Below, in pieces: positions 1-64,000 of a stretch of 64,000 nucleotides of DNA. Source of the stretch: Halomonas elongata (GTDB lineage Bacteria; Pseudomonadota; Gammaproteobacteria; Pseudomonadales; Halomonadaceae). The stretch spans positions 1 to 64,000 of the forward strand of contig NZ_JAJQTQ010000009.1 in NCBI RefSeq assembly GCF_029081005.1, given 5' to 3'. The notes under the pieces were generated by a model. That model had not been told where the DNA came from, searched no databases, and saw only the letters and a program-made list of their open reading frames with translations. Every line of letters starts with the position of its first letter. Within the stretch, counting starts at the first letter, position 1. Position numbers and translations under genes: made by a program.

Positions 1-90
1 CGAGCTTCGAGCTTCGAGCTTCGAGCTTCGAGCTTCGAGCTTCGAGCTTCGAGCTTCGAGCTTCGAGCTTCGAGCTTCGAGCTTCGAGCC
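1..90. repeat. Heptamer tandem repeat (CGAGCTT)n
   Basis: Twelve perfect head-to-tail copies of CGAGCTT fill positions 1-84, followed by a partial copy. The array runs off the left edge, so its true length is unknown. It lies about 30 bp past the recG stop. The unit contains the palindromes TCGA and AGCT, so the array can fold on itself and is prone to slippage. Confidence 0.97.
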
Positions 91-122
91 TTCCAGTCCG
101 GGATGGGGTTCCTGGCGTGCTT

Positions 123-2204
123 CTACACCTGCCCGTAACGGTCTGCCGTCTCGCCGAGCCAGCGCCGGATCAGTGGCTGGCTGGCTTCCGGGTGGGTGGC
201 CAGCAGGGCTTCTGCCAGGGGCGAGACGTGCGGCAGCAGGTCGGCGTCGCGTTCCAGGTCGGCGATCTTCATCTGTGCCAGGCCGGTCTGCCGGGTGCCG
301 AGCACTTCGCCGGGCCCGCGAATCTCCAGGTCCCGCTCGGCGATGCGGAAGCCGTCGGTGGTCTCGCGCATCACCGTCAGGCGCTGTCGCGAGGTGTCGG
401 AGAGCGGCGGATGATAGAGCAGCAGACAGTAGCTTTCGGTGGAACCGCGGCCGACCCGGCCGCGCAACTGGTGAAGCTGTGACAGGCCCAGTCGCTCGGG
501 ATTCTCGATGATCATCAGGCTGGCATTGGGCACGTCGACACCGACCTCGATCACGGTGGTGGCCACCAGCAGGTCCAGTTCGCCTTCCTTGAAGGCTTCC
601 ATTACCTCGGCCTTTTCGCCGGCCTTCATGCGGCCATGAACCAGGCCGATGTTCAGGCCCGGCAGTGCTTCCACCAGCTCGTCCCGGGTGGCCTCGGCGG
701 CCTGGCATTGCAGTGCCTCGGATTCCTCGATCAGGGTGCAGACCCAGTAGGCCTGACGCCCTTCGGCGCAGGCGTGGCGAATGCGCTCGACCACGTCCGG
801 GCGGCGTTCGTCCGGCACTACGGCGGTCTTCACCGGGGTGCGTCCAGGAGGCAGTTCGTCGATCACCGAGACATCCAGGTCGGCGTAGGCGCTCATCGCC
901 AGGGTGCGCGGGATGGGGGTGGCGGTCATCACCAGCTGGTGCGGCGTGAGCCCGCCGGCCTCGCCCTTTTCGCGCAGCGCCAGGCGTTGGTGGACCCCGA
1001 AGCGGTGCTGTTCGTCGATGATCGCCAGCCCCAGGCGCTGAAAGTGCACATCGCCCTGGAAGAGCGCATGGGTACCGACCACCATCCGCGCCCGGCCGTC
1101 GTGAATCGCCGCCTTGGTGTCGAGTCGCGCCTTGCCCTTGAGCTTGCCGGACAGCCAGGCCACGTCGATGCCGAGGGGCTCGAACCAGGCCCGGAAGGCG
1201 CGGTAATGCTGTTCGGCGAGGAGCTCGGTCGGCGCCATGATGGCCGCCTGGCAGTCGCCGGCGATGGCCGACAGCGCCGCCATGGCAGCCACCACCGTCT
1301 TGCCCGACCCCACGTCACCCTGCACCAGGCGCAGCATGGGCATCTCGCCGGCCAGATCGGCCCGGATCTCGTCGAGGACGCGGCGCTGGGCGCCGGTCAG
1401 CGAGAAGGGCAGCTGGGTGAGGAAGCGTGCCTGGAGCCCGCGTCCATCGGGCAACGGCGGTGCGCCGTCGCGCTGGATCCGCAGGCGCACCTCGCGCAGG
1501 CTCAACTGATGGGCGAGCAGCTCTTCCAGGGCCAGGCGCCGGGAGGCGGGGTGCTGGCCCTCGGCCAATGCCTGGGGATCGGTGTCCGGCGCCGGGCGAT
1601 GCAGAGTCCACAGGCATTCGTGCAGTGCAGGAAGCGCGAAACGCTGGCGCAGGGCATCCGGCAGCCATTCCGGCAGTTCGTCGGGCGCCGCCTCGAGGCG
1701 AGACAGTGCCTGGCCGATCAGGGCGCGCAGACGGGTCTGGTGGAGTCCTTCGGTGGTGGGGTAGATGGGCGTCAGGTGATCCTCCACCGGGGCGGTGGCA
1801 TCGCTGAGCAGTCGATATTCCGGGTGATAGATCTCGAGGCCCGTGGCGCCGGCGCGAGCCTCGCCGAAGGCGCGCACCCGGGTGCCGGCACGGAATTGCT
1901 GCTGCTGGGCCGGCGAAAAGTGGAAGAAGCGCAGACTGAGAATGCCGGAGCCATCGCGCAGGCGGACCAGCAGGCTACGGCGACGGCCGCGAACGACCTC
2001 GGCGGCCGCCACTTCGCCTTCCACCACCGCCTCACTGCCGCCGCGCAGGGTGGCGATGGGGGTCACCCGGGTACGATCCTGATAGCGCAACGGCAAGTGA
2101 AACAGCAGGTCGGCCACGGAATCGATCCGCAAGCGGGCCAGTTTCAGTGCCAGCGCCTCGCCGACGCCCTTGAGATGCGTGACGGGGGCGTCGAGCTCGC
2201 TCAT
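123..2204 (-). CDS. recG: ATP-dependent DNA helicase RecG
   Basis: RecG is a monomeric superfamily 2 double-strand DNA translocase that reverses stalled replication forks and acts on branched recombination intermediates. The 693-residue length matches the family. An N-terminal wedge/OB-type domain (first ~270 residues) is followed by Walker A GDVGSGKT near residue 300, the DEQH box, a TATPIPRT motif III and the C-terminal helicase motifs with QLRGRVGRG. The start overlaps the end of oxyR by 4 bp (ATGA), so the two are probably translationally coupled. The spoT-ridA-recG-oxyR neighbourhood is that of Pseudomonas-type gammaproteobacteria. Identification is firm. Confidence 0.98.
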   Translation of the reverse strand: MSELDAPVTHLKGVGEALALKLARLRIDSVADLLFHLPLRYQDRTRVTPIATLRGGSEAVVEGEVAAAEVVRGRRRSLLVRLRDGSGILSLRFFHFSPAQQQQFRAGTRVRAFGEARAGATGLEIYHPEYRLLSDATAPVEDHLTPIYPTTEGLHQTRLRALIGQALSRLEAAPDELPEWLPDALRQRFALPALHECLWTLHRPAPDTDPQALAEGQHPASRRLALEELLAHQLSLREVRLRIQRDGAPPLPDGRGLQARFLTQLPFSLTGAQRRVLDEIRADLAGEMPMLRLVQGDVGSGKTVVAAMAALSAIAGDCQAAIMAPTELLAEQHYRAFRAWFEPLGIDVAWLSGKLKGKARLDTKAAIHDGRARMVVGTHALFQGDVHFQRLGLAIIDEQHRFGVHQRLALREKGEAGGLTPHQLVMTATPIPRTLAMSAYADLDVSVIDELPPGRTPVKTAVVPDERRPDVVERIRHACAEGRQAYWVCTLIEESEALQCQAAEATRDELVEALPGLNIGLVHGRMKAGEKAEVMEAFKEGELDLLVATTVIEVGVDVPNASLMIIENPERLGLSQLHQLRGRVGRGSTESYCLLLYHPPLSDTSRQRLTVMRETTDGFRIAERDLEIRGPGEVLGTRQTGLAQMKIADLERDADLLPHVSPLAEALLATHPEASQPLIRRWLGETADRYGQV

Positions 2205-3118
2205 GGCAGCGCCGGTTCCTGCGCTCGACAGTGCGCGATGGCGTTGGTCACTGCGTCGATGGCCTGGGGCCTCGGGAAGCTGGCGCGCCAGGCGATGGCC
2301 ACGGTGCGTCCGGGGGCCGGCGGCGTGAAGGGCCGGCTGGTCAGCAGGCCCCGCTCATAGTGGCTGCCGATGGCCGAGTTGGGCAGTACCGTGACACCGA
2401 GCCGCGAGGCGACCATATGGCGAATGGTCTCCAGGGAGCCCCCCTCGGCGGTGAGGGTGTTGTTGGGACTGTTGAGCTTGTGGCTGATGGCCGGGCAGGC
2501 CTCGAGGATCTGGTCGCGGAAGCAGTGGCCCTCGCCGAGCAGCAACAGGCGTTCCTGAAGCAGGTCTTCCTTGGCGATGCTGTCGCGGCTTGCCCAGGCA
2601 TGATCGGCAGGCATCAGCACCTCGAAGGCTTCCTCGTAGAGCGGCTTGGTCACCACATCGGTCTCGGTGAAGGGCAGGGCCACGATGATGGCGTCCAGCT
2701 CACCGCTGCGCAGCTTGCGGCGCAGGTCACCCGTGAAGCCTTCTTCGATGTACAGTGGCATCTGCGGCGCTTGCTGGCTCAATTCCGGTACCAGGTGCGG
2801 GAACAGATAGGGGCCGATGGTATAGATGGCGCCGATGCGCAGCGGGCTGGCCAGTTGATCGCGACCGGCGGTCGCCAGCTCCTTGATCACGCTGCTCTGC
2901 TCGAGCACGCGCTGGGCCTGTTCGACGATACGCTCGCCCAGCGGCGTCACCTGGACGGTGGATTTCGAGCGCTCGAAAAGCGCTACACCGAGCTCTTCCT
3001 CGAGCTTCTTCACCGCGACCGACAGGGTCGGCTGGGAAACGAAGCAATGCTCGGCGGCGCGTCCGAAGTGGCGCTCCTGGGCCAAGGTTACGATGTAGCG
3101 GAGTTCTGTTAGAGTCAT
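2201..3118 (-). CDS. oxyR: LysR-family hydrogen peroxide sensor OxyR
   Basis: OxyR activates catalase, peroxidase and iron-storage genes after peroxide forms a disulfide in its sensor domain. The N-terminal LysR winged helix-turn-helix (TLTELRYIVTLAQERHFGRA) is followed by an effector domain in which the peroxidatic segment GHCFRDQILEAC is intact. This gives both redox cysteines with OxyR-like spacing (C199 and C208 in E. coli) and separates it from generic LysR proteins. I chose the ATG at 3118 because the protein then begins MTLTELRY; an in-frame ATG 15 bp upstream is less likely. It sits upstream of recG in the same direction with a 4-bp overlap, and diverges from the SDR gene at 3212. Confidence 0.95.
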   Translation of the reverse strand: MTLTELRYIVTLAQERHFGRAAEHCFVSQPTLSVAVKKLEEELGVALFERSKSTVQVTPLGERIVEQAQRVLEQSSVIKELATAGRDQLASPLRIGAIYTIGPYLFPHLVPELSQQAPQMPLYIEEGFTGDLRRKLRSGELDAIIVALPFTETDVVTKPLYEEAFEVLMPADHAWASRDSIAKEDLLQERLLLLGEGHCFRDQILEACPAISHKLNSPNNTLTAEGGSLETIRHMVASRLGVTVLPNSAIGSHYERGLLTSRPFTPPAPGRTVAIAWRASFPRPQAIDAVTNAIAHCRAQEPALP

Positions 3119-3211
3119 TGTGGTGCCGGGCATCCTCTCATATACGTCGTGGGCCCCGCCGTCAGGGTAGGCTCATATGATAGGGACTTTTTATCAGGGG
3201 GCGAAGCAAAG

Positions 3212-4090
3212 GTGAAGAAGACAACGCTTATTCTTGGTTGCGGTGATATCGGCACGGTCCTGGGAAAGGAGCTTCACGGGGTCGGTCATCGGGTTGTCGG
3301 CGTGCGTCGGGATGCTCGGGAACTGGCCGATACCGTCATCGAGGGAATCTCGGCGGATCTCGGGGATGCCGAGGCGCTGGCCGCGCTGCCGGATGCCGAT
3401 ATCCTGGTCTATGTGGTCAGCGCCGACCGCTTCGAGGAAGCGGCCTATCGTGCCGCTTACCCGGATGGCCTGAAGGCGGTACTCGCCGAGTTCGCCGAGC
3501 GTCGACGGGTACCTCGTCACATCTTCTTCGTCTCCTCCACCAGTGTCTATGCCCAGCAGGATGGCGAGGTCGTCGATGAAGGAAGTCCGACCGAGCCCAG
3601 GGGCTTTTCCGGCATGCTGATGCGCGAGGCCGAGCAGGCCCTGATCGACCATCGGCTGCCCGGCAGCGTGGTGCGCTTCTCGGGCATCTATGGGCCGGGG
3701 CGCGACCGCTTGATCCGGCAGGTCGGAGAGGGTCGCATCGCCGCCGCCACGCCGACCATGTATTCCAATCGCATCCACCGGGATGACTGCGCCGGCGTAC
3801 TGGTGCACCTGATCGACCGCGCCCTGGCCGGCGAGACGCTGCACGAGCTGTATCTCGGCAGCGACTGCGAACCCGCGCCCATCCATGAGGTAATGACCTG
3901 GCTGGCCAGGCAGCTCAAGGTCGAATCCAGCGAAACCATCCAGTCGCCGCTGCGCCGGCGTGCCAGCAAGCGCTGTGACAATACCCGCCTGCTCGAGAGC
4001 GGCTATCGCTTCCGTTATCCCAGCTATCGGGAAGGCTATGCCCAGGTGCTGCGGGCGGGGGGCCACTTGCCTGATCCGGCCATGGGCTGA
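3212..4090 (+). CDS. NAD-dependent epimerase/dehydratase-family protein (YeeZ-like SDR)
   Basis: An extended short-chain dehydrogenase-like protein of 292 residues. The N-terminal Rossmann motif is GCGDIGTVLG, an SSTSVYAQQDG segment stands at the usual Ser/Tyr region, and the chain resembles E. coli YeeZ and related sugar-nucleotide epimerase-like proteins. I chose the GTG at 3212 because it follows a purine-rich GGGGGCGAAGCAAAG stretch and gives an N-terminus (MKKTTLILGCGD) that starts directly with the Rossmann strand; an ATG at 3149 would add 21 residues of poor character. It is divergent from oxyR. The substrate cannot be read from the sequence. Confidence 0.85.
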   Translation: MKKTTLILGCGDIGTVLGKELHGVGHRVVGVRRDARELADTVIEGISADLGDAEALAALPDADILVYVVSADRFEEAAYRAAYPDGLKAVLAEFAERRRVPRHIFFVSSTSVYAQQDGEVVDEGSPTEPRGFSGMLMREAEQALIDHRLPGSVVRFSGIYGPGRDRLIRQVGEGRIAAATPTMYSNRIHRDDCAGVLVHLIDRALAGETLHELYLGSDCEPAPIHEVMTWLARQLKVESSETIQSPLRRRASKRCDNTRLLESGYRFRYPSYREGYAQVLRAGGHLPDPAMG

Positions 4091-4124
4091 TATCCGATCT
4101 GTCGCCGGGGTTGGTGCTCGGGGC

Positions 4125-4634
4125 TTATGCCCGGGACCAGGCGAGGGGGGTATAGCGACTTCCCTGGTGGGTGGGTTCCGAGAGAATCAGTGCTGCTCGT
4201 GAATACGACCAGTCCAGGGCGACCTCGGGCAATGATGCGCCGGACGGATGTTCGGCACGTCTCAGCAGGGTGATGTGCGGCGTGAAACGCCTGGGGCGGG
4301 CATCGATACCGAGACCCTCCAGGTCCTCCCGCAGCGAGTGCTGAAGGCGTGTCAGGCCGCTTTCCGGTGCGCCGCCGATCCAGACGATGCCCGGTTCGGC
4401 GAAGTGCCCCCAGCGATCAAGCCGCCATTGCCCCGGGGCAAGGCGCATGCCGCCCAGCCAGTCGGCGAGCTCCTCGGCCCGATGCTTGGGCTGCTCGCCG
4501 AGAAAGGCCAGGGTGAGGTGCAGGTTGTCATCGGCAACACGCCGCCCACCGCAATGGGAGTGAGCGGTGTCGGCGAGCTCGCCGAAACGCCGCCGAAGTT
4601 CCGGCGGTGGGATCAGGGCTAGAAAGAGTCGCAT
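4125..4634 (-). CDS. thpR: RNA 2',3'-cyclic phosphodiesterase (2H/LigT family)
   Basis: ThpR opens 2',3'-cyclic phosphate ends on RNA. Both HxTx catalytic motifs of the 2H superfamily are present, HLTL in the N-terminal half and HITL in the C-terminal half (after RFTP). At 169 residues it matches the family. The start at 4634 gives the typical MRLFLALIPP opening; an upstream in-frame ATG at 4688 would add 18 atypical residues. It is convergent with the SDR gene (34-bp gap). The region 4635-4789 upstream holds no recognisable gene. Confidence 0.92.
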   Translation of the reverse strand: MRLFLALIPPPELRRRFGELADTAHSHCGGRRVADDNLHLTLAFLGEQPKHRAEELADWLGGMRLAPGQWRLDRWGHFAEPGIVWIGGAPESGLTRLQHSLREDLEGLGIDARPRRFTPHITLLRRAEHPSGASLPEVALDWSYSRAALILSEPTHQGSRYTPLAWSRA

Positions 4635-4789
4635 GGTGCTAGTGAGCGGGAGCCATCCAGGCTCGTTGCCATGTGCGCGAGGCGGCAAGCGTGAGCGAGG
4701 GTCCTTTGCCCATGGATGGCAAAGGTAGCGCCCAAGGAAGGGTTCACAGCGCCCTCGCGAATGCTTGCCGCCGCCCGGTCGAGCATCGC

Positions 4790-5179
4790 TCAGTCACCGA
4801 TGACCAACACCGCTTCGGCCTCCACCTGGCTGCCCTTGGGCAGTGCCTTGACGCCGACGGCGGCACGCGCCGGATAAGGCGTGTCGAAGACCTCTTCCAT
4901 GATCCGGTTGACGATGGCGAAGTTGTCCAGGTCCACCAGGTAGAGGTTGAGCTTGACCACATCCTTGAGGCCGCCGGCGGCTTCCTCGCAGACGGCCTTG
5001 AGGTTGGCGAAGACTTGGCGCGCCTGGGCCTCGAAGTCGTCGGAGACGATCTCCATGGTTGCCGGGTCCAGGGGAATCTGACCCGACAGATAGACAGTGT
5101 TGCCGGCCTTGATGGCCTGGGAATAGGGCCCGATGGCGGCGGGCGCCTGGTCGGTATTGATGACAGCCTTGTTGCTCAT
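4790..5179 (-). CDS. ridA: Reactive intermediate/imine deaminase RidA
   Basis: RidA hydrolyses reactive enamine/imine intermediates such as 2-aminoacrylate made by PLP enzymes and so protects PLP-dependent metabolism. The 129-residue protein starts [21 protein letters not shown] and carries the YjgF/RidA features [15 protein letters not shown] and a C-terminal KG-E-E region. The ATG at 5179 is preceded by GGAGAAC. It lies directly downstream of spoT in the same direction, the position it occupies in pseudomonads. Confidence 0.95.
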
Positions 5180-5289
5180 GGTGTTCTCCGTGTGGTGGCT
5201 GTGATGAAACGCGGCGAAGTGCGATGAACCAATAAAATAAAAAGGACTACCACGCCCGCCGCGGCCGCGACGGGCGTGGGCGAAACGGA

Positions 5290-7422
5290 TCAATTGCTGA
5301 GTCGGGTGATCTTGCCGACGTGCGAGAGGTTGCGCAGTCGTTTGATGATACGCGCCAGGTGCACGCGGTTGCGCACGGCCAGGGTCAGGCTGACGATCGA
5401 CAGGCGGGCATCGCGCTCTTCGATGTCGATACGCTCGATATTGGCATCCGCGTCGGTGATCAGGCCGGCGAGTTCCGCTACCAGGCCGCGTCGACTCTCC
5501 ACCTCGAGGCGCAACGGGACCGGGAAGTCTTCATCGGTCTGGTCGGACCAGTTCAATGGAAAGAGCTTGTCCGGGTCGCTGCGGAGTTCGGCGAGATTGC
5601 GACACTCCACCCGGTGGACGACGATGCCCTTGCCCGCCGAGAGGTGGCCGATCACCGGGTCGCCGGGCAGCGGATGGCAGCAGCGCGCGAACTTGATGAC
5701 CATGCCTTCGGCGCCGCTGATCATGATGGGCCCCTGGGCCTGACCCTCGACCTCGGGTGCCGCATGGTCGCCGTGCTGGAAATCGACGAGGCGACGCGCC
5801 ACCACATGGGCGACCCGGGTGCCCAGCCCGATGGACGTCAGCAACGCCTCCTCGTTCGCCAGGTCATTCTCTGCCAACAGAGCCTCCAGGGGCCCGGGAG
5901 GCAGCTCCTCGAGGCTGGTCTCGAAGGTGGCCAGTGCCTTGTTGAGCAGGCGCCGCCCGAGCTGGACGGCCTCGGTGTGCTGCTGATGCTTGAGGGCGTG
6001 GCGAATCGCCGAGCGGGCCTTGGCGGTGACCACCACGTTGAGCCACGCCAGGTTGGGACGGGCACCCGGTGCGGTGATGATCTCCAGGGTCTGGCCGCTC
6101 TCCAGGCGCGTTGAAAGCGGTGCCAGGTGGCGATCGATGCGGCAGGCGATGCAGCTGTTGCCGATATCGGTATGCACGCTATAGGCGAAATCGATCACCG
6201 TGGCGCCCTGGGGCAGCTCCATGATGTCGCCCTTGGGGGTGAACACGTAGATGTCGTCGGGAAAGAGGTCGTTCTTGACGTGCTCGATGAATTCCAGTGA
6301 ATCCCCGGCATGACGCTGCATCTCGAGCAGCCCCTTGACCCAGGCCCGGGCTCGGGCGTGGCTGCCCTCGGCGATGGGATGTTCGGTCTGGCCGGCCTTG
6401 TAGAGCCAGTGGGCGGCGATGCCGTTGTTGGCCATGGCCTCCATCTCGCGGGTGCGGATCTGCACCTCGATGGGCATGCCACCAGCCCCGAACAGGGTGG
6501 TATGCAGGCTCTGGTAGCCATTGGCCTTGGGAATGGCGATATAGTCCTTGAAGCGCCCCGGTACCGGCTTGTAGAGATTGTGCACCACACCGAGGATGCG
6601 ATAGCAGGTATCCACATCCTGAGTGATGATGCGAAAGCCGAAGACATCCATGATCTCGGCGAACGATTTCCGCTGGTCGCGCATCTTGCGGTAGATCGAC
6701 AGCAGGTGCTTCTGACGGCCGATCACCGAGCCCTTCAGGCCCTCGTCGTCGAGACTCTTCTGCAGACTGTTCTGTATCTGGCGAATCGAGGCGCGGCGCT
6801 GGCCCCGGGCGCTCGCCACGGCACGCTTGATGCGCTCGGAACGCATCGGGTGAAGGGCCTGGAAGGAGAGATCCTCGAGCTCGACACGGATGGTGTTGAT
6901 GCCCAGCCGGCTGGCGACACGGGCGTAGATCTCCAGCGTCTCGCGGGCGATGCGACGCTTCTTCTCGGGGCGCAGCGCACCGAGGGTGCGCATGTTGTGC
7001 AGCCGGTCGGCGAGCTTGACGATGATCACCCGGATATCCCGGGACATCGCCAACACCATCTTCTGGAAATTCTCGGCCTGGGCGACCGCCTTGTCCTCGA
7101 AGGTGATCTGGGTCAGCTTCGAGACGCCATCGACGAGCTCGGCAACCGGTTTACCGAATTGCTCGCCGAGGGCCTCCTTGTCGACCCCGGTGTCTTCGAT
7201 CACATCATGCAGCATGGCGGCCATCAGGCTTTGATGGTCCATGTGCATGTTGGCGAGGATGTTGGCTACCGCCAGGGGGTGGGTCACATAGGGCTCGCCG
7301 GAGCGGCGGCGCTGACCATCGTGTGCCTGCTCGGCATAGTAGAAGGCACGCTTGACCTGCTGGATCTCGTCCTGAGGTAGGTAGCCGCCGAGACGGTCGG
7401 CCAGGTCATCAATGGTGAACAT
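5290..7422 (-). CDS. spoT: Bifunctional (p)ppGpp synthetase/hydrolase SpoT
   Basis: SpoT makes and degrades the alarmone (p)ppGpp and mediates responses to carbon, iron and fatty-acid limitation. The 710 residues have the full long-RSH order: an N-terminal HD hydrolase domain with intact HDVIEDTG, a synthetase domain (about residues 230-340), a TGS domain ([16 protein letters not shown] near residue 390), a zinc-finger/helical region containing CCHP, and a C-terminal ACT domain. The intact HDxxED motif argues for SpoT rather than RelA, as does the gene order gmk-rpoZ-spoT. It is 66 bp downstream of rpoZ and probably cotranscribed. Confidence 0.97.
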
Positions 7423-7488
7423 GCGGCGCGCCCTGAATGCTTCGTGATGGCCCCGAGGAGGCGTCGGCGGAAAACCGAGGGACCGGGA

Positions 7489-7755
7489 TTATTCCTCGAT
7501 GGGGGCGCCCTGTTCGGTATTGTCGGGTCGCACCGGCGGTGTCGTGGCCTCCAGGGGTTCGTCCAGAACGCTGGCGTCCACCAGGCCCTCGGCGATCTCG
7601 CGCAGCGCCATCACGGTGGGCTTGTCGTTCTCCCACGGCAGCAGGGCGTCACGGGAGCCGCGGGACAGCTGACGCGCCCGTTGGGTGGAAATCATGACCA
7701 GCTTGAAGCGGTTTTCGACGTTTTCCAGACAATCTTCGACAGTGACTCGCGCCAT
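7489..7755 (-). CDS. rpoZ: DNA-directed RNA polymerase omega subunit
   Basis: Omega assists assembly of the beta' subunit and forms part of a ppGpp-binding site in RNA polymerase. The 88-residue protein begins [20 protein letters not shown], the family signature, with RARQL following. It lies between gmk and spoT, the standard operon that links it to ppGpp metabolism. The length is normal with a short acidic tail. Confidence 0.98.
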
Positions 7756-7837
7756 GGATGCCTTCCTGAGAGCTGACGGGAAAAGCCCCGGCCGGCGTCT
7801 TGGCGCCCCGGGGATTCCAGTGGATAGACGGGATAGA

Positions 7838-8470
7838 TTACTCGACCCCCGGCTCCTCTGACAAGAGTGTCTCCAGCAGAGGCGCCAGGCGTTCGCCGGC
7901 CCGTGCCTGACTCAGGCGGTGGGCGGTCACCAGCGACTGCAGTTCACGCAGGGCGGTGGTGAAGTCGTCGTTGATCACCAGATAATCGTATTCATGATGA
8001 TGCGACATCTCGCTGATCGCCTCGTGCATGCGCGAGGCGATCACCGCGTGCTGGTCGGTGCCGCGGCCGGCCAGGCGGCGTTCCAGCTCCTCCCGAGAGG
8101 GGGGCAGGATGAACACCGAGACGGCATCGGGAAAGAGGGCTCGTACCTGACGAGCGCCCTGCCAGTCGATCTCGAGGATCACATCCTGCCCGGCGTTCAG
8201 CAAGTGCGCCACGGCGGCGCGGGAGGTGCCGTACAGGTTGTCGAAGACCCGAGCATACTCGAAGAATTCGCCACGCTCGATCATCGACTCGAAAGTCGCA
8301 TGGTCGACGAAGTGATAGTTCACGCCATCGACCTCGCCCTCGCGGCGCGGACGCGTCGTATGCGAGACCGATACCTTGAGGCCGTCGAGGCTCTCGATCA
8401 GCTCACGCACCAGGCTGGTCTTGCCGGCGCCGGAGGGAGCGGAAACGATGAACAGCGTACCTTGGGGCAT
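7838..8470 (-). CDS. gmk: Guanylate kinase
   Basis: Gmk phosphorylates GMP (or dGMP) to GDP with ATP. The P-loop [11 protein letters not shown] is at the N-terminus, followed by the GMP-binding segment ([20 protein letters not shown]) and the LID region. Length 210 residues is normal. It heads the gmk-rpoZ-spoT run. In relatives yicC is the adjacent upstream gene; here a 7.3-kb island separates them, and the first bases of gmk reappear as a fragment at 10848-10875. Confidence 0.97.
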
Positions 8471-8486
8471 GGGCGGAGATCCTAAG

Positions 8487-8572
8487 CAATGGGCGGCTCG
8501 TGGAAAGGGGCGCAGTATCGCACATTCGCCCCTGCCGCCCTACCCCGTGATCAGGTCGCGTTGGGCGTGCCG
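8487..8572. repeat. 86-bp perfect direct repeat, copy A (gmk promoter region)
   Basis: These 86 bases are identical to 10882-10967. This copy lies immediately upstream of gmk and, at its right end, contains 22 bases matching the last codons and stop of the MFS gene, here without the rest of that gene. The two copies bracket the SDR/VTT/Crp segment of the island. Confidence 0.97.
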
Positions 8573-8647
8573 GCTCAACGGGGCGCCGTGCGGTTGCCGC
8601 TACCGGGAGCCCGAGGCCCCAGACAGGTGGAACGCCCGGGTGGCGCG

Positions 8648-9421
8648 TCAGATGTGGCGGAACATTCGTCCTGTCCAGCCCGGTGCCAAGCGGTTCAGAC
8701 ATCGTAGCAGTCGCGCCTTGCCGACGAAGATGGACGATTGGCCGCGCTCCAAGCCACGGACAATGCTCGCGGCGGCGGTCTCGGGACGGAGCTTGCCGGT
8801 GCCACGCCCCTCGGTCATCGGCGTGTCCACCAGTGGCAGGACGACATCGACCGCCCGGACATCCGCCCCGCCTCGTTTGCGTTCGCTCTCGGCCTGGAAG
8901 CGGAATGCTTGGGTGAAGGTGCGCAGGCCGGCCTTGGCGGCGCAATAGACGGCGGCGCTCTGCTTGGGCGCTAGCGCCAGGCCGGTGCTGAGATTGACCA
9001 CTGCACTGGGCATGCCACTGCGAGTCGATTGCTGACTCAGCAATGGCAGCAGGCTGGCGCACAGCTGGATGGGCGCAATCAAGTCGATTTGGGTCTCGAA
9101 GGCGATGTCTTGCAGCAGGCGGTCGCTATCCTCGGCTCCGGCGAAGCGGCCGTTCAGCTGGACGCCGGCATTGTTAATCAGTACCGAGACTTCGGGATGG
9201 TCCTGTGCTACCCGCCGACATAGTGTGGCGACCGCGTCTGGTCGTGCCAGATCAGTGACAATGGCGTTGCCGGACACAGCCTCGGCGACCGTCGCCAGTC
9301 GCTGCTCGTGACGTCCCACCAGAATCAAGCGACACCCGCGCTTGGCGAGCAGCAGGGCCAGTTGTCGGCCGATGCCTGACGAGGCTCCGGTGATCAGCAC
9401 GGTACGGTTGCGCAATTGCAT
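8648..9421 (-). CDS. Short-chain dehydrogenase/reductase (SDR)
   Basis: A classical SDR of about 257 residues: TGASSGIG nucleotide-binding motif near residue 12, NNAG motif, and the catalytic Ser...YxxxK arrangement in LSTGLALAPKQSAAVYCAAK. The start MQLRNRTVLITGAS at 9421 is 2 bp past the stop of the upstream VTT-domain gene, suggesting coupling. The substrate is unknown. It is the last gene of an apparent three-gene unit (Crp regulator, membrane protein, SDR) inside the duplicated-flank part of the gmk-yicC island. Confidence 0.9.
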   Translation of the reverse strand: MQLRNRTVLITGASSGIGRQLALLLAKRGCRLILVGRHEQRLATVAEAVSGNAIVTDLARPDAVATLCRRVAQDHPEVSVLINNAGVQLNGRFAGAEDSDRLLQDIAFETQIDLIAPIQLCASLLPLLSQQSTRSGMPSAVVNLSTGLALAPKQSAAVYCAAKAGLRTFTQAFRFQAESERKRGGADVRAVDVVLPLVDTPMTEGRGTGKLRPETAAASIVRGLERGQSSIFVGKARLLRCLNRLAPGWTGRMFRHI

Positions 9422-9423
9422 CG

Positions 9424-9999
9424 CTAGTCGTCCTCCATCAGGTGAGTCTGGGAGCGGAAGGGTCGGCACCGCTGCAGCCAGGAACCCAGCCATGGCGCCC
9501 GAACGACCAGCCTGGGCGTCGTCACCATCAGCCAGGCCAGGCCGGGGTAGGCGACCAGGCGCCCCGCCAGGACGATCATCGCGATCGACAGGGCTCCGTA
9601 GCCGGATGCTGCCAGGATGGCGACCACCAGTCGCACCGGCGCCGGCGTCACGGCCAGTATCGCCAGTACCCCCAGGCCATACCGGGTGACCAGTACATCA
9701 AACCGGGCCCAGAGTTCGGCTGCCTCGGTGCGCAGCACCCAGGCAGTGAAGGTCGACTCGTACCAGCCGATCAAGGCGGCGAGACCGAAGGCTCCGGCGG
9801 CGCAGCCGAGGGCGAAGAGGACACTCAACCTGCGCCACTGGCGCGGACGGGGCACAAGTGAGGCGACGAAAATAGCATTGGTCGGGGCGCCGGGCAGGAA
9901 GTAGTCCACGGCGCCCACCGCGGAGACGATGGCCGGATAGTAGGGGCGATCGGCGAATCGAAGGCAGCGGCTTTTCACTTGGGAGGCGATCTTGGGCAT
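9424..9999 (-). CDS. VTT/DedA-like small membrane protein
   Basis: A 191-residue polytopic membrane protein. Hydrophobic stretches with small residues (AIVSAVGAVDYFLPGAP, LFALGCAAGAFGLAALIGW) and a GxxxG-rich layout resemble the YqaA/VTT (SNARE-associated Golgi-like) family, some members of which act in lipid or polyprenyl-phosphate flipping. An ATG at 10032 would add 11 residues; I prefer 9999 (MPKIASQVKSR). It is followed within 2 bp by the SDR gene. Family assignment is from overall character, not a decisive motif. Confidence 0.7.
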   Translation of the reverse strand: MPKIASQVKSRCLRFADRPYYPAIVSAVGAVDYFLPGAPTNAIFVASLVPRPRQWRRLSVLFALGCAAGAFGLAALIGWYESTFTAWVLRTEAAELWARFDVLVTRYGLGVLAILAVTPAPVRLVVAILAASGYGALSIAMIVLAGRLVAYPGLAWLMVTTPRLVVRAPWLGSWLQRCRPFRSQTHLMEDD

Positions 10000-10059
10000 G
10001 ACAGGGCGGCTCCGGTGGTGATTACTGGCCACCCTAGCCCGAAGCTGGCCCCGTCTTCC

Positions 10060-10665
10060 TTAACCTTTGTTAATTGCGCGCAGCTTGCGTCGGATCCGGG
10101 ACAGGGACACGTCGGTCACCCCCAGGTAGGAGGCGATGTGATAATTTGCCAACTGGTCCTCCAGTAACGGGTGGGCCCGCACGAAGGCTTGGTAGCGGCC
10201 GGTCGCGTCCAGCTCCAGGAAGGCGCGCTCCCTCTCCAGTTTCCTGGCCAGCAGCCATTCAGCGAAGCGGCGCCCCAGGCGTTCCAGGCTGGGGTGGCGA
10301 TCATAGGCGACTTCTAGGTCACGCCAGTGCGCGACCAGCACACGACTCGGCTGCAATGCCTGGACATTGAAGGGCGATGGCAGGTTGGCGGCGTAGGCTG
10401 ACATTGCCCCGGCGAAGCCACCGGTCTCGGTGAAGGCCTTGTTATGCTCGCGGCCCTCCCGGTCGAGATAGTACAGGCGCAACAGCCCCTCGGTGACGAA
10501 GAAGAAGCGACCCGTGCACTCCCCGGAGGTCACCAACTGCTCGGTGGCCTCGACTGCCCGGGCTGAGAACAGGGCGGCCAGGTCCGTCCAGGCGGTATCC
10601 GGCAGCGGCTGCCAGCGCTCCAGTGCCTGGCGCAAGGCGTGCAGTTGTGACGGCTCCGGGGACAT
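10060..10665 (-). CDS. Crp/Fnr-family transcriptional regulator
   Basis: A 201-residue regulator with an N-terminal cyclic-nucleotide-binding-like beta barrel (GRFFFVTEGLLRLYYLDREG, then FTETGGFAGAMSAY) and a C-terminal helix-turn-helix (ANYHIASYLGVTDVSLSRIRR). No Fnr-type cysteine cluster is visible at the N-terminus, so an oxygen-sensing FeS centre is unlikely. It lies upstream of the VTT and SDR genes in the same direction (60-bp gap) and probably controls them. Its start is only 34 bp from the yicC-derived scar. Confidence 0.88.
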   Translation of the reverse strand: MSPEPSQLHALRQALERWQPLPDTAWTDLAALFSARAVEATEQLVTSGECTGRFFFVTEGLLRLYYLDREGREHNKAFTETGGFAGAMSAYAANLPSPFNVQALQPSRVLVAHWRDLEVAYDRHPSLERLGRRFAEWLLARKLERERAFLELDATGRYQAFVRAHPLLEDQLANYHIASYLGVTDVSLSRIRRKLRAINKG

Positions 10666-10698
10666 CTCGCTGGCTCCTTTCGGGACGCGATCCGGCCC

Positions 10699-10845
10699 TC
10701 ACCCGATGTTCTGGATCTGGTCACGCATCTGCTCGATCAGTACCTTGAGCCCCACGCCGCAACAAATGGGGTCGGGGACCACCGCTTCGGGTGACAGGAT
10801 GCTGGCCTCGTAATTGAGTCCTGCATCAGGAAACCCAGACGCTAG
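10699..10845 (-). pseudogene. Degenerate 3' fragment of yicC
   Basis: The minus strand reads a tail ending LKVLIEQMRDQIQNIG and stop, matching the last residues of the intact YicC (LKVLIEQMREQIQNIE). Similarity extends upstream for about 147 bases to the CTGCATCAGGAA block, then stops abruptly. By eye the nucleotide identity is roughly three quarters, so it is an old or foreign copy rather than a fresh duplication. It has no start and cannot be functional. Confidence 0.88.
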
Positions 10846-10847
10846 GG

Positions 10848-10875
10848 AGAGCGGAAACGATGAACAGCGTACCCT
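10848..10875 (-). pseudogene. Fragment of the gmk 5' end
   Basis: The string GAGCGGAAACGATGAACAGCGTACC, which in gmk encodes part of the [10 protein letters not shown] segment, recurs here directly after the yicC fragment, so the junction reads yicC-3' to gmk-5' in head-to-tail order. The real order is gmk then yicC along the plus coordinate. This is the signature expected at the joint of a tandem duplication running from gmk to yicC. Confidence 0.8.
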
Positions 10876-10881
10876 CTTGCA

Positions 10882-10967
10882 CAATGGGCGGCTCGTGGAA
10901 AGGGGCGCAGTATCGCACATTCGCCCCTGCCGCCCTACCCCGTGATCAGGTCGCGTTGGGCGTGCCG
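10882..10967. repeat. 86-bp perfect direct repeat, copy B (3' end of MFS gene)
   Basis: Identical to 8487-8572. Here it overlaps the last 22 bases of the intact MFS gene and continues into sequence that in copy A forms the region upstream of gmk. Confidence 0.97.
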
Positions 10968-12136
10968 TATCGGCGGCGCTCCTGCCAGAGCCCGATGGCG
11001 AAGACCACCAGGCCGCCGCAGGCGAGACCGGCGCCCACCAGGCCGGAGGACGACCAGGTGGCGCCGGCCTTGATGACCACGGCGGCCAGCCAGGCGCCCA
11101 GAGCGTTGGCGCAGTTGAAGGCCGCATGATTCATCGAGGCCGCCATGGTCTGGGCATCGCCGGCGACATCCATCAGGCGGGTCTGCAGCGCCGGCCCCAG
11201 CGCCATGCTGGTGCCCACCAGGCCGACGAAGATCAGCCCGGTGACGAGATGGTTGGCGGCGAAGAAGAAGCCGCCCTGCACCAGCAGACACCAGACCAGG
11301 ATGCAGGGAATCGCCTTGATCAGGTTCTTGTCGGCCGCGCGGGCACCGACCAGGTTGCCGATGATGGTCCCGACGCCAAAGACCGTCAGCACCCAGGGGC
11401 CCACCGTCTCGGACATGCCGGCCTGATTCGACAGGGTGGGCACCACATAGCTGAATACCGAGAACATGCCGCCGAAGCCGATGCTGGCCACGCCCAGGGT
11501 GAACAGCACGCGTTGCTTGACCAGCGCCGAGAGCTCGCGCCTGGGGCTGGCGTTGGGGTCGTGCGGCTGGCTCGGCACCCAGAGGCGAATCATCACGGCG
11601 GTGGCTAGAGCGATGATGCCTACCCCCAGGAAGGCGCTGTGCCAGCCGAGCCACTGACCGGTCCAGGTCGCCAGGGGAGCACCGATCACGATGGCCGTGG
11701 TCAGGCCCAGCATGACACGACTGACCGCTCGAGCGCGCTGTTCGACGGGGACGGCGGCGGCCGCCACCAGCGCGGCAACGCCGAAATAGGCGCCATGCGG
11801 CAGGCCGGCCAGGAAACGCAGGCCGACGAAGGGCCAGAAGGACGTGGCCAGGGCACTGGCGATGTTGCCGACGGCGAACACCAGCATCAGGGCGATCAAT
11901 AGCAGGCGACGCGGAACGCGAGCCGCCAGCGCCGAGATCAGCGGGGCGCCGACCACCACGCCCAGGGCGTAGCTGGAGATGGCATAGCCCACCTCGGCGG
12001 TGGCGACCTGCAGGTCGACGGCGACCCGCTCGAGCAAGCCCATGATCACGAACTCGCTGGTGCCGATACCGAAACCGCCCAGGGCCAGCGCAAGCTCGGC
12101 CAGGCGGGGGTTGTGCGCCTTGGTGTCGGTCGACAT
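10946..12136 (-). CDS. MFS transporter, DHA1/AraJ-like
   Basis: A 396-residue major facilitator with about 12 hydrophobic segments. It opens with GGFGIGTSEFVIMGLL and has an RFLAGLPHGAYFG loop, typical of the AraJ/YdhP-like drug:H+ antiporter group. It is downstream of arsR-arsH-arsB in the same direction with a 168-bp gap, so it could export an arsenical or serve as a general efflux pump; the sequence does not decide. It is not obviously the ArsJ organoarsenical exporter, since no GAPDH partner is adjacent. The last codons are duplicated near gmk (copy A repeat). Confidence 0.88.
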   Translation of the reverse strand: MSTDTKAHNPRLAELALALGGFGIGTSEFVIMGLLERVAVDLQVATAEVGYAISSYALGVVVGAPLISALAARVPRRLLLIALMLVFAVGNIASALATSFWPFVGLRFLAGLPHGAYFGVAALVAAAAVPVEQRARAVSRVMLGLTTAIVIGAPLATWTGQWLGWHSAFLGVGIIALATAVMIRLWVPSQPHDPNASPRRELSALVKQRVLFTLGVASIGFGGMFSVFSYVVPTLSNQAGMSETVGPWVLTVFGVGTIIGNLVGARAADKNLIKAIPCILVWCLLVQGGFFFAANHLVTGLIFVGLVGTSMALGPALQTRLMDVAGDAQTMAASMNHAAFNCANALGAWLAAVVIKAGATWSSSGLVGAGLACGGLVVFAIGLWQERRRYGTPNAT

Positions 12137-12304
12137 GGCGATCCTCCGAAAAAACGAAAGCGATCCTGCCCGAAGGCCAGAATCGCGGAAAATTACTACG
12201 AAAGTATAAAGGGAGGTGGCCCGGGATGCGAGTGTGATCGGTTACATGGGGAGCTTTCCGACGCAGCCCCCGCCAATAATGGTGTTTTTCCGAGGTTGCC
12301 GTGT

Positions 12305-13624
12305 TCATCCGCTCCCGGGCGTCGGCAGCATGGGCAGCCAGAAGGCCAGGGCGAGCAGCGTGGCCAGCAGCACCGGCGGGGTGATGATCAGCCCGACCTT
12401 CATGTACTGCCCCCAGCCGATGCGATATCCCTTCCCGGCCAGCACATGCAGCCAGAGCAACGTGGCGAGGCTGCCGATGGGCGTGAACTTGGGCCCCAGG
12501 TCGTTGCCGATGACGTTGGCGTAGACCATCAGTTGCTGGGTCGTCGCCGATACCTGGGCCTGGTCGATGGCCAGCGCGCCCACCAGGGTCGAGGGCATGT
12601 TGTTCATCAGCGAGGCCAGGATCGCCGAGGCGAATCCGGTTCCCACGGTGGCCACGAAGGCGCCCTGACCGCCGAGCCACTCCAGCACCCGGGAGGCCTC
12701 GGCGGTGAGCCAGGCATTGCCCAGGCCATAGACCACCAGGTACATGCCCAGCGAGAACAGCACGATCTGCCAGGGAGCATTGCCGATGACCTTCTTGAGC
12801 GAGACGACATGCACGTGCCCGGGCGTCAGCCATCGGCCGGCGATAGCCATCAGCATCAGGGCCGCCGTGCCCATGATGGCGGCGAACGGGATCGGCCAGC
12901 GGGTCGTCAGGAACAGGGCGATCAGCAGTACGAGCAGCAGGGGAAAGGCAGCGCGGAAGACCTGGTGATCGCGGATCGCCGAGGCCGGCGTCTCGAGTCG
13001 TTCGACGTCGTAGCGAGCGGGGATGTCGCGGCGAAAGTACAGGCCGAGTACCGCCAGTGTGGCCACCAGCGATACCAGATCGACCGGCACCATGACCTGG
13101 GCATAGCGCGTGAAGCCGATCTCGAAGTAGTTGGCACTGACGATATTGACCAGGTTCGAGATGATCAGCGGCAAGCTGGTCGAATCGGCGACGAAGCCGG
13201 TGGCGATGATGAAAGCCAGGGCCGCTCCCGGGCTGAACTCGAGCCGTGCCAGGATGGCGACGACGATGGGCGTCAGCAGCAGGGCCGCCCCGTCGTTGGC
13301 GAACACCGCCGCGATCATCGCCCCGAGCATCACGATCAGCGGGAACAGCAGTCGCCCCCGCCCGTTGCCCCAACGGGCGATATGCAGGGCGGCCCAGGCG
13401 AAGAAGCCCGCCTCGTCGAGAATCAGCGAGATGATGATCAGGGCCACGAAGGTGAAAGTGGCATCCCAGACGATGTGCCAGACGGTGCCCACATCGGCCC
13501 AATCGACGACACCGGTGGCCAGCGCCACCGCCGCGCCGCCCAGGGCGCTCCAGCCGATACCCAACCCTTTCGGCTGCCAGATGACCAGCACCAGCGTGGC
13601 CACGAAGATGGCGAAAGCCAGCAT
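12305..13624 (-). CDS. arsB: Arsenite efflux pump ArsB
   Basis: ArsB exports As(III)/Sb(III) across the inner membrane using the proton motive force. The 439 residues show the strongly conserved ArsB features: the [16 protein letters not shown] start, [42 protein letters not shown] and [15 protein letters not shown]. About 12 hydrophobic segments are present. No arsA is nearby, so it presumably works alone. It lies 28 bp downstream of arsH in an arsR-arsH-arsB operon. Confidence 0.96.
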
Positions 13625-13651
13625 GAAGGACTCCTTTCCCGGTGGTTCGGC

Positions 13652-14368
13652 TCAGTGCGTCGCCTGATTGACCCGGCGTGACACAGCCTCGGCGCTTTCG
13701 ATCCGCTCCGAGTAGCGATCGGTCAAGTAGGCGGAACGTCCTCGGGTCATCCAGGTGAACTTCGCCAGCTCCTCGCAGACATCGACCACACGCAGGTAGA
13801 GCGGCGACAGGCGCATCCGCCCGGCATCGTCGAATTCGTTGAAGGCCTTGGGCACGGACGACTGGTTGGGGAGGGTCAGCATGCGCATCCAGCGCCCCAG
13901 AATGCGCAGCTGGTTGACGGCATTGAAGCTCTGGCTACCGCCGGAGACTTCCATCACGGCCAGCGTCTTGCCCTGTGTGGGCCGCACCCCGCCCAGCGCC
14001 AGGGGAATCCAGTCGATCTGCGCCTTCATGATCCCGGTCATGGCGCCGTGGCGCTCGGGGCTGACCCACAGCATGCCCTCGCTCCACTCGGCCAGCTCGC
14101 GCAGTTCCTGCACCTTGGGGTGATCGGCGTCGGCATCGTCGGGCAACGGCAGGCCGGAGGGGTTGAAGGTTCGCACCTCGCAGCCGTACCAGCGCAGCAG
14201 GCGTCCGGCTTCTTCGGACAACAGTCGCGAATACGAACGTTCACGGAGCGAGCCGTACAGCACCAGCAGGCGTGGCGGATGGCGAGGCTGATCCGGGCCC
14301 ACCAGGGCGTCGATGTCGATGGGGTGCAAGTACTCGGGGTCGATATTGGGGAGCGGATCAAGGCTCAT
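13652..14368 (-). CDS. arsH: Organoarsenical/NADPH:FMN oxidoreductase ArsH
   Basis: ArsH is an NADPH-dependent flavoprotein that oxidises trivalent organoarsenicals to less toxic pentavalent forms. The 238-residue protein has the flavodoxin-like fold motif [16 protein letters not shown] and the [21 protein letters not shown] segment, both typical of ArsH. Its start overlaps the end of arsR by 4 bp, so coupling is likely. Confidence 0.95.
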
Positions 14369-14757
14369 GAGGCGTCCTCATCGTTGCGTAGGGTCTTGCC
14401 AGCCCTCTGGCTGCATGCGGCCCCGGTCTCGGGATACTGCAACTCCTGAAGGAGCGGATCACACAGTTCGGGCCGGCTCGCGCAGCAGTCGCGCACCAGG
14501 AAGCTGAGCGCTTTTCGCATGTGGTCCAGGTCGGCGCGATAGATGATCGACCGGCTCTGTCGGCGCGAACTCACCAGGCCTGCCCGCGCCAGTACGCCCA
14601 GGTGGGTCGACATGGTGTTGTGCGGTACGCCCAGCAACCGCGAGATCTCACCGGCCGGCAGCCCCTCCGGCTCATGGCGCACCAGGAGCCGGAAGGTATC
14701 CAGGCGGGTCGATTGGGCGAGGGCACCGAAGGCGTCGATAATGTCTGAGTTGTCCAT
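14365..14757 (-). CDS. arsR: Arsenite-responsive repressor ArsR
   Basis: An ArsR/SmtB winged-helix repressor of 130 residues. The helix-turn-helix is [27 protein letters not shown]. The classical ELCVCDL metal site in the recognition helix is absent; instead cysteines 91, 92 and 99 ([10 protein letters not shown]) stand after the DNA-binding domain, resembling the Acidithiobacillus-type C-terminal site. It is the first gene of arsR-arsH-arsB and probably autoregulates through the inverted repeat that overlaps its start codon. Confidence 0.93.
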
Positions 14758-14778
14758 ATGTCGAGATTTACAGACATA
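14757..14778. promoter_or_regulatory. Putative ArsR operator
   Basis: An inverted repeat, TATGTC-N10-GACATA, in an AT-rich stretch overlapping the arsR start codon. Position and symmetry suit an ArsR-family dimer. The rest of 14779-14971 carries the arsR promoter region and no recognisable gene. Confidence 0.6.
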
Positions 14779-14971
14779 ATATAAAAAAGCAAGCAGTCCA
14801 TGCCGGTCGACCTCGGGATCGCGTGTCGAGACCTGGGAGATGTCGTCACTTCCGGAGCCCGTCGAGACTCATTGCCTGGCGAGCAGGTACCGGCCTGACA
14901 GGTGGTGAATATCAGCAATGCCTAGTGTTTGATGGGCCCGTGTTAGTGCTCGCTGGAAAAGGCCTGAGACT

Positions 14972-15808
14972 TCAGCGCACGCTGGCACGATAGTTATCCG
15001 GCTCGAGCCAGAGATGGTCGCGGAGGTTCCCTTGAAGGCAGAACATTTGCGGCCGTTTCCGGAAGTCAAACAGTCGGTACAGGTGGTAATTCGCTGCGTT
15101 GTCGCGCGAACAATTGAGCTCGTTGGGCGAAATGAAAAAGGCGCACTCCTTGGCGAAGGCGGTGGTTTTGACCTCTATTAGCCGCTCACTGCCATCGGCG
15201 GAAAACGACCGAATATCGAAACCGGCGCCGTCGCCCTGGGTCTCGGCTACATGTTCCACTAACGCGGCGAGCTGGCGCTCTCCTTCAGCGATTAGGCGTT
15301 GGCGTTCGTAGGCGAGCACGAAGCTCTCCCCAGCATGGTCCAAGTCACGGTTGCGGGCCTCACGAGCGAGATAGTCCCGCTTGACGACGTAGTTGCCGGG
15401 CACTTCTTGAACCTGAGGTGATGTCGAGGGCGGCTCGACGATTATGTCGTCTAGCGTTTCGGGCGAGGTGTCGATGACGGGCCTTTCTGTCGCCAATAGG
15501 GCGGCACGATCGAAAATCTCGCTGCACAGTAGGCGTTGTTCGACGCTCTTGACCAATGTCGACTGATAGTTACTGCGTGGTTTGTAGCCCGCCACATAAG
15601 GGCAGTCGGCATCGCGCAGTACCGCGCTAATATTGCAGTGCTTGAATTCGATAGAACCAGGCGTGCGTTTGGGTAGGCGTTCCGCCAACTGACGGTTGAG
15701 CGCCGCCTTGTTGTAGTGTTGTTGGCTCAATTCGGCGATCAGCATCTTGTGATACGTATCGACGATGGCCTCGATCTCTTCGACGGACCACGAATCCTCT
15801 CGGGGCAT
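14972..15808 (-). CDS. DUF3883-domain protein, PD-(D/E)xK nuclease-like
   Basis: A 278-residue protein. The C-terminal half has the DUF3883 pattern: a conserved GESFVLAYERQRL helix (about residues 160-172), then GFDI (196-199) and IEVKTT (211-216). The Asp and Glu-x-Lys fit the PD-(D/E)xK nuclease core. The N-terminus looks like a small helical, possibly DNA-binding region with polar basic residues. Such domains occur in restriction-like and other defence proteins, but no methyltransferase or helicase partner is adjacent. The ATG at 15808 lies just past the yicC stop; a GTG at 15817 would overlap that stop (GTGA). Its composition is less GC-rich than its neighbours, suggesting transfer. Confidence 0.8.
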   Translation of the reverse strand: MPREDSWSVEEIEAIVDTYHKMLIAELSQQHYNKAALNRQLAERLPKRTPGSIEFKHCNISAVLRDADCPYVAGYKPRSNYQSTLVKSVEQRLLCSEIFDRAALLATERPVIDTSPETLDDIIVEPPSTSPQVQEVPGNYVVKRDYLAREARNRDLDHAGESFVLAYERQRLIAEGERQLAALVEHVAETQGDGAGFDIRSFSADGSERLIEVKTTAFAKECAFFISPNELNCSRDNAANYHLYRLFDFRKRPQMFCLQGNLRDHLWLEPDNYRASVR

Positions 15809-15813
15809 GGCAT

Positions 15814-16677
15814 TCACTCGATATTCTGGATCTGCTCACGCATCTGTTCGATCAACACCTTGAGTTCCACGGCGCAGCGGGAGGTGTCGGCGACGACGGA
15901 TTTGGACGACAGGGTGTTGGCCTCGCGGTTGAGTTCCTGCATCAGGAAGTCCAGGCGGCGGCCAACGGGACCCTGGCTGGCCAGTTGGCGCCTGACCTCG
16001 GCGACATGGGTGTCCAGGCGGTCGAGTTCTTCGGCGACGTCGGCCTTCTGGGCCACGAGGACCATCTCGGCCTCGAGTCGCTGCGGGTCGAGCTCGGTTC
16101 TGGCGCTTTCCAGCCGTTCGAGGAGCTGGTCGCGTTGACGCGCCAGGATGTCGGGCAGCAGGCGGCGGACTTCGACGATCTGTTCGAGGATGCCGTCGAG
16201 GCGCGCGTCGATCAAGGCGGCGAGCTTGTCGCCTTCGCGGGCTCGGCCGGCCTCCAGGTCGTCCAGGGCGGTCCGAAAGAGGGTACGCGCTTCCGCCTTG
16301 ACGAGGTCCATGTCGGGGCCGGGGATGTCCAGCACGCCGGGGTGGTTGAGCAGCGCCAGGGCGTCGGGCATGGCGGCCTGGGGCACGCTGTCGCGCACGT
16401 CGCCCAGGGCATTGGCCAGCGTCTCGAGGCGTGTGCGGTTGACGCTCAGCCGAGCGTCGGCGTCGGCGGGCGTGAAGCGCAGATGACACTCGACCTTGCC
16501 GCGAGCCAGGCGACCGCGCAGGGCCTCTCGAAAGTCGGGCTCGAGGTCGCGCAACGTCTCGGGCAGTCGGAAATGCGGTTCGAGATAGCGCTGGTTGACC
16601 GAGCGCAGCTCGACCTGCAGGGTGCCAAAAGTGTCGGTCTGTTCGGTGCGAGCGAAGGCGGTCATGCTGTGTGGCAT
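15814..16677 (-). CDS. yicC: YicC/YloC-family endoribonuclease
   Basis: YicC is a conserved endoribonuclease family protein implicated in small-RNA turnover. The protein opens MPHSMTAFARTEQTD and ends with the conserved LKVLIEQMREQIQNIE tail; the central VGRRLDFLMQELNREANTLSSK block is a family hallmark. I chose 16677 because the product then matches the family N-terminus and AAGAG lies 8 nt upstream. In relatives it sits between rph and gmk; here islands have been inserted on both sides. A degenerate copy of its 3' end is at 10699-10845. Confidence 0.95.
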   Translation of the reverse strand: MPHSMTAFARTEQTDTFGTLQVELRSVNQRYLEPHFRLPETLRDLEPDFREALRGRLARGKVECHLRFTPADADARLSVNRTRLETLANALGDVRDSVPQAAMPDALALLNHPGVLDIPGPDMDLVKAEARTLFRTALDDLEAGRAREGDKLAALIDARLDGILEQIVEVRRLLPDILARQRDQLLERLESARTELDPQRLEAEMVLVAQKADVAEELDRLDTHVAEVRRQLASQGPVGRRLDFLMQELNREANTLSSKSVVADTSRCAVELKVLIEQMREQIQNIE

Positions 16678-16740
16678 GGGGTAGACTCTTGGACGGTAAG
16701 CGTCGGACAAGTGTAGCGCAGCGTATGGGCCGTCGGGTGC

Positions 16741-17754
16741 CTAGACGCCAATGATCTCTGGTGATACCTCGATGCACCGGTTCGTCTCGACCGTTGGCGC
16801 GTCGATGATTTCGAAGACCCGCTCGATCATAACCTCGACGTCCTGGCGCACCATCAACAGGCTCGGATGGAAAGCGGCGGCCAGCGGATCCCAGTCGAAG
16901 CAGCCCATCACCATGTCGTCTAGCTGGTAGCCACCCAGCTGCAGCCAGCGTACAACGCCCTCCAGCGAGATAGTTGAGTTGACGAACATCGCGCTGGGCA
17001 GGCGAGTGCGTTGGTACATGTACGCTTCCAGGGCGTTCTGGGTCCTGTTGGCGGCATAGTCACAGGTAATGATATCTGCCTTCGAAGTGGCTAGTCCTCG
17101 CTGGGTACGGGCCTGGGTGAACCCGGCGATACGTTCGCGGGTGTTGTGATCCTCGCGGCGCCCGCCGATGAATAGAATATCGTTTTCGCTCGTGTCCTGC
17201 CCGGCCAGACGATCCAGGATGGCGTCGGTGAGTCGTCGCGCGCCTTCGCGGTTATCGGAAATCACTGACGGTGCCTTATAGCCGGGAAGGTCCATGTGGA
17301 TGCTGGTTGCGCCGCGTTCATCGCACATCTCGGAAATGGTATCTGGATCGGTAGCACCGGTACTGACCAAGCACTCGACCCGGTAGGCGAGCATCATGCG
17401 CGCGGCTTCTCGCTCCTGTTCAGGGTTGCGGTTGGTACAGGCGACGGTGGCGAACAGACCGCGTTGCCTAGCCTGGGCTTCGAAGTGTTGGGCGATGGAG
17501 CTGAAGTAGCGATTATCGTAAAGCGGCAAGATCATGCCGATGATACCGGAGCGTTCGCGGCGCAGCGCGCGGGCCTGCAAGTTCGCGGAGTAGCCCTCGG
17601 CCTTGGCGAGGGAGAGGATCTTGTCGGCCAGCTTCTGGCTGATGCGCCGACGCTGCCACGAGCCGTTGAGCACGGCGCTGACGGTGCTCGGTGAGGTGTC
17701 GGCGAGTCTTGCCAGATCGTAGATGGTCAGCCGTTTAGGGGGCTCGCTTAGCAC
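16741..17754 (-). CDS. LacI-family transcriptional regulator
   Basis: A 337-residue LacI/GalR regulator. The N-terminal helix-turn-helix reads TIYDLARLADTSPSTVSAVLNG, followed by a hinge and a periplasmic-binding-protein-like sensor domain (GIIGMILPLYDNRYFSSIA). The GTG start at 17754 is preceded by AAGGAG at 7-nt spacing, better than the ATGs further upstream. It diverges from the sugar ABC operon and very likely represses it through the palindrome at 17822-17839. The inducer is unknown, presumably the transported sugar or its phosphate. Confidence 0.92.
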   Translation of the reverse strand: MLSEPPKRLTIYDLARLADTSPSTVSAVLNGSWQRRRISQKLADKILSLAKAEGYSANLQARALRRERSGIIGMILPLYDNRYFSSIAQHFEAQARQRGLFATVACTNRNPEQEREAARMMLAYRVECLVSTGATDPDTISEMCDERGATSIHMDLPGYKAPSVISDNREGARRLTDAILDRLAGQDTSENDILFIGGRREDHNTRERIAGFTQARTQRGLATSKADIITCDYAANRTQNALEAYMYQRTRLPSAMFVNSTISLEGVVRWLQLGGYQLDDMVMGCFDWDPLAAAFHPSLLMVRQDVEVMIERVFEIIDAPTVETNRCIEVSPEIIGV

Positions 17755-17821
17755 GTGACCGCTCCTTGTAGTAGATAAAAGTCGCATTGACGTGAAGGCG
17801 CCATCGAACAATGCTGCACTT

Positions 17822-17839
17822 TGCACAACCGATTGTGCA
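17822..17839. promoter_or_regulatory. Putative LacI-family operator
   Basis: A perfect inverted repeat TGCACAA-CCGA-TTGTGCA lies in the intergenic region between the divergent regulator and ABC operon. Its symmetry suits a LacI-family dimer. Related TGCAC half sites recur around 17868-17885. Confidence 0.65.
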
Positions 17840-17960
17840 GTCGAATATTAGGTGCCGTCATCATGGCCTGCACGTTTTTGCACGCACGTCCGCACCGATC
17901 ACCATCGACTCACATGCTTCATATCACTGGCTCTGTTCGTCACAAGCAAAGGATAAGACA

Positions 17961-18944
17961 ATGAAATATAAAGAACTTCTTACCGCCGCAACGCTTACTG
18001 GCGCGCTGGCCAGCACCAGCGTCATGGCACAGGAGTCTCCCACCATTGCCGTCGTGGCGAAAGTGGGTGGTATCCCCTGGTTCAATGCTATGGAAATGGG
18101 CATTGAGGAGATGGGCAACGAGTTGGGCGCCGAGGCCTACATGGTTGGCCCGACCAGCGCCGATCCAGCCCTCCAGGTGCGCGCTGTCGAGGACCTGATC
18201 AGCCGCGGCGTCGACGTCATCGGGGTGGTGCCCAACGACCGCGAAGTGCTGGAGCCGGTGCTCGAACGCGCTCGTGAACAGGGCATCATCGTGCTCACTC
18301 ACGAGAGCCCCGAGTCGGTCAACATCGATTATGACTTCGAGATGATTTCCTCGCAGGCGCTCGGTGAAGAGCATGCCAAGCTAATGGCCGACACCACCGG
18401 TTGCGAAGGCTCCTATGCCGTTTACGTCGGGGGCTTGAGTGTCCCGGCACATAACGCCTGGGCGGACGCCGCGGTGCGTTGGTTGGAGGAAAACTGTGCG
18501 GGGTTGAGCCCTGCGGCGGAACGCTTTGGTGTGGCGGAAAGCGTCGATGACAGCCGTAGCACCACCTTGGACCTGCTACGCGCCCACGAAGACTTGGCTG
18601 GGATCATGTCGTTTGGAAGCCAGGGCACCATTGGTGCTGCCCGTGCGGTGAAAGAGCGCGGACTTGCCGGCGATGTTGCCGTGATGGGGCTGTTCTCGCC
18701 GGGGCAAGGTCGGCGCCTGGTGCACGAAGGGGTGATTACTGGCGGCTTTCAGTGGAGCCCGCTGGAGGCGGGCAAGGCGTTCGTCGCCTTGGGCAACATG
18801 CTCTACAACGGCGAAGAGATCAACGCGGGTGACGAGCTGCCTGTACTCGGTGACGTCACACTGGATGGCCATACCATCTATGCTTCGAAGCCCCTGGAAC
18901 TGAGCGAAGAGACCGTGGACGAGCTCGCCGAGCTCGGCCTTTGA
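17961..18944 (+). CDS. Sugar ABC transporter periplasmic binding protein (LsrB/RhaS-like, CUT2)
   Basis: A periplasmic binding protein of 327 residues that presents a sugar to the following permease. A Sec signal peptide with an ALASTSVMA-QE cleavage region spans about residues 1-22. The mature part begins TIAVVAKVGGIPWFNAMEMG, typical of the CUT2 clade containing LsrB and rhizobial RhaS, with repeated Rossmann-like segments. The ATG at 17961 is chosen because of the signal peptide and the AGGATAAG upstream. First gene of a five-gene operon. The substrate is unresolved; the linked pentulose kinase suggests a pentose, pentitol or related sugar. Confidence 0.88.
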   Translation: MKYKELLTAATLTGALASTSVMAQESPTIAVVAKVGGIPWFNAMEMGIEEMGNELGAEAYMVGPTSADPALQVRAVEDLISRGVDVIGVVPNDREVLEPVLERAREQGIIVLTHESPESVNIDYDFEMISSQALGEEHAKLMADTTGCEGSYAVYVGGLSVPAHNAWADAAVRWLEENCAGLSPAAERFGVAESVDDSRSTTLDLLRAHEDLAGIMSFGSQGTIGAARAVKERGLAGDVAVMGLFSPGQGRRLVHEGVITGGFQWSPLEAGKAFVALGNMLYNGEEINAGDELPVLGDVTLDGHTIYASKPLELSEETVDELAELGL

Positions 18945-19037
18945 GGCCACTCCTTAGCCCATCGTGTCAACGCTGCCGCGCTAGATGAGCGCGGCAGTCA
19001 TGTTCAGAGAGGCGTCATGTCTAGAGAGGAGCCGCCG

Positions 19038-20525
19038 ATGAGCGACATTGCGATTCGTGCGCGCCATGTCAGCAAGGTGTTCGGGCAAAGCCGGGTTCTC
19101 GACAGTGTCGAGTTCGAGCTTCTCCGCGGAGAGGTTATGTGCCTGGCGGGCGAGAATGGTTGCGGTAAAAGCACGCTCATCAAGATCATTAACGGGGTTT
19201 ACAAGCCTGAGCCTGGAGTCCAGTTCACATTGGGCGACGAGTCCCTCACGTCGATCAGCCCCCTGGAGGCGCGCAATCGAGGAATCCATGTGATCTGGCA
19301 GGATCTGGCGCTCTTCCCGCACCTGACCGTGGCGGAAAACATTGTCTTCGATGACTATGTGGCCAAGCCTTGGAAGCCTATCGCCTATCGGGAGGCGCTC
19401 CGCCAGTCCTTCGAGATTATCCAGCAGTTCGGCTTCAACCTGGACCCTGCTGCCCGCGTGGAGGAGCTCACCGTTGCCCACCGTCAGTTGGTGGCAATCT
19501 GCCGGGTGCTGCGTGCCGGTGCCAACATCATCTTCATGGACGAGCCTACCGCCTCACTCACCTATAAGGAGGTGCAGTCTCTACTGGCGATCACTCGAAC
19601 CCTGGCCGACCAGGGCATATCCATCGTGCTGGTTAGCCACCGTCTTGCAGAGGTGTTGGAGGTCTGCCAGCGAGTCACCGTACTGCGCAACGGCCAGTTG
19701 GTGGGCACATATCCCACTGAGGGTATGACCCAGGCACGACTCTCCACGCTGATGACCGGCCTGGAGCTTGAGCACACCCCGCGAGTGAATGCCCGGAAAG
19801 GAGCGCCAGTGCTGGAGCTTGACGGTTTAAGTCGCGATGGCGAATTCGAGGATATCTCCTTCACCCTGAATCGCGGCGAGATCCTGGGCCTGACTGGGCT
19901 GCTGGGCGCTGGGCGGACCGAGATCGCTCATACTCTCTTCGGCATGACCCGCCCTACCTCGGGCGTGATGCGCAAGGATGGCAGACCGCTCAAGCTGCGC
20001 TCCAACCGTGACGCAGTGCGCCACAAGATTGCCTACCTTTCGGAAGACCGATTTCACCTGGGGCTGGTGCAGAATCAGTCGATCAACATGAACAGTGCCG
20101 TGACCGTGTTGCCTTTTCTGGAGAAACCGCGCGGCTTTCTCTCTCCCGGGCGCATCAAGGCGCTGACCGCGCGCTGGGTCGAACAGTTGAAGATCAAGGT
20201 GAGCGATGCCGAATTGGCGGTGTCGTCGCTCTCCGGCGGTAATCAGCAGCGCGTGGCGCTAGCCAAATGGCTGGCAACCGAGCCCGACGTGCTGATCCTT
20301 GACTGCCCTACTATCGGTGTGGACGTCGGCGCGAAGGCCGGCATTTTCGACATCATCCGTGGGCTGGCGGATCAGGGTATGGCGATCATCCTGATCTCCG
20401 ACGAGGCCGGCGAGATCTGGATGAATACCGACCGCGCGTTGGTGCTGCGCGAAGGGCGCATCGCCACCGAAGTCACCCCCGCAGACACCACCGAAGAAGC
20501 GCTGGAGGCAGTGATCAATGCGTAA
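19038..20525 (+). CDS. Sugar ABC transporter ATP-binding protein (double NBD, CUT2)
   Basis: A 495-residue ATPase with two fused nucleotide-binding domains that powers the two permeases. NBD1 has Walker A GENGCGKSTL and Walker B FMDEPTAS but a degenerate signature (LTVAHRQ). NBD2 lacks a true Walker A (GLLGAGRTE), has an intact LSGGNQQRVALAKWL signature, and carries LDCPT where LDEPT is usual, losing the catalytic Glu. This split of intact and degenerate sites is common in CUT2 transporters, though the Cys is notable. The ATG at 19038 has AGAGGAG 6 nt upstream; an in-frame ATG at 19017 is possible. It overlaps the first permease by 8 bp. Confidence 0.92.
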   Translation: MSDIAIRARHVSKVFGQSRVLDSVEFELLRGEVMCLAGENGCGKSTLIKIINGVYKPEPGVQFTLGDESLTSISPLEARNRGIHVIWQDLALFPHLTVAENIVFDDYVAKPWKPIAYREALRQSFEIIQQFGFNLDPAARVEELTVAHRQLVAICRVLRAGANIIFMDEPTASLTYKEVQSLLAITRTLADQGISIVLVSHRLAEVLEVCQRVTVLRNGQLVGTYPTEGMTQARLSTLMTGLELEHTPRVNARKGAPVLELDGLSRDGEFEDISFTLNRGEILGLTGLLGAGRTEIAHTLFGMTRPTSGVMRKDGRPLKLRSNRDAVRHKIAYLSEDRFHLGLVQNQSINMNSAVTVLPFLEKPRGFLSPGRIKALTARWVEQLKIKVSDAELAVSSLSGGNQQRVALAKWLATEPDVLILDCPTIGVDVGAKAGIFDIIRGLADQGMAIILISDEAGEIWMNTDRALVLREGRIATEVTPADTTEEALEAVINA

Positions 20526-21516
20526 GCTTTTACGACGCAAAAAGCTCGGTACCGAGGGTGTGCTGCTTGGCATCATCGTCGCACTCTGCGTGGTGTTGAC
20601 ACTGAGTACAGATAGCTTCCTGAGTGTGCAGAACCTGTTTGATCTCCTGAACAATCAGTCGGTCAATATCATCTTCGCCGTGGGACTGGTGGTAGTGCTG
20701 ATCGCCGGTGGCATCGATATCTCCTTCGCGGTGGCCGCCTCGGTGGTGCAGTACGTGGCGATGACCTTGCTGATGGAATACCTGGGCGGCGGAGGCTGGG
20801 TCGTGGGGATCTTGCTGTCCGCTGTGGTGGGCACGGTGCTGGGGCTGTTCAACGCTCTGCTGATCCATCGTTTCCACATCGTGTCGATCATCGTCACCAT
20901 CGGCACCTTCAACCTCTTTTTCGGGCTGCTGATGTACTTCACTGGCGGGGTATCGATCTATGACATCCCGGACTGGCTCTATTACTCGATTCCTCTGCTG
21001 GACCTGCCTGCTGAACGAGGTTCGGCCACGCTCTACTTCCCCGCTGCCGTCATGGCGGTCATGGTGTTGTTCACCTGGTTTATTCTTGCCCGCACGGGCT
21101 TTGGACGGGCGATCTACGGCTATGGCTCCAGTCCCGAGGCGGCGCGCCGCTCCGGCGTCAGCGTGTGGAAGATCCACGCCTTCGCCTACGGGTGGCTGGG
21201 GCTCTGCGCCGGTGTGGCGGGACTGATGCAGGCGCATATCGTGCAGGAGGTGGTGCCCAACGCTCTGATCGGCCAGGAGCTCCCCATTCTGGCCGCGGTG
21301 GTGCTGGGTGGCGCTACCCTTGGCGGCGGGCGCGGCACGGTGCTTGGCGCGGTGCTCGGTGTGCTGTTGCTTGCCGTGGTGCAAAACGGCTTGAACCTGC
21401 TGGGCGTCACGCCCTACGCCTTTCGCATGATCGTGGGGCTGATCATCTTAACCGCCATCACGACCAGTAACCTGGGCAACTTGTTGCCCCATTCCTTTAG
21501 GGCGAAAACCGTATGA
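20518..21516 (+). CDS. Sugar ABC transporter permease 1 (CUT2)
   Basis: A 332-residue inner-membrane permease of the branched-chain/CUT2 type with 8-10 hydrophobic segments. It has the family motif AAVVLGGATLGGGRGTVLGAVLG near the C-terminus and a GYGSSPEAARRSGVSVWKIH cytoplasmic loop. It overlaps the ATPase gene upstream and the second permease downstream (ATGA). Two different permeases in one operon is the LsrC/LsrD and RhaP/RhaQ arrangement, supporting that clade over RbsC-type transporters. Confidence 0.92.
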   Translation: MRKLLRRKKLGTEGVLLGIIVALCVVLTLSTDSFLSVQNLFDLLNNQSVNIIFAVGLVVVLIAGGIDISFAVAASVVQYVAMTLLMEYLGGGGWVVGILLSAVVGTVLGLFNALLIHRFHIVSIIVTIGTFNLFFGLLMYFTGGVSIYDIPDWLYYSIPLLDLPAERGSATLYFPAAVMAVMVLFTWFILARTGFGRAIYGYGSSPEAARRSGVSVWKIHAFAYGWLGLCAGVAGLMQAHIVQEVVPNALIGQELPILAAVVLGGATLGGGRGTVLGAVLGVLLLAVVQNGLNLLGVTPYAFRMIVGLIILTAITTSNLGNLLPHSFRAKTV

Positions 21517-22505
21517 ACAAGTCACCGAACGCGCCCGCCAAGGCCAGTATTCGACTGGGCGCCGATACCCTCGAGGTGCTGGTGATGACGGCGTTTCTGG
21601 TCATCAGTATCGCGTTCTTCTCGCTGCTGGCCCCTGGCTTTCTTAGCACGACCAACTTCGGTTCGATGTCGATGCAGCTGCCGGAGCTCGGTCTACTCTC
21701 GTTGGCGATGTTGGTGCCGATCATCTCCGGCGGGCTTAACCTGTCAGTCACCTTCACTGCTAATCTCGCCGGGCTCACCACGGCATGGTTTGTGCAGGGT
21801 GCCTTGGCGGACATGGGCGGCATTGGTGTGCCTCTCGCCATTGTGACTGGATTGGCCGTGGGCGCGGCGTCGGGCTGTCTGATCGGCGTCATTGTCGCCT
21901 ACGTCGGAGCACATCCAATTCTGGTATCGCTGGGGGCGATGATCTTTTTCCAGGGGATGGGCGAGTTCCTGACCCGTGGCGGCGGTATCTCGGGAATGCC
22001 CGAGACGTTCCAGACCCTCGGTAGCGGCCATTGGCTAGGCGTGCCAATTCCGATGTGGATCTTCCTCGCCGCCGCCGCCGGGCTGATGTACATCATGCAC
22101 TTCACCCGGATTGGCTTCTCGACCCATATGCTCGGCTCCAACCCCCGCGCGACGGAATATTCGGGCATTGACGTCAAGCGCGTGTTGATCATTGTCTACA
22201 CCCTGTCCGGCCTGCTGGCGGGGCTGGCCGGTATGGTCATGCTGGCTCGCTTCAACTCGGTGCGTGTTGGCCACGGCGAGAGCTACCTACTGATTACCGT
22301 CTTGGCGTGTTTTCTGGCTGGCGCCAACCCCTTTGGCGGCTTTGGCCGTGTGCTGCCGCTGATGCTGGGGCTGATGAGCCTGCAGGTGATCGCTTCGGGC
22401 ATGAATCTGATGGGTGCCAGTCAGCACCTGGCTACTGCCGTCTGGGGCGGATTCCTGATCATCGTGATGGCACTGCGGATGCCGTTCATCAAAAGTCGTG
22501 AGTAA
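21513..22505 (+). CDS. Sugar ABC transporter permease 2 (CUT2)
   Basis: A 330-residue partner of the preceding permease with a similar hydrophobic profile. LGSNPRATEYSGIDVKRVLI is the conserved cytoplasmic loop and CFLAGANPFGGFGRVLPLMLG the C-terminal motif. It overlaps the first permease by 4 bp and is followed 6 bp later by the kinase gene, so all five genes are probably one transcript. Confidence 0.92.
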   Translation: MNKSPNAPAKASIRLGADTLEVLVMTAFLVISIAFFSLLAPGFLSTTNFGSMSMQLPELGLLSLAMLVPIISGGLNLSVTFTANLAGLTTAWFVQGALADMGGIGVPLAIVTGLAVGAASGCLIGVIVAYVGAHPILVSLGAMIFFQGMGEFLTRGGGISGMPETFQTLGSGHWLGVPIPMWIFLAAAAGLMYIMHFTRIGFSTHMLGSNPRATEYSGIDVKRVLIIVYTLSGLLAGLAGMVMLARFNSVRVGHGESYLLITVLACFLAGANPFGGFGRVLPLMLGLMSLQVIASGMNLMGASQHLATAVWGGFLIIVMALRMPFIKSRE

Positions 22506-22511
22506 GCCTCT

Positions 22512-24068
22512 ATGAGTTATCAAGAGCACGTTCTGGGCATCGACATCGGTACCGGCAGTGCACGCGCGGGTATTTTCAACCAGGACGGTGTGATGCTGGC
22601 TGAGGCGAAGGCGCCCATCGGCATGCACCGCCCCGCCGAGCACCATGTGGAGCAGAGCTCCACCAACATCTGGCGCGCGGTATGCCGCGCCACCCACCAG
22701 GCAAGAGAAGCCGCCGGTGTGGCCTCCAGGAGCGTGACGCGCATGTCGGTCAGCGCGACCTGTTCGCTGGTGTTGCTGGATAAAGCCTACCGGCCCCTGG
22801 CGCTCTCGCCGGGTGATGAGCCCTGGGACATCATCGTGTGGATGGACCACCGTGCCACACGTGAGGCCGCGGAGTGCTCGGCTACCGGGTCGGCGGTGCT
22901 TGCCAGTCTTGGCGGGTCGATGTCGCCGGAAATGCAGGTGCCCAAGCTCAAGTGGCTCAAGCGCCATCGTCCCGAGCTTTACGCGCAGATCGGTTATGCA
23001 GGCGATCTTGGTGACTGGCTGGGCTTTCATTGTACGGGCTCTTTCGAGCGCTCGGTATGCATGCTCGCCTGCAAGTGGACCTTCGACCCGCGCCCCGGCC
23101 AAGGCTGGGATTACGACTTCCTTGCTCAGATCGACATGCAGGACGTGATCGAGCGCGCGAAGCTTCCCGACAATGCCCTGCCGGTGGGCGAGGATCTTGG
23201 TCCACTCACTGAGGCCGCGGCGCGGGATCTTGGCCTGACCACCGAGTGCCGCTTCTCGGTCGGTATGATCGACGCCTATGCTGGCGCCCTGGGAACCTTA
23301 GGCCGCAGCCTGACGCAGGACCCCGAGACGCGGCTGGCGGTGATCGGCGGAACCTCGACCTGCCACATCGGCGCTCAACCCAAGCGCTGTGAAGTGCCCG
23401 GCATCTGGGGGCCCTATCCTAGCGCGCTGTGTGACGGGTTCGTCGCTAACGAAGGCGGCCAAAGCATTACCGGCGCGCTACTCGACCACCTGGTGGCGAT
23501 GTTCTCCGCCGGCAGCGAGTTCGGTGACGATGTGCACGGCGCGCTCTCGGGCATGCTGCTTGAACGCCTGGAGAACGGCGACCCCGCCCCGGACACCCAT
23601 GTCTGCCCGGACTTCATTGGTAACCGTTCGCCACTGGCTGACCCGGACATTCGCGGGGTGATCAGCGGGCTCACGCTGGATACCCCGCGGGAGAGCTTCA
23701 TCAAGGTGTACTGGGCCGCCGCGACGGCGCTGGTCTACGGCACCCGGGCGATCATTGAGCGGCTCAACGCCCACGGCTACTCTATCGATACGCTGCATCT
23801 GAGCGGCGGTCACGGCCGTTCGGCGTTGCTACGCAAGCTCTACGCCGACGGTACCGGTTGCCGGGTGGTGCTTTCTGGGGCTCCCGAACCGGTGCTTATG
23901 GGGGCCGCTGTTGCGGCGCTGGGCGCCAGGGGAGGCGGCAGTGTGCTGGGGGTGGCCAAGGGGCTCGCCCCGGGTGAGCAGGTGCTGGAGCCCGATCCCT
24001 CCATGCAAGCGATGCATGCTACGCGCTACCAGGCGTTCAAGGCGCTCTATGCCGGGCGCCTGGACTGA
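22512..24068 (+). CDS. FGGY-family pentulose kinase (D-ribulokinase-like)
   Basis: An FGGY carbohydrate kinase of 518 residues that would phosphorylate the imported sugar. The N-terminal phosphate-binding motif GIDIGTGSARAGIF and the WMDHRA segment point to the pentulose-kinase branch (D-ribulokinase, ribitol or erythritol kinase relatives). GGTSTCHIG and LHLSGGHGRSALL mark the second ATPase half. It is longer than AraB-type consensus only slightly. Last gene of the ABC operon. No isomerase, dehydrogenase or aldolase lies in the island, so the phosphorylated product must enter metabolism through genes elsewhere. LsrK-like AI-2 kinase is an alternative that cannot be excluded. Confidence 0.85.
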   Translation: MSYQEHVLGIDIGTGSARAGIFNQDGVMLAEAKAPIGMHRPAEHHVEQSSTNIWRAVCRATHQAREAAGVASRSVTRMSVSATCSLVLLDKAYRPLALSPGDEPWDIIVWMDHRATREAAECSATGSAVLASLGGSMSPEMQVPKLKWLKRHRPELYAQIGYAGDLGDWLGFHCTGSFERSVCMLACKWTFDPRPGQGWDYDFLAQIDMQDVIERAKLPDNALPVGEDLGPLTEAAARDLGLTTECRFSVGMIDAYAGALGTLGRSLTQDPETRLAVIGGTSTCHIGAQPKRCEVPGIWGPYPSALCDGFVANEGGQSITGALLDHLVAMFSAGSEFGDDVHGALSGMLLERLENGDPAPDTHVCPDFIGNRSPLADPDIRGVISGLTLDTPRESFIKVYWAAATALVYGTRAIIERLNAHGYSIDTLHLSGGHGRSALLRKLYADGTGCRVVLSGAPEPVLMGAAVAALGARGGGSVLGVAKGLAPGEQVLEPDPSMQAMHATRYQAFKALYAGRLD

Positions 24069-24137
24069 ACACGTTCAGGCGCTGCTGTGCTCGAGGGTGT
24101 ACAATCGGCGCTTTAGTCAAAATTGATGAGAGGTGCC

Positions 24138-24875
24138 ATGTCCTCGGACATCCAGCGTCCCAGTGGACGCGCGATCAATCAGACCCGCGACATTCGCCTG
24201 ACCCGCGACTACACCCGCCATGCCGAGGGATCGGTGTTGGTGGAGTTCGGTGATACGCGTGTGTTGTGCAATGCCAGCGTCGAGGCCGGTGTGCCGCGCT
24301 GGCTGCGTGGCAAGAAGCAGGGCTGGGTGACCGCCGAGTACGGCATGCTGCCGCGGGCCACGCATACCCGGGGTGGTCGCGAGGCCAGCCGCGGCAAGCA
24401 GGGCGGACGCACGGTGGAGATTCAGCGCTTGATCGGCCGCTCGCTGCGGGCCTCGATCAACCTCAAAAAACTCGGTGAGTACACCATCACCGTGGACTGC
24501 GATGTCATCCAGGCCGACGGCGGCACCCGCACCGCGGCCATCACCGGCGGCTGTGTGGCGCTGGTGGACGCCGTTCGCTATCTGCAGCGCGAGAAGCTGA
24601 TCAAGGGCGATCCCTTCCACCAGCTGATCAGTTCGGTGTCGGTGGGCATCTACCAGGGGACGCCGGTGGTCGACCTGGATTATCCGGAGGACAGCCGTGC
24701 CGGTACCGACATGAACGTGGTGATGGCGGAGAACGGTGAGTTGATCGAGGTGCAGGGCACTGCCGAATCGGGCACCTACAGCCGTGCCGAACTCAATGCC
24801 ATGCTCGATCTCGCCGAGAAGGCCGGCGGTGAGCTGTTCGACCATCAGCGTGAGGCGCTGGGCATCCGCGACTGA
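24138..24875 (+). CDS. rph: Ribonuclease PH
   Basis: RNase PH is a phosphorolytic 3'-5' exoribonuclease that trims tRNA 3' ends. The 245-residue chain shows [26 protein letters not shown] at the N-terminus and the catalytic [12 protein letters not shown] region with the phosphate-binding [11 protein letters not shown] block. I chose the ATG at 24138 with GAGAGG just upstream; ATG 24126 is possible. It is normally divergent from yicC at close range; here the sugar-transport island separates them by 7.4 kb. Confidence 0.96.
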
Positions 24876-25053
24876 GTATTCGAGATGGGGTGATCCCCGC
24901 ACTTGGTGGGAATGCTGATTTATGTCGCGAGCGAAGATAGGCTGGCTGCCGCCGGAGCACAGCAACCGGAGGTGACAGTTTGCTCAATGAGGATTGCGCG
25001 CACCGCCGGCGGTCAGGATATCGAGCGCAGCAATAAATCAGTGTTCCCTTGGC

Positions 25054-25084
25054 GCAACACGCCGGCCCATGGCCGGCGTGTTGC
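25054..25084. terminator. Hairpin between convergent rph and crc
   Basis: A perfect 14-bp stem (GCAACACGCCGGCC, loop CAT, GGCCGGCGTGTTGC) sits between the two convergent genes. There is no clear T-run, so it may act as a bidirectional transcript-end structure rather than a canonical intrinsic terminator. The rest of 24876-25121 holds no gene. Confidence 0.6.
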
Positions 25085-25121
25085 ATCGCGCCGAAGCGCG
25101 ATGGCGACGTAGGGAGGCGCG

Positions 25122-25889
25122 TCAGAGGGTCAGGTCGTACTCGATGATCAGCGGCGCGTACTCGGAGAAGGTGGCGTCGTAGTCGATCCAGGCATCCACC
25201 ACATGGCGGCGGAAGTTGGGGCCGACGATCTGATAGTCGATGCGCCAGCCCTCCTGGCGCTCCCGCGGCTGATCCTGGTCCAGCGCCGGCCACCAGGTGT
25301 ATTCACCGGCATCGCGGTTGATCTCGCGGAAGGTGTCGATGAAACCTGTCGGGCCGAAGACCTGATCCATCCAGGCGCGTTCCTCGGGCTTGAAGCCCGG
25401 TGTGGTCTGGTTGTCCGCCCAGTTCTCCAGGTCGATGGTCTTGTGGGCGATGTGCCAGGTACCGCAGATGATGTACTCGCGGCGCTTGCGAGCCATCTTG
25501 GTCAGGTACTCCTGATACTGTGCCATGAAGTTCTGCTTGGCGGCGGGGTCGCTGCCGTCGGGCATCAGGAAGGAGGCGATGCTGAAGCGGTCGTAGTCGG
25601 CCTGCAAGAAGCGCGCTTCATGGTCGCACTGGGGAAAGCCCAGGCCGTACATGATCGCCTTGGGAATCTTGCGGCAGTAAAGGCCGACACCGGAGAAACC
25701 GTCCTGCTCGGCGTCGAGGAAATAGCCCTCGTAGCCTTCCGGAAAGAGGATGCTGTCGTCGAGCTCGAAACTCTTGGCCTTGAGGTTCTGCACGCAGACG
25801 ACGTCGGCGTCCTGGTTGGCCAGCCAGTCGAGAAAGCCTCGACCGACCGCCTCGCGAATGCCGTTGACATTGATGGTGGCGATTTTCAT
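25122..25889 (-). CDS. crc: Catabolite repression control protein Crc (inactive ExoIII homologue)
   Basis: Crc works with Hfq to block translation of catabolic mRNAs in pseudomonads. The protein (255 residues) is an endonuclease/exonuclease/phosphatase fold member and aligns closely by eye with Pseudomonas Crc (YLTKMARKRREYIICGTWHIAH region). The ExoIII catalytic residues are lost: the active-site Glu is Asn35, the GDFN-type Asp/Asn motif is GTWHIAH (143-149), and the C-terminal DH pair is replaced in SEYAPLIIEYD. It therefore should not be called an active exonuclease. The start at 25889 (MKIATINVNG) is chosen over an upstream ATG. The crc-rph-pyrE neighbourhood is the Pseudomonas one. Confidence 0.9.
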   Translation of the reverse strand: MKIATINVNGIREAVGRGFLDWLANQDADVVCVQNLKAKSFELDDSILFPEGYEGYFLDAEQDGFSGVGLYCRKIPKAIMYGLGFPQCDHEARFLQADYDRFSIASFLMPDGSDPAAKQNFMAQYQEYLTKMARKRREYIICGTWHIAHKTIDLENWADNQTTPGFKPEERAWMDQVFGPTGFIDTFREINRDAGEYTWWPALDQDQPRERQEGWRIDYQIVGPNFRRHVVDAWIDYDATFSEYAPLIIEYDLTL

Positions 25890-25980
25890 ACATGGTCCCT
25901 TTTGCGTCGCGCGTGTATGATACCCGACGTTTCGACGTTTGGGTAAATGGCATCGGTCCATGAACGTGATAGGAGGCCCC

Positions 25981-26673
25981 GTGGCGGATCATCGAGTCGC
26001 ATCGTCCCTGCAACCGTATCAACAGGCGTTCATCGCGTTCGCCATCGAGCAGGGCGTGCTGCGCTTCGGCGAGTTCACCCTCAAGTCCGGTCGGGTCAGC
26101 CCCTATTTCTTCAACGCCGGTCTGTTCAAGTCCGGTGCCGCCCTGGCCCAACTGGGCCGTTTCTACGCCCAGGCCATCGCCGACAGTGGGCTGGAGGCCG
26201 ATGTCCTGTTCGGCCCTGCCTACAAGGGTATCCCATTGGCGGCGACTACCGCCGTGGCGCTGGCCGATCATCATGACCGCGACTTGCCCTATGCGTTCAA
26301 TCGAAAGGAAGCGAAGGCGCATGGCGAGGGCGGTAATATCGTCGGCGCCGAGCTCGCCGGCCGCATCCTGATCGTCGACGATGTCATCACCGCCGGCACC
26401 GCCATCCGCGAGGTGATGGGCCTGATCGAGAACGCCGGTGCCGAGGCGGCCGGTGTCGTGGTGGCGCTGGATCGCCAGGAGCGCGGCGGTGATGACGGCG
26501 ATGCCCGCAGCGCCATCCAGCAGGTCGAAGCGGCCTACGATATGCCGGTGGTCAGTATCGTCAACCTGGACATGGTGCTCGAATATCTCGAAGTCCACGC
26601 CGGCGAGGCGCTGCGGGGCCATGCCGAGGCCATCCGCGATTACCGTGATCGCTACGGCGTGACCGCCAGCTGA
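25981..26673 (+). CDS. pyrE: Orotate phosphoribosyltransferase
   Basis: PyrE converts orotate and PRPP to OMP in pyrimidine synthesis. The chain shows [23 protein letters not shown] with YFFNAGLF near the N-terminus and the PRPP-binding motif [18 protein letters not shown] chose the GTG at 25981 because AGGAGG lies directly upstream; an ATG at 25960 is an alternative. It diverges from crc and is followed by trmL. Confidence 0.94.
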
Positions 26674-26718
26674 ACGAGGTTGCCTTGCCTCGTCGGTGTT
26701 CGACCCAGGTAGCCGACT

Positions 26719-27203
26719 ATGCTCGATGTGGTGCTCTTCCAGCCCGAGATTCCGCCCAATACGGGCAACCTGATCAGGCTGTGCGCCAACACCGGATTCC
26801 GCTTGCACCTGATCGAGCCGCTCGGCTTCGAACTCGATGACAAGCGCCTGCGTCGCGCCGGGCTCGATTATCACGAGTGGGCCAGGGTCCGTGTGCATTC
26901 TGACTGGGAAGCCTTCATCGAATCGGTCTCGCCCCGGCGGGTCTTCGCCGTCTCCACACGCGGTCGCACCGGCTATCATGAGCCGGCCTATGGTCCGGGT
27001 GATGCCCTGGTGTTCGGCCCCGAAACCCGCGGCCTGCCCCAGGCGATGCTCGATGCCCTCCCCGAGGCACAGCGGCTGCGCATCCCCATGCTCTCCGAGA
27101 GCCGCAGCCTGAACCTCTCCAACGCCTGCGCCATCCTGGTCTATGAGGCGTGGCGACAGCTCGATTTCGAGGGCGCCCTGGCGCCCTCGACCGGGGGCGC
27201 ACC

Positions 27204-27207
<4 letters not shown>
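26719..27207 (+). CDS. trmL: tRNA (cytidine/uridine-34 2'-O)-methyltransferase TrmL
   Basis: TrmL methylates the wobble ribose of certain leucine tRNAs. The 162-residue SPOUT protein opens [22 protein letters not shown] and has the knotted SAM-binding motifs FGPETRGLP and [15 protein letters not shown]. The stop overlaps the start of rep by 4 bp. Confidence 0.95.
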
Positions 27208-29261
<2,054 letters not shown>

Positions 29262-29355
29262 GGGCGACTGACAGAACGCTCAGCGAGGGCCTGCCCTCGG
29301 ACAAGCCCTCTCCACTGTGCAGTGCCCAGGGCACTTCTCGTGACGATGTGCTCGG

Positions 29356-29799
29356 CTATTGCGACTCTTCGAGCAGATAGTCGACGGCCGCCTTGACCTC
29401 GGCGTCGGAGAGGCTGGGGTCGCCCCCCTTGGGCGGCATGGCATTGAAGCCGTCGATGACATGGGTATAGAGCGTATCGGTCCCCTTCTCCAGGCGGGTC
29501 GACCAGGCTTCGGTATCGCCTATCTTCGGGGCATTGGCCACGCCCGTATTGTGGCAGGCCATGCAAACGGCGTCATAGATGGCCTGGCCATCGGCGTCTC
29601 CGCCCCCGTTCGATGAGCCCGCTGCACCGCCTCCGGCGGATGCTGTGCTGGTACCGCAATCCTGTCCCTGGAGGCAAAGTTCCCCCACCGGTGCCAGGCG
29701 CTTGGCGATGGCTTCGTGACTCGAGTCTTCCTGGGCGAAGGTCAGGCCCGTCAGGCCGAGGGTGGCCAGGCACCCCACGATCAACTTGCTGGAATTCAC
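29356..29799 (-). CDS. Cytochrome c5-like periplasmic c-type cytochrome
   Basis: A small exported haem protein of 147 residues. A signal peptide (KLIVGCLATLGLTGLTFA) is followed by a Gly/Ser-rich linker and a class I cytochrome c domain with CMACH haem-binding motif and a NAMPPKGG loop providing the axial Met. Two further cysteines (CLQGQDC) precede the linker. The GTG at 29799 is preceded by AGAGAGG at 7 nt. It is convergent with rep; a short inverted repeat at 29321-29335 lies between them. Likely an electron carrier to a terminal oxidase; the partner is unknown. Confidence 0.88.
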   Translation of the reverse strand: MNSSKLIVGCLATLGLTGLTFAQEDSSHEAIAKRLAPVGELCLQGQDCGTSTASAGGGAAGSSNGGGDADGQAIYDAVCMACHNTGVANAPKIGDTEAWSTRLEKGTDTLYTHVIDGFNAMPPKGGDPSLSDAEVKAAVDYLLEESQ

Positions 29800-30056
29800 T
29801 GTGCCACCTCTCTTGTTATTGGACGGCATTGCCGGACGGCGTCACGGTTGGCATTCAGGTCGCGCGAAGCGAGCCCGAACCGCCATGCGATGGTGGTCAG
29901 TATAACCAGCATCGGCAAAAGCGGAAAAACGCGTCGATACCGAGACGCATAGCGCCCGCCCGGGTGGACAGCCGACAGGCGGCAAGGTAGGATAATGCCC
30001 GCCTCAGCGCAATCGCTGACTGACATCAAGCAGTGTCGGCGAGAGTTGGAAAATTC

Positions 30057-30133
30057 GCGCCCTTAGCTCAGCTGGATAGAGCGTCGCCCTCCGGAGGCGA
30101 AGGTCAAAGGTTCGAATCCTTTAGGGCGCGCCA
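30057..30133 (+). tRNA. tRNA-Arg (anticodon CCG)
   Basis: A complete 77-nt cloverleaf with a 7-bp acceptor (GCGCCCT/AGGGCGC), 4-bp D stem, 5-bp anticodon stem with loop CTCCGGA giving anticodon CCG (codon CGG), T arm AAAGG-TTCGAAT-CCTTT and an encoded CCA. It is followed by a strong hairpin. The 29800-30056 region upstream holds its promoter and no recognisable gene. Confidence 0.96.
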
Positions 30134-30143
30134 GAATTGCAGT

Positions 30144-30183
30144 AAAAACGGTCACCTGGCTCTTGTCAGCGGTGGCCGTTTTT
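30144..30183. terminator. Bidirectional intrinsic terminator (tRNA-Arg / manC)
   Basis: A 13-bp stem (AAAAACGGTCACC with GGTGGCCGTTTTT, one G-U pair in RNA) with a 14-nt loop. A-run on the left and T-run on the right allow termination in both directions between the plus-strand tRNA and the minus-strand manC gene. Confidence 0.88.
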
Positions 30184-30185
30184 CG

Positions 30186-31625
30186 TTACGGCCCACAGCG
30201 CCCGTAATCGTCCTCGAAGCGCAGGATGTCGTCCTCGCCCAGGTAGTCACCGCTCTGTACCTCGATCATCACCAGGGGGACGAGGCCCGGGTTCTCGAGG
30301 CGGTGCCGGTGACCCGCGGGAATGTAAGTGGATTCGTTGGTGCGCAACAGCGCGTCCTCGTTCTCATTGATCACCCTGGCGGTACCGCTGACCACGATCC
30401 AGTGCTCATTGCGGTGGTAGTGCATCTGCAGGGATAGTGAGGCGCCGGGTTTGACTTCGATGCGCTTGATCTTGAAGCGGTTCCCTTCTTCCAGCACCGT
30501 ATAGGTGCCCCAGGGACGATGCACCTTGCCATGGTGCCGTTGCCACCCCTTGTCCCTTGCCTCGAGGCGCTCGGTGATTGTCTTCACGTCCTGGCAGCGG
30601 TCCTTGTGGGCGACCAGCAACGCATCGGGCGTATCCACGATCACCAGGTCCCGCACGCCGAGAGTGGCGGTCAGGCCATGCCGGCTGTGGATATAACAGT
30701 TTCGTGTATCCTCCAGTTCTGCATCGCCCAGTACGCTGTTGCCTTGCTCATCGGGTTCCACGAGATCGGCCATGGCCTGCCAGGAACCGATATCGCGCCA
30801 GCCCGGTTCGCAAGGCACCACGGCCACCCGGGAGGATTTCTCCATGAGGGCGCGATCGATCGATTCCCCCACCACGGCGTCAAAATACCCGGCATCCAGA
30901 TGCGCCAGGCTGTGAGCCTCACCCTCGCTGCGGCGTGCCGACTCCAGAGCCGCTTGCGTTGCCTGGAGCAGCGCCGGGGCATGCGTGCCCAGTTCCCCCA
31001 GCAGGCTGTCGACCCGAAAGCAGAACATGCCCGAATTCCACAAGTGTCGGCCGCCGGCCAGGTAGTGTTCGGCCGTTGCGCGATCGGGTTTCTCGATGAA
31101 GCGCACGACCTCGAGGGCCGTGTCAGCGGTCGAGGGCAGGGGTTCTCCCTTCTCGATGTAACCGAAGCCGGTTTCCGCCCGTGTCGGCTGGATACCGAAG
31201 GTCACCAGACGACCCTGCGCAGCGGCCTCCATGGCATTGTCGACCGCGCGACGGAAGGCGGCCTCGTCCTGCACCAGGTGGTCGGCCGGCAGCACCAGCA
31301 TCCGGGCGTCGTCGCCGTAGCGGTATTGCAGTTCCAGTGCCGCGCTGCAAATGGCGGGAGCGGTATTGCGGCCGAAGGGCTCCAGCAGATAGTGCAGGGG
31401 CTGGCGAGGCGATAGCGCCCGGTACTCCTCGTCGGTACGAAAGAACAACTCGCGATGGGTAACCGTGGTGACGCTCTCCACCGGACCGGCGGACTGCCCC
31501 CTGAGGAAGGTTTTCTGCAGCAGCGAAGCATCGCCGTCCACCTTGAGAAAGGGCTTGGGATAGGCCTCTCGGGAGAGAGGCCATAGGCGCGAGCCGGTTC
31601 CCCCGGCGATGATGACGATATGCAT
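30186..31625 (-). CDS. manC: Mannose-1-phosphate guanylyltransferase / mannose-6-phosphate isomerase
   Basis: A bifunctional enzyme of 479 residues that makes GDP-mannose. The N-terminal nucleotidyltransferase has GGTGSRLWPLSREAYPKPFL and FIEKPD motifs; the C-terminal type II phosphomannose isomerase cupin has HRPWGTYTVLEEG and LSLQMHYHRNEHWIVVSG. The start at 31625 (MHIVIIAGGTG) is clear. It stands alone here; GDP-mannose could feed capsule or exopolysaccharide synthesis, or the GT4 enzyme at 34801 (inference). Confidence 0.95.
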   Translation of the reverse strand: MHIVIIAGGTGSRLWPLSREAYPKPFLKVDGDASLLQKTFLRGQSAGPVESVTTVTHRELFFRTDEEYRALSPRQPLHYLLEPFGRNTAPAICSAALELQYRYGDDARMLVLPADHLVQDEAAFRRAVDNAMEAAAQGRLVTFGIQPTRAETGFGYIEKGEPLPSTADTALEVVRFIEKPDRATAEHYLAGGRHLWNSGMFCFRVDSLLGELGTHAPALLQATQAALESARRSEGEAHSLAHLDAGYFDAVVGESIDRALMEKSSRVAVVPCEPGWRDIGSWQAMADLVEPDEQGNSVLGDAELEDTRNCYIHSRHGLTATLGVRDLVIVDTPDALLVAHKDRCQDVKTITERLEARDKGWQRHHGKVHRPWGTYTVLEEGNRFKIKRIEVKPGASLSLQMHYHRNEHWIVVSGTARVINENEDALLRTNESTYIPAGHRHRLENPGLVPLVMIEVQSGDYLGEDDILRFEDDYGRCGP

Positions 31626-31722
31626 GTAGGGACCCTTTGGCGGACGCCTGACTCCAAGCGGCACTGTATCGCCCTGTCGGCAAGCGGGCCAGCCGGGCAT
31701 CATTCGGCGTGTCTCGATCCAT

Positions 31723-31738
31723 CGAGGCCCGGGCCTCG
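31723..31738. terminator. Palindrome downstream of the YceI gene
   Basis: A perfect 16-bp palindrome CGAGGCCCGGGCCTCG lies 12 bp past the stop of the yceI-like gene and upstream of manC. It has no T-run; a transcript-end hairpin is the simplest reading. Confidence 0.4.
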
Positions 31739-31749
31739 GGGTGTGTCCA

Positions 31750-32391
31750 TCACTCCGGTTGCCGTATGGCCTCGAACTCCAGTCTCACCGCCACCGTATC
31801 GCCCACCAGGCCGTTGTCCACTGCGTAGTCCATGCCCCATTCGCTGCGGTTCAGCTCGGTGGTGGCCGAGATGCCCAGGGTGTGCTTTTCATGCCCGAAG
31901 GGGTAGCGATCCGCCTTGTTGAGCCGCACGTCGAGCGTCACCGGGCGCGTCTCGCCGAGCAGCGTCAGGTTTCCGGTCAGGGTGCCGCGATTGTCCTCGA
32001 CCCCGGTGAGCTCGTCGGCCACGAATTCGATGGTGGGGTAGCGGTCGACGTCCAGGAAATCATCGTCCTTGACGTGCTCGTCGCGGCGTTGGTGGTTGGT
32101 AAAGAGGCTGTCGGCCTGGATGGTGGCCGAGCCCGACGCCAGCGTCTGGCGCTGCTCGTCATAGACGAACTCGCCCTCGGCCTCGAGAAACAGGCCGATC
32201 ACGTCGGCATAGTCGACGTGATCCACGGAAAAACTCACCGAGAAATGTGCTGGATCGATGTGGTAGGTCCGTGGTTCCGCCGCGCCGAGGGTAGGCAGAG
32301 CGAGCATCGTGGGGACCAGCAGCCAGAGCAGGGCCCTCTTGAAGGGAGTGACGATCGTGGCAGGGGACGGTGTTCGTATGGAAATTCGCAT
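31750..32391 (-). CDS. YceI-family periplasmic lipid-binding protein
   Basis: A secreted lipocalin-like protein of 213 residues. An N-terminal signal peptide ends ALPTLGAAE and the mature part begins YHIDPAHFSVSFSVDHV, the YceI opening. Family members bind polyisoprenoid-type amphiphiles. The ATG at 32391 has AGGAGG 6 nt upstream. It is 22 bp downstream of the CDP-alcohol phosphatidyltransferase gene in the same direction, so the two are probably cotranscribed, suggesting a link to lipid metabolism. Confidence 0.92.
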   Translation of the reverse strand: MRISIRTPSPATIVTPFKRALLWLLVPTMLALPTLGAAEPRTYHIDPAHFSVSFSVDHVDYADVIGLFLEAEGEFVYDEQRQTLASGSATIQADSLFTNHQRRDEHVKDDDFLDVDRYPTIEFVADELTGVEDNRGTLTGNLTLLGETRPVTLDVRLNKADRYPFGHEKHTLGISATTELNRSEWGMDYAVDNGLVGDTVAVRLEFEAIRQPE

Positions 32392-32413
32392 GGGAGGCCT
32401 CCTCATGGATGTA

Positions 32414-33145
32414 TCAAGGGCAGCGCTGCCGTTGCCATAGCCAGTGAATGTCGCGCAGAAAAGAGGCACTCAGCAGGGTCAGGGCAAGGGCCAGCAGGAA
32501 CGGGGTCATCAGGGGACTGGCGAAAGGGCTGCAGGCGACGAGCAGGGCGCCGACCTGTATCACGCAGATCGCCTTGCGTCGCCGGCTCTCCGGCAGGGGA
32601 GCGGCCAGCCAGGGCCACAGCCTGCCCGAGACGACAAAGACGTAGCGCATGCCGCCGAGCATCAGTACCCAGGGCCCCGCCTTGTCGTGGGTGATCAAGG
32701 CGATGCACAGCAGCAGGATCAGAAAGGCATCCAGCTCCATGTCGAAGCGTGCACCGAAGTGCGTCAGGGTGTGCGTGCGACGGGCCACCCAGCCGTCCAG
32801 CCCATCGAGCAGGAGGGCGAGCAGGGCGAGAGCGCTCAGCGGCCATAGCGTCTCGGCCTCGGCGCCGGGCCGGAACAGGGGGGCCAGGGCCATGCCGGCC
32901 AGGGCGGTAATGAGGGCGCCGCGCAGCAGCGTGACGCGATTGGCCCAGCCGAAGCCGCGCAGCTCGCGTGTCCAGGCGGCGATGACGAGCGCGCTGAGCG
33001 CGAGATGCGCCACGAGTGCCGCTCCCAGCGCACCGGGTGCCTCGTGGCTCGGCCAGAGCGCCAGGCTGATGCCCACCGCCAGCGCCAGGCCCATGGCGAG
33101 ATCCGGCCAGATTCGCCGCGTGTCGGCTCCCTGTTCGATGCGCAT
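32414..33145 (-). CDS. CDP-alcohol phosphatidyltransferase family membrane protein
   Basis: A 243-residue integral membrane enzyme that transfers a phosphatidyl-type group from a CDP-alcohol to an acceptor alcohol. The complete CDP-AP motif D-x2-DG-x2-AR-x8-G-x3-D-x3-D is present (DGLDGWVARR ... GARFDMELD, about residues 113-138). Five to six further hydrophobic segments follow. The start at 33145 has AAGGAG 9 nt upstream. It is divergent from the MDR-PTPS operon and shares its 240-bp intergenic region, so coregulation is plausible. The acceptor is unknown. Confidence 0.9.
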   Translation of the reverse strand: MRIEQGADTRRIWPDLAMGLALAVGISLALWPSHEAPGALGAALVAHLALSALVIAAWTRELRGFGWANRVTLLRGALITALAGMALAPLFRPGAEAETLWPLSALALLALLLDGLDGWVARRTHTLTHFGARFDMELDAFLILLLCIALITHDKAGPWVLMLGGMRYVFVVSGRLWPWLAAPLPESRRRKAICVIQVGALLVACSPFASPLMTPFLLALALTLLSASFLRDIHWLWQRQRCP

Positions 33146-33286
33146 GCCGCGACTCTCCTTGCACCAGTCTTGTACGTCGCGGCCATCATCTGCGGTGTGT
33201 CTCATCACGCTATGCGGCTCCTGAGCGTTGAACGCCTACCCTGTTGAGTGTGGCAATGAATGAGCCGATGCGCTATTCCTGTGCGT

Positions 33287-33304
33287 AGATCTTGTACATG
33301 ATCT
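33287..33304. promoter_or_regulatory. Operator-like palindrome centred on TGTACA
   Basis: AGATCTTGTACATGATCT is an 18-bp inverted repeat with one mismatched pair, 82 bp upstream of the MDR start, in the region shared with the divergent phosphatidyltransferase gene. A second half site TGTATA follows at 33304-33309 and a TTGTACG stands at 33172. No regulator gene is adjacent. The remainder of 33146-33386 has no gene. Confidence 0.5.
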
Positions 33305-33386
33305 GTATAGTTTTGGTCCAAGCCTGTGAGAGGATGGAAATCAGCAGGCCGAATCGGTCGAATCGAGCAGAGAGGCGAGGGAATCC

Positions 33387-34403
33387 ATGGCAGTGATGCA
33401 GGCCAGGGCATTCTGGCGAGTCCCGGGGCCGCGAGGCGAACTGCGGCAGGAATCACTGGCCGAGCCCGGTGAGGGCGAGGTGCTGGTCGAGTCGCGATTC
33501 AGCGCGATCAGCCGCGGGACGGAATCGCTGGTGTTCCATGGCCGGATACCCGATTCCGAATATCAGCGGATGCGCGCGCCTTTCCAGCAAGGCGAGTTCA
33601 ATGACACGCTCAAGTACGGCTATGCGAACGTGGGACGGGTATTGAAGGGGCCGTCGTCTCTGCTGGGGCGCGATGTGTTCTGCCTCTTTCCTCATCAGGA
33701 TCGCTATGTGGTCCCCGAAGCGGCGGTCCTGCCCTTGCCCGACGGGGTGCCGGCGCGTCGGGGCGTGCTCGGCGCCAACATGGAGACGGCCGTCAATGCG
33801 CTCTGGGATGCGGCGCCGGTCGTCGGTGATCGCATCGGCGTGATCGGTGCCGGGGTGGTGGGGGTCCTGGTTGCTGCCCTGGCGGCCGATATTCCGGGCG
33901 CCGACGTCACCCTGGTGGACATCAACCCGGCGCGTGCGCGGCTGGCCCGGCGGCTCGGGGTGAGGTTCCGCCTGCCGGACGACGCACCGGAAAACTGCGA
34001 CCTGGTCTTTCACACCAGCGGCAGCGCCGCGGGCCTGCGTCAGGCCCTGGTCCTGGCCGGCAATGAGGCGCGGGTCATCGAGATGAGCTGGTACGGCACG
34101 CGCGATGTCGAACTCCCGCTGGGCCAGGCCTTTCACTCCCGGCGGCTCTCGCTGCTGGCCTCCCAGGTCGGCCACCCGCGCGCCGACCGTGCCGCCAGGT
34201 GGGGAGGCCAGCGTCGCCTGGCACTGGCCCTGGGGCTGCTCGCCGATCCGCGCTTCGAGGCGTTGCTGGAACCTTCCTGTGCGTTCGAGGATCTGCCATG
34301 GGTAATGGCGAGCGTCACTTCACCGCAAAGCGAGACCCTCTGCCAGGTCGTGCGCTACGGCACCCAAGATGAAGACGATGGCCATTCCGAAAGGAGCGCT
34401 TGA
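33387..34403 (+). CDS. Zinc-independent MDR oxidoreductase
   Basis: A medium-chain dehydrogenase/reductase of 338 residues with the NAD(P)-binding motif GVIGAGVVGVLVAALA at about residues 151-166. The catalytic-zinc ligands (Cys, GHE) and the structural four-cysteine lobe of alcohol dehydrogenases are absent; the corresponding N-terminal region reads FSAISRGTESLVFHG. It heads a run of overlapping genes: its TGA overlaps the next ATG (TGATG). The substrate is unknown; by context it may reduce or oxidise a pterin- or pyrimidine-type side chain. Confidence 0.85.
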   Translation: MAVMQARAFWRVPGPRGELRQESLAEPGEGEVLVESRFSAISRGTESLVFHGRIPDSEYQRMRAPFQQGEFNDTLKYGYANVGRVLKGPSSLLGRDVFCLFPHQDRYVVPEAAVLPLPDGVPARRGVLGANMETAVNALWDAAPVVGDRIGVIGAGVVGVLVAALAADIPGADVTLVDINPARARLARRLGVRFRLPDDAPENCDLVFHTSGSAAGLRQALVLAGNEARVIEMSWYGTRDVELPLGQAFHSRRLSLLASQVGHPRADRAARWGGQRRLALALGLLADPRFEALLEPSCAFEDLPWVMASVTSPQSETLCQVVRYGTQDEDDGHSERSA

Positions 34404-34813
34404 TGTTCAGCCTGACCGTACGCGATCACATGATGATCGCTCACAGCTTTCATGGCGACGTATTCGGGCCGGCACGAAAGCTTCATGGCGCCACCTATGT
34501 GGTGGATGTCAGCTTTTTTCGACCGACGCTCGACGAGCACGACCTGGTGGTGGATATCGGGCTCGCCAGCGAGACGCTGAGCACCGTGTTGAAGGAGTTC
34601 ACCCTGTCCAATCTGGACGATCATGAGGCGTTTCAAGGGCGCAATACCACGACCGAGTTCATGGCGCAGGCGGTCTTTCAGCGCATGGCATGGGCCATCA
34701 CGGACGGGCGCCTGGGCGAGGGGGCCAAGGGGTTGAGTGCCATGAAGGTGACGCTCCATGAATCGCATATCGCCTGGGCCAGCTACGAGGGATCCCTCGA
34801 GTGGGAGGCGTGA
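34403..34813 (+). CDS. 6-pyruvoyl-tetrahydropterin synthase-like protein (divergent PTPS/QueD family)
   Basis: A 136-residue T-fold protein of the PTPS/QueD family. Retained features are MIAHSF (first zinc His, H14), LHG (H28), LDDHEAF and NTTTEFMA, and KVTLHESHIAWASY with the conserved Glu. The usual catalytic Cys before the HGH motif is Ala24, and the third zinc ligand of HGH is Ala30 (LHGAT). It therefore probably does not catalyse canonical 6-pyruvoyl or 6-carboxy-tetrahydropterin formation; H17 could serve as an alternative ligand. AAGGAG lies 6 nt before the ATG. It is coupled to the MDR gene and overlaps the GT4 gene. Confidence 0.82.
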   Translation: MFSLTVRDHMMIAHSFHGDVFGPARKLHGATYVVDVSFFRPTLDEHDLVVDIGLASETLSTVLKEFTLSNLDDHEAFQGRNTTTEFMAQAVFQRMAWAITDGRLGEGAKGLSAMKVTLHESHIAWASYEGSLEWEA

Positions 34814-35910
34814 GCCTTTCCAGCGCGCCTCGGCTGGCCGTCATCGTGCCCGGGCCGCTGCGCCAGGCGACGGGCGGCTATCGTTATGATGCCCGTATCG
34901 TCGACGGGCTGCGGGCAATCGGCTGGGACGTTGCCGTCGACGAGCTCGAGGGGACCTTTCCCGAGGGTGACCGACCGGCCCGGGAGGCCCTGCAGACGGC
35001 CCTCGATGCGCGGCAGGATGGCGACGAGGTCGTGATCGACGGCCTCGCCCTGGGCAATCTGGGGGACGTGGTGACACCGCATCTCGGGCGACTGCGTATC
35101 ACGGCCCTGGTGCATCATCCGCTCGGCGACGAAGCCGGCCTCGACGAGGCGGCGCGTCGGCGCCTGCATGTGCGCGAGATCGACGTGCTGGAGCGAGTGC
35201 ACCGCCTTGTCGTGACGAGCCGTTTCACCGCGCGTCGCCTCGTCGAGCTGGGCGTCACCCGTACGCCCATCGAGGTGGTGGAGCCCGGTGTGGCGCCGGC
35301 TCCCCTGGCTCGAGGCGCCTGGCCGTCGAGGGCCGCCGAGGCCCCGAGGTTGCTGTGCGTGGCAACGCTGACCCCGCGCAAGGGCCATCGGGTCATGCTG
35401 GAAGCGTTGGCGATGCTGCGCCATCGCCCCTGGCGGCTCGAATGCGTCGGCGATGATCGTCGCGCGCCCGAGGAAAGCCAGGCAATCCGGCGGGACATCA
35501 TGGCGCTCGGCCTGCAGAACAGAGTGAGCGTGGCAGGGTGCGTGAACGAGACGGCGCTGGCGCGATGTTACCACGAGGCAGACCTGGTGCTGGTGCCGTC
35601 GTTCTACGAAGGCTATGGCATGGTCGTGACGGAGGCGCTGGCCCGGGGGCTGCCGCTGGTCTCGACCCTCGGCGGGGCATTGCGCGATACGGTTCCCCCG
35701 GAGGCCGCCTGGCGTGTCGAGCCCGGCCGCAGCGAGGCCTTTGCTGCGGCCATCGCGCAATGGTGGTCGAGCGAGGAGCGAGACGCCAAGCGGCGCGGTG
35801 CGGCCCACGGCCGGCTGGCGCTGGCTGGCTGGGAGCGGACGGTGGAACGCTTTGCCGACAGCCTTGCCGGCTCGCCCGGGGTGCCGGCGGGAGTCGTCGA
35901 TGAGCGATGA
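34801..35910 (+). CDS. GT4-family glycosyltransferase
   Basis: A GT-B glycosyltransferase of 369 residues. The N-terminal strand is RLAVIVPGPLRQATGGY; the C-terminal half has CVATLTPRKGHRVMLEAL and the donor-phosphate-binding E-x7-E motif in SFYEGYGMVVTEALARG. The GTG at 34801 follows GAGGGA by 9 nt; GTG 34810, which overlaps the PTPS stop, is possible. It overlaps its neighbours on both sides. Donor and acceptor cannot be read; GDP-mannose (manC nearby) is one candidate donor. Confidence 0.9.
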   Translation: MGGVSLSSAPRLAVIVPGPLRQATGGYRYDARIVDGLRAIGWDVAVDELEGTFPEGDRPAREALQTALDARQDGDEVVIDGLALGNLGDVVTPHLGRLRITALVHHPLGDEAGLDEAARRRLHVREIDVLERVHRLVVTSRFTARRLVELGVTRTPIEVVEPGVAPAPLARGAWPSRAAEAPRLLCVATLTPRKGHRVMLEALAMLRHRPWRLECVGDDRRAPEESQAIRRDIMALGLQNRVSVAGCVNETALARCYHEADLVLVPSFYEGYGMVVTEALARGLPLVSTLGGALRDTVPPEAAWRVEPGRSEAFAAAIAQWWSSEERDAKRRGAAHGRLALAGWERTVERFADSLAGSPGVPAGVVDER

Positions 35911-36787
35911 TGCCCTCTTTGCCGCGTCATGGCTGGCGCTTCGCGAGCCCGTCGATGCACGTTCCCGTGCCGAGCGACTCAACGGGATGGCGGCGGCCTG
36001 GCTGGCGGAGCGCCGGGCCGCGACTCGGCGGCCGCTGAAGGTGCTCGACCTCGGGGCGGGGAGCGGCAGCAACCTGCGCTATCTCGGCTCCCGCCTGGCG
36101 ATGCCTCAACACTGGACGCTGATCGACCAGGATGCGGCGCTGCTGGATATCGCGATGGCGGAGGCCGCGCCATGCGAGGCGGAGGCACGCTGCGTCGACA
36201 TGGGCCGTTGGCGGCGCCGCCCCGACGAGCTGGCGGCATGGCTCGACGGAACGGATCTGCTGACCGCGTCGGCATTGCTCGACCTGATGTCGCATCCCTG
36301 GGTCACGATGCTGGCGGAGGCCGCGAGCCGGCACCGGGTCGCGGTGCTGTTGGCATTGAGCGTGAACGGGGACTGGCGGCTGGACACCCAAAGCCCCGCC
36401 TCCCGGGAATGGACGCGCGAGGATCAATGGGTTCGCCATGTCTATCGCGACCATCAGGCCACCGACAAGGGCGTGGGGCAGGCACTGGGCGGACAGGCGC
36501 CGGCCGTGATGGCGTCGGCGCTGGAGGCATGCGGCTATCGGCTGTACCTGGCCGACAGCCCCTGGGTACTGCAGGGGCTCGATGATCGGGCTCTCGGCGA
36601 AGCACTGCTCGACGGCTGGCGCTCGGCCGCATGCGAGCAGGCGCCCGAGGCCGCCGATGCCATCCGGGACTGGCATGCGGCGCGGCTGTCGTGCTGGCGT
36701 CGGGGAGAACTGACGATACGGGTCGGGCATCGGGATCTGTTGGCCCTGCCGGGATCCACCATGCCCACCGGGACGGCGCGCCGATGA
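35900..36787 (+). CDS. Class I SAM-dependent methyltransferase
   Basis: A 295-residue Rossmann methyltransferase with motif I VLDLGAGSGSNLRYLGSRL at about residues 48-66, an acidic motif II (LIDQDAALLDIA), and SALLDLMSHPW in the motif IV region. The ATG at 35900 has GCGGGAG upstream and overlaps the GT4 stop by 11 bp; its own stop overlaps the next start (ATGA). It resembles methyltransferases acting on small glycosylated or lipid-linked molecules only in general layout; the substrate is unknown. Confidence 0.87.
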   Translation: MSDDALFAASWLALREPVDARSRAERLNGMAAAWLAERRAATRRPLKVLDLGAGSGSNLRYLGSRLAMPQHWTLIDQDAALLDIAMAEAAPCEAEARCVDMGRWRRRPDELAAWLDGTDLLTASALLDLMSHPWVTMLAEAASRHRVAVLLALSVNGDWRLDTQSPASREWTREDQWVRHVYRDHQATDKGVGQALGGQAPAVMASALEACGYRLYLADSPWVLQGLDDRALGEALLDGWRSAACEQAPEAADAIRDWHAARLSCWRRGELTIRVGHRDLLALPGSTMPTGTARR

Positions 36788-38715
36788 TCCGGGGCCTGTC
36801 ATGGGCGGCGCTCGGGGCGCGCTGGGCCATCGTGCTGGCGGCGGTCGCGCTGGTCTATCACCTCGTCGATGGTGACCGGGTCGGCGTGCGGTTCGATGAT
36901 GTCCAGTTCGTCTGGGTCGCGGCGGGACTGGCGATCTCCGTGCCCCAGGTGGCCATGTCCGCCTGGCGCTGGTGGTACACCTTGCGTTGCCTGGGGCTGC
37001 GCATGGGCGGTTGGCAGGCCCTTCAGGAGTACTATCTGGCGACCTTTCTCAACCAGGTCCTTCCGGGTGGCATGGCAGGCGATGCGACCCGTGCCTGGCG
37101 TCACGCCCGACAGGCGGGGCCGGCCTGGGGCGATCGGCGCCGTCAGCAGGCGCTTCGGGCGGTGTTCATCGAACGGATCTCGGGGCAGGTCGCGCTGGCC
37201 ATGCTGGTGGTGGCGAGTCTGGGGCTGCTGCCGTCATGGCAACCCTGGCGAAGCCAGCTGGCGATCTCTGCCGGTGGCCTCGGCTGGGCCGTCGTCGTGG
37301 TGTGCGTCGTCGTCGGTGGTGGCCTGCTGGTCTGGCGCTCCGGCGCCGGGCTGCCGTGGGAGCGGCCATGGCCCGCCATCGTTGCCGGGGCGTGGCAGGA
37401 TCTTCGGCGCAGCTTGCTGGCTCCCCGGCCATTGAGCCTCCACCTCCTGGTCTCGAGCGCCACGGTACTCAGCTATGGCCTGGTGATGGTCTGCGCCGCG
37501 CGTGCCATCGGGATAGCGACACCGACGAGCACCCTGCTGGCGTTGGCCCCCTTGCTGTTGCTGGCCATGGCAATGCCGCTGAGTCTCGCCGGCTGGGGGT
37601 GGCGGGAAGGCGCCGCGGCCCTGGTCTGGCCGTTGGTCGGCCTGTCCAGCTCCGATGGCGTGGCAGTGTCGCTGGCGTACGGGTTGCTGGTGCTGCTGTC
37701 GAGCCTGCCCGGTGCCCTGGTGCTGCTGGTCGTGGTCATGATGCCGCGGACCGATCGACCTCCAGGTGCCGACTCTCCGGCCTTCTCATCGTTCCCCGCG
37801 AAGCGCGAGGTCGAAGAGGGTGTCGGTTCCCAGCGAAAAGCGGCGGCAGGTTGGGCGTCGCGCGTCGTCCAGGGTATCGATGGGCGGCAGGTTCAGGCCG
37901 GCCCTGCCCGAGCCGATCAACAATGGGGCGACGAGCAGGTGCAGGCGGTCCAGGGCATCCGCCGCCAGAAAGTGCGACAGGGTGGTACTGCCGCCCTCGA
38001 CCAGGACGCGTCGATATCCCGCCTCGCGCAACCGGACGATGACCGCCCGGGCCAGGGCGTCATCGGGAGCGACGGCCAGTTCCTCTCGTTGCAGGTGCGT
38101 CGCACCGCCATCGGAGAGAGCGCCGGGCGCCACCAGATGAAGGGTTCGGGCCTCGCCATCGGTGAACAGACGATGATGCTCGGCGAGTCGCCCCTTGGGG
38201 TCGATCACCACGCGCAGCGGATGGGGGCCCGGGACATGCCGCACGGTCAACGCCGGGTCGTCCGCGGCGACGGTTCCGGCGCCGACCACCACGGCGTCGG
38301 CCAGGGCCCGCAAGCGATGCAGATGCGTGCGCGCTGCGATGCCGTTGATGTAGTGGGAATGCCCGGTCCGAGTCGCGATGCGTCCATCCAGGCTCTGCCC
38401 CAGTTGGCCGATGATGCAGCCCTCCGGGGCACACAGGATGGGCAGCAGGGCATCGAGCAGGTCGGCACTGTCGGCATCGAGTTCGGGGTCGGCGCGCCAG
38501 GTCGCGTCGCCCGTCATCGTCAGGCGGCCCGGGGCGAGATCCACGGCCAGGGGACCCGACGACCAGTCGTGATCGCGCGCGCTCAGCAGGGCCTGCCAGC
38601 AGGCGTCGATACGAGGCGTGGAACAGGGCATGGGGGCTCCTTCCGAGGGGACCGAATCATCATGCGGGGATCGCCCGCCAAGGACAACCGGGCCAGTACG
38701 ACAGCGAGAGGATAG
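36784..38715 (+). CDS. Lysylphosphatidylglycerol synthase TM-domain/flippase-like (AglD-type) protein, with anomalous 3' extension
   Basis: The first ~325 residues form a polytopic membrane domain of the UPF0104/AglD-flippase type: PQVAMSAWRWWYTLRCLGL, then FLNQVLPGGMAGDATRAWR and FIERISGQVALAML are family hallmarks. Homologues end at about this length, but here the frame stays open for another ~318 codons to a TAG at 38713-38715, running antisense through the whole ribD-like gene. The extension is hydrophilic and low in complexity, as expected of an antisense shadow. Either the stop was lost, a sequencing error hides it (a +1 shift before about 37739 would meet a TGA), or a genuine long fusion exists. 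The domain call is firm, the 3' end is not. Confidence 0.65.
   Translation: MIRGLSWAALGARWAIVLAAVALVYHLVDGDRVGVRFDDVQFVWVAAGLAISVPQVAMSAWRWWYTLRCLGLRMGGWQALQEYYLATFLNQVLPGGMAGDATRAWRHARQAGPAWGDRRRQQALRAVFIERISGQVALAMLVVASLGLLPSWQPWRSQLAISAGGLGWAVVVVCVVVGGGLLVWRSGAGLPWERPWPAIVAGAWQDLRRSLLAPRPLSLHLLVSSATVLSYGLVMVCAARAIGIATPTSTLLALAPLLLLAMAMPLSLAGWGWREGAAALVWPLVGLSSSDGVAVSLAYGLLVLLSSLPGALVLLVVVMMPRTDRPPGADSPAFSSFPAKREVEEGVGSQRKAAAGWASRVVQGIDGRQVQAGPARADQQWGDEQVQAVQGIRRQKVRQGGTAALDQDASISRLAQPDDDRPGQGVIGSDGQFLSLQVRRTAIGESAGRHQMKGSGLAIGEQTMMLGESPLGVDHHAQRMGARDMPHGQRRVVRGDGSGADHHGVGQGPQAMQMRARCDAVDVVGMPGPSRDASIQALPQLADDAALRGTQDGQQGIEQVGTVGIEFGVGAPGRVARHRQAARGEIHGQGTRRPVVIARAQQGLPAGVDTRRGTGHGGSFRGDRIIMRGSPAKDNRASTTARG
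37786..38631 (-). CDS. RibD C-terminal-type (dihydrofolate reductase-like) pyrimidine reductase
   Basis: A 281-residue protein with only the reductase half of RibD. The core reads GQLGQSLDGRIATRTGHSHYING, then ADAVVVGAGTVAADDPALTVR and HPLRVVIDPKGRL, and near the end VLVEGGSTTLSHFL and VAPLLIGSGRAGL. In riboflavin synthesis this domain reduces the ribosyl side chain of the pyrimidine intermediate to ribityl. There is no deaminase zinc motif; the ~70-residue N-terminus is unrelated. The start at 38631 leaves an 88-bp gap to the divergent GTP cyclohydrolase II gene. It lies antisense inside the extension of the flippase-like frame. Confidence 0.88.
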   Translation of the reverse strand: MPCSTPRIDACWQALLSARDHDWSSGPLAVDLAPGRLTMTGDATWRADPELDADSADLLDALLPILCAPEGCIIGQLGQSLDGRIATRTGHSHYINGIAARTHLHRLRALADAVVVGAGTVAADDPALTVRHVPGPHPLRVVIDPKGRLAEHHRLFTDGEARTLHLVAPGALSDGGATHLQREELAVAPDDALARAVIVRLREAGYRRVLVEGGSTTLSHFLAADALDRLHLLVAPLLIGSGRAGLNLPPIDTLDDARRPTCRRFSLGTDTLFDLALRGER

Positions 38716-38719
38716 CGTC

Positions 38720-39808
38720 ATGTATCAGCTGGAAAGAGCCATCTTCGATCTACGGCGAGGCGTGCCCGTGCTGCTGACCGCCGCCGAGGGTGACCGTCTG
38801 GTGCGCCCCGTCGAGGGCCATCATGAGGGTGAGCTGTCGACCCTGCTCGAGCGCTGTGGCGAGGGACCGAGGCTGGTGGTCACGCGCCATCGCCTGGAAG
38901 CATCGGGGCTCGAGGCCCCGAGCGATACGGTATCGCTGGTACTGACCGAGTCCGGCGAGCGCCTGGATCCTGGGCGTGATGAGCTGCCAGCCCATGACGC
39001 AGCGGTACCCGCGACATCGGCGGAATGCGTCGCCCTGGACATGATGCGCCGGGGCCTGCTGGTGCCGGCGGCCGTGGTCGCCGCTCCTCGCCACGGGCGC
39101 CGTGATGAGATCGCCCGGTTGGTGGCATCCGGCACGCTGCTGACGCTCGATGCCACCGAAGCGCAGCGGACGCTGGGCCGGCTGAGTCATGAGGTGGTAC
39201 GGGTCAGCGACGCGTCGGTGCCTCTGGCCGATGCCGAGGTCACCCGGTTCATCCTGTTCCGCGAGGCGGATGGCATGCGTGAGCACCTGGCGATCGTCAT
39301 CGGCCAACCCGACGACTGGCCCGAGGCGGTGCCGATCCGCCTGCACTCGGCGTGCCTGACCGGGGACCTGTTCGCCAGCCTGCTCTGTGATTGCGGCGAG
39401 CAGCTGCGCAATGCGGTGACCGGCATTCGCGAGCTGGGCGGTGGGGTGTTGCTGTACCTGGACCAGGAGGGACGGGGCATCGGACTGGCCAACAAGCTGC
39501 GTGCCATCGGGTTGCAGGACACCGGACTGGATACCCTGGATGCGGATGGCTGCCTGGGCTTCGGTCATGACGAACGTCGTTACGGGGCGGCCGTGGCCAT
39601 GCTTCAGGACCTGGGGATCGGGCGTGTCCAGTTGCTGACCAACAACCCGCGCAAGATGGCGGCGTTGATGGAGGCCGGCATCGAGGTGACGAAGCGCCAG
39701 GGCATCTATGGGCGGGTCACCCCGCAGAATCGGGCCTATCTCGCCGCCAAGGCCGGTCGTGCCGGACATTGGCTCGAACATATCCTCGATCAGGACGATT
39801 CGGCGTGA
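38720..39808 (+). CDS. GTP cyclohydrolase II (RibA-type) with extended N-terminus
   Basis: The C-terminal ~190 residues are a full GTP cyclohydrolase II: zinc site SACLTGDLFASLLCDCG (C-x10-C-x-C, about residues 211-224), YLDQEGRGIGLANKLRAIGLQ and LLTNNPRKM. This enzyme opens GTP to the diaminopyrimidine precursor of riboflavin, releasing formate and pyrophosphate. The first ~180 residues (AIFDLRRGVPVLLTAAEGDRL) faintly resemble the opening of DHBP synthase but lack its acidic motif, so the domain is probably degenerate. GAGAGGA precedes the ATG by 7 nt. It likely serves the cluster rather than housekeeping riboflavin synthesis, but that is inference. Confidence 0.9.
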   Translation: MYQLERAIFDLRRGVPVLLTAAEGDRLVRPVEGHHEGELSTLLERCGEGPRLVVTRHRLEASGLEAPSDTVSLVLTESGERLDPGRDELPAHDAAVPATSAECVALDMMRRGLLVPAAVVAAPRHGRRDEIARLVASGTLLTLDATEAQRTLGRLSHEVVRVSDASVPLADAEVTRFILFREADGMREHLAIVIGQPDDWPEAVPIRLHSACLTGDLFASLLCDCGEQLRNAVTGIRELGGGVLLYLDQEGRGIGLANKLRAIGLQDTGLDTLDADGCLGFGHDERRYGAAVAMLQDLGIGRVQLLTNNPRKMAALMEAGIEVTKRQGIYGRVTPQNRAYLAAKAGRAGHWLEHILDQDDSA

Positions 39809-40590
39809 AAGCCCGTGATATCGAGCCGTGCCGTGTCATCGAGGACCTCCGCCAGGGCTCGGCCGAAGTGAGACACCAGCTGTTGCCCGAGCGCGTCGGT
39901 GGCCAGGGCGGCATTGCCCACCACGCCACCGGGATGGAGGTCCTGTGCCAGCCAGGCGAAGGAGGCGTCGCCTTCGGGCCCGAGACGCGCCTGGCGGGCG
40001 GCCAATCGTTCGCCCACGGAAGGCGGGTGACCGAGGGCGTCTCGTCGCACCCGATCGGGGTGGAGGTGCAGCATCATCGCCGTTTCCAGTGCCCCGCCGT
40101 GCAACCCGTGGATCAGCTCCTCCCGGGGCAGACAGCCATCCGGCGGGGCGAGCGTCATGTAGGGGGCCTTGACCACCAGCATGCCGTGACGTCGACGCAG
40201 CGTCAGGGCGGCCTGCTGCATGATGGCCTGGTTGCCGCCATGGCTGTTGATCAGCATCAGGCGCCGAATGCCGCTCCGTGCGAGGCTGTCGCCCACCGCC
40301 TCGAGGGTGGCCTGGGCCACCGGCGCGGGCAGCGACAGCGTGCCCGGGAAGTCGCGGTGCTCCTCGCTGGCGCCCACGCTCAGGGGCGGCAGGACGAACA
40401 CCGAACGGTCGGGCGCGACGTGACGCAGCGTCTCGTCGAGCAGCCCCTCGCCGATATCCAGGTCCGTCGACAGCGGCAGGTGAGCGCCGTGCTGTTCGAT
40501 GGCACCGAGTACCATCACGGCAACACTGTCGGTTCTCGTCAGGGAGGGCACATCGGGGGCATGGAGCGATGTCCAGTGATGGATGGCCAT
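39790..40590 (-). CDS. Creatininase-family amidohydrolase
   Basis: A 266-residue metal-dependent amidohydrolase. Metal ligands are visible in GAIEQHGAHLPLSTD, INSHGGN and HGGALETAMM, the three signatures of the creatininase family. The family includes ArfB, the deformylase that acts on the formamidopyrimidine made from GTP in archaeal flavin/F420 synthesis, and MftE of mycofactocin synthesis. Adjacent GTP cyclohydrolase II and RibD-type reductase make an ArfB-like role attractive. It converges with the cyclohydrolase gene with a 19-bp overlap and diverges from the sulfatase-like gene. Confidence 0.9.
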   Translation of the reverse strand: MAIHHWTSLHAPDVPSLTRTDSVAVMVLGAIEQHGAHLPLSTDLDIGEGLLDETLRHVAPDRSVFVLPPLSVGASEEHRDFPGTLSLPAPVAQATLEAVGDSLARSGIRRLMLINSHGGNQAIMQQAALTLRRRHGMLVVKAPYMTLAPPDGCLPREELIHGLHGGALETAMMLHLHPDRVRRDALGHPPSVGERLAARQARLGPEGDASFAWLAQDLHPGGVVGNAALATDALGQQLVSHFGRALAEVLDDTARLDITGFHAESS

Positions 40591-40670
40591 GGCGGTCGCA
40601 ACTCCCTTGGCGGTGGTCGTGAATGCCGACTTTACGCGCCGGGAGTGGGCCGTGGCGAGGTGCATCAGGC

Positions 40671-42338
40671 ATGAAATGGCTGGGTGTCGTGGTGATGCTG
40701 TGGCTGCTGGCGCGTCTTGGCGGCCTGCTGATGCTGGTGGTCATGGCCGGCGGGGATGGCGTTGGGCCGGGCGTCGAGTGGTTGCTGCGCGTACCCCTGG
40801 ATGTGGTCCTGCTGGCGGTGCTGCTGCTCTGGTTGCCGCCGCGGCGAGTCGTGCTGGTCAGCATTGCGGCCATGCTGATGCTGGCGGTGACCCTGAGTCT
40901 TGCCGAAGGAGCCACATTCGCCATCTTCGGACGTGAGCTGAATGTCTGGCTGGACGCCTCCCTGTTGTCGGCGGGCTATCAGCTGTTGACCTCCAACCTG
41001 GGCAATCTGCCGGCACTGTTGGTCGTGGCCGTGATGGTGTCGGGGTTGGCGGGGCTCGTCTGGGTCGTGTCACGGGGGCTGGGTGGGGCTTGTGCCGCGA
41101 GTGCGCGGACTCCCCGCTTGCGCCGACTCTGGCTCTCCGTCGGCATGATGGGCCTGGCGGGTGTCTCGCTGGGCGCGGGCTACCTGCGCGACGCTCCTCG
41201 CCCGGGAATCGATTTTCCCCTGGCATCCGTCGTGGTCGAGCAGGCCGAGCAACTGCCTCGAACCCTCGCGGCGCGACGGCGCTTCGAGCAGCGCCAGCGC
41301 CGTCAGCAGCCGGAGGTAACGCCCCTGCCGGGGTTGCAGGGGCGAGACGTGGTGCTGATCTTCATCGAGTCCTACGGCATGTCGTTGCTCGAGGAGGACG
41401 CGGCCTCGTTGCGGGATACCCTGAAACAGGCATCGTACTCGCTGGCCGACCAGGGCATCGCCAGCGTTTCCGGACGCTTGCGTTCGCCCGTGCGGGGCGG
41501 GCAGTCCTGGCTGGCCCATGCCAGCGTGCTCAGCGGGCTGACCATCGATGATGGCCTGGACTACCGGCTGTTGTTGAAGAGTCGGCGAGGCTCCATGGTG
41601 CAGGATTTCGCCGCGACGGGGCACCATACCCTGGCGCTGATGCCGGCGATTACCCAGGCCTGGCCGGAAGGCCGGGCCTATGGTTTCGATACTCTGGTCG
41701 ATGCCGGGGGCATGGGCTATGCGGGGCCTTCGCTGCACTGGGTCACCATGCCCGATCAGTACAGTCTGAAGACGCTGGCGACACGCTGGCTCGACAGTCA
41801 GGATGCGCCCGTCTTCGCCCAGGTGGCGCTGATCAGTAGCCATGCTCCCTGGACGCCGATCCTGCCCGTGCGCGACTGGGCGGCCATCGGCGATGGCAGT
41901 GGCTTTCGGCGCTGGGCGGACGCGGGGCCCGAGCCCGAGGTCCTGTGGCGGGATATGGACGAGGTGCGGCGTCATTACGCCGAAGCGGTCCGTTATTCCC
42001 TCCGGGTGACGCTGGCGTGGGTCGAACGCTACCTCGACGATGACGGCCTGGTCATGGTGATGGGCGACCATCCCGCGGCGCCGGTGGTGACGGGCCCTGG
42101 CGCCAGCCCGGACGTCCCCGTGCACCTGTTCAGCCGTGATGCCGAGCTTGTCGCTCCCTTTCTGGAGCACGGGTTTCGCGACGGCCTGATCCCTGCCGCG
42201 ACGCCCGCCTCCTCGACCATGGCCTGCTGGCGGCACTGGCTTCAGCGGTACTTCGCCGATGGTGAGGATGAAACAGAGAGCGCCGTTATACCTCGTCATG
42301 GCGCCCTGCCGGCATGCCAGTGGCAGCCAGGTGAATGA
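40671..42338 (+). CDS. LtaS/sulfatase-family membrane protein (phosphoglycerol-transferase-like)
   Basis: A 555-residue protein with about four N-terminal membrane segments followed by a periplasmic alkaline-phosphatase-fold domain. VVLIFIESYGMSLLE (about residue 225) gives the metal-binding Glu; RGGQSWLAHASVLSGL corresponds to the nucleophile loop, and VMGDHPAAPVV supplies the Asp-His pair. This is the layout of LtaS, MdoB and EptA-type phospho-group transferases, which move phosphoglycerol or phosphoethanolamine to envelope sugars. The nucleophile appears to be Ser rather than Thr. The start at 40671 follows the divergent creatininase gene by 80 bp. Confidence 0.82.
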   Translation: MKWLGVVVMLWLLARLGGLLMLVVMAGGDGVGPGVEWLLRVPLDVVLLAVLLLWLPPRRVVLVSIAAMLMLAVTLSLAEGATFAIFGRELNVWLDASLLSAGYQLLTSNLGNLPALLVVAVMVSGLAGLVWVVSRGLGGACAASARTPRLRRLWLSVGMMGLAGVSLGAGYLRDAPRPGIDFPLASVVVEQAEQLPRTLAARRRFEQRQRRQQPEVTPLPGLQGRDVVLIFIESYGMSLLEEDAASLRDTLKQASYSLADQGIASVSGRLRSPVRGGQSWLAHASVLSGLTIDDGLDYRLLLKSRRGSMVQDFAATGHHTLALMPAITQAWPEGRAYGFDTLVDAGGMGYAGPSLHWVTMPDQYSLKTLATRWLDSQDAPVFAQVALISSHAPWTPILPVRDWAAIGDGSGFRRWADAGPEPEVLWRDMDEVRRHYAEAVRYSLRVTLAWVERYLDDDGLVMVMGDHPAAPVVTGPGASPDVPVHLFSRDAELVAPFLEHGFRDGLIPAATPASSTMACWRHWLQRYFADGEDETESAVIPRHGALPACQWQPGE

Positions 42339-42780
42339 CCATGGCTGGCAATCTACCAGTAATCAGGTTTGTCGGCTGGTTTCTTTCGCGTGTGTACGCG
42401 CTCAGGTAACTGGTGAGCTTCGAGTTCTTCGCTGGATATGTGGCGACGCATCCAGTCAGCGTTGTTCCGTAGAGAACCTGGTCGAGTCGATGACGCCCCC
42501 AGTGAACCGTGACGCCACGGGCCTTGAGGGCCCGGATACAGGTATCCTGGGCTTGCTTGGACTGAAGGCCGCGTGTGGCCCGAGTTGGCTGCACGGGATC
42601 GAATCCCTGGAAACGAAGAAACCGGCACGATGGCCGGTGTCTTCACCCCGACTGCCAGTGAACTGAATCGCTGCGTACAGGGCTGAGTCGTTGGGCGCGT
42701 CAGTTGGGTCGTTGACAGAAATGAGGACCATGCAGCGCGCCATGTTGGACTGGCCCTGATACCGAGCCTGGAGTCTGGCC
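42339..42780. other. 442-bp intergenic stretch without a recognisable gene
   Basis: Short open frames occur on both strands (for example minus 42456-42743) but none shows a family resemblance or convincing start. A weak hairpin ACCGGC/GCCGGT lies near 42620-42637. The stretch separates the sulfatase-like gene (plus) from the convergent MetE-like gene (minus) and has lower GC than its flanks; it may hold decayed sequence. Confidence 0.5.
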
Positions 42781-43890
42781 TCAGTCGCCCCAGACCTCCC
42801 GGGCGATCCGGGTCACGAGTTCCAGCTTGGCCTGCTGTTGCGCCTCGCTCAGGGTATTGCCTTCCTCGGTGGAGGCGAAACCGCACTGGGTGCTCAGGCA
42901 GAGCTGATCGAGGTCGACGAAGCGGGCGGCTTCATGGATACGTGCCTTGACGTCCTCGGCGCTCTCCAGTTCTCCGGTCTTGCTGGTGACCAGCCCCAGC
43001 ACCACCTTCTGGTGGCCCGGCTTGATGAAGCGCAACGGCTCGAAACCGCCGGCCCGGTCGGTGTCGTATTCGAGGAAGAAGGCATCGACATTCACCGATC
43101 CGAACAGGGTCTCGGCGACGGGCTCGTAGCCGCCTTCGGAGATCCAGGTGGAACGGAAGTTACCTCGGCACACATGCATGCTGACGATCAGGTCGTCCGG
43201 CTTGTCTTCCAGCGCCTTGTTGATCACCCGGGCATAGGTTCGCTGCAGCTGTTGCGGGTCTTCTCCGCGTTCGATAATCCTGGCCGTCTGTTCTTCCGAG
43301 CAGAGATAGGCCCAGACGGTGTCGTCCAGCTGCAGGTAGCGGCAACCCGCCTCATAAAAGGCCTGCAGGGCCTGCTTGTAGACGCGGGCGAGGTCATCGA
43401 AGAAATCATCGAGGTTCGGGTAGGCCTCGACGCTGACCACGTTGCGGCCCCCACGGAAATGCAGGACGCTCGGGCTCGGGATGGTCATCTTCGGCATGAC
43501 ACCATCCGCCACCTCCCTGAGGAACGTGAAGTGCTCCAGCATGGGATGCTCGCCAAACCCCAGCTTGCCGGTCACGCGAACATTGCGCGACCGGGTCTGC
43601 ACACCGGTGAACTGGATGCCTTGATCGGCCTCGTAGCCTTCCACCCCTTGCAGGCCTTCGAAGAAATCGAAGTGCCACCATGCGCGACGGAACTCACCAT
43701 CTGTCACCACCTGCAGCCCTGCCTGGCATTGGCATGCCACGGCGTGTCGAATCGCCTCGTCCTCGACGGTATGCAGCCGTTCGTCATCCAGGTGTCCCGC
43801 CTGCCGTTGCTGGCGGGCCTCCTTGACCGGCGACGGGCGCAGCAGGCTACCGACGACATCGGCGCGGAACGGGGGACGGGAAAATGCCAT
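42781..43890 (-). CDS. Cobalamin-independent methionine synthase-like protein (MetE C-terminal/YxjG type)
   Basis: A 369-residue TIM-barrel protein corresponding to the catalytic half of MetE. The zinc ligands appear as HVC (about residues 238-240), the Glu in FFLEYD, and the Cys in LSTQCGF. VTDGEFRRAWWHFDFFEG and LQLDDTVWAYLC are family segments. Standalone proteins of this type use various methyl donors to make methionine; the donor here is unknown. AT-rich 43891-43990 upstream likely contains its promoter; the 43891-44130 region has no gene. Confidence 0.9.
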   Translation of the reverse strand: MAFSRPPFRADVVGSLLRPSPVKEARQQRQAGHLDDERLHTVEDEAIRHAVACQCQAGLQVVTDGEFRRAWWHFDFFEGLQGVEGYEADQGIQFTGVQTRSRNVRVTGKLGFGEHPMLEHFTFLREVADGVMPKMTIPSPSVLHFRGGRNVVSVEAYPNLDDFFDDLARVYKQALQAFYEAGCRYLQLDDTVWAYLCSEEQTARIIERGEDPQQLQRTYARVINKALEDKPDDLIVSMHVCRGNFRSTWISEGGYEPVAETLFGSVNVDAFFLEYDTDRAGGFEPLRFIKPGHQKVVLGLVTSKTGELESAEDVKARIHEAARFVDLDQLCLSTQCGFASTEEGNTLSEAQQQAKLELVTRIAREVWGD

Positions 43891-44130
43891 CTCGGACTCC
43901 AGGGAGCGAATTGAAAATTATTTAACAGGCTAAATTTATTCGCCTCGACGGCAGGCGTGAAGCGAGACTTTTTCAGGGGTAACGTGAATTTCATTCATGA
44001 AGAGAGCTCGAATCCCCGGGCAAACTGTCGTGACTGACTGGTGAGGCATTGGTTTGCGGGAGACATGCCCGCATCTACCCGGGACATCTCAATGCAGGCG
44101 TGCGTATCGCCTGACCGGAGGAATTGACTC

Positions 44131-44820
44131 ATGAGCAATGCGATCCAACCGATTCTCATCGTGATGACCAGTCATGGCACCAAGGGCGAGGGCGGTGATC
44201 CGACCGGGTTTTTCCTGTCCGAGGTCACGCATCCGCTGGCGGTGTTCGAAGCAGCTGGCATCCCGGTGGAGTTCGCTTCCATTCAGGGCGGGGAACCGCC
44301 CGTGGATGGCTTCGATCTCGATGACGAGACGAATGCCCGTTACTGGAACGATGCCGACTTCCGCGAGCGGCTCCGCAGCACCCGGGCGCTTGCCGAGATC
44401 GACCCTGCCGATTATTCGGCGATCTTCTTCGCCGGTGGGCATGGTGCCATGTGGGACTTCCCCGACAGTGCCGCCGTGAACGACAAGACGCGTGCGATCT
44501 GGGAGCAAGGCGGTATGGTGGGCGCGGTCTGCCACGGCCCCGCTGCCCTGGTGAACGTGACGCTGTCGGATGGCGCCCGCCTGGTCGCCGGCCGGGACGT
44601 CGCGGCCTTCACCGATGCCGAGGAAGAGGCGGTCGGGCTCACCGAGGTCGTACCCTTCCTGCTGGCGTCGAGGCTGGCCGAGCGTGGCGCCAAGCTGCAC
44701 CCTGCCGCCGACTGGACGACCCAGGTGGTCACCGATGACCGGCTGGTGACGGGCCAGAATCCGCAGTCGGCTACCGGGGTGGGGGAAGCCTTGCGTGATG
44801 GGCTCTTGTCTCGGGACTGA
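44131..44820 (+). CDS. DJ-1/PfpI-family protein (Hsp31/glyoxalase III-like)
   Basis: A 229-residue class I glutamine-amidotransferase-like protein. The nucleophile elbow is AVCHGPA with Cys134 and His135, preceded by AGGHGAMWDFPD supplying the Gly-rich oxyanion region. Such proteins act as glutathione-independent glyoxalases, deglycases or chaperones. The ATG at 44131 has GGAGGAATTGACTC upstream. It is monocistronic by spacing. Confidence 0.88.
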   Translation: MSNAIQPILIVMTSHGTKGEGGDPTGFFLSEVTHPLAVFEAAGIPVEFASIQGGEPPVDGFDLDDETNARYWNDADFRERLRSTRALAEIDPADYSAIFFAGGHGAMWDFPDSAAVNDKTRAIWEQGGMVGAVCHGPAALVNVTLSDGARLVAGRDVAAFTDAEEEAVGLTEVVPFLLASRLAERGAKLHPAADWTTQVVTDDRLVTGQNPQSATGVGEALRDGLLSRD

Positions 44821-44901
44821 GAGGCGTTTCAGGTAGCTGGCCGGGGCACGGGTCCGGCGATGGGTGTGCAAGGAAGTTAGACTAAAGTTCATAGACCAAG
44901 G

Positions 44902-44907
44902 TATAAT
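44902..44907 (+). promoter_or_regulatory. Consensus -10 box (TATAAT) upstream of a small ORF
   Basis: TATAAT lies 37 bp before the small ORF at 44944 in a locally AT-rich stretch. A possible -35, TTAGAC at 44877, has a 19-bp spacer. This suggests a sigma-70 promoter for the small gene or an RNA. Confidence 0.5.
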
Positions 44908-44943
44908 CCATGGCACACCCATCGACGCACAGGTTCGAATGCC

Positions 44944-45087
44944 ATGACAACCACCACCGTTGTTGAACGTACCGACCGTCTGCCCCTGTTCAAGCGTTTC
45001 GGCAAGATGGCCTACCGTGTGCTGGAAGCCATGACCGAGAGCGCCTATCGTGGCTTCCAGTCTCGCATGCCCTACTCCTATATCTGA
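44944..45087 (+). CDS. Small basic/aromatic protein, 47 residues, unknown
   Basis: ATG to TGA encodes 47 residues beginning MTTTTVVERTDRLPLFKR and ending RGFQSRMPYSYI. It is rich in Arg, aromatic and Met residues with an amphipathic middle. A perfect TATAAT box stands upstream and the codon use is typical of the genome (CGT, CTG, GCC). No family is recognised. Lacking a strong Shine-Dalgarno (only AGG near 44930), it remains tentative. Confidence 0.5.
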   Translation: MTTTTVVERTDRLPLFKRFGKMAYRVLEAMTESAYRGFQSRMPYSYI

Positions 45088-45184
45088 TCCGTCCGGCCCG
45101 ACTCACCGCGCTCTCCGGTGAGCATCGGTCCGCTGCTTCGCACTGCCCGGTGATCCTTTCAGGCACTGCCGGGCGGCGTGCACA

Positions 45185-45229
45185 CCTCCTTTTCTTCCCT
45201 TTCTTCCTCTTCTTCCCTTTCTTCCCCTC
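45185..45229. repeat. 45-nt pure polypyrimidine tract
   Basis: An uninterrupted run of C and T with internal repeats of TTTCTTCCC and TTCTTCC blocks, between the small ORF and the sigma factor gene. The rest of 45088-45351 has no recognisable gene. Confidence 0.95.
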
Positions 45230-45351
45230 GATGCCGTGTGCTCACGCACGATATCGTTATCCGCGATAATCCTGATGGACGCTTGACCGGCTTGCCCCGA
45301 GGCGACAGGCTTTGCTGACTGCCGTTTCAGACAACAACCAGAGACCCCTGC

Positions 45352-45951
45352 ATGTCTGATGCCTTTCGTTCGTCCACGGCTCGTGACGACGCCTCGAGTT
45401 CCGACTCGTCGCCCACCGACCGGCTCAATGGCCTGCTGCAGCGCGTGGCATTCAAGGATCGCGAGGCCTTTGCGCAGCTCTATGCAGCCACCTCCTCGAA
45501 ACTCTACGGCACGGTGCTGTGTATCCTCCGACACAGGGGGTGGACCGACGATGTGGTGCAGGAAGCCTACGTCAGTATCTGGCAGAAGGCAGGGCAGTTC
45601 GATGCCGCGAAGGCATCATCGATCACCTGGATGGTGACCATCGCCCGTAACGGCGCCATTGACGAATTGCGCCGGCACCCGGCCCGGCGAGTGGAACGAG
45701 AGGACGCACTCGACGATGTGGCCTCCGTCGAGCCGACGGCTCAGGCCCGGCTGGAGACCGAGCAGGACGCCCGGCGCCTCTACGCATGCCTGGACGAACT
45801 GGAGAAGGGGCGTCGCGACATGGTCAGGCTTGCCTACCTGGATGGCTGGTCGCGGGCCGACCTGGCGACGCATTTTGACCAGCCGGTGAATACCGTCAAG
45901 ACCTGGCTGCATCGTGCCCTCAAGCAACTCAAGGGGTGTCTGTCACCATGA
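45352..45951 (+). CDS. ECF-type RNA polymerase sigma factor
   Basis: A 199-residue sigma-70 family protein with region 2 (FAQLYAATSSKLYGTVLCILR, then DVVQEAYVSIWQKA) and region 4 (RRDMVRLAYLDGWSRADLATHF, VKTWLHRALKQLKG). Regions 1 and 3 are absent, as in ECF factors. It overlaps the following anti-sigma gene by 4 bp (ATGA), the usual coupling. The pairing with an RskA-type anti-sigma resembles the SigK group. Confidence 0.93.
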   Translation: MSDAFRSSTARDDASSSDSSPTDRLNGLLQRVAFKDREAFAQLYAATSSKLYGTVLCILRHRGWTDDVVQEAYVSIWQKAGQFDAAKASSITWMVTIARNGAIDELRRHPARRVEREDALDDVASVEPTAQARLETEQDARRLYACLDELEKGRRDMVRLAYLDGWSRADLATHFDQPVNTVKTWLHRALKQLKGCLSP

Positions 45952-46679
45952 CCGACCACGACGATCTCGACATGCTGGCCGCGGAGTTCGTCCTGGGGAC
46001 GCTGGACGCCCATGAGCGCGAATCCGTGGCGCATCGTCGACAGCACGACACCGAACTGGATGCGCTGATTCGTGCCTGGGAGTCGCGTCTGGCTCCCCTG
46101 GGCGATGAGGTGAAGGCCATCACGCCCGGCCCGGATTTGCTGGCCAGGATCGAGCGTCGAATCGAGCAGATGGAGGCCGATACCGGCGAGGCAAGGGTGA
46201 TCAGGCTCCGCAAGCGCCTCCGCTACTGGCAGTGGGGCACCGGGCTGGCGACCGCCGCGGCGCTGGTGATGGCGATTCTGCTGGTGACACCCTTCGGTCG
46301 GGAGGCGGCAGAGCCGCCGTTCGTCGCCGTCTTCCAGCAGAATGATCAACAGCCTGCCTTCATGCTGACCGTCGATCTCGCCAGTCAGCGACTGAATGTC
46401 CAGCCGGTGACGGCCGAACCTCTGCCGGACAAGTCCTATCAACTCTGGATCAAGGCGGACCCGCTCGGCCCCGATCCTCGATCCGTGGGCGTGTTGAATG
46501 ATGATCTCAGCCTGGATCCCACCGCCTTGAGCCACTATGACTCCGAGCTTCTCAAGAACGCGACCTTTGGCATCAGTGTCGAGCCTGCCGGCGGCTCTCC
46601 CACCGGGCAGCCCACGGGACCGGCGATCCACGGGTATCTTTATCCCACGGAGAAGGAAGCGGGGCAGCATCGCCTTTAG
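45948..46679 (+). CDS. RskA-type membrane anti-sigma factor
   Basis: A 243-residue single-pass membrane protein. The cytoplasmic N-terminus (LDMLAAEFVLGTLDAHERE) is the sigma-binding domain, without a zinc-binding HxxxCxxC. One transmembrane segment (GLATAAALVMAILLVTPF, about residues 98-115) leads to a periplasmic RskA-like domain (YQLWIKADPLGPDPRSVGVL). It should hold the ECF factor inactive until a periplasmic signal releases it. Confidence 0.9.
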   Translation: MTDHDDLDMLAAEFVLGTLDAHERESVAHRRQHDTELDALIRAWESRLAPLGDEVKAITPGPDLLARIERRIEQMEADTGEARVIRLRKRLRYWQWGTGLATAAALVMAILLVTPFGREAAEPPFVAVFQQNDQQPAFMLTVDLASQRLNVQPVTAEPLPDKSYQLWIKADPLGPDPRSVGVLNDDLSLDPTALSHYDSELLKNATFGISVEPAGGSPTGQPTGPAIHGYLYPTEKEAGQHRL

Positions 46680-46811
46680 GCATTCGTCGGGGTGTCGGCG
46701 AGACGATTTTTCGCATCGGGCTGAAACCTTCTGCCTCGTCTCTCGTAGCTAGGGGCACGACCATCACACGCAATGCATGCTTGATGGGTCGTGTCCGATA
46801 GCAAGGAGAGA

Positions 46812-47246
46812 ATGATGATGAAACAACTCGTGGCAAGCGCATTCGTATCCGTCTCGCTGTTCGCGGTCGCCTCCGCGGTTCAGGCCGATATGCACGGCGA
46901 CATGCATCCGGGCGTCTGGGCCGATGATCAATCGGTCTCCGGCGGTACGGTATCGGCGGAAAAGATCGTGGCGGACAGCAACGGCTGGTTGGTCGTTCAT
47001 CGCACCGATGATAGCCAGAAGCCGGGTCGTGTGGTCGGCCATGCCCCTCTCAAGGAAGGCGAGAACATGGATATCACCGCGATCCTGACCGAAGAGGTCA
47101 AGGCCGGAGAGCAGTTGATGCTGATGCTTCATGGCGAAGCGGGCGGTATGCAGACGGGCGTTTTCGAGTACACCCTCGGTGCCAAGGAAGACGGCCCGAT
47201 CAAACAGGATGGCGATCTGGTGACGGCCATCATCACCGTTCAGTAA
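46812..47246 (+). CDS. Small secreted protein with DUF7282-like beta domain
   Basis: A signal peptide (LVASAFVSVSLFAVASAVQA) is followed by a 110-residue all-beta domain with the pattern SGGTVSAEKIVADSNGWLVV, VVGHAPLKEGENMDI and DGPIKQDGDLV, resembling DUF7282 domains best known from haloarchaea. Three consecutive ATGs follow AAGGAG; 46812 is the first, 46815 has the better spacing. It lies 132 bp after the anti-sigma gene behind a candidate ECF promoter and may be the regulon's local target. Confidence 0.75.
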   Translation: MMMKQLVASAFVSVSLFAVASAVQADMHGDMHPGVWADDQSVSGGTVSAEKIVADSNGWLVVHRTDDSQKPGRVVGHAPLKEGENMDITAILTEEVKAGEQLMLMLHGEAGGMQTGVFEYTLGAKEDGPIKQDGDLVTAIITVQ

Positions 47247-47356
47247 GGCAGTGGGCGGGGGCGTCGCCATACGTCCTCGCCTCAAGATGCGGCGTATTCG
47301 GCCGAAAGATCTTACAGTGAGGGTGGTGACAGGGACTGTGGGACGGATGGGATGCC

Positions 47357-49096
47357 ATGGCGGACAAAAGGGATGATGCGGCGCAGGATGGTGCCGTGGA
47401 CAAGGACATCGGTGCCGAGGTGATCCACCACCCGGCCGTTCGATGGCCGATGCTGGCGGCTTCCGGCACGGCGGCGGGCATCGTCCTGCTGGACGAGCGA
47501 TATCGCGTGCTGTGGGCCAACGCAGGCTTTTGCGCTTTGTCGGGCTGGTCGCTCGACGAGGTGTCGGGCCATGTCGGCACGGAACTCGTGCGTCGCCAGG
47601 CGTTGCAGCCTTCATGGTTCACCGCCGAGTCCCGGGCCGGGGCCTGGCAACGCGTCCAGGTCGGCGATGGTGCGACCGGAGGCATGCGTGGCGTCTTGAT
47701 GTCCGAGACACGCCTGCCGTCGCGCCGGGATGGGGCGTCGATCCTGTGGACCTTCATCGACCCGCGTGATGAGGCACCGCACTCCTCGTCCGGGACGGCG
47801 CACCGCTTTCATGACCCCCTCGACGGGATGGCCAGCGTCTGGCTGTTCGAGGACCGACTTCAACATGCGCTGGAGCGTGCCGATCGACTCGACCAGAGAG
47901 TCGGGCTATTGCTCTCCAGGCTCGATGATCGCGAGGCGCTGCGCGCGCGTTTCGGCGAGGCCGGCTTCGATGCGCTGCAGCAGCAGGTCGGTCGACGCCT
48001 GGTACAGACCCTGCGCGGCGAAGACAGCCTGACTCGCCTGGGCCAGGGCCACTGGGGCATCCTGGTCGAGCAGCCGGTGTCTCCCGAGGGCTTGCAGATG
48101 GTCGCGCTGCGTTGTCAGGAGGCCATGGAGGCGCCCTTCCGGGTCGAGCATGAGGTGCCCTTGCTGACGCTCTCCTTCGGCATCGCCATCTATCCCCAGG
48201 ATGGCGACATGATCGAGCGGTTGCTGGAAAGTGCCGAGGCCGCGCTGCTGCGTGCGGTGCCGGCGACGCACACCTTCTTCGATCCCTCCCTCAGAGCGGT
48301 CCTGGCACGACGCCTGGCGTTTCGGGAATTCGTGCAGGATGCCCTGCTCCAGCCGACGCAGTATTTCCGGATCGTCTATCAGCCTCGATTGGCCCCCCAT
48401 GACGGGCGTTGCCGGGATGTCGAGGCACAGTTGCGCCTCCTGCATCCCGAGTGGGGCGAGCTGCTGCCGAGCGAGTTCCTGCCGGTCGTGGCGGAAATGG
48501 GGCAGGCGGTATGGCTGGATCGCTGGACCATCGATCACTTGGCGGCGCAGCGCACGGCCTGGCAAGAAAAGGGGGGCGAGCTGGCGACCCTCGGCCTGTC
48601 GCTCGATGTCGATGCGGCCACACTGGATCAATCGGTGACCGATCATCGCCCGCTGGATGTCGCCCTGCGCGCGTTATCCACAGACGTGAGCTGGCTGAGT
48701 CTAGAGCTGGAGGAGCGGGCCTTCATCGACCAGGCTGCCGAACACGCGCACCTTTTCCGGCGCCTGTCGGCCCTGGGCGTGCGTCTGGCCGTGAGTCATG
48801 CCGGCCAGGGGGCTGTGGATATCATGCGGCTCGCCGGGTTGCCGGTGTCCCGCGTGACGTTCGGGCCGAGCGTCGCTGCCGCCCTCCGTCGGCATGATAC
48901 CCCGGCCGCTCGCGGCCTCGAGGCGCTGGCACGCGGCCTGGAAACGCTGCAACTCGAAGGCGTGGTGACTGGCGTCTCGACCGAGACGCAATGGGAGGTC
49001 GCCGGTTGTCTGGTGGCCGGTCTGGTTCAGGGCGATGGGGTGTGTGAAGCGCTGGAGGCCGAGGCACTGGAGGCCTGGCTGGACGCGCGAACCTGA
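47357..49096 (+). CDS. PAS-GGDEF-EAL protein with degenerate catalytic motifs
   Basis: A 579-residue soluble protein: PAS-like N-terminus (ASGTAAGIVLLDERYRVLWANAGF), GGDEF-fold middle (about residues 160-310) and EAL-fold C-terminus (about 325-575). The GGDEF site reads RLGQGHWGILV. In the EAL half, EAL is EAQ (RDVEAQLRLL), the metal Asn site is LSLDVD, and the DDFGTG loop is SHAGQG with the following Lys lost. Both enzyme activities are probably absent, leaving a c-di-GMP receptor or protein-interaction module. It directly precedes flgN (convergent, no gap), suggesting a flagellar regulatory role. Confidence 0.87.
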   Translation: MADKRDDAAQDGAVDKDIGAEVIHHPAVRWPMLAASGTAAGIVLLDERYRVLWANAGFCALSGWSLDEVSGHVGTELVRRQALQPSWFTAESRAGAWQRVQVGDGATGGMRGVLMSETRLPSRRDGASILWTFIDPRDEAPHSSSGTAHRFHDPLDGMASVWLFEDRLQHALERADRLDQRVGLLLSRLDDREALRARFGEAGFDALQQQVGRRLVQTLRGEDSLTRLGQGHWGILVEQPVSPEGLQMVALRCQEAMEAPFRVEHEVPLLTLSFGIAIYPQDGDMIERLLESAEAALLRAVPATHTFFDPSLRAVLARRLAFREFVQDALLQPTQYFRIVYQPRLAPHDGRCRDVEAQLRLLHPEWGELLPSEFLPVVAEMGQAVWLDRWTIDHLAAQRTAWQEKGGELATLGLSLDVDAATLDQSVTDHRPLDVALRALSTDVSWLSLELEERAFIDQAAEHAHLFRRLSALGVRLAVSHAGQGAVDIMRLAGLPVSRVTFGPSVAAALRRHDTPAARGLEALARGLETLQLEGVVTGVSTETQWEVAGCLVAGLVQGDGVCEALEAEALEAWLDART

Positions 49097-49546
49097 TCAG
49101 GCCTGCGCGTTCAGGCGGCGTGTCTGCAAGCCGGCGCGGCCGTCGGCGGCATAGACGTCGGGGTCGGCGAGGCGGTGGATGTAGTCCAGCGTGTGCTGGT
49201 TGTGCGTCATGCGCACCGACAGCAGGTGGCCATTACCGGTGTTGAGACGTGAGACCCGCCTCGCCGCGTCGAGCGTCGCCTCCCACTGCGGCAGGCAGCC
49301 GGCATCCTCGGCGGCCTGCCGAGCCCCCGCGGGACCCGCCACATAACCCAGCCGCTGCTGTACCTCGGCGCGCCTGGCTTCCGTCGATTCGAGGGTGTCA
49401 TGCAGACGCGCCTTGTCGTCGGCCAGGCGCTGCAGGGCGCGGCCATCGGGCTGACCGTCCAGCAACAGCGTGCGTTCCTCTTCCAGCAGGCTGGCGAGCG
49501 TATCGAGCCGCGCTCGCTGATCGTCGAGCAGGCGGGTCAGGCTCAT
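49097..49546 (-). CDS. flgN: Flagellar export chaperone FlgN
   Basis: FlgN guards the hook-filament junction proteins FlgK and FlgL before export. The 149-residue helical protein opens MSLTRLLDDQRARLDTLASLLEEE and has the conserved C-terminal region RVSRLNTGNGHLL. Its start overlaps the flgM stop by 4 bp. Its clients flgK and flgL are at the far end of the cluster. Confidence 0.92.
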   Translation of the reverse strand: MSLTRLLDDQRARLDTLASLLEEERTLLLDGQPDGRALQRLADDKARLHDTLESTEARRAEVQQRLGYVAGPAGARQAAEDAGCLPQWEATLDAARRVSRLNTGNGHLLSVRMTHNQHTLDYIHRLADPDVYAADGRAGLQTRRLNAQA

Positions 49547-49833
49547 GCCTCCGAATCTCCATCGACCAGCAGATCCTGCACACTGGCGATCAGGCCATCG
49601 GCGATGCGCTCGGGGCGAATCTCGAGGCGGCCCTCGCGGATGGCATCGCGCAATTCGTCCACGCGGGCGGCATCGATGTCCTGACTCGTATCGGTGCCGG
49701 CATGGCGCAAGTGCGTCATGGTGGCCGGATCGTCGCTGGCGTGCTGGGCGGGCGGCGTATCCTGTGCCTTGCGAGCCGGTTCGCCCTGCGTCGTCTGATC
49801 GGGGCGCAGTGGCTGGTGGTTGTCGACTTTCAC
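49543..49833 (-). CDS. flgM: Anti-sigma-28 factor FlgM
   Basis: FlgM binds FliA (sigma 28) until it is exported through the finished hook-basal body. The GTG at 49833 gives a 96-residue protein beginning MKVDNHQPLRPDQTTQG and ending RPERIADGLIASVQDLL, matching the family. GAGG lies 8 nt upstream. The C-terminal helices that bind sigma 28 are intact. MITE copy 1 (49893-50039) sits just upstream, between flgA and flgM, and could affect its transcription. Confidence 0.9.
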   Translation of the reverse strand: MKVDNHQPLRPDQTTQGEPARKAQDTPPAQHASDDPATMTHLRHAGTDTSQDIDAARVDELRDAIREGRLEIRPERIADGLIASVQDLLVDGDSEA

Positions 49834-49892
49834 TCTGGTTGCCTCGTGACCGGTGCTGATAGGGAGGCTATCGGCGCGTGAGTCATGAACTT

Positions 49893-50039
49893 TAGGGAAA
49901 CACTGCTTAAATGCCTGCGCATGCAAATCGCTCTGTTGCGCGGTGCTCGAAAGCTCGCCTAACTACTAGTTATGTCTCGCTTTCTGCGCTCCGTGCGCCT
50001 TGCGCTTCACTATGCTCGGCGATTTATTCAGCGTTTCCA
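49893..50039 (+). repeat. MITE-like element, copy 1 (~147 bp)
   Basis: It starts TAGGGAAACACTG and ends CAGCGTTTCCATA, an imperfect terminal inverted repeat, and shares blocks with the other copies (AAATGCCTGCGC, GCGCGGTGCTCG, CTCCGTGCGCCTTGCG). No coding capacity. Orientation as copy 3. Confidence 0.8.
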
Positions 50040-50122
50040 TAAGATTGGCCTGAAAACGGTCTGCGCTCGCCGATGTGTTCGGCGCATCCTCGATGGTGCC
50101 GTTCAGTCTGGGCAAGACGGTA

Positions 50123-50839
50123 TCAGTTGTCCACGACCAGGCGGCGCTTGCCGATCACCCGAGCATTGATGACGTCGCGGTTGTCGAGGCGCACGCGAAT
50201 GCGGTCGCCGCGTCCGCCCGGCGCCAGTGCTTCGGCCGATCGGGTCACGCGGAAGCCGCTGCCGCGGGCCTCGAGCGTGACTTCCTCCCCTCGATTCACC
50301 AGTCGTGGCTTGCGGAGCTGATAGCCCTGCAGCACCTGCCCCTCGGAAAGCGGTCGCATGGCGACGCGTCCGATGGCCTGTTCGGCATCCCGCAGGGCCT
50401 GGCGTGGCAGGCGCGCCAGGTCGCCATGACGAATGACCAGGTGGTCGCGCGTGATGGTTTCGCCGGCGGCGATGTCCAGGGCTGTCTCGAGGTGCGCGCC
50501 GATCACCGAGACTTCGGCCTGCAGGAAGCGGGTGCGCCGCCCCTGCTCGCCGCACTTGACGCCTACCGAGACCCGGCCGATCGGTGGCTGGGAAGCCCTG
50601 GGCAGGAAGGGGCTGGGCGCGGGGCAGGCCGGAAACTTGGCCGCGGGGGGATACAGCGTCACCTCGACGTCATCGCCCAGGGAGCGGGCCTGGGCCTCGA
50701 GGAATTGCCGGACGCTGTCCAGCGTCGCCTTATCGGCGGCCCGAGCCTGGGGCGCGACGAGGCTCGCGACCGTCAGGGTGACGACCAGGGCCATCGAGAC
50801 ACGCGTTGTCGCCGGAATCGTTCGGGTCATCTCTCGCAT
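50123..50839 (-). CDS. flgA: Flagellar P-ring assembly chaperone FlgA
   Basis: FlgA is a periplasmic chaperone for P-ring assembly from FlgI. A signal peptide (MALVVTLTVASLVAPQARAA) is followed by an SAF-like domain with AAGETITRDHLVIRHGDLARLP and a C-terminal VNRGEEVTLEARGSGFRV. The start may be ATG 50839 or ATG 50830. It is divergent from flgB and upstream of flgM and flgN in the same direction. Confidence 0.93.
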   Translation of the reverse strand: MREMTRTIPATTRVSMALVVTLTVASLVAPQARAADKATLDSVRQFLEAQARSLGDDVEVTLYPPAAKFPACPAPSPFLPRASQPPIGRVSVGVKCGEQGRRTRFLQAEVSVIGAHLETALDIAAGETITRDHLVIRHGDLARLPRQALRDAEQAIGRVAMRPLSEGQVLQGYQLRKPRLVNRGEEVTLEARGSGFRVTRSAEALAPGGRGDRIRVRLDNRDVINARVIGKRRLVVDN

Positions 50840-50993
50840 CGGGATTGGTGAGCCTGGCCGTCGAGTCTAGCGCCGGGCGCGCTGGGGGAATCGCGGAAAT
50901 GGCCCCGGTAACGTCGGTTGTTCACGCCTTTGGGGGGACAAGGGAGTCGCTATTCTCCAACGTCGACGAATTCCTTTTTCCGGAGAGTGCCGG

Positions 50994-51407
50994 ATGATCG
51001 ATCAGCTCGATGCCGCCTTCAACTTCCATCAACAGGCCTTGTCGCTGCGCCATGAGCGCCAGCAGGTCCTGGCCAGCAATATCGCCAACGCCGACACGCC
51101 GGGTTACAAGGCGCGCGACATGGATTTCACCAGCGCGCTCGAGCGAGCCATGCAACAGGGGAGCGGAAGCGGCGAAGGGCTCGCCCTGGAGCAGACCTCG
51201 GTGCGGCACCTGGCCGGGCAGGGCTCGGCACTGCCCGGCGGGGAGCTGCAGTATCGCGTGCCCGATCAACCCAGCCTCGATGGCAATACCGTGGACATGG
51301 ATCGTGAGCGCGCCCAGTTCGCCGACAACTCCGTGCGCTACCAGGCGGCACTGACCTTTATCGGACGCCGAATCCAGGGCCTGAAATCGGCCATGCAGCC
51401 CGAATGA
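50994..51407 (+). CDS. flgB: Flagellar proximal rod protein FlgB
   Basis: A rod protein of 137 residues with LASNIANADTPGYKARDMDF at the N-terminus, the hallmark of FlgB. The start ATG follows CCGGAGAGTGCCGG. First gene of the flgBCDEFGHIJKL run; the 154-bp flgA-flgB gap must hold its promoter, but I could not fix a sigma-54 or sigma-28 box in it. Confidence 0.96.
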   Translation: MIDQLDAAFNFHQQALSLRHERQQVLASNIANADTPGYKARDMDFTSALERAMQQGSGSGEGLALEQTSVRHLAGQGSALPGGELQYRVPDQPSLDGNTVDMDRERAQFADNSVRYQAALTFIGRRIQGLKSAMQPE

Positions 51408-51422
51408 CCAGGAGCGGCCATT

Positions 51423-51830
51423 ATGTCGATGTTTTCCGTATTTGATATTTCCGGCTCGGCGATGAGCGCCCAGTCGCAACGCATGAACGTGACGGCCAGC
51501 AACCTGGCCAATGCCGACAGCGTGGCCGGCCCCGACGGTGAGGCGTACCACGCCAAGCAGGTGCTGTTCGAGACGCGCGCCCAGTCGCGCTCCGGTGTCG
51601 GCGGCGTCGGCGTGCGGGAGGTGGTCGAGGACCCGTCGCCGCTGCGTCGGGAATATCGTCCCGAGCACCCGCTGGCGGATGGTCAGGGCTATGTGGACAT
51701 GCCCAACGTCGACCCGGCGGCGGAGATGGTCAACATGATTTCCGCATCGCGCTCCTACCAGGCCAACGTCGAGGTCATGGATACCAACAAGCAACTGCTG
51801 CTCAAGACACTGAGCATGGGCGAGGGCTGA
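51423..51830 (+). CDS. flgC: Flagellar proximal rod protein FlgC
   Basis: A rod protein of 135 residues: SGSAMSAQSQRMNVTASNLANAD at the N-terminus and the C-terminal EMVNMISASRSYQANVEVM that defines rod/hook proteins. It follows flgB by 15 bp with AGGAGCGG upstream. Confidence 0.97.
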   Translation: MSMFSVFDISGSAMSAQSQRMNVTASNLANADSVAGPDGEAYHAKQVLFETRAQSRSGVGGVGVREVVEDPSPLRREYRPEHPLADGQGYVDMPNVDPAAEMVNMISASRSYQANVEVMDTNKQLLLKTLSMGEG

Positions 51831-51834
51831 CGGC

Positions 51835-52533
51835 ATGGCCAATACCATAGACTCGGGCGTGATCAATACGCTCAATAGTGGCGGCTCCGGCGTCGGGGGC
51901 TTGAGCGACAGCCAGTCCGGTGAACTGCGCGAGAATTTCATGACGCTGCTGGTGACGCAGTTGCAGAACCAGGACCCGCTCAACCCGATGGAAAACCACC
52001 AGACCACCTCGCAACTGGCCCAGATCAACACCGTCAGCGGGGTCGAGAAGCTCAATGACTCCCTCTCCGAGATCAATGGCCAGATCGATGCCGGCCAGTC
52101 CCTGCAGGCCTCCGGCCTGATCGGCAAGGGCGTGCTGGTGCCGGGAGACCGTGTCCTGCTGAGTGAGGGCGAGGAAGGTGAGTTAAACACCACGCCCTTT
52201 GGTGTCGAGCTGGAGAGCCCCGCCGACAATGTCACCGTCACCATCACCAATGGCGATGGCCAGGTCATCAATCGCTATGACGTCGGCGCGGTGGATAGCG
52301 GTGTGGATTCCTTCAGCTGGAACGGCAAGACCAGCGATGGCGAGGCCGCTGTCGAGGGAGCTTACAACGTCTCGGTCGAGGCCAGCCGCGAGGGCGAGTC
52401 GGTGCCGGTCGAGACCCTCAATTATGCCGTGGTCAACAGTGTCACGCCGTCCGGTGATAACGGCGACATCCAGCTCGACCTGGGGGCCGTCTACGGTCGG
52501 GTCGGCCTGTCCGATATCAAGCAGATCCTGTAA
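51835..52533 (+). CDS. flgD: Flagellar hook-capping protein FlgD
   Basis: FlgD caps the growing hook and guides FlgE assembly. The 232-residue protein has the N-terminal FMTLLVTQLQNQDPLNPMEN motif and a C-terminal FlgD/FnIII-type beta region (DSFSWNGKTSDGEAAVEGAY). A MITE copy lies between it and flgE. Confidence 0.97.
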   Translation: MANTIDSGVINTLNSGGSGVGGLSDSQSGELRENFMTLLVTQLQNQDPLNPMENHQTTSQLAQINTVSGVEKLNDSLSEINGQIDAGQSLQASGLIGKGVLVPGDRVLLSEGEEGELNTTPFGVELESPADNVTVTITNGDGQVINRYDVGAVDSGVDSFSWNGKTSDGEAAVEGAYNVSVEASREGESVPVETLNYAVVNSVTPSGDNGDIQLDLGAVYGRVGLSDIKQIL

Positions 52534-52540
52534 CGAACCG

Positions 52541-52746
52541 CTAAGGAAGCGCTGAACAAATCGACGAGCGGTGCGAAGGCTAGGCCCGTTCCCGACGGGC
52601 CATCGCATTTCCCACATCCATGTGGGTCACACAAGGGGCATGGAGCACAGGAACCGGAGCCTATGGAATATAGGTGAGGATTCCGAGCACCACGCAACGA
52701 AGTGATTTGCCATTTTCCCGCGCAGGCATTTGTTCAGTGTTTCCTT
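52541..52746 (-). repeat. MITE-like element, copy 2 (~206 bp)
   Basis: Inverted relative to copies 1 and 3. It begins TAAGGAAGCGCTGAACAAAT and ends TTTGTTCAGTGTTTCCTT; internal blocks (GGCCCGTTCCCGACGGGCC, CCCACATCCATGTGGG) are the reverse complement of those in copy 3 and are themselves hairpins. It fills most of the flgD-flgE gap. Confidence 0.88.
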
Positions 52747-52773
52747 GAAGATTCAAGACAAGGGGAACCATAC

Positions 52774-54321
52774 ATGGGCTTTTCACAAGCACTCAGCGGC
52801 CTCAACGCGGCCTCTTCCAGCCTTGACGTGCTGGGCAACAACATCTCCAACTCCCAGACCGTAGGCTTCAAGGGCAGCGATACCCTGTTCTCGGATGTCT
52901 ATGCCAACTCCCGGGTCGGGCTCGGCACCAAGGTGTCTCGAGTGCTCCAGGACTTCGGCGAGGGCAATCTGGAATCCACCGGCCGTAATCTGGATCTGGG
53001 GATCAGCGGCGAGGGTTTTCTGCGCATGCAGCAGAATGGCGAGGTGGTCTACTCGCGCAACGGCCAGCTGTCCATGACCGCGGATGGGTACCTGCAGAAT
53101 GCCCAGGGCGCGCGCCTGATGGGCTTCGGCGTCAATGACGCGGGCCAGGTGCAGACCGGCGGCCAGCCCGAGGTGCTGCAGGTTTCGGCCGAGGAAATGG
53201 CGGCCAGTGCCACCACGGACGTCGCCACCACCCTCAACCTGGATTCCCGTGAAGCGGCCGGTGAGGAGCTCGACCAGGTCGACGTGACCACCAATATGGC
53301 GAATCCGGCCAACAATCAGCAGACCCTGAACTACCACTACGCCAACAACTTCACGGCCTACGATTCCCTCGGCAACCCGCGCAACGCCACCGTCTACTAC
53401 GAGAAAGTCGATACCAATACCTGGCGTGGTCGGACGGTCATGGACGGCAACTACTCGGAAGATAACGATTTCTTCTTACGTTTCGACAACAATGGCCAAC
53501 TCCAGGATGAGGGCGTAGCCACGGTAGATGACAACTTCCTGCAGGCGGAGGGCACACTGGAGCAGAGCGAAGCCGAACTGGTGACGGCGACCAATTCCCG
53601 TGATGCTGCCCAGGTGGAATATGAGGAGGCCGAGGCTGCTGTTGCTGCTGCACAAGCGGCCGTGGATGACGATAACTCTCAGGAGAATCAGGATGCGTTG
53701 GCGGCCGCAAAGACGACTCGCAATACGGCCGAGACGACTCTGAATGACGCGAAAACAGCATATACAGCGACACTGGAGCAACGTAATGCTGCCGAGGCGG
53801 CGTATACCACTGCCTACAATAGCTTGGATACCGGTGTCGAGACAGCCATGGCCTTCAATGTTGGAGGGGGGGCCGCTGAGTTGGCCTTCAACCTCGATAT
53901 CGCCGGCTCCACCCAGTTCGGCAATACCTCCCGGGCCAGCGATCTGACCCAGGACGGCTACACCTCCGGTTCCCTGGTGGGGATCAGCATCGAGGACGAC
54001 GGCACCATCGTGCGCAACTACACCAACGAGCAGTCGCGCTCGGCGGGCCAGATCTCCCTGGCCAGCTTCCGCAACCCCGAAGGCCTCGATCCGGTGGGCG
54101 ACAACGCCTGGAGCGCCACCGCCGCGTCCGGTCAGGAACTGATCGGCGCACCGGGCACCGGCCAGTTGGGCGGCATTCAGTCCGGTGCCGTGGAGAGTTC
54201 CAACGTGGACATGGCCCAGGAACTGGTGGACATGATCGTCACTCAGCGCTCGTATCAGGCCAACTCCCAGACCATCAAGACCCAGGACGAAGTCCTGCAG
54301 ACCGCCATCAACCTGCGCTGA
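52774..54321 (+). CDS. flgE: Flagellar hook protein FlgE with inserted coiled coil
   Basis: FlgE builds the flexible hook. The 515-residue protein has the N-terminal MGFSQALSGLNAASSSLDVLG and NNISNSQTVGFKGSDTLF motifs and the C-terminal VDMAQELVDMIVTQRSYQAN. Between the usual hook domains, about residues 246-359 form an Ala/Glu/Thr-rich coiled coil (AEAAVAAAQAAVDDDNSQE region) that is absent from ordinary FlgE proteins. Its DNA is visibly less GC-rich than the rest of the gene. AGGGGA precedes the ATG by 7 nt. Confidence 0.95.
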   Translation: MGFSQALSGLNAASSSLDVLGNNISNSQTVGFKGSDTLFSDVYANSRVGLGTKVSRVLQDFGEGNLESTGRNLDLGISGEGFLRMQQNGEVVYSRNGQLSMTADGYLQNAQGARLMGFGVNDAGQVQTGGQPEVLQVSAEEMAASATTDVATTLNLDSREAAGEELDQVDVTTNMANPANNQQTLNYHYANNFTAYDSLGNPRNATVYYEKVDTNTWRGRTVMDGNYSEDNDFFLRFDNNGQLQDEGVATVDDNFLQAEGTLEQSEAELVTATNSRDAAQVEYEEAEAAVAAAQAAVDDDNSQENQDALAAAKTTRNTAETTLNDAKTAYTATLEQRNAAEAAYTTAYNSLDTGVETAMAFNVGGGAAELAFNLDIAGSTQFGNTSRASDLTQDGYTSGSLVGISIEDDGTIVRNYTNEQSRSAGQISLASFRNPEGLDPVGDNAWSATAASGQELIGAPGTGQLGGIQSGAVESSNVDMAQELVDMIVTQRSYQANSQTIKTQDEVLQTAINLR

Positions 54322-54338
54322 TCGCGCCGGAGTGACAC

Positions 54339-55100
54339 ATGGATCGCATGCTCTACACCGCCATGAGCGGGGCCCGGCAAAGCATGGAGCAACAGGGTGT
54401 GGTCAGCCACAACCTGTCGAATGTCTCCACCACCGGCTTTCGCGCCCAGCTGCACGCCATGCGCGCGGTACCGGTCCAGGGCGATGGCGAACTGGACACC
54501 CGAGTCTCGGTGGCGGCTTCCACCCCCGGCTCGGACTTCTCGCCGGGGCCGATGAACCGCACCGGACGCACCCTGGATGTCGCCATGCAGGATGATGCCT
54601 GGCTGGCCGTCCAGGCATCGGACGGCGGCGAGGCCTACACGCGGCGCGGCGACCTGCAGGTGGATGGTGACGGCTTGCTGCGCAGCGCCGGTCGCCCGGT
54701 GCTCGGCGAGAACGGCGGCCCGATCCAGGTGCCTCTCGGCGCCGAGCTCTCCATGGGCAGCGACGGCACGATCAGTGCCATCGCGCCCGGGCAACAAGCC
54801 GATGCCCTGGCGGCGGTGGGACGCCTCAAGCTGGTCACGCCCGGTGAGGATGGATTGACGCGTGGCGTCGATGGCCTGTTCCGAGCGCCGCCCGGCGAGG
54901 GCGGGGCGGTGGCGGCCCTGCCCGCCGACGAGGACGCCCGCGTGGCCAGCGGTGCCCTGGAAGGCAGCAATGTCAGTGCCGTGGACGCCATGGTGTCGAT
55001 GATCGACGTGGCGCGCCGCTACGAGCTGCAGACCAAGGCCATCGAAACCGCCGACGAGAACGCCCAACGCGCCAATAGTCTGCTCGCCCTGCAGGGCTGA
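54339..55100 (+). CDS. flgF: Flagellar proximal rod protein FlgF
   Basis: A rod protein of 253 residues with [19 protein letters not shown] at the N-terminus, a central FlgF/FlgG domain and a C-terminal [21 protein letters not shown] motif. It lies 17 bp after flgE. Confidence 0.96.
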
Positions 55101-55126
55101 CGCGACCGGATCACGAGGAACCCGAG

Positions 55127-55909
55127 ATGATCAACTCATTGTGGACGGCCAAGACCGGCCTGGAATCCCAGCAGGTCAAGCTGGATGTCATTTCCAACAA
55201 CCTGGCCAACGTCAACACCAACGGCTTCAAGCGCTCGAGAGCGGTGTTCGAGGACCTGCTCTACCAGAACCTGCGCCAGCCGGGGGCCCAGAACGATGTG
55301 CAGAATCGCCTGCCCTCCGGCATGCAGGTCGGCACCGGGGTGCGCCCGGTAGCCACCGAGCGGTTGCACACTCAGGGGGGGCTCGAGAACACCGAGAACT
55401 CCCGTGACCTGGCCATCAACGGCAAGGGCTTCTTTCAGGTCCGCATGCCGGATGGCACCACGGCCTATACCCGTGACGGCAGCTTTCAGATGGACGAGAA
55501 CGGCCAGATGGTCACCGCCAATGGCTATCCGCTGGAGCCGGCGATTATCATTCCCCAGAACGCCCTGTCGGTCAGCATCGGTGAGGATGGCATCGTCTCG
55601 GTTACCGAGCCGGGCAGCAGCGAGTCCAACGAAGTCGGTCAGATCACCGTATCCAGCTTCGTCAATCCCACCGGCCTCGAAAGCATCGGCGGCAACCTCT
55701 ATCGCGAGACGACCGCCTCGGGACCGCGCAACGAGGGCATTCCCGGCATGAATGGCACGGGGCGTCTCTCCCAGGGCTATGTCGAGACCTCCAACGTCAA
55801 TGTGGTCGAGGAAATGGTCGGCATGATCCAGACCCAGCGCGCCTACGAGATCAACAGCAAGGCGGTGCAGACCAGCGATGAAATGCTGGCGCGTCTCACC
55901 CAGCTGTGA
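55127..55909 (+). CDS. flgG: Flagellar distal rod protein FlgG
   Basis: The distal rod protein of 260 residues: [40 protein letters not shown] and the C-terminal [20 protein letters not shown]. Length and motifs are exactly those of FlgG. Confidence 0.98.
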
Positions 55910-55958
55910 CGGAGAACGACACCATGATCAGGCGGCGCAATGGCAGGGAGGCGAGAGC

Positions 55959-56648
55959 ATGAACGGGATGATGGCGGGTGCCGGACGCCGGCTGTTCGGT
56001 GTGGCGCTGTTGATGGCGTTGCTGCTGGGCGGCTGCGCCCAGATTCCCCGGGCCTCGGTGGTCGGCGAGCAGGAAAAGGTCGATATTCCCGAGAGTCGGC
56101 AGCCGATACCCAACGGGTCCATCTATCAAGCCCATCGCGGCTCCCAGCCACTGTTCGAGGACCGTCGTCCACGCCAGGTCGGTGACGTGCTGACCATCGT
56201 CCTGGACGAGGAGGTCAGTGCCAGCAAGAACGCCCGTTCCAACGCCGACCGCAACGGCTCCTCCAGCCTGTCCCTGGAGGAGCTGCCCGATGCCCTCGAC
56301 ACCCTCGCCGAGTACGGTTTCGACATCGAAGGCGAGAACGATTTCGAGGGAGGCGGTGGTGCCGAGGCGACCAATTCCTTCACCGGCACCATCACGGTGA
56401 CGGTCATCGAGGTGATGGCCAACGGTAACCTGCGGGTCCGAGGCGAAAAGCAGATCGCCATCAACCAGGGCACCGAGTTCATTCGCTTCGGCGGCGTGGT
56501 CAATCCGCGCTCGATCACCGGCAGCAATACCGTACCGTCCACCTCGGTGGCCGATGCCCGCATCGAGTATGTCGGCGATGGCTACATCAACGAGGCGCAG
56601 CACATGGGCTGGTTGCAGCGTTTCTTCCTCAATATTTCGCCTTTCTAG
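55959..56648 (+). CDS. flgH: Flagellar L-ring lipoprotein FlgH
   Basis: The outer-membrane L ring. The 229-residue precursor has a lipoprotein signal peptide ending LLGGC (Cys about residue 24) and family motifs [23 protein letters not shown] and [22 protein letters not shown]. The ATG at 55959 is preceded by GGGAGGCGAGAGC. Confidence 0.96.
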
Positions 56649-56658
56649 TGGTGGCAGG

Positions 56659-57789
56659 ATGAGCTTCGGTAGCATGCACAAGACGTTCTTAGGCTGGCGC
56701 CGGCTGGTGGTGCTGGTGCTCACCTGCCTGATCGCCCTGCCGGCCCAGGCGGAGCGCATTCGCGAGATCGCCAGTTTCGCCGGCGTGCGGGACAACGCCC
56801 TGGTCGGCTATGGGCTGGTGGTCGGCCTGGACGGCAGCGGCGACCGGACCATGCAGGCACCCTTCACCGGCCAGAGCCTGACCAACATGCTCTCGCAGCT
56901 GGGTATCACCGTGCCCGCCGGCACCAACATGCAGTTGCGCAACGTGGCGGCGGTGATGGTGACTGCGGATCTGCCGGCCTTCGCGCGGCAGGGGCAGCGC
57001 CTCGACGTGGTGGTCTCTTCGGTGGGCAACGCCGACAGCCTGCGTGGCGGCACCCTGCTGATGACGCCGCTCAAGGGGGCCGATGGCGATACCTATGCCA
57101 TCGCCCAGGGCAACCTGCTGGTCGGTGGTGCCGGCGCCTCCGCCGGTGGCTCGAGTGTACAGATCAACCAGCAGGCCGGCGGCCGCATCGCCAATGGCGC
57201 CACGGTGGAAAAGGAAGTGCCGCTGGCATTGGGCAGCAATGATGGCCGCCTGGAGCTGCAGCTCGACCAGAGCGATTTCGGCACGGTCCAGCGAGTGGTC
57301 GACGCCATCAACCGATCGTTCGGCTACTCGGTGGCTTCCGCGCAGAATGGTCGGGTCATCTCCCTGGATGGCCCCGGTAATGCCAACGACAGGGTCAACT
57401 TCATGGCGCGGGTCGAGAACCTCGAGGTCACCCCCACCGAGGCACCGGCCAAGGTGGTGCTCAACTCGCGCACCGGGGCCGTCGTGCTCAATGGTGCCGT
57501 CACCCTGCATCAGGCCGCGGTGGCCCATGGCAACCTGTCCATCGTCATCGACAGCGACTATGGCGTCAGCCAGCCGAACCCCTTCACCGAGGGCGAGACC
57601 GTGGTGGTGCAGGACGCCGAGGTCAGCATCGAGCAGCAGCCCGGCACGCTCAAGGTCGTGGAAGGGGCCAACCTGCTTGATGTGGTGGATGCCCTCAACT
57701 CCCTGGGGGCCACACCCAATGACCTGATGTCGATCCTCGAGGCCCTGAAATCGGCGGGGTCGTTGCGTGCCGAACTGGAGATCATCTGA
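56659..57789 (+). CDS. flgI: Flagellar P-ring protein FlgI
   Basis: The periplasmic P ring. A signal peptide ([13 protein letters not shown]) precedes [21 protein letters not shown] and [12 protein letters not shown]. Length is 376 residues with the start at 56659; ATG 56674 is possible. The stop overlaps flgJ. Confidence 0.97.
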
Positions 57790-58772
57790 TGAGCCTGGGT
57801 GGCGGACAAGGCGTCGGCGAGCATCTCGCCATGGACGTGCAGGGGCTGGAGCGGCTCAAGCATACCGCGCGTCGTGCCCCGGAAGAGGGCCTGGAGGGGG
57901 CGGCCAGGAAGTTCGAGGCGATGTTCGTGCAGATGATGATGAAGAGCATGCGCGATACCGTGCCGAGCTCGGGGCTGCTCGATGATCGGAACACCGACTT
58001 CTACACCTCCATGCTGGACAAGCAGCTCTCCCAGCACATCGCCGATCGCGGCACCGGGCTGGCCGAACAACTCTTCGCCCAGCTGGGCGACCGGCTCGAC
58101 AACGCTCGCTCGCGCCAGGACGAAGACATCGAGGCACTGATCGCCGGGATCCCCCGAGGCACGCCGCGCCCCCTCGAGGATGCGCTGGCGCCGGAGGACG
58201 ACCCCGAAGTCAGCACACCCGACAACTTCCTCGATGAAGTGAAGGCCATCTCCGCCGGGGACAGTGCGTCCGCCGTCGCCGACGATCGGCCATCGCATGT
58301 GCGTGATTTCGTCGGGCGCCTGGCCGCGCCGGCACAGGCGGCCAGTGAGGCCTCCGGGGTGCCGGCCGAGCTCATCCTCGCCCAGGCTGCCCTGGAAACC
58401 GGCTGGGGTCGCCATGAGATCGCCACGCATGACGGCGGCAATAGCCACAACCTTTTCGGCATCAAGGCGGGAGAGGGCTGGCAGGGCGATACCACCGAGA
58501 TCGCTACCCATGAAGTCATCGACGGCGAACGCCGGGCGGTGCGTGATCGCTTCCGCGTCTACGACTCTTTCGAGGCGGCCTTCACCGACTATGCCCGGTT
58601 GATCGGCGACAACCCGCGCTATGCCGGCGTCACCGAGGCCGCCACGGCTGACCAGGCCGCCCACGCCCTGCAGCGCGGCGGCTATGCCACCGACCCGGCC
58701 TATGCCGACAAGCTGGTCGCGGTGATGGATACGCTGGGGCCCCTGGAGGGCTCGCGACTGGCACAACGCTGA
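57789..58772 (+). CDS. flgJ: Flagellar rod assembly protein/muramidase FlgJ
   Basis: FlgJ is a two-domain protein of 327 residues. The N-terminus (AARKFEAMFVQMMMKSMRDT) scaffolds the rod; the C-terminal half from about residue 175 is a glucosaminidase that opens peptidoglycan, with the catalytic Glu in AALETGWGRHEI and HNLFGIKAGEGW. The single-domain version of alphaproteobacteria is thus excluded. Confidence 0.97.
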   Translation: MSLGGGQGVGEHLAMDVQGLERLKHTARRAPEEGLEGAARKFEAMFVQMMMKSMRDTVPSSGLLDDRNTDFYTSMLDKQLSQHIADRGTGLAEQLFAQLGDRLDNARSRQDEDIEALIAGIPRGTPRPLEDALAPEDDPEVSTPDNFLDEVKAISAGDSASAVADDRPSHVRDFVGRLAAPAQAASEASGVPAELILAQAALETGWGRHEIATHDGGNSHNLFGIKAGEGWQGDTTEIATHEVIDGERRAVRDRFRVYDSFEAAFTDYARLIGDNPRYAGVTEAATADQAAHALQRGGYATDPAYADKLVAVMDTLGPLEGSRLAQR

Positions 58773-58892
58773 TCGCCCAACGTTCACGCCGAGCCTGATT
58801 TCCACGACGAGCCGGCTTTTTACGCCGAGACAGGCCTCAAGCCGGACGCCCATCGGCCGATAAGGGTGTCATCGGCACAAGGAATCTCCGAC

Positions 58893-60560
58893 ATGAGCAT
58901 CTTCTCCACCGGACTCAGTGGGCTCAACGCCGCGCAGAACGCCCTGAGCACCACCAGCAACAACATCAGCAACGTCTTCACGCCGGGCTACAATCGCGAG
59001 GAAGCGATCCTCGGCGAGAGGTCCACCGGGGGTGGGGTACAGGTCAACGACATCCAGCGCCAGTTCGACCGCTATGTCGCCGACCAGCTCAACGCGGCGA
59101 CCAGCGAGTCCAGTGCCCTGGACACCTATCGCAACCAGGTGGAGCAGATCGACAGCCTGCTGGCCGATCGCGAGGCGGGGCTGGCGCCCCTGATGCAGGG
59201 GTTCTTCTCCTCGATGGAGGATCTTGCCAGTTCCCCCGCCGACCCTGCCGCCCGTCAGGGCGTGCTGGGCAGCGCGGATACCCTGGGCGCCCAGTTCCGT
59301 TCCTTCGACGGCTATCTGCGTGACATGCAGGAGGGGGTCAACGGCCAGATCCGTGACGAGGTCACCCAGATCAACAACACCACCGAGCAACTGGCCGGGA
59401 TCAATCGCGAAATTTCCCTGGCCCGGGCGCGCGATGGCGAGGCCTCCAATGGCCTGCTCAACCAGCGCGATCAGCTGGTCAGCGAACTCAACGAGCGACT
59501 GGGCGTGCGCCTCGATGTCCAGGACGGCAAGGCCTATAACGTCAGCCTGCCCAACGGCCAGCCCCTGGTAGCCGGGAGCGAGTCGTTCGCGCTGCAGGCC
59601 ATCGACTCGCCCGATGATCCGCAGCGTACCGTGCTGGGCTATCGCAACTCGGGCGGCGATGTCGTGCCCATGGAAGAAGGCGCCGTGACCGGCGGCAGCC
59701 TGGGGGGCCTGATGAGCTTTCGCTCCGAGACCCTGGACAAGACCCAGAACCAGATCGGCCAGATGGCGGTGTCGCTGGCGACGGCCTTCAACGAGCAGCA
59801 TGCCGAAGGCGTCGACCTGGACGGCGAGGCCGGCGGCGACTTCTTCGAGATCGGGCAGCCGCGCACCTATGCCGCCGCCGACAATCCGGGCGGGGCCGAA
59901 ATCACCGGTGCGAGCTTCGATACCGAGAACATCGATCGCCTGCGTGCCAGCGACTACACCGTCAAGGTCACCGACAGCGAGAGCAATCCGCCCGCCTTCG
60001 AGGTCATGCGGCGTGACACCGGCCAGGTGCTGGGCGCCGACGAGGTGACCTTCAACGACCCCAATAATGACGGCAGCGATGCCACCCTGAGTTTCGGTGG
60101 GGTGACCCTGACCTTCGATGACGCCGGCAAGCTGGCCGAGCATGACAGCTTCGAGGTCCAGCCGGTGCGTAACGCGGCGGGTGGCCTGGAGACGGCGATC
60201 GGTGATCTGGACCGGATCGCCGCGGCGAGCGCCTCGGGGGGCTCCGGCAACAACGAGAACGCCCTGGCCATGCAGGACCTGCAGGATGCCAGCGTGGTCG
60301 GCGGTTCGGCCTCGCTCAGTGAGTCCTATGGCGCCATGGTCAGCGATGTCGGCAACCGCACCAATGTCGTCCAGGTCAATCTGGAGGCCCGGCAGGGGCT
60401 CACCGAACAGCTGGAAGCCACTCAACAGTCCGCGTCCGGCGTCAACCTGGACGAGGAGGCCGCCGACCTGATCCGCTACCAGCAGTACTACCAGGCCAAC
60501 GCCAAGGTCATCGAAACCGGCAAGACGATGATCGATACCATTCTCGGCCTGCGCGCCTGA
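58893..60560 (+). CDS. flgK: Hook-associated protein 1 FlgK
   Basis: FlgK joins hook and filament. The 555-residue protein opens MSIFSTGLSGLNAAQNALST with NNISNVFTPGYNRE and ends with EEAADLIRYQQYYQANAKV. AAGGAA lies 8 nt before the ATG at 58893. A 120-bp gap follows flgJ, so a separate promoter is possible. Confidence 0.96.
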   Translation: MSIFSTGLSGLNAAQNALSTTSNNISNVFTPGYNREEAILGERSTGGGVQVNDIQRQFDRYVADQLNAATSESSALDTYRNQVEQIDSLLADREAGLAPLMQGFFSSMEDLASSPADPAARQGVLGSADTLGAQFRSFDGYLRDMQEGVNGQIRDEVTQINNTTEQLAGINREISLARARDGEASNGLLNQRDQLVSELNERLGVRLDVQDGKAYNVSLPNGQPLVAGSESFALQAIDSPDDPQRTVLGYRNSGGDVVPMEEGAVTGGSLGGLMSFRSETLDKTQNQIGQMAVSLATAFNEQHAEGVDLDGEAGGDFFEIGQPRTYAAADNPGGAEITGASFDTENIDRLRASDYTVKVTDSESNPPAFEVMRRDTGQVLGADEVTFNDPNNDGSDATLSFGGVTLTFDDAGKLAEHDSFEVQPVRNAAGGLETAIGDLDRIAAASASGGSGNNENALAMQDLQDASVVGGSASLSESYGAMVSDVGNRTNVVQVNLEARQGLTEQLEATQQSASGVNLDEEAADLIRYQQYYQANAKVIETGKTMIDTILGLRA

Positions 60561-60578
60561 TTTCGGGAGTCATCTCAC

Positions 60579-61796
60579 ATGCGTATCAGCACCGTCACCA
60601 TGTTCGAGCAGAGCGTCTCCTCCCTGAACCAGCAGCAGAGCGGCTTTCTCGATGTCAGTCAGCAGATCGCCAGCGGTCGTCGGGTGGTCAATCCCTCCGA
60701 TGACCCCCAGGCGGCCTCGCGGGCGGTGGGGGTCGACCAGTCGATGGCCATCACCCAGCAGTACACCGACTCGCGAGTCAGCGCGCGCAATGCGCTTTCC
60801 CAGGGCGAGAGCGTGCTCAACAGCGTCAGCGATGCCGTGACCAGCGCCAAGACGCTGCTGGTCCAGGCCTCCAGCGACACCCTGAGCGACGCCGACCGCG
60901 AATCCGTGGCCAGCGAACTGCGCGGGGTCTATGAAACTCTGGTCGGTCAGGGCAACGCCACCGATGGCAACGGACGCTATCTGTTCGGCGGCCATGAGGA
61001 CGGCAGCAAGCCCTTCGTCGAGAACGGCGACGGCAATATCGAATACGTCGGCAGTACCGAGGTGCGGCAACAGCGCATCGACGCCTCGCGCCTGATGGAA
61101 GTGAGCGACAGCGGCCAGGACATCTTCCAGAGCGTGCCGAGCGGCGCCGGCTACGTGGCCGAGGCGGATGCCGACAATGCCGGCAATCTGACCTTCAGCG
61201 GGCCGGAAATCCTCGACGCCGATGCCGACGACTACGGCAAGCGCTTCGAGATCAGCTTCGCCGAGGACGGTGACGCCATGACCTACTCGGTGAGCGCCGA
61301 CGGCGAGCCCGTGGCGGGCATGCAGGATGTCGCTTACCAGTCAGGCAAGCCCCTGAAGTTCGGTGGACTGAGCATGGAACTGCAAGGCGACCCCGAGGCT
61401 GGCGACGGCCTGTCGGTCGGCCCCGCCGACACCATGAACACCGACCTTTTCAAGTCGTTCGAAAAAGCCCTCGCGGTGCTGGAAAATCCCGCCGAGACCT
61501 CTCAGGAACAGGCGGCGCGCCGCAACATCCTGAATACCTCGATGCGCGAGCTCGACAACAGCCTCGACAACGTCCTGACCGTGCGTGCCTCCATGGGCGC
61601 GCGACTCAACGAGCTCGATGTGGTCGACTCGGTGAGCGACAACCGCATGCTCAACTACGAGCAGACCCTCTCGGACCTGGTCGACCTGGACTACGCCGAG
61701 GCGATATCCGAGTACAGCATGCGCCAGGTCGGCATGCAGGCCTCCCAGAAGACGTTCGCGGATCTGAAGGGGATGTCGTTGTTCCAGTATCTCTAA
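60579..61796 (+). CDS. flgL: Hook-associated protein 3 FlgL
   Basis: FlgL completes the hook-filament junction. The 405-residue protein opens MRISTVTMFEQSVSSLNQQQ and has flagellin-type termini (IASGRRVVNPSDDPQAASRA). The TAA stop coincides with the first bases of MITE copy 3, so the element may have supplied the stop. Confidence 0.95.
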   Translation: MRISTVTMFEQSVSSLNQQQSGFLDVSQQIASGRRVVNPSDDPQAASRAVGVDQSMAITQQYTDSRVSARNALSQGESVLNSVSDAVTSAKTLLVQASSDTLSDADRESVASELRGVYETLVGQGNATDGNGRYLFGGHEDGSKPFVENGDGNIEYVGSTEVRQQRIDASRLMEVSDSGQDIFQSVPSGAGYVAEADADNAGNLTFSGPEILDADADDYGKRFEISFAEDGDAMTYSVSADGEPVAGMQDVAYQSGKPLKFGGLSMELQGDPEAGDGLSVGPADTMNTDLFKSFEKALAVLENPAETSQEQAARRNILNTSMRELDNSLDNVLTVRASMGARLNELDVVDSVSDNRMLNYEQTLSDLVDLDYAEAISEYSMRQVGMQASQKTFADLKGMSLFQYL

Positions 61797-62132
61797 GGAA
61801 ACACTGCACAAATGCCTGCGCGGGCTAATCGCTGCGCTATAGCCGCCATCCATGGCGGCTACCCTGCGGGCCCGTCTAAAGACGGTTCAAATTCGCTCCC
61901 GGCGAATTTGTGCGCGGTGCTCGGAATCCTCACCTATACCCCATAGGCTCCGGTTGACTCGAAACCTCCGGTTTCTCGCCCCTTCGGGGCCATCCTTCGG
62001 ATGTTTGTCGCTCCGCTCGGTGCTGTGCTCCGTGCGCCTTGCGTGACCCACATGGATGTGGGAAATGCGATGGCCCGTCGGGAACGGGCCTAGCCTTCGC
62101 TCCGCTCGTCGATTTGTTCAGCGCTTCCCTAA
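61793..62132 (+). repeat. MITE-like element, copy 3 (~340 bp)
   Basis: It begins TAAGGAAACACTGCACAAAT on the flgL stop codon and ends TTTGTTCAGCGCTTCCCTA. It shares the CACATGGATGTGGG and GGCCCGTCGGGAACGGGCC blocks with copy 2 (inverted) and has about 130 extra bases in the middle, including further hairpins. No open frame of note. The TA ends suggest a Tc1/IS630-type origin. Confidence 0.88.
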
Positions 62133-62207
62133 TCCCTAAGGGAGAGTTTTCCCGAGCTTCCCTGTCGGCCATGGTAGAACGTTTGGACTCCATGGCCCCT
62201 TGTCCCG

Positions 62208-62234
62208 CCCAGGCTTCCCGGCCTGGGTTTTTTT
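62208..62234 (+). terminator. Intrinsic terminator downstream of flg operon
   Basis: Stem CCCAGGC/GCCTGGG with a 6-nt loop followed by seven Ts. It would end plus-strand flg transcripts beyond MITE copy 3. Confidence 0.85.
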
Positions 62235-62246
62235 CATGCCGGCTCA

Positions 62247-62425
62247 GCCGGCCGGCGGCATCAGTGCATCGCCATCTTTATTCACGGCCTTGCCAAAGCC
62301 TGCCGAGATCACGACCACGGCACGGCATCTTGCGTACCGGCTTCACGAATCAGGTCTGAAACGGTATCGGCAGGGGGAGCGAGGATCGCCAGGTCGGGCG
62401 CTATCGATATCGGCTGCTTGGGGCC
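62247..62425 (-). pseudogene. Fragment of NDP-forming acyl-CoA synthetase / acetyltransferase (Pat-like)
   Basis: The minus strand reads APDLAILAPPADTVSDLIREAG then, after a frame change, AVVVISAGFGKAVNKDGDALM, two adjacent blocks of the CoA-binding domain of acetate-CoA ligase (ADP-forming)/protein acetyltransferase proteins. The shift coincides with a 5-bp tandem duplication (GCCGT GCCGT). A TAA stands directly upstream of the first block, and the frame is lost downstream. Only ~58 codons remain. The stretch 62426-62592 has no gene besides the presumed promoter of the following gene. Confidence 0.75.
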
Positions 62426-62592
62426 TTACGTCTATGCCTCATAGGCCTTGACAGCGGTCAAGCCATACATTGGAGCATCTGCTATGCTGCTTTTACATAT
62501 CGTGAAATGTAGCTGCGACTGGCATCGTTTCAGCCTGCCGAGCCAACAATATACGGTCCTGTGGATAGTGACGCTCGTGGAGTACGACAACG

Positions 62593-63627
62593 ATGAAAGC
62601 GCTCGTATATGAAGGGGGTGGTCAGCGTGCCTGGATAGACAGACCAAAGCCGGCGATCGAGGCCCCTACCGATGCTGTGGTAAGGATTACCCATACCACG
62701 ATCTGTGGTACGGACCTGCATATCCTGAAAGGGGATGTACCTGCCGTGGCGCCTGGCAGGATCCTTGGGCACGAAGGTATCGGTGTCATCGAAGAAATAG
62801 GCGAGGGCGTGGCCAATCTAAGGGAAGGCGATCATGTTCTCATTTCCTGTATCACATCCTGCGGTCGCTGCGACTATTGCAAACAGGCAATGTATTCCCA
62901 CTGTCGTGATGGAGGCTGGGTTCTCGGCCATCTGATCGATGGTACGCAGGCTGAATATGTTCGCATTCCGCATGCCGATAATAGTCTCTATCGCTTACCA
63001 CCTGGACTCGAGCCTGCGGCGGCGCTCATGCTGAGCGACATCCTGCCCACCGGACATGAAATCGGTGCGCTCAATGGTGAGGTCCGTCTGGGCGATACCA
63101 TTGCCATCATCGGGGCTGGGCCCATAGGTCTGGCCGCCTTGTTGACGTCTCGCTTCTATTCTCCGGCCCGCATCATCGTGGTCGATCCTGACGAAAACCG
63201 CCTGGCCGTGGCACGCCAACTTGGAGCAACCGATACCATCGCCGTTGACCCCGTGGAAACCGTGCTGAAGATGACTGACGGCGAGGGTGTGGATGTCGCC
63301 ATGGAAGCGGTGGGTATTCCAGAAACCTTTGATGTGTGTCAGCGTATCCTCCGTCCTGGTGGCCGCCTTGCTAACATTGGTGTCCATGGTCACAGTGTCG
63401 AGTTTCGTCTCGAGGATCTTTGGATAAAGAATGTCACCATACGTACGGGGCTGGTGAATACCAACACTATCCCTGTGCTGATGCGCTTCCTTGAATCCGG
63501 TGGCATTGATGCCGAGAGTCTGGTCACCCATCGGCTTGCGCTCAATGATATCGAGCAAGCTTATGACGTGTTCTCGAGAGCTGCGTCTGAAAAAGCTATC
63601 AAGATACTGCTCACCGCCGAAAAGTAG
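62593..63627 (+). CDS. Zinc-dependent alcohol dehydrogenase
   Basis: A zinc MDR of 344 residues. Catalytic-zinc ligands are Cys38 in TICGTDLHIL and the GHEGIGVIEEIG segment; the structural zinc lobe is SCGRCDYCKQAMYSHC (four Cys). The Rossmann motif is IGAGPIGLAALL. It resembles threonine/sorbitol-type and short-chain alcohol dehydrogenases; the substrate is unknown. Composition is lower in GC than the flagellar genes, and it is flanked by gene fragments, suggesting recent acquisition. Confidence 0.9.
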   Translation: MKALVYEGGGQRAWIDRPKPAIEAPTDAVVRITHTTICGTDLHILKGDVPAVAPGRILGHEGIGVIEEIGEGVANLREGDHVLISCITSCGRCDYCKQAMYSHCRDGGWVLGHLIDGTQAEYVRIPHADNSLYRLPPGLEPAAALMLSDILPTGHEIGALNGEVRLGDTIAIIGAGPIGLAALLTSRFYSPARIIVVDPDENRLAVARQLGATDTIAVDPVETVLKMTDGEGVDVAMEAVGIPETFDVCQRILRPGGRLANIGVHGHSVEFRLEDLWIKNVTIRTGLVNTNTIPVLMRFLESGGIDAESLVTHRLALNDIEQAYDVFSRAASEKAIKILLTAEK

Positions 63628-63904
63628 AAAGATATTACCCCGCCGCATACGGGCGACAGCAATATTATTCAGGCTAGAGGGGTGCCGCCTATGGGGCACT
63701 GATACTTCTTTTGGTTCGAACCTCACGGTTTGGTAGGAAAGGGAAGTATTACAAGTTGAATAGTGATTGAATCGTCCAGGGTTTTGTAGACACCCTCTGA
63801 GGGAATTCCATGGAAATGGTGTCGTCTTGCCCATCCTAACGTGTGTCTTTCAAGTAAGCATCGTAAATAGCGCCTGCGCTGATGCCACTATTCGGTACTC
63901 TGTC

Positions 63905-63994
63905 TGGAGGTGGCATGGCAAAGCGAGGTTGGCCAGCCGTTCCTGTGATGTGACTGAGGATCAGTTAGCTGAGTTGAATCGGTGGGTCGAGTGA
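63905..63994 (+). pseudogene. Possible IS630-type transposase N-terminal remnant
   Basis: An ATG at about 63915 reads MAKRGWPAVPVM then stops; a shifted frame continues DVTEDQLAELNRWVE and stops at 63994. The joined string resembles the start of an IS630-family transposase. The remainder of 63628-63904 shows no recognisable gene. The similarity is short and from memory, so this is tentative. Confidence 0.4.
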
Positions 63995-64000
63995 ACTTGA

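Follow-up and report, generated by a model that had tools for sequence, protein, structure and literature searches.

A conserved GTP cyclohydrolase II gene set in Halomonas elongata, with a proposed route to an envelope-delivered heterocyclic glycoside and a reading frame kept open through an antisense gene

The closest described counterparts of the system reported here come from Streptomyces coelicolor, where the PTPS-like protein SCO6650, whose structure was deposited as that of an uncharacterized protein (PDB 3d7j), is reportedly zinc-free and inactive as a PTPS, and where the GTP cyclohydrolase SCO6655 has been studied and is said to stop at the formyl product. Streptomyces loci carry the same gene set as the locus described below, and no product or pathway for SCO6650/SCO6655 was found in the literature among the matches listed. 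Toxoflavin-type GTP-derived clusters share with this locus a GTP cyclohydrolase II (GCHII), a RibD-like protein and a methyltransferase; to our knowledge, they contain no PTPS-like protein, GT4 glycosyltransferase, flippase or envelope transferase. Published precedents also include a creatininase-family formamidase acting on the GCHII formyl intermediate (PMC9478397) and the noncontiguous Staphylococcus aureus operon menE-menC-MW1733-ytkD, which has an antisense gene inside it (PMC7154746). An earlier note on this DNA, made from the letters alone, knew of no characterised system with this set; none was found among the matches listed from the open-access literature (subscription papers being outside the scope), although the parts are partly known, as the 3d7j structure illustrates.

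The window, a stretch of 64,000 nucleotides from H. elongata (contig NZ_JAJQTQ010000009.1), carries ten genes at 32414-42338 as counted from Pfam matches and fold models, where nine packed genes had been claimed. These genes (A to J) and one occasional neighbor of A are as follows:

A, 32414..33145, minus strand: CDP-alcohol phosphatidyltransferase (PF01066, E 2.5e-17)
B, 33387..34403, plus strand: MDR-type dehydrogenase, nearest named relative BchC (NCBIfam BchC, 1.8e-14, under cut-off)
C, 34403..34813, plus strand: PTPS-like T-fold protein of the SCO6650/3d7j group (PF01242, 4.7e-21; PDB 3d7j, E 1.2e-47)
D, 34801..35910, plus strand: GT4 glycosyltransferase (PF00534, 4.5e-27)
E, 35900..36787, plus strand: class I SAM methyltransferase (Pfam match under cut-off; AF2 model and Foldseek)
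F, 36784..38715, plus strand: LPG_synthase_TM flippase-like protein with an antisense tail (PF03706, 1.7e-37; frame open to 38715)
G, 37786..38631, minus strand: RibD_C-type pyrimidine reductase without a deaminase domain (PF01872, 2.5e-37)
H, 38720..39808, plus strand: GTP cyclohydrolase II, PRK08815-like, with an extra N-terminal domain (PF00925, 8.8e-52; PRK08815, 3.2e-101, under cut-off)
I, 39790..40590, minus strand: creatininase-family hydrolase, candidate formamidase (PF02633, 2.3e-62)
J, 40671..42338, plus strand: membrane-anchored alkaline-phosphatase-superfamily transferase with an LtaS-like fold (AF2 pLDDT 76.7; Foldseek)
Neighbor of A, 31750..32469, minus strand: YceI-like protein (PF04264, 9.9e-42)

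Same-strand overlap is confined to B-F, which succeed one another on the plus strand through TGATG (B/C), 13 nt (C/D), 11 nt (D/E) and ATGA (E/F). The argument that overlaps prove joint action thus covers B-F and does not extend to A, G, I and J, since A, G and I lie on the minus strand and H and I overlap convergently. The gene set described in the earlier note was sound, its gene count and the extent of its overlaps less so, and it had not reported that H is joined to B-F by the open F frame. Between A and B, the sequence TTGTACA-N5-TGTATA is common to the window and loci L014 and L015. A light-responsive LitR/CarH operator was considered here and rejected, as the spacing is N5 where the published one is N12 (PMC9758184), and TTGTACA is present in 14/126 and TGTATA in 15/126 upstream stretches.

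The ten genes are a conserved unit. The full core of B, C, D, E and G occurs in 67 of 80 loci found via dehydrogenase B, these being the best-scoring 80 of 580 and weighted to near relatives, and in 23 of 29 found via the PTPS-like protein C; some genomes are present in both sets, and some loci are the same genome twice (L015/L026, L016/L027, L018/L101, L065/L150, L038/L141). Core loci are found in Proteobacteria, Acidobacteria and Actinobacteria, and across both sets D is missing from 6, E from 8 and G from 14 of 109 loci, while H and I are missing from 31 and 41, respectively, of the 80 dehydrogenase-anchored loci, some of which are short contigs. The YceI-like gene is present in 14 of the same 80. 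The order and orientation of A-I are identical in 8 of 12 loci of relatives, an arrangement that is more than chance, and gene-to-gene distances are correlated in 21/21 gene pairs, with none of 200 permutations as high (at most 52 hand-picked loci). One Streptomyces locus (L064) has all ten genes and another (L102) nine, J being absent; on two Streptomyces plasmids the PTPS-like gene occurs by itself, and in the haloarchaeal stretches examined the set is present without the RibD-like gene. Within the window's phylum, the pathway is found in 32 of 397 sampled genomes (about 8%), the window's own included. The genome-neighborhood survey had been set beforehand as a refuting test, in which independent scatter would count against a single system; instead, the families co-occur, and GTP-heterocycle and envelope enzymes are found together repeatedly across phyla, which upholds both the one-system proposal and the combination of chemistries it invoked.

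Gene C is PTPS-like without being a canonical PTPS. Its PTPS fold (PF01242) stands, and yet A24 and H28-G-A-T31 are kept in 88/88 sequences, so that, of the canonical PTPS motif (a catalytic Cys and three zinc His), the Cys is replaced by A24 and the third His by A30. Both are thus Ala in every sequence aligned, so C is no canonical PTPS or QueD, and a canonical PTPS or queuosine function is rejected; annotated plasmid records name the C-type protein as a queuosine enzyme. C groups instead with SCO6650, to which it is closely related (E 1.2e-47 across 131 residues) and with which it has the FGPAQ..HGAT motif in common, and both this relationship and the FGPA...HGAT signature place it in an SCO6650-type subfamily, well separated from other PTPS matches in 397 genomes (E <= 1.4e-52 vs >= 9e-15). 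The same residues bear on a biopterin-like route to a tetrahydropterin glycoside, in which a FolE product would pass through PTPS, a reductase and a glycosyltransferase. Pterin glycosides are known natural products, and a PTPS fold, a dehydrogenase, a RibD_C reductase and a GT4 do lie side by side here, but the Ala replacements and the presence of GTP cyclohydrolase II, not I, make such a route improbable. The accompanying dehydrogenase B has an ADH_zinc_N match under the Pfam cut-off and, as best NCBIfam relative, BchC, also under cut-off; its G154, G156 and G159 are kept in 126/126 sequences.

H contains a GTP cyclohydrolase II domain, whose three zinc Cys are kept in 58/58 loci. The position of E. 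coli GCHII Tyr105, a residue linked to complete deformylation, is Ile in the window, L014, L015 and L026 (L015 and L026 being one genome), Met in two Streptomyces and Tyr in 52 loci, with one unreadable. Creatininase I accompanies 5/5 non-Tyr loci (four distinct genomes) and 40/52 Tyr loci; with p 0.57, a rule that non-Tyr GCHII requires the creatininase was dropped. G has the RibD_C reductase domain and, in 108/108 sequences, the equivalents of E. coli RibD D200, R207 and E299, residues of the substrate site. In I, residues E32, H34, D43, H117 and E169 are kept in 58/58. Like I, the BrbF/ArfB formamidases belong to the creatininase superfamily, and their reaction (PMC9478397) would fit between H and G; the ArfB model, however, gives I a score of 21 bits, far under its cut-off of 180, so a formamidase role for I is a candidate one.

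Canonical ribA, RibBA-type and ribD genes are located elsewhere in the window's genome, the latter two on another contig. GCHII and RibD_C enzymes are part of riboflavin chemistry, an S. meliloti RibBA has been proposed to make secreted flavins (PMC9478397), and the sole GCHII match in the Salinisphaera genome is that of the cluster, which together would suit a cluster that raises riboflavin supply or flavin secretion. Such a role is very improbable, however: by Pfam, the ten genes include neither a DHBP synthase nor a lumazine or riboflavin synthase and do not make up a riboflavin operon, and B, C, D and E would be left without use. Plain riboflavin supply is rejected for the window's genome, given the canonical genes elsewhere, and because the cluster genes are extra copies beside them, a deletion phenotype restricted to riboflavin auxotrophy is predicted to be unlikely in this organism. 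Furthermore, the cluster-class GCHII tracks C, being present in 11/13 genomes with C and 0/19 without (32 of 58 relatives; p 6e-7, where, as in all Fisher tests here, shared ancestry is ignored).

Decoration and envelope genes likewise retain their signatures: the CDP-alcohol motif of A (D114, A121, R122, G131, D135, D139) in 82/82 sequences, and K194 and E270 of D in 118/118. E has a class I methyltransferase fold (AF2 pLDDT 92.9), its best Foldseek matches being to methyltransferases (E 2.9e-10). J has a sulfatase match under the Pfam cut-off, and its best Foldseek matches are LtaP/LtaS (4uop, 4uor), albeit with TM-scores that are low at 0.35 (query) and 0.46 (target); E233, S279, H391, D466 and H467 are conserved in an 18-sequence alignment, S279 being the likely nucleophile. 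Fold and metal/nucleophile residues are those of the LtaS/OpgB type, insofar as those scores allow. J thus resembles the phosphoglycerol transferases LtaS and GacH (LtaP, LtaS and GacH are among its best Foldseek matches) but differs from LtaS/OpgB/GacH in its low TM-scores and in the Ser at the presumed nucleophile, so that phosphoglycerol transfer by J is putative.

Outside Halomonadaceae, two envelope modules alternate beside the core: A with F and J, or the glucan synthase MdoH, which replaces the former in 25 of 69 loci. In these 69 loci the presence of A is associated with that of J (p 8e-7) and that of F (p 3e-7), and loci with A or J exclude MdoH (p 1.4e-5, all Fisher). Envelope enzymes do recur with the core, as had been proposed, while their composition varies; of the earlier interpretation, the conserved system and the extra copies beside riboflavin genes were borne out, and the PTPS identity and a fixed envelope module were not; a flavin or pterin nature of the product and its attachment to lipid are putative. 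That many core clusters have no A, F or J next to them would be expected if a heterocycle pathway and an envelope-lipid module were two unrelated units and neighbors by chance. We regard this as quite improbable, as A, J and the core recur jointly in Proteobacteria, Acidobacteria and Streptomyces, and distances measured for A are correlated with the ones measured for B, C, D, E, G and H (r 0.52-0.73, 15-23 loci).

The MdoH loci raise another alternative, in which osmoregulated periplasmic glucans would receive a substituent, or their primer, from the core, with the LtaS/OpgB-like J and MdoH serving glucan assembly. MdoH-like genes adjoin the core in Alpha-, Beta- and Gammaproteobacteria, and in 20 of the 28 such loci that are not from Halomonadaceae the distance is 200 nt or less; three MdoH-like proteins were scanned, and each exceeds the cut-offs of two or more NCBIfam MdoH models. 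Some loci also have a neighboring exporter of the ChvA/NdvA type, the one scanned being over cut-off; the similarity group in question (16 loci) includes other ABC proteins as well, and both this group and a cytochrome group are loose. Cluster MdoH is a second copy in five genomes, and across 81 genomes of the genus MdoH is found in 24/25 with the cluster and 21/56 without (p 3.7e-7), an association inflated by physical linkage in Halomonas and by shared ancestry. Against this, no MdoH was found in the Actinobacterial or haloarchaeal stretches examined, and MdoH, although part of the cluster in other genomes, is present in the window's genome as a single copy on a separate contig (C93), away from the cluster, which thus lacks this mark of a glucan locus here. 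On balance, a glucan role for the core appears unlikely.

We favor, with moderate confidence, a dedicated GCHII route to a glycosylated, methylated heterocycle that is delivered to the envelope, in which reactions, step order and product are all predictions from gene content. The route would branch from GTP, whose ring H would open; lacking the Tyr, H may halt with the formyl group still in place, leaving its removal to I, and G would reduce the resulting ribosylaminopyrimidine. The non-canonical PTPS fold of C, together with B, could complete a heterocyclic alcohol or sugar-like unit, to be glycosylated by D and methylated by E. In the window's genome, A, F and J may translocate either the unit or a phospholipid that carries it across the membrane, then phosphotransfer the unit to an envelope acceptor, a step probably performed by the MdoH-type glucan synthase in many other genomes. 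In Halomonadaceae, the F frame would bridge the antisense G, such that translation runs from B-F into H.

This last feature can be examined at the level of the frame itself. The flippase-like part of F spans about residues 1-310, followed by a tail of about 330 residues antisense to G; the frame has no stop until 38715, by which point it has crossed the whole of G, and the start of H follows at 38720. A read-through F frame is found in 37 of 44 loci with H downstream, all 37 from Halomonadaceae (including L028, an archaeal MAG record whose genes resemble theirs), and in 0 of 10 without H. In non-redundant loci (<85% nucleotide identity in G), the frame is open in 27 of 28, where 5.2 are expected; the complete lack of TTA, CTA and TCA in read-through loci is a product of locus choice and carries no evidential weight. 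Codon expectation, control genes and the loci without H rule out a chance ORF and show that selection keeps the F frame open in Halomonadaceae. A conserved tail domain is not favored, the tail having no Pfam domain match and the fourfold sites of G being only slightly slow: 0.367 differ, vs 0.395-0.438 in six other genes (16 hand-chosen locus pairs, Leu/Ser excluded), or 0.307 vs 0.327-0.403 in seven genes with all codons (24 pairs), making G the slowest gene by a small margin. That selection maintains the frame yet barely conserves its sequence suggests a translational bridge from B-F to H.

Taken further, these data may point to envelope glycoconjugates of a class not described before, in which a pyrimidine or pterin glycoside derived from GTP is added to periplasmic or lipid-linked glycans, either by phosphotransfer or by assembly on them. 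The pathway would be mobile among Proteobacteria, Acidobacteria, Actinobacteria and haloarchaea and, in Halomonadaceae, encoded by an operon translated through an antisense gene whose opposing ORF is open only as a ribosome bridge; we consider this broader reading possible but somewhat doubtful. Knowing the product would extend riboflavin/pterin chemistry by a further branch and might reveal a new kind of envelope decoration. If it is translated, the bridge would represent a new means of accommodating an antisense gene within an operon and, for the evolution of antisense-encoded frames, a strong test case. Its nearest precedent is the S. aureus noncontiguous operon, in which, as in the present cluster, an antisense gene lies within a presumed operon; there, the stretch opposite the antisense gene is described as an internal untranslated region (PMC7154746), whereas in H. 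elongata the upstream F ORF is open through to the start codon of H and is predicted to be translated.

Ten genes, here called A to J, lie within 32414-42338 of the window, one more than the nine counted in the earlier note:

A, minus strand, CDP-alcohol phosphatidyltransferase
B, plus strand, MDR dehydrogenase
C, plus strand, PTPS-like protein
D, plus strand, GT4
E, plus strand, methyltransferase
F, 36784-38715, plus strand, flippase-like membrane protein
G, 37786-38631, minus strand, RibD_C reductase
H, start at 38720, GTP cyclohydrolase II (GCHII)
I, minus strand, creatininase-family hydrolase
J, LtaS-like transferase

Head-to-tail overlaps join B through F on the plus strand; the argument that overlapping genes act together, made originally for the whole set, thus covers these five and not A, G and I, which lie on the opposite strand. 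Between A and B (about 33290-33310), the window and two near relatives carry TTGTACA-N5-TGTATA, which resembles LitR half-sites at the wrong spacing.

The ten-gene set forms a real unit. Of 58 genomes, 13 have C (the window genome among them), and A-I keep the window's order and orientation in 8 of 12 other loci fetched, two of which also have J; the other four either have no F, sit at the end of a contig, are without H and I, or are reduced to a remnant. A remnant, L025 (G019:C3), retains only the GT4, the creatininase and a PTPS fragment. A neighbourhood survey bore out the co-occurrence proposed earlier, with the full core B, C, D, E and G kept together in 67 of 80 dehydrogenase-anchored loci (the best 80, by score, of at least 580 relatives in named genomes) and in 23 of 29 PTPS-anchored loci (from 29 of the 32 genomes of the window's phylum with this PTPS subfamily, the other three being covered already), two sets that share a few genomes. 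Among the best 80, C occurs in 78, D in 75, E in 74, G in 69, A in 54, H in 49, F in 40, I in 39 and J in 17; among the 29, B always adjoins C, with D in 28, E in 27 and G in 26. Pairwise distances of A, B, C, D, E, G and H correlate in 21 of 21 pairs (r 0.52-0.79; up to 52 hand-picked loci, 0 of 200 permutations as high). Except where stated, our statistics count related genomes as independent.

The PTPS subfamily of C is found in 32 of 397 genomes of the window's phylum, sampled at a completeness of at least 90% (E <= 1.4e-52; next best 9e-15), in 7 of 199 from the phylum of an acidobacterial locus (E <= 1.1e-55, centre included), and in 8 of 296 from that of a Streptomyces locus (E <= 1.1e-46, centre included), where one further partial match reaches 1e-32. 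In the phylum of locus L064, further PTPS relatives form a second group, whose E values of about 1e-25 to 1e-16 fall short of this subfamily's yet are better than those of weaker matches. Fourteen of 25 plasmid records with a match were examined, one of them lacking annotation, and revealed cluster versions in Agrobacterium, Methylosinus, Microbacterium, Thiodictyon, Rhizobium, two Rhodobacterales, Streptomyces fungicidicus, two Haloarcula and Natronorubrum. Two Streptomyces plasmids (L106, L169) have the PTPS-like gene but not the other core genes, with cupin and MBL-fold genes close by; two Rhodobacterales plasmids (L171, L174) have a Ribokinase/PfkB-type kinase near the core, and their GT4 is either missing or displaced.

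In the window genome the cluster is not housekeeping riboflavin synthesis: ribA lies on contig C115, ribD and a RibBA-type gene on C104, and the cluster adds a third GCHII and another RibD_C to these. Across 32 of the 58 genomes, 11 of 13 with C have the cluster-class GCHII, as against 0 of 19 without C (p 6e-7). One exception, outside this sample, is the Salinisphaera genome of L044, whose sole GCHII match is that of the cluster and may also feed riboflavin.

Our best-supported model, in which we infer every reaction and the product, is a dedicated branch that would leave GTP via GCHII chemistry and yield a reduced, glycosylated and methylated heterocycle, delivered to the envelope by one of two modules. 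The nearest relative of C is S. coelicolor SCO6650, whose structure (3d7j) is the sole PDB sequence match at E <= 0.001. All 88 aligned sequences have Ala at what we take, from the canonical motif, to be the catalytic Cys and third zinc His positions, and all keep D51, D72, E85 and E120. G retains the residues aligned with E. coli RibD D200, R207 and E299 in 108 of 108, and E is predicted to be a class I methyltransferase. The three zinc Cys of H are kept in 58 of 58 loci. Its N-terminal domain (38720-39190) has no Pfam match, and the two Streptomyces versions, at 226 and 228 residues, leave no room for it. At the position of E. coli Tyr105, the window's H carries Ile, as do three loci from two close relatives, and two Streptomyces carry Met; the Streptomyces GCHII with Met there reportedly goes no further than the formyl intermediate. 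The five loci that lack the Tyr (four genomes) all have a creatininase gene, a pairing that is a lead only, because 40 of 52 Tyr loci also carry one (p 0.57). The ArfB model scores I at 21 bits (cut-off 180). PMC9478397 describes a creatininase-family formamidase acting on the formyl intermediate.

The predicted J structure comprises an N-terminal membrane part and a second domain whose closest Foldseek matches (E 1e-8 to 1e-6, with low TM-scores) are LtaP/LtaS, a Vibrio alkaline-phosphatase-superfamily protein, GacH and EptC. Further recurring neighbours over 114 loci are an MdoH-like glucan synthase (47), an FkbM methyltransferase (46) and two loose groups, ABC (16, including a ChvA/NdvA-type exporter) and cytochrome b561-like (13). 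Outside Halomonadaceae (69 loci), A co-occurs with J and with F, and A or J and MdoH are mutually exclusive (26 A/J only, 25 MdoH only, 3 both and 15 neither, although among the 15 the grouping overlooked an MdoH in L167; p 1.4e-5, uncorrected for ancestry). Five genomes (G145, G149, G221, G268, G381) have the cluster MdoH in addition to one elsewhere, and in four (G069, G103, G296, G418) it is the only one; the window genome's only MdoH sits on a different contig. Across 81 genomes of the genus, 24 of 25 cluster-bearing genomes have an MdoH above the cut-off, versus 21 of 56 that lack the cluster; cluster and MdoH are often physically close in Halomonas. This alternation, the second copies and the co-occurrence tie the pathway to envelope glycan assembly; its unit may end up on a lipid, on a periplasmic glucan or free. 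An MdoH-type gene adjoins the core in many Proteobacteria (L073, L109, L153, L156, L158-L160, L163, L164, L168 and others).

The part of F that encodes the membrane domain is not followed by a stop codon in the window; the frame runs on in codon register opposite G, as far as a stop at 38715, and H starts at 38720. Such read-through, always in the same register, occurs in 39 of 56 loci with F beside antisense G, two of them Streptomyces with I between G and H, where an open frame is uninformative because of high G+C. With this pair left out, H lies downstream in 44 of 54 loci (42 Halomonadaceae, one Thauera, one gammaproteobacterial MAG), and read-through is found in 37 of these, all Halomonadaceae, against 0 of 10 loci, six of them Halomonadaceae, where no H was found downstream (p 8e-7). 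In the other seven of the 44, the in-register frame over G is broken in one and open in six though F stops earlier, several of these not unlikely by chance. Measured from the closest H start to the F stop, the two genes overlap by 14 nt in 27 of the 39; in the remaining Halomonadaceae the offset is -8 to +164. Among the 28 of the 44 loci with <85% identity in G, TTA, CTA and TCA are absent from G in 27, where 5.2 were expected from each locus's codon usage; control genes lack them in 4/27 (A), 2/28 (B), 7/28 (D), 5/28 (E), 1/28 (H) and 7/27 (I), with 3.6-5.2 expected. Loci without H have such a G in 0 of 8, which says little alone (1.06 expected). Ten loci with E, antisense G and H in which no F was found count against generality of the open frame, which is broken in seven and open in three, two of them in one genome.

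Fourfold sites of G diverge nearly as fast (0.367) as those of other genes (0.395-0.438), suggesting that the sequence of the F tail is at most weakly constrained. The simplest reading of these frames, and probably the right one, is a putative translational bridge in which ribosomes would translate across the region facing G and so arrive at H, avoiding polarity. Antisense overlapping genes are reported (PMC9927249), as are noncontiguous operons, for which PMC7154746 describes the stretch opposite the inserted gene as untranslated, whereas in the window the frame is open there.
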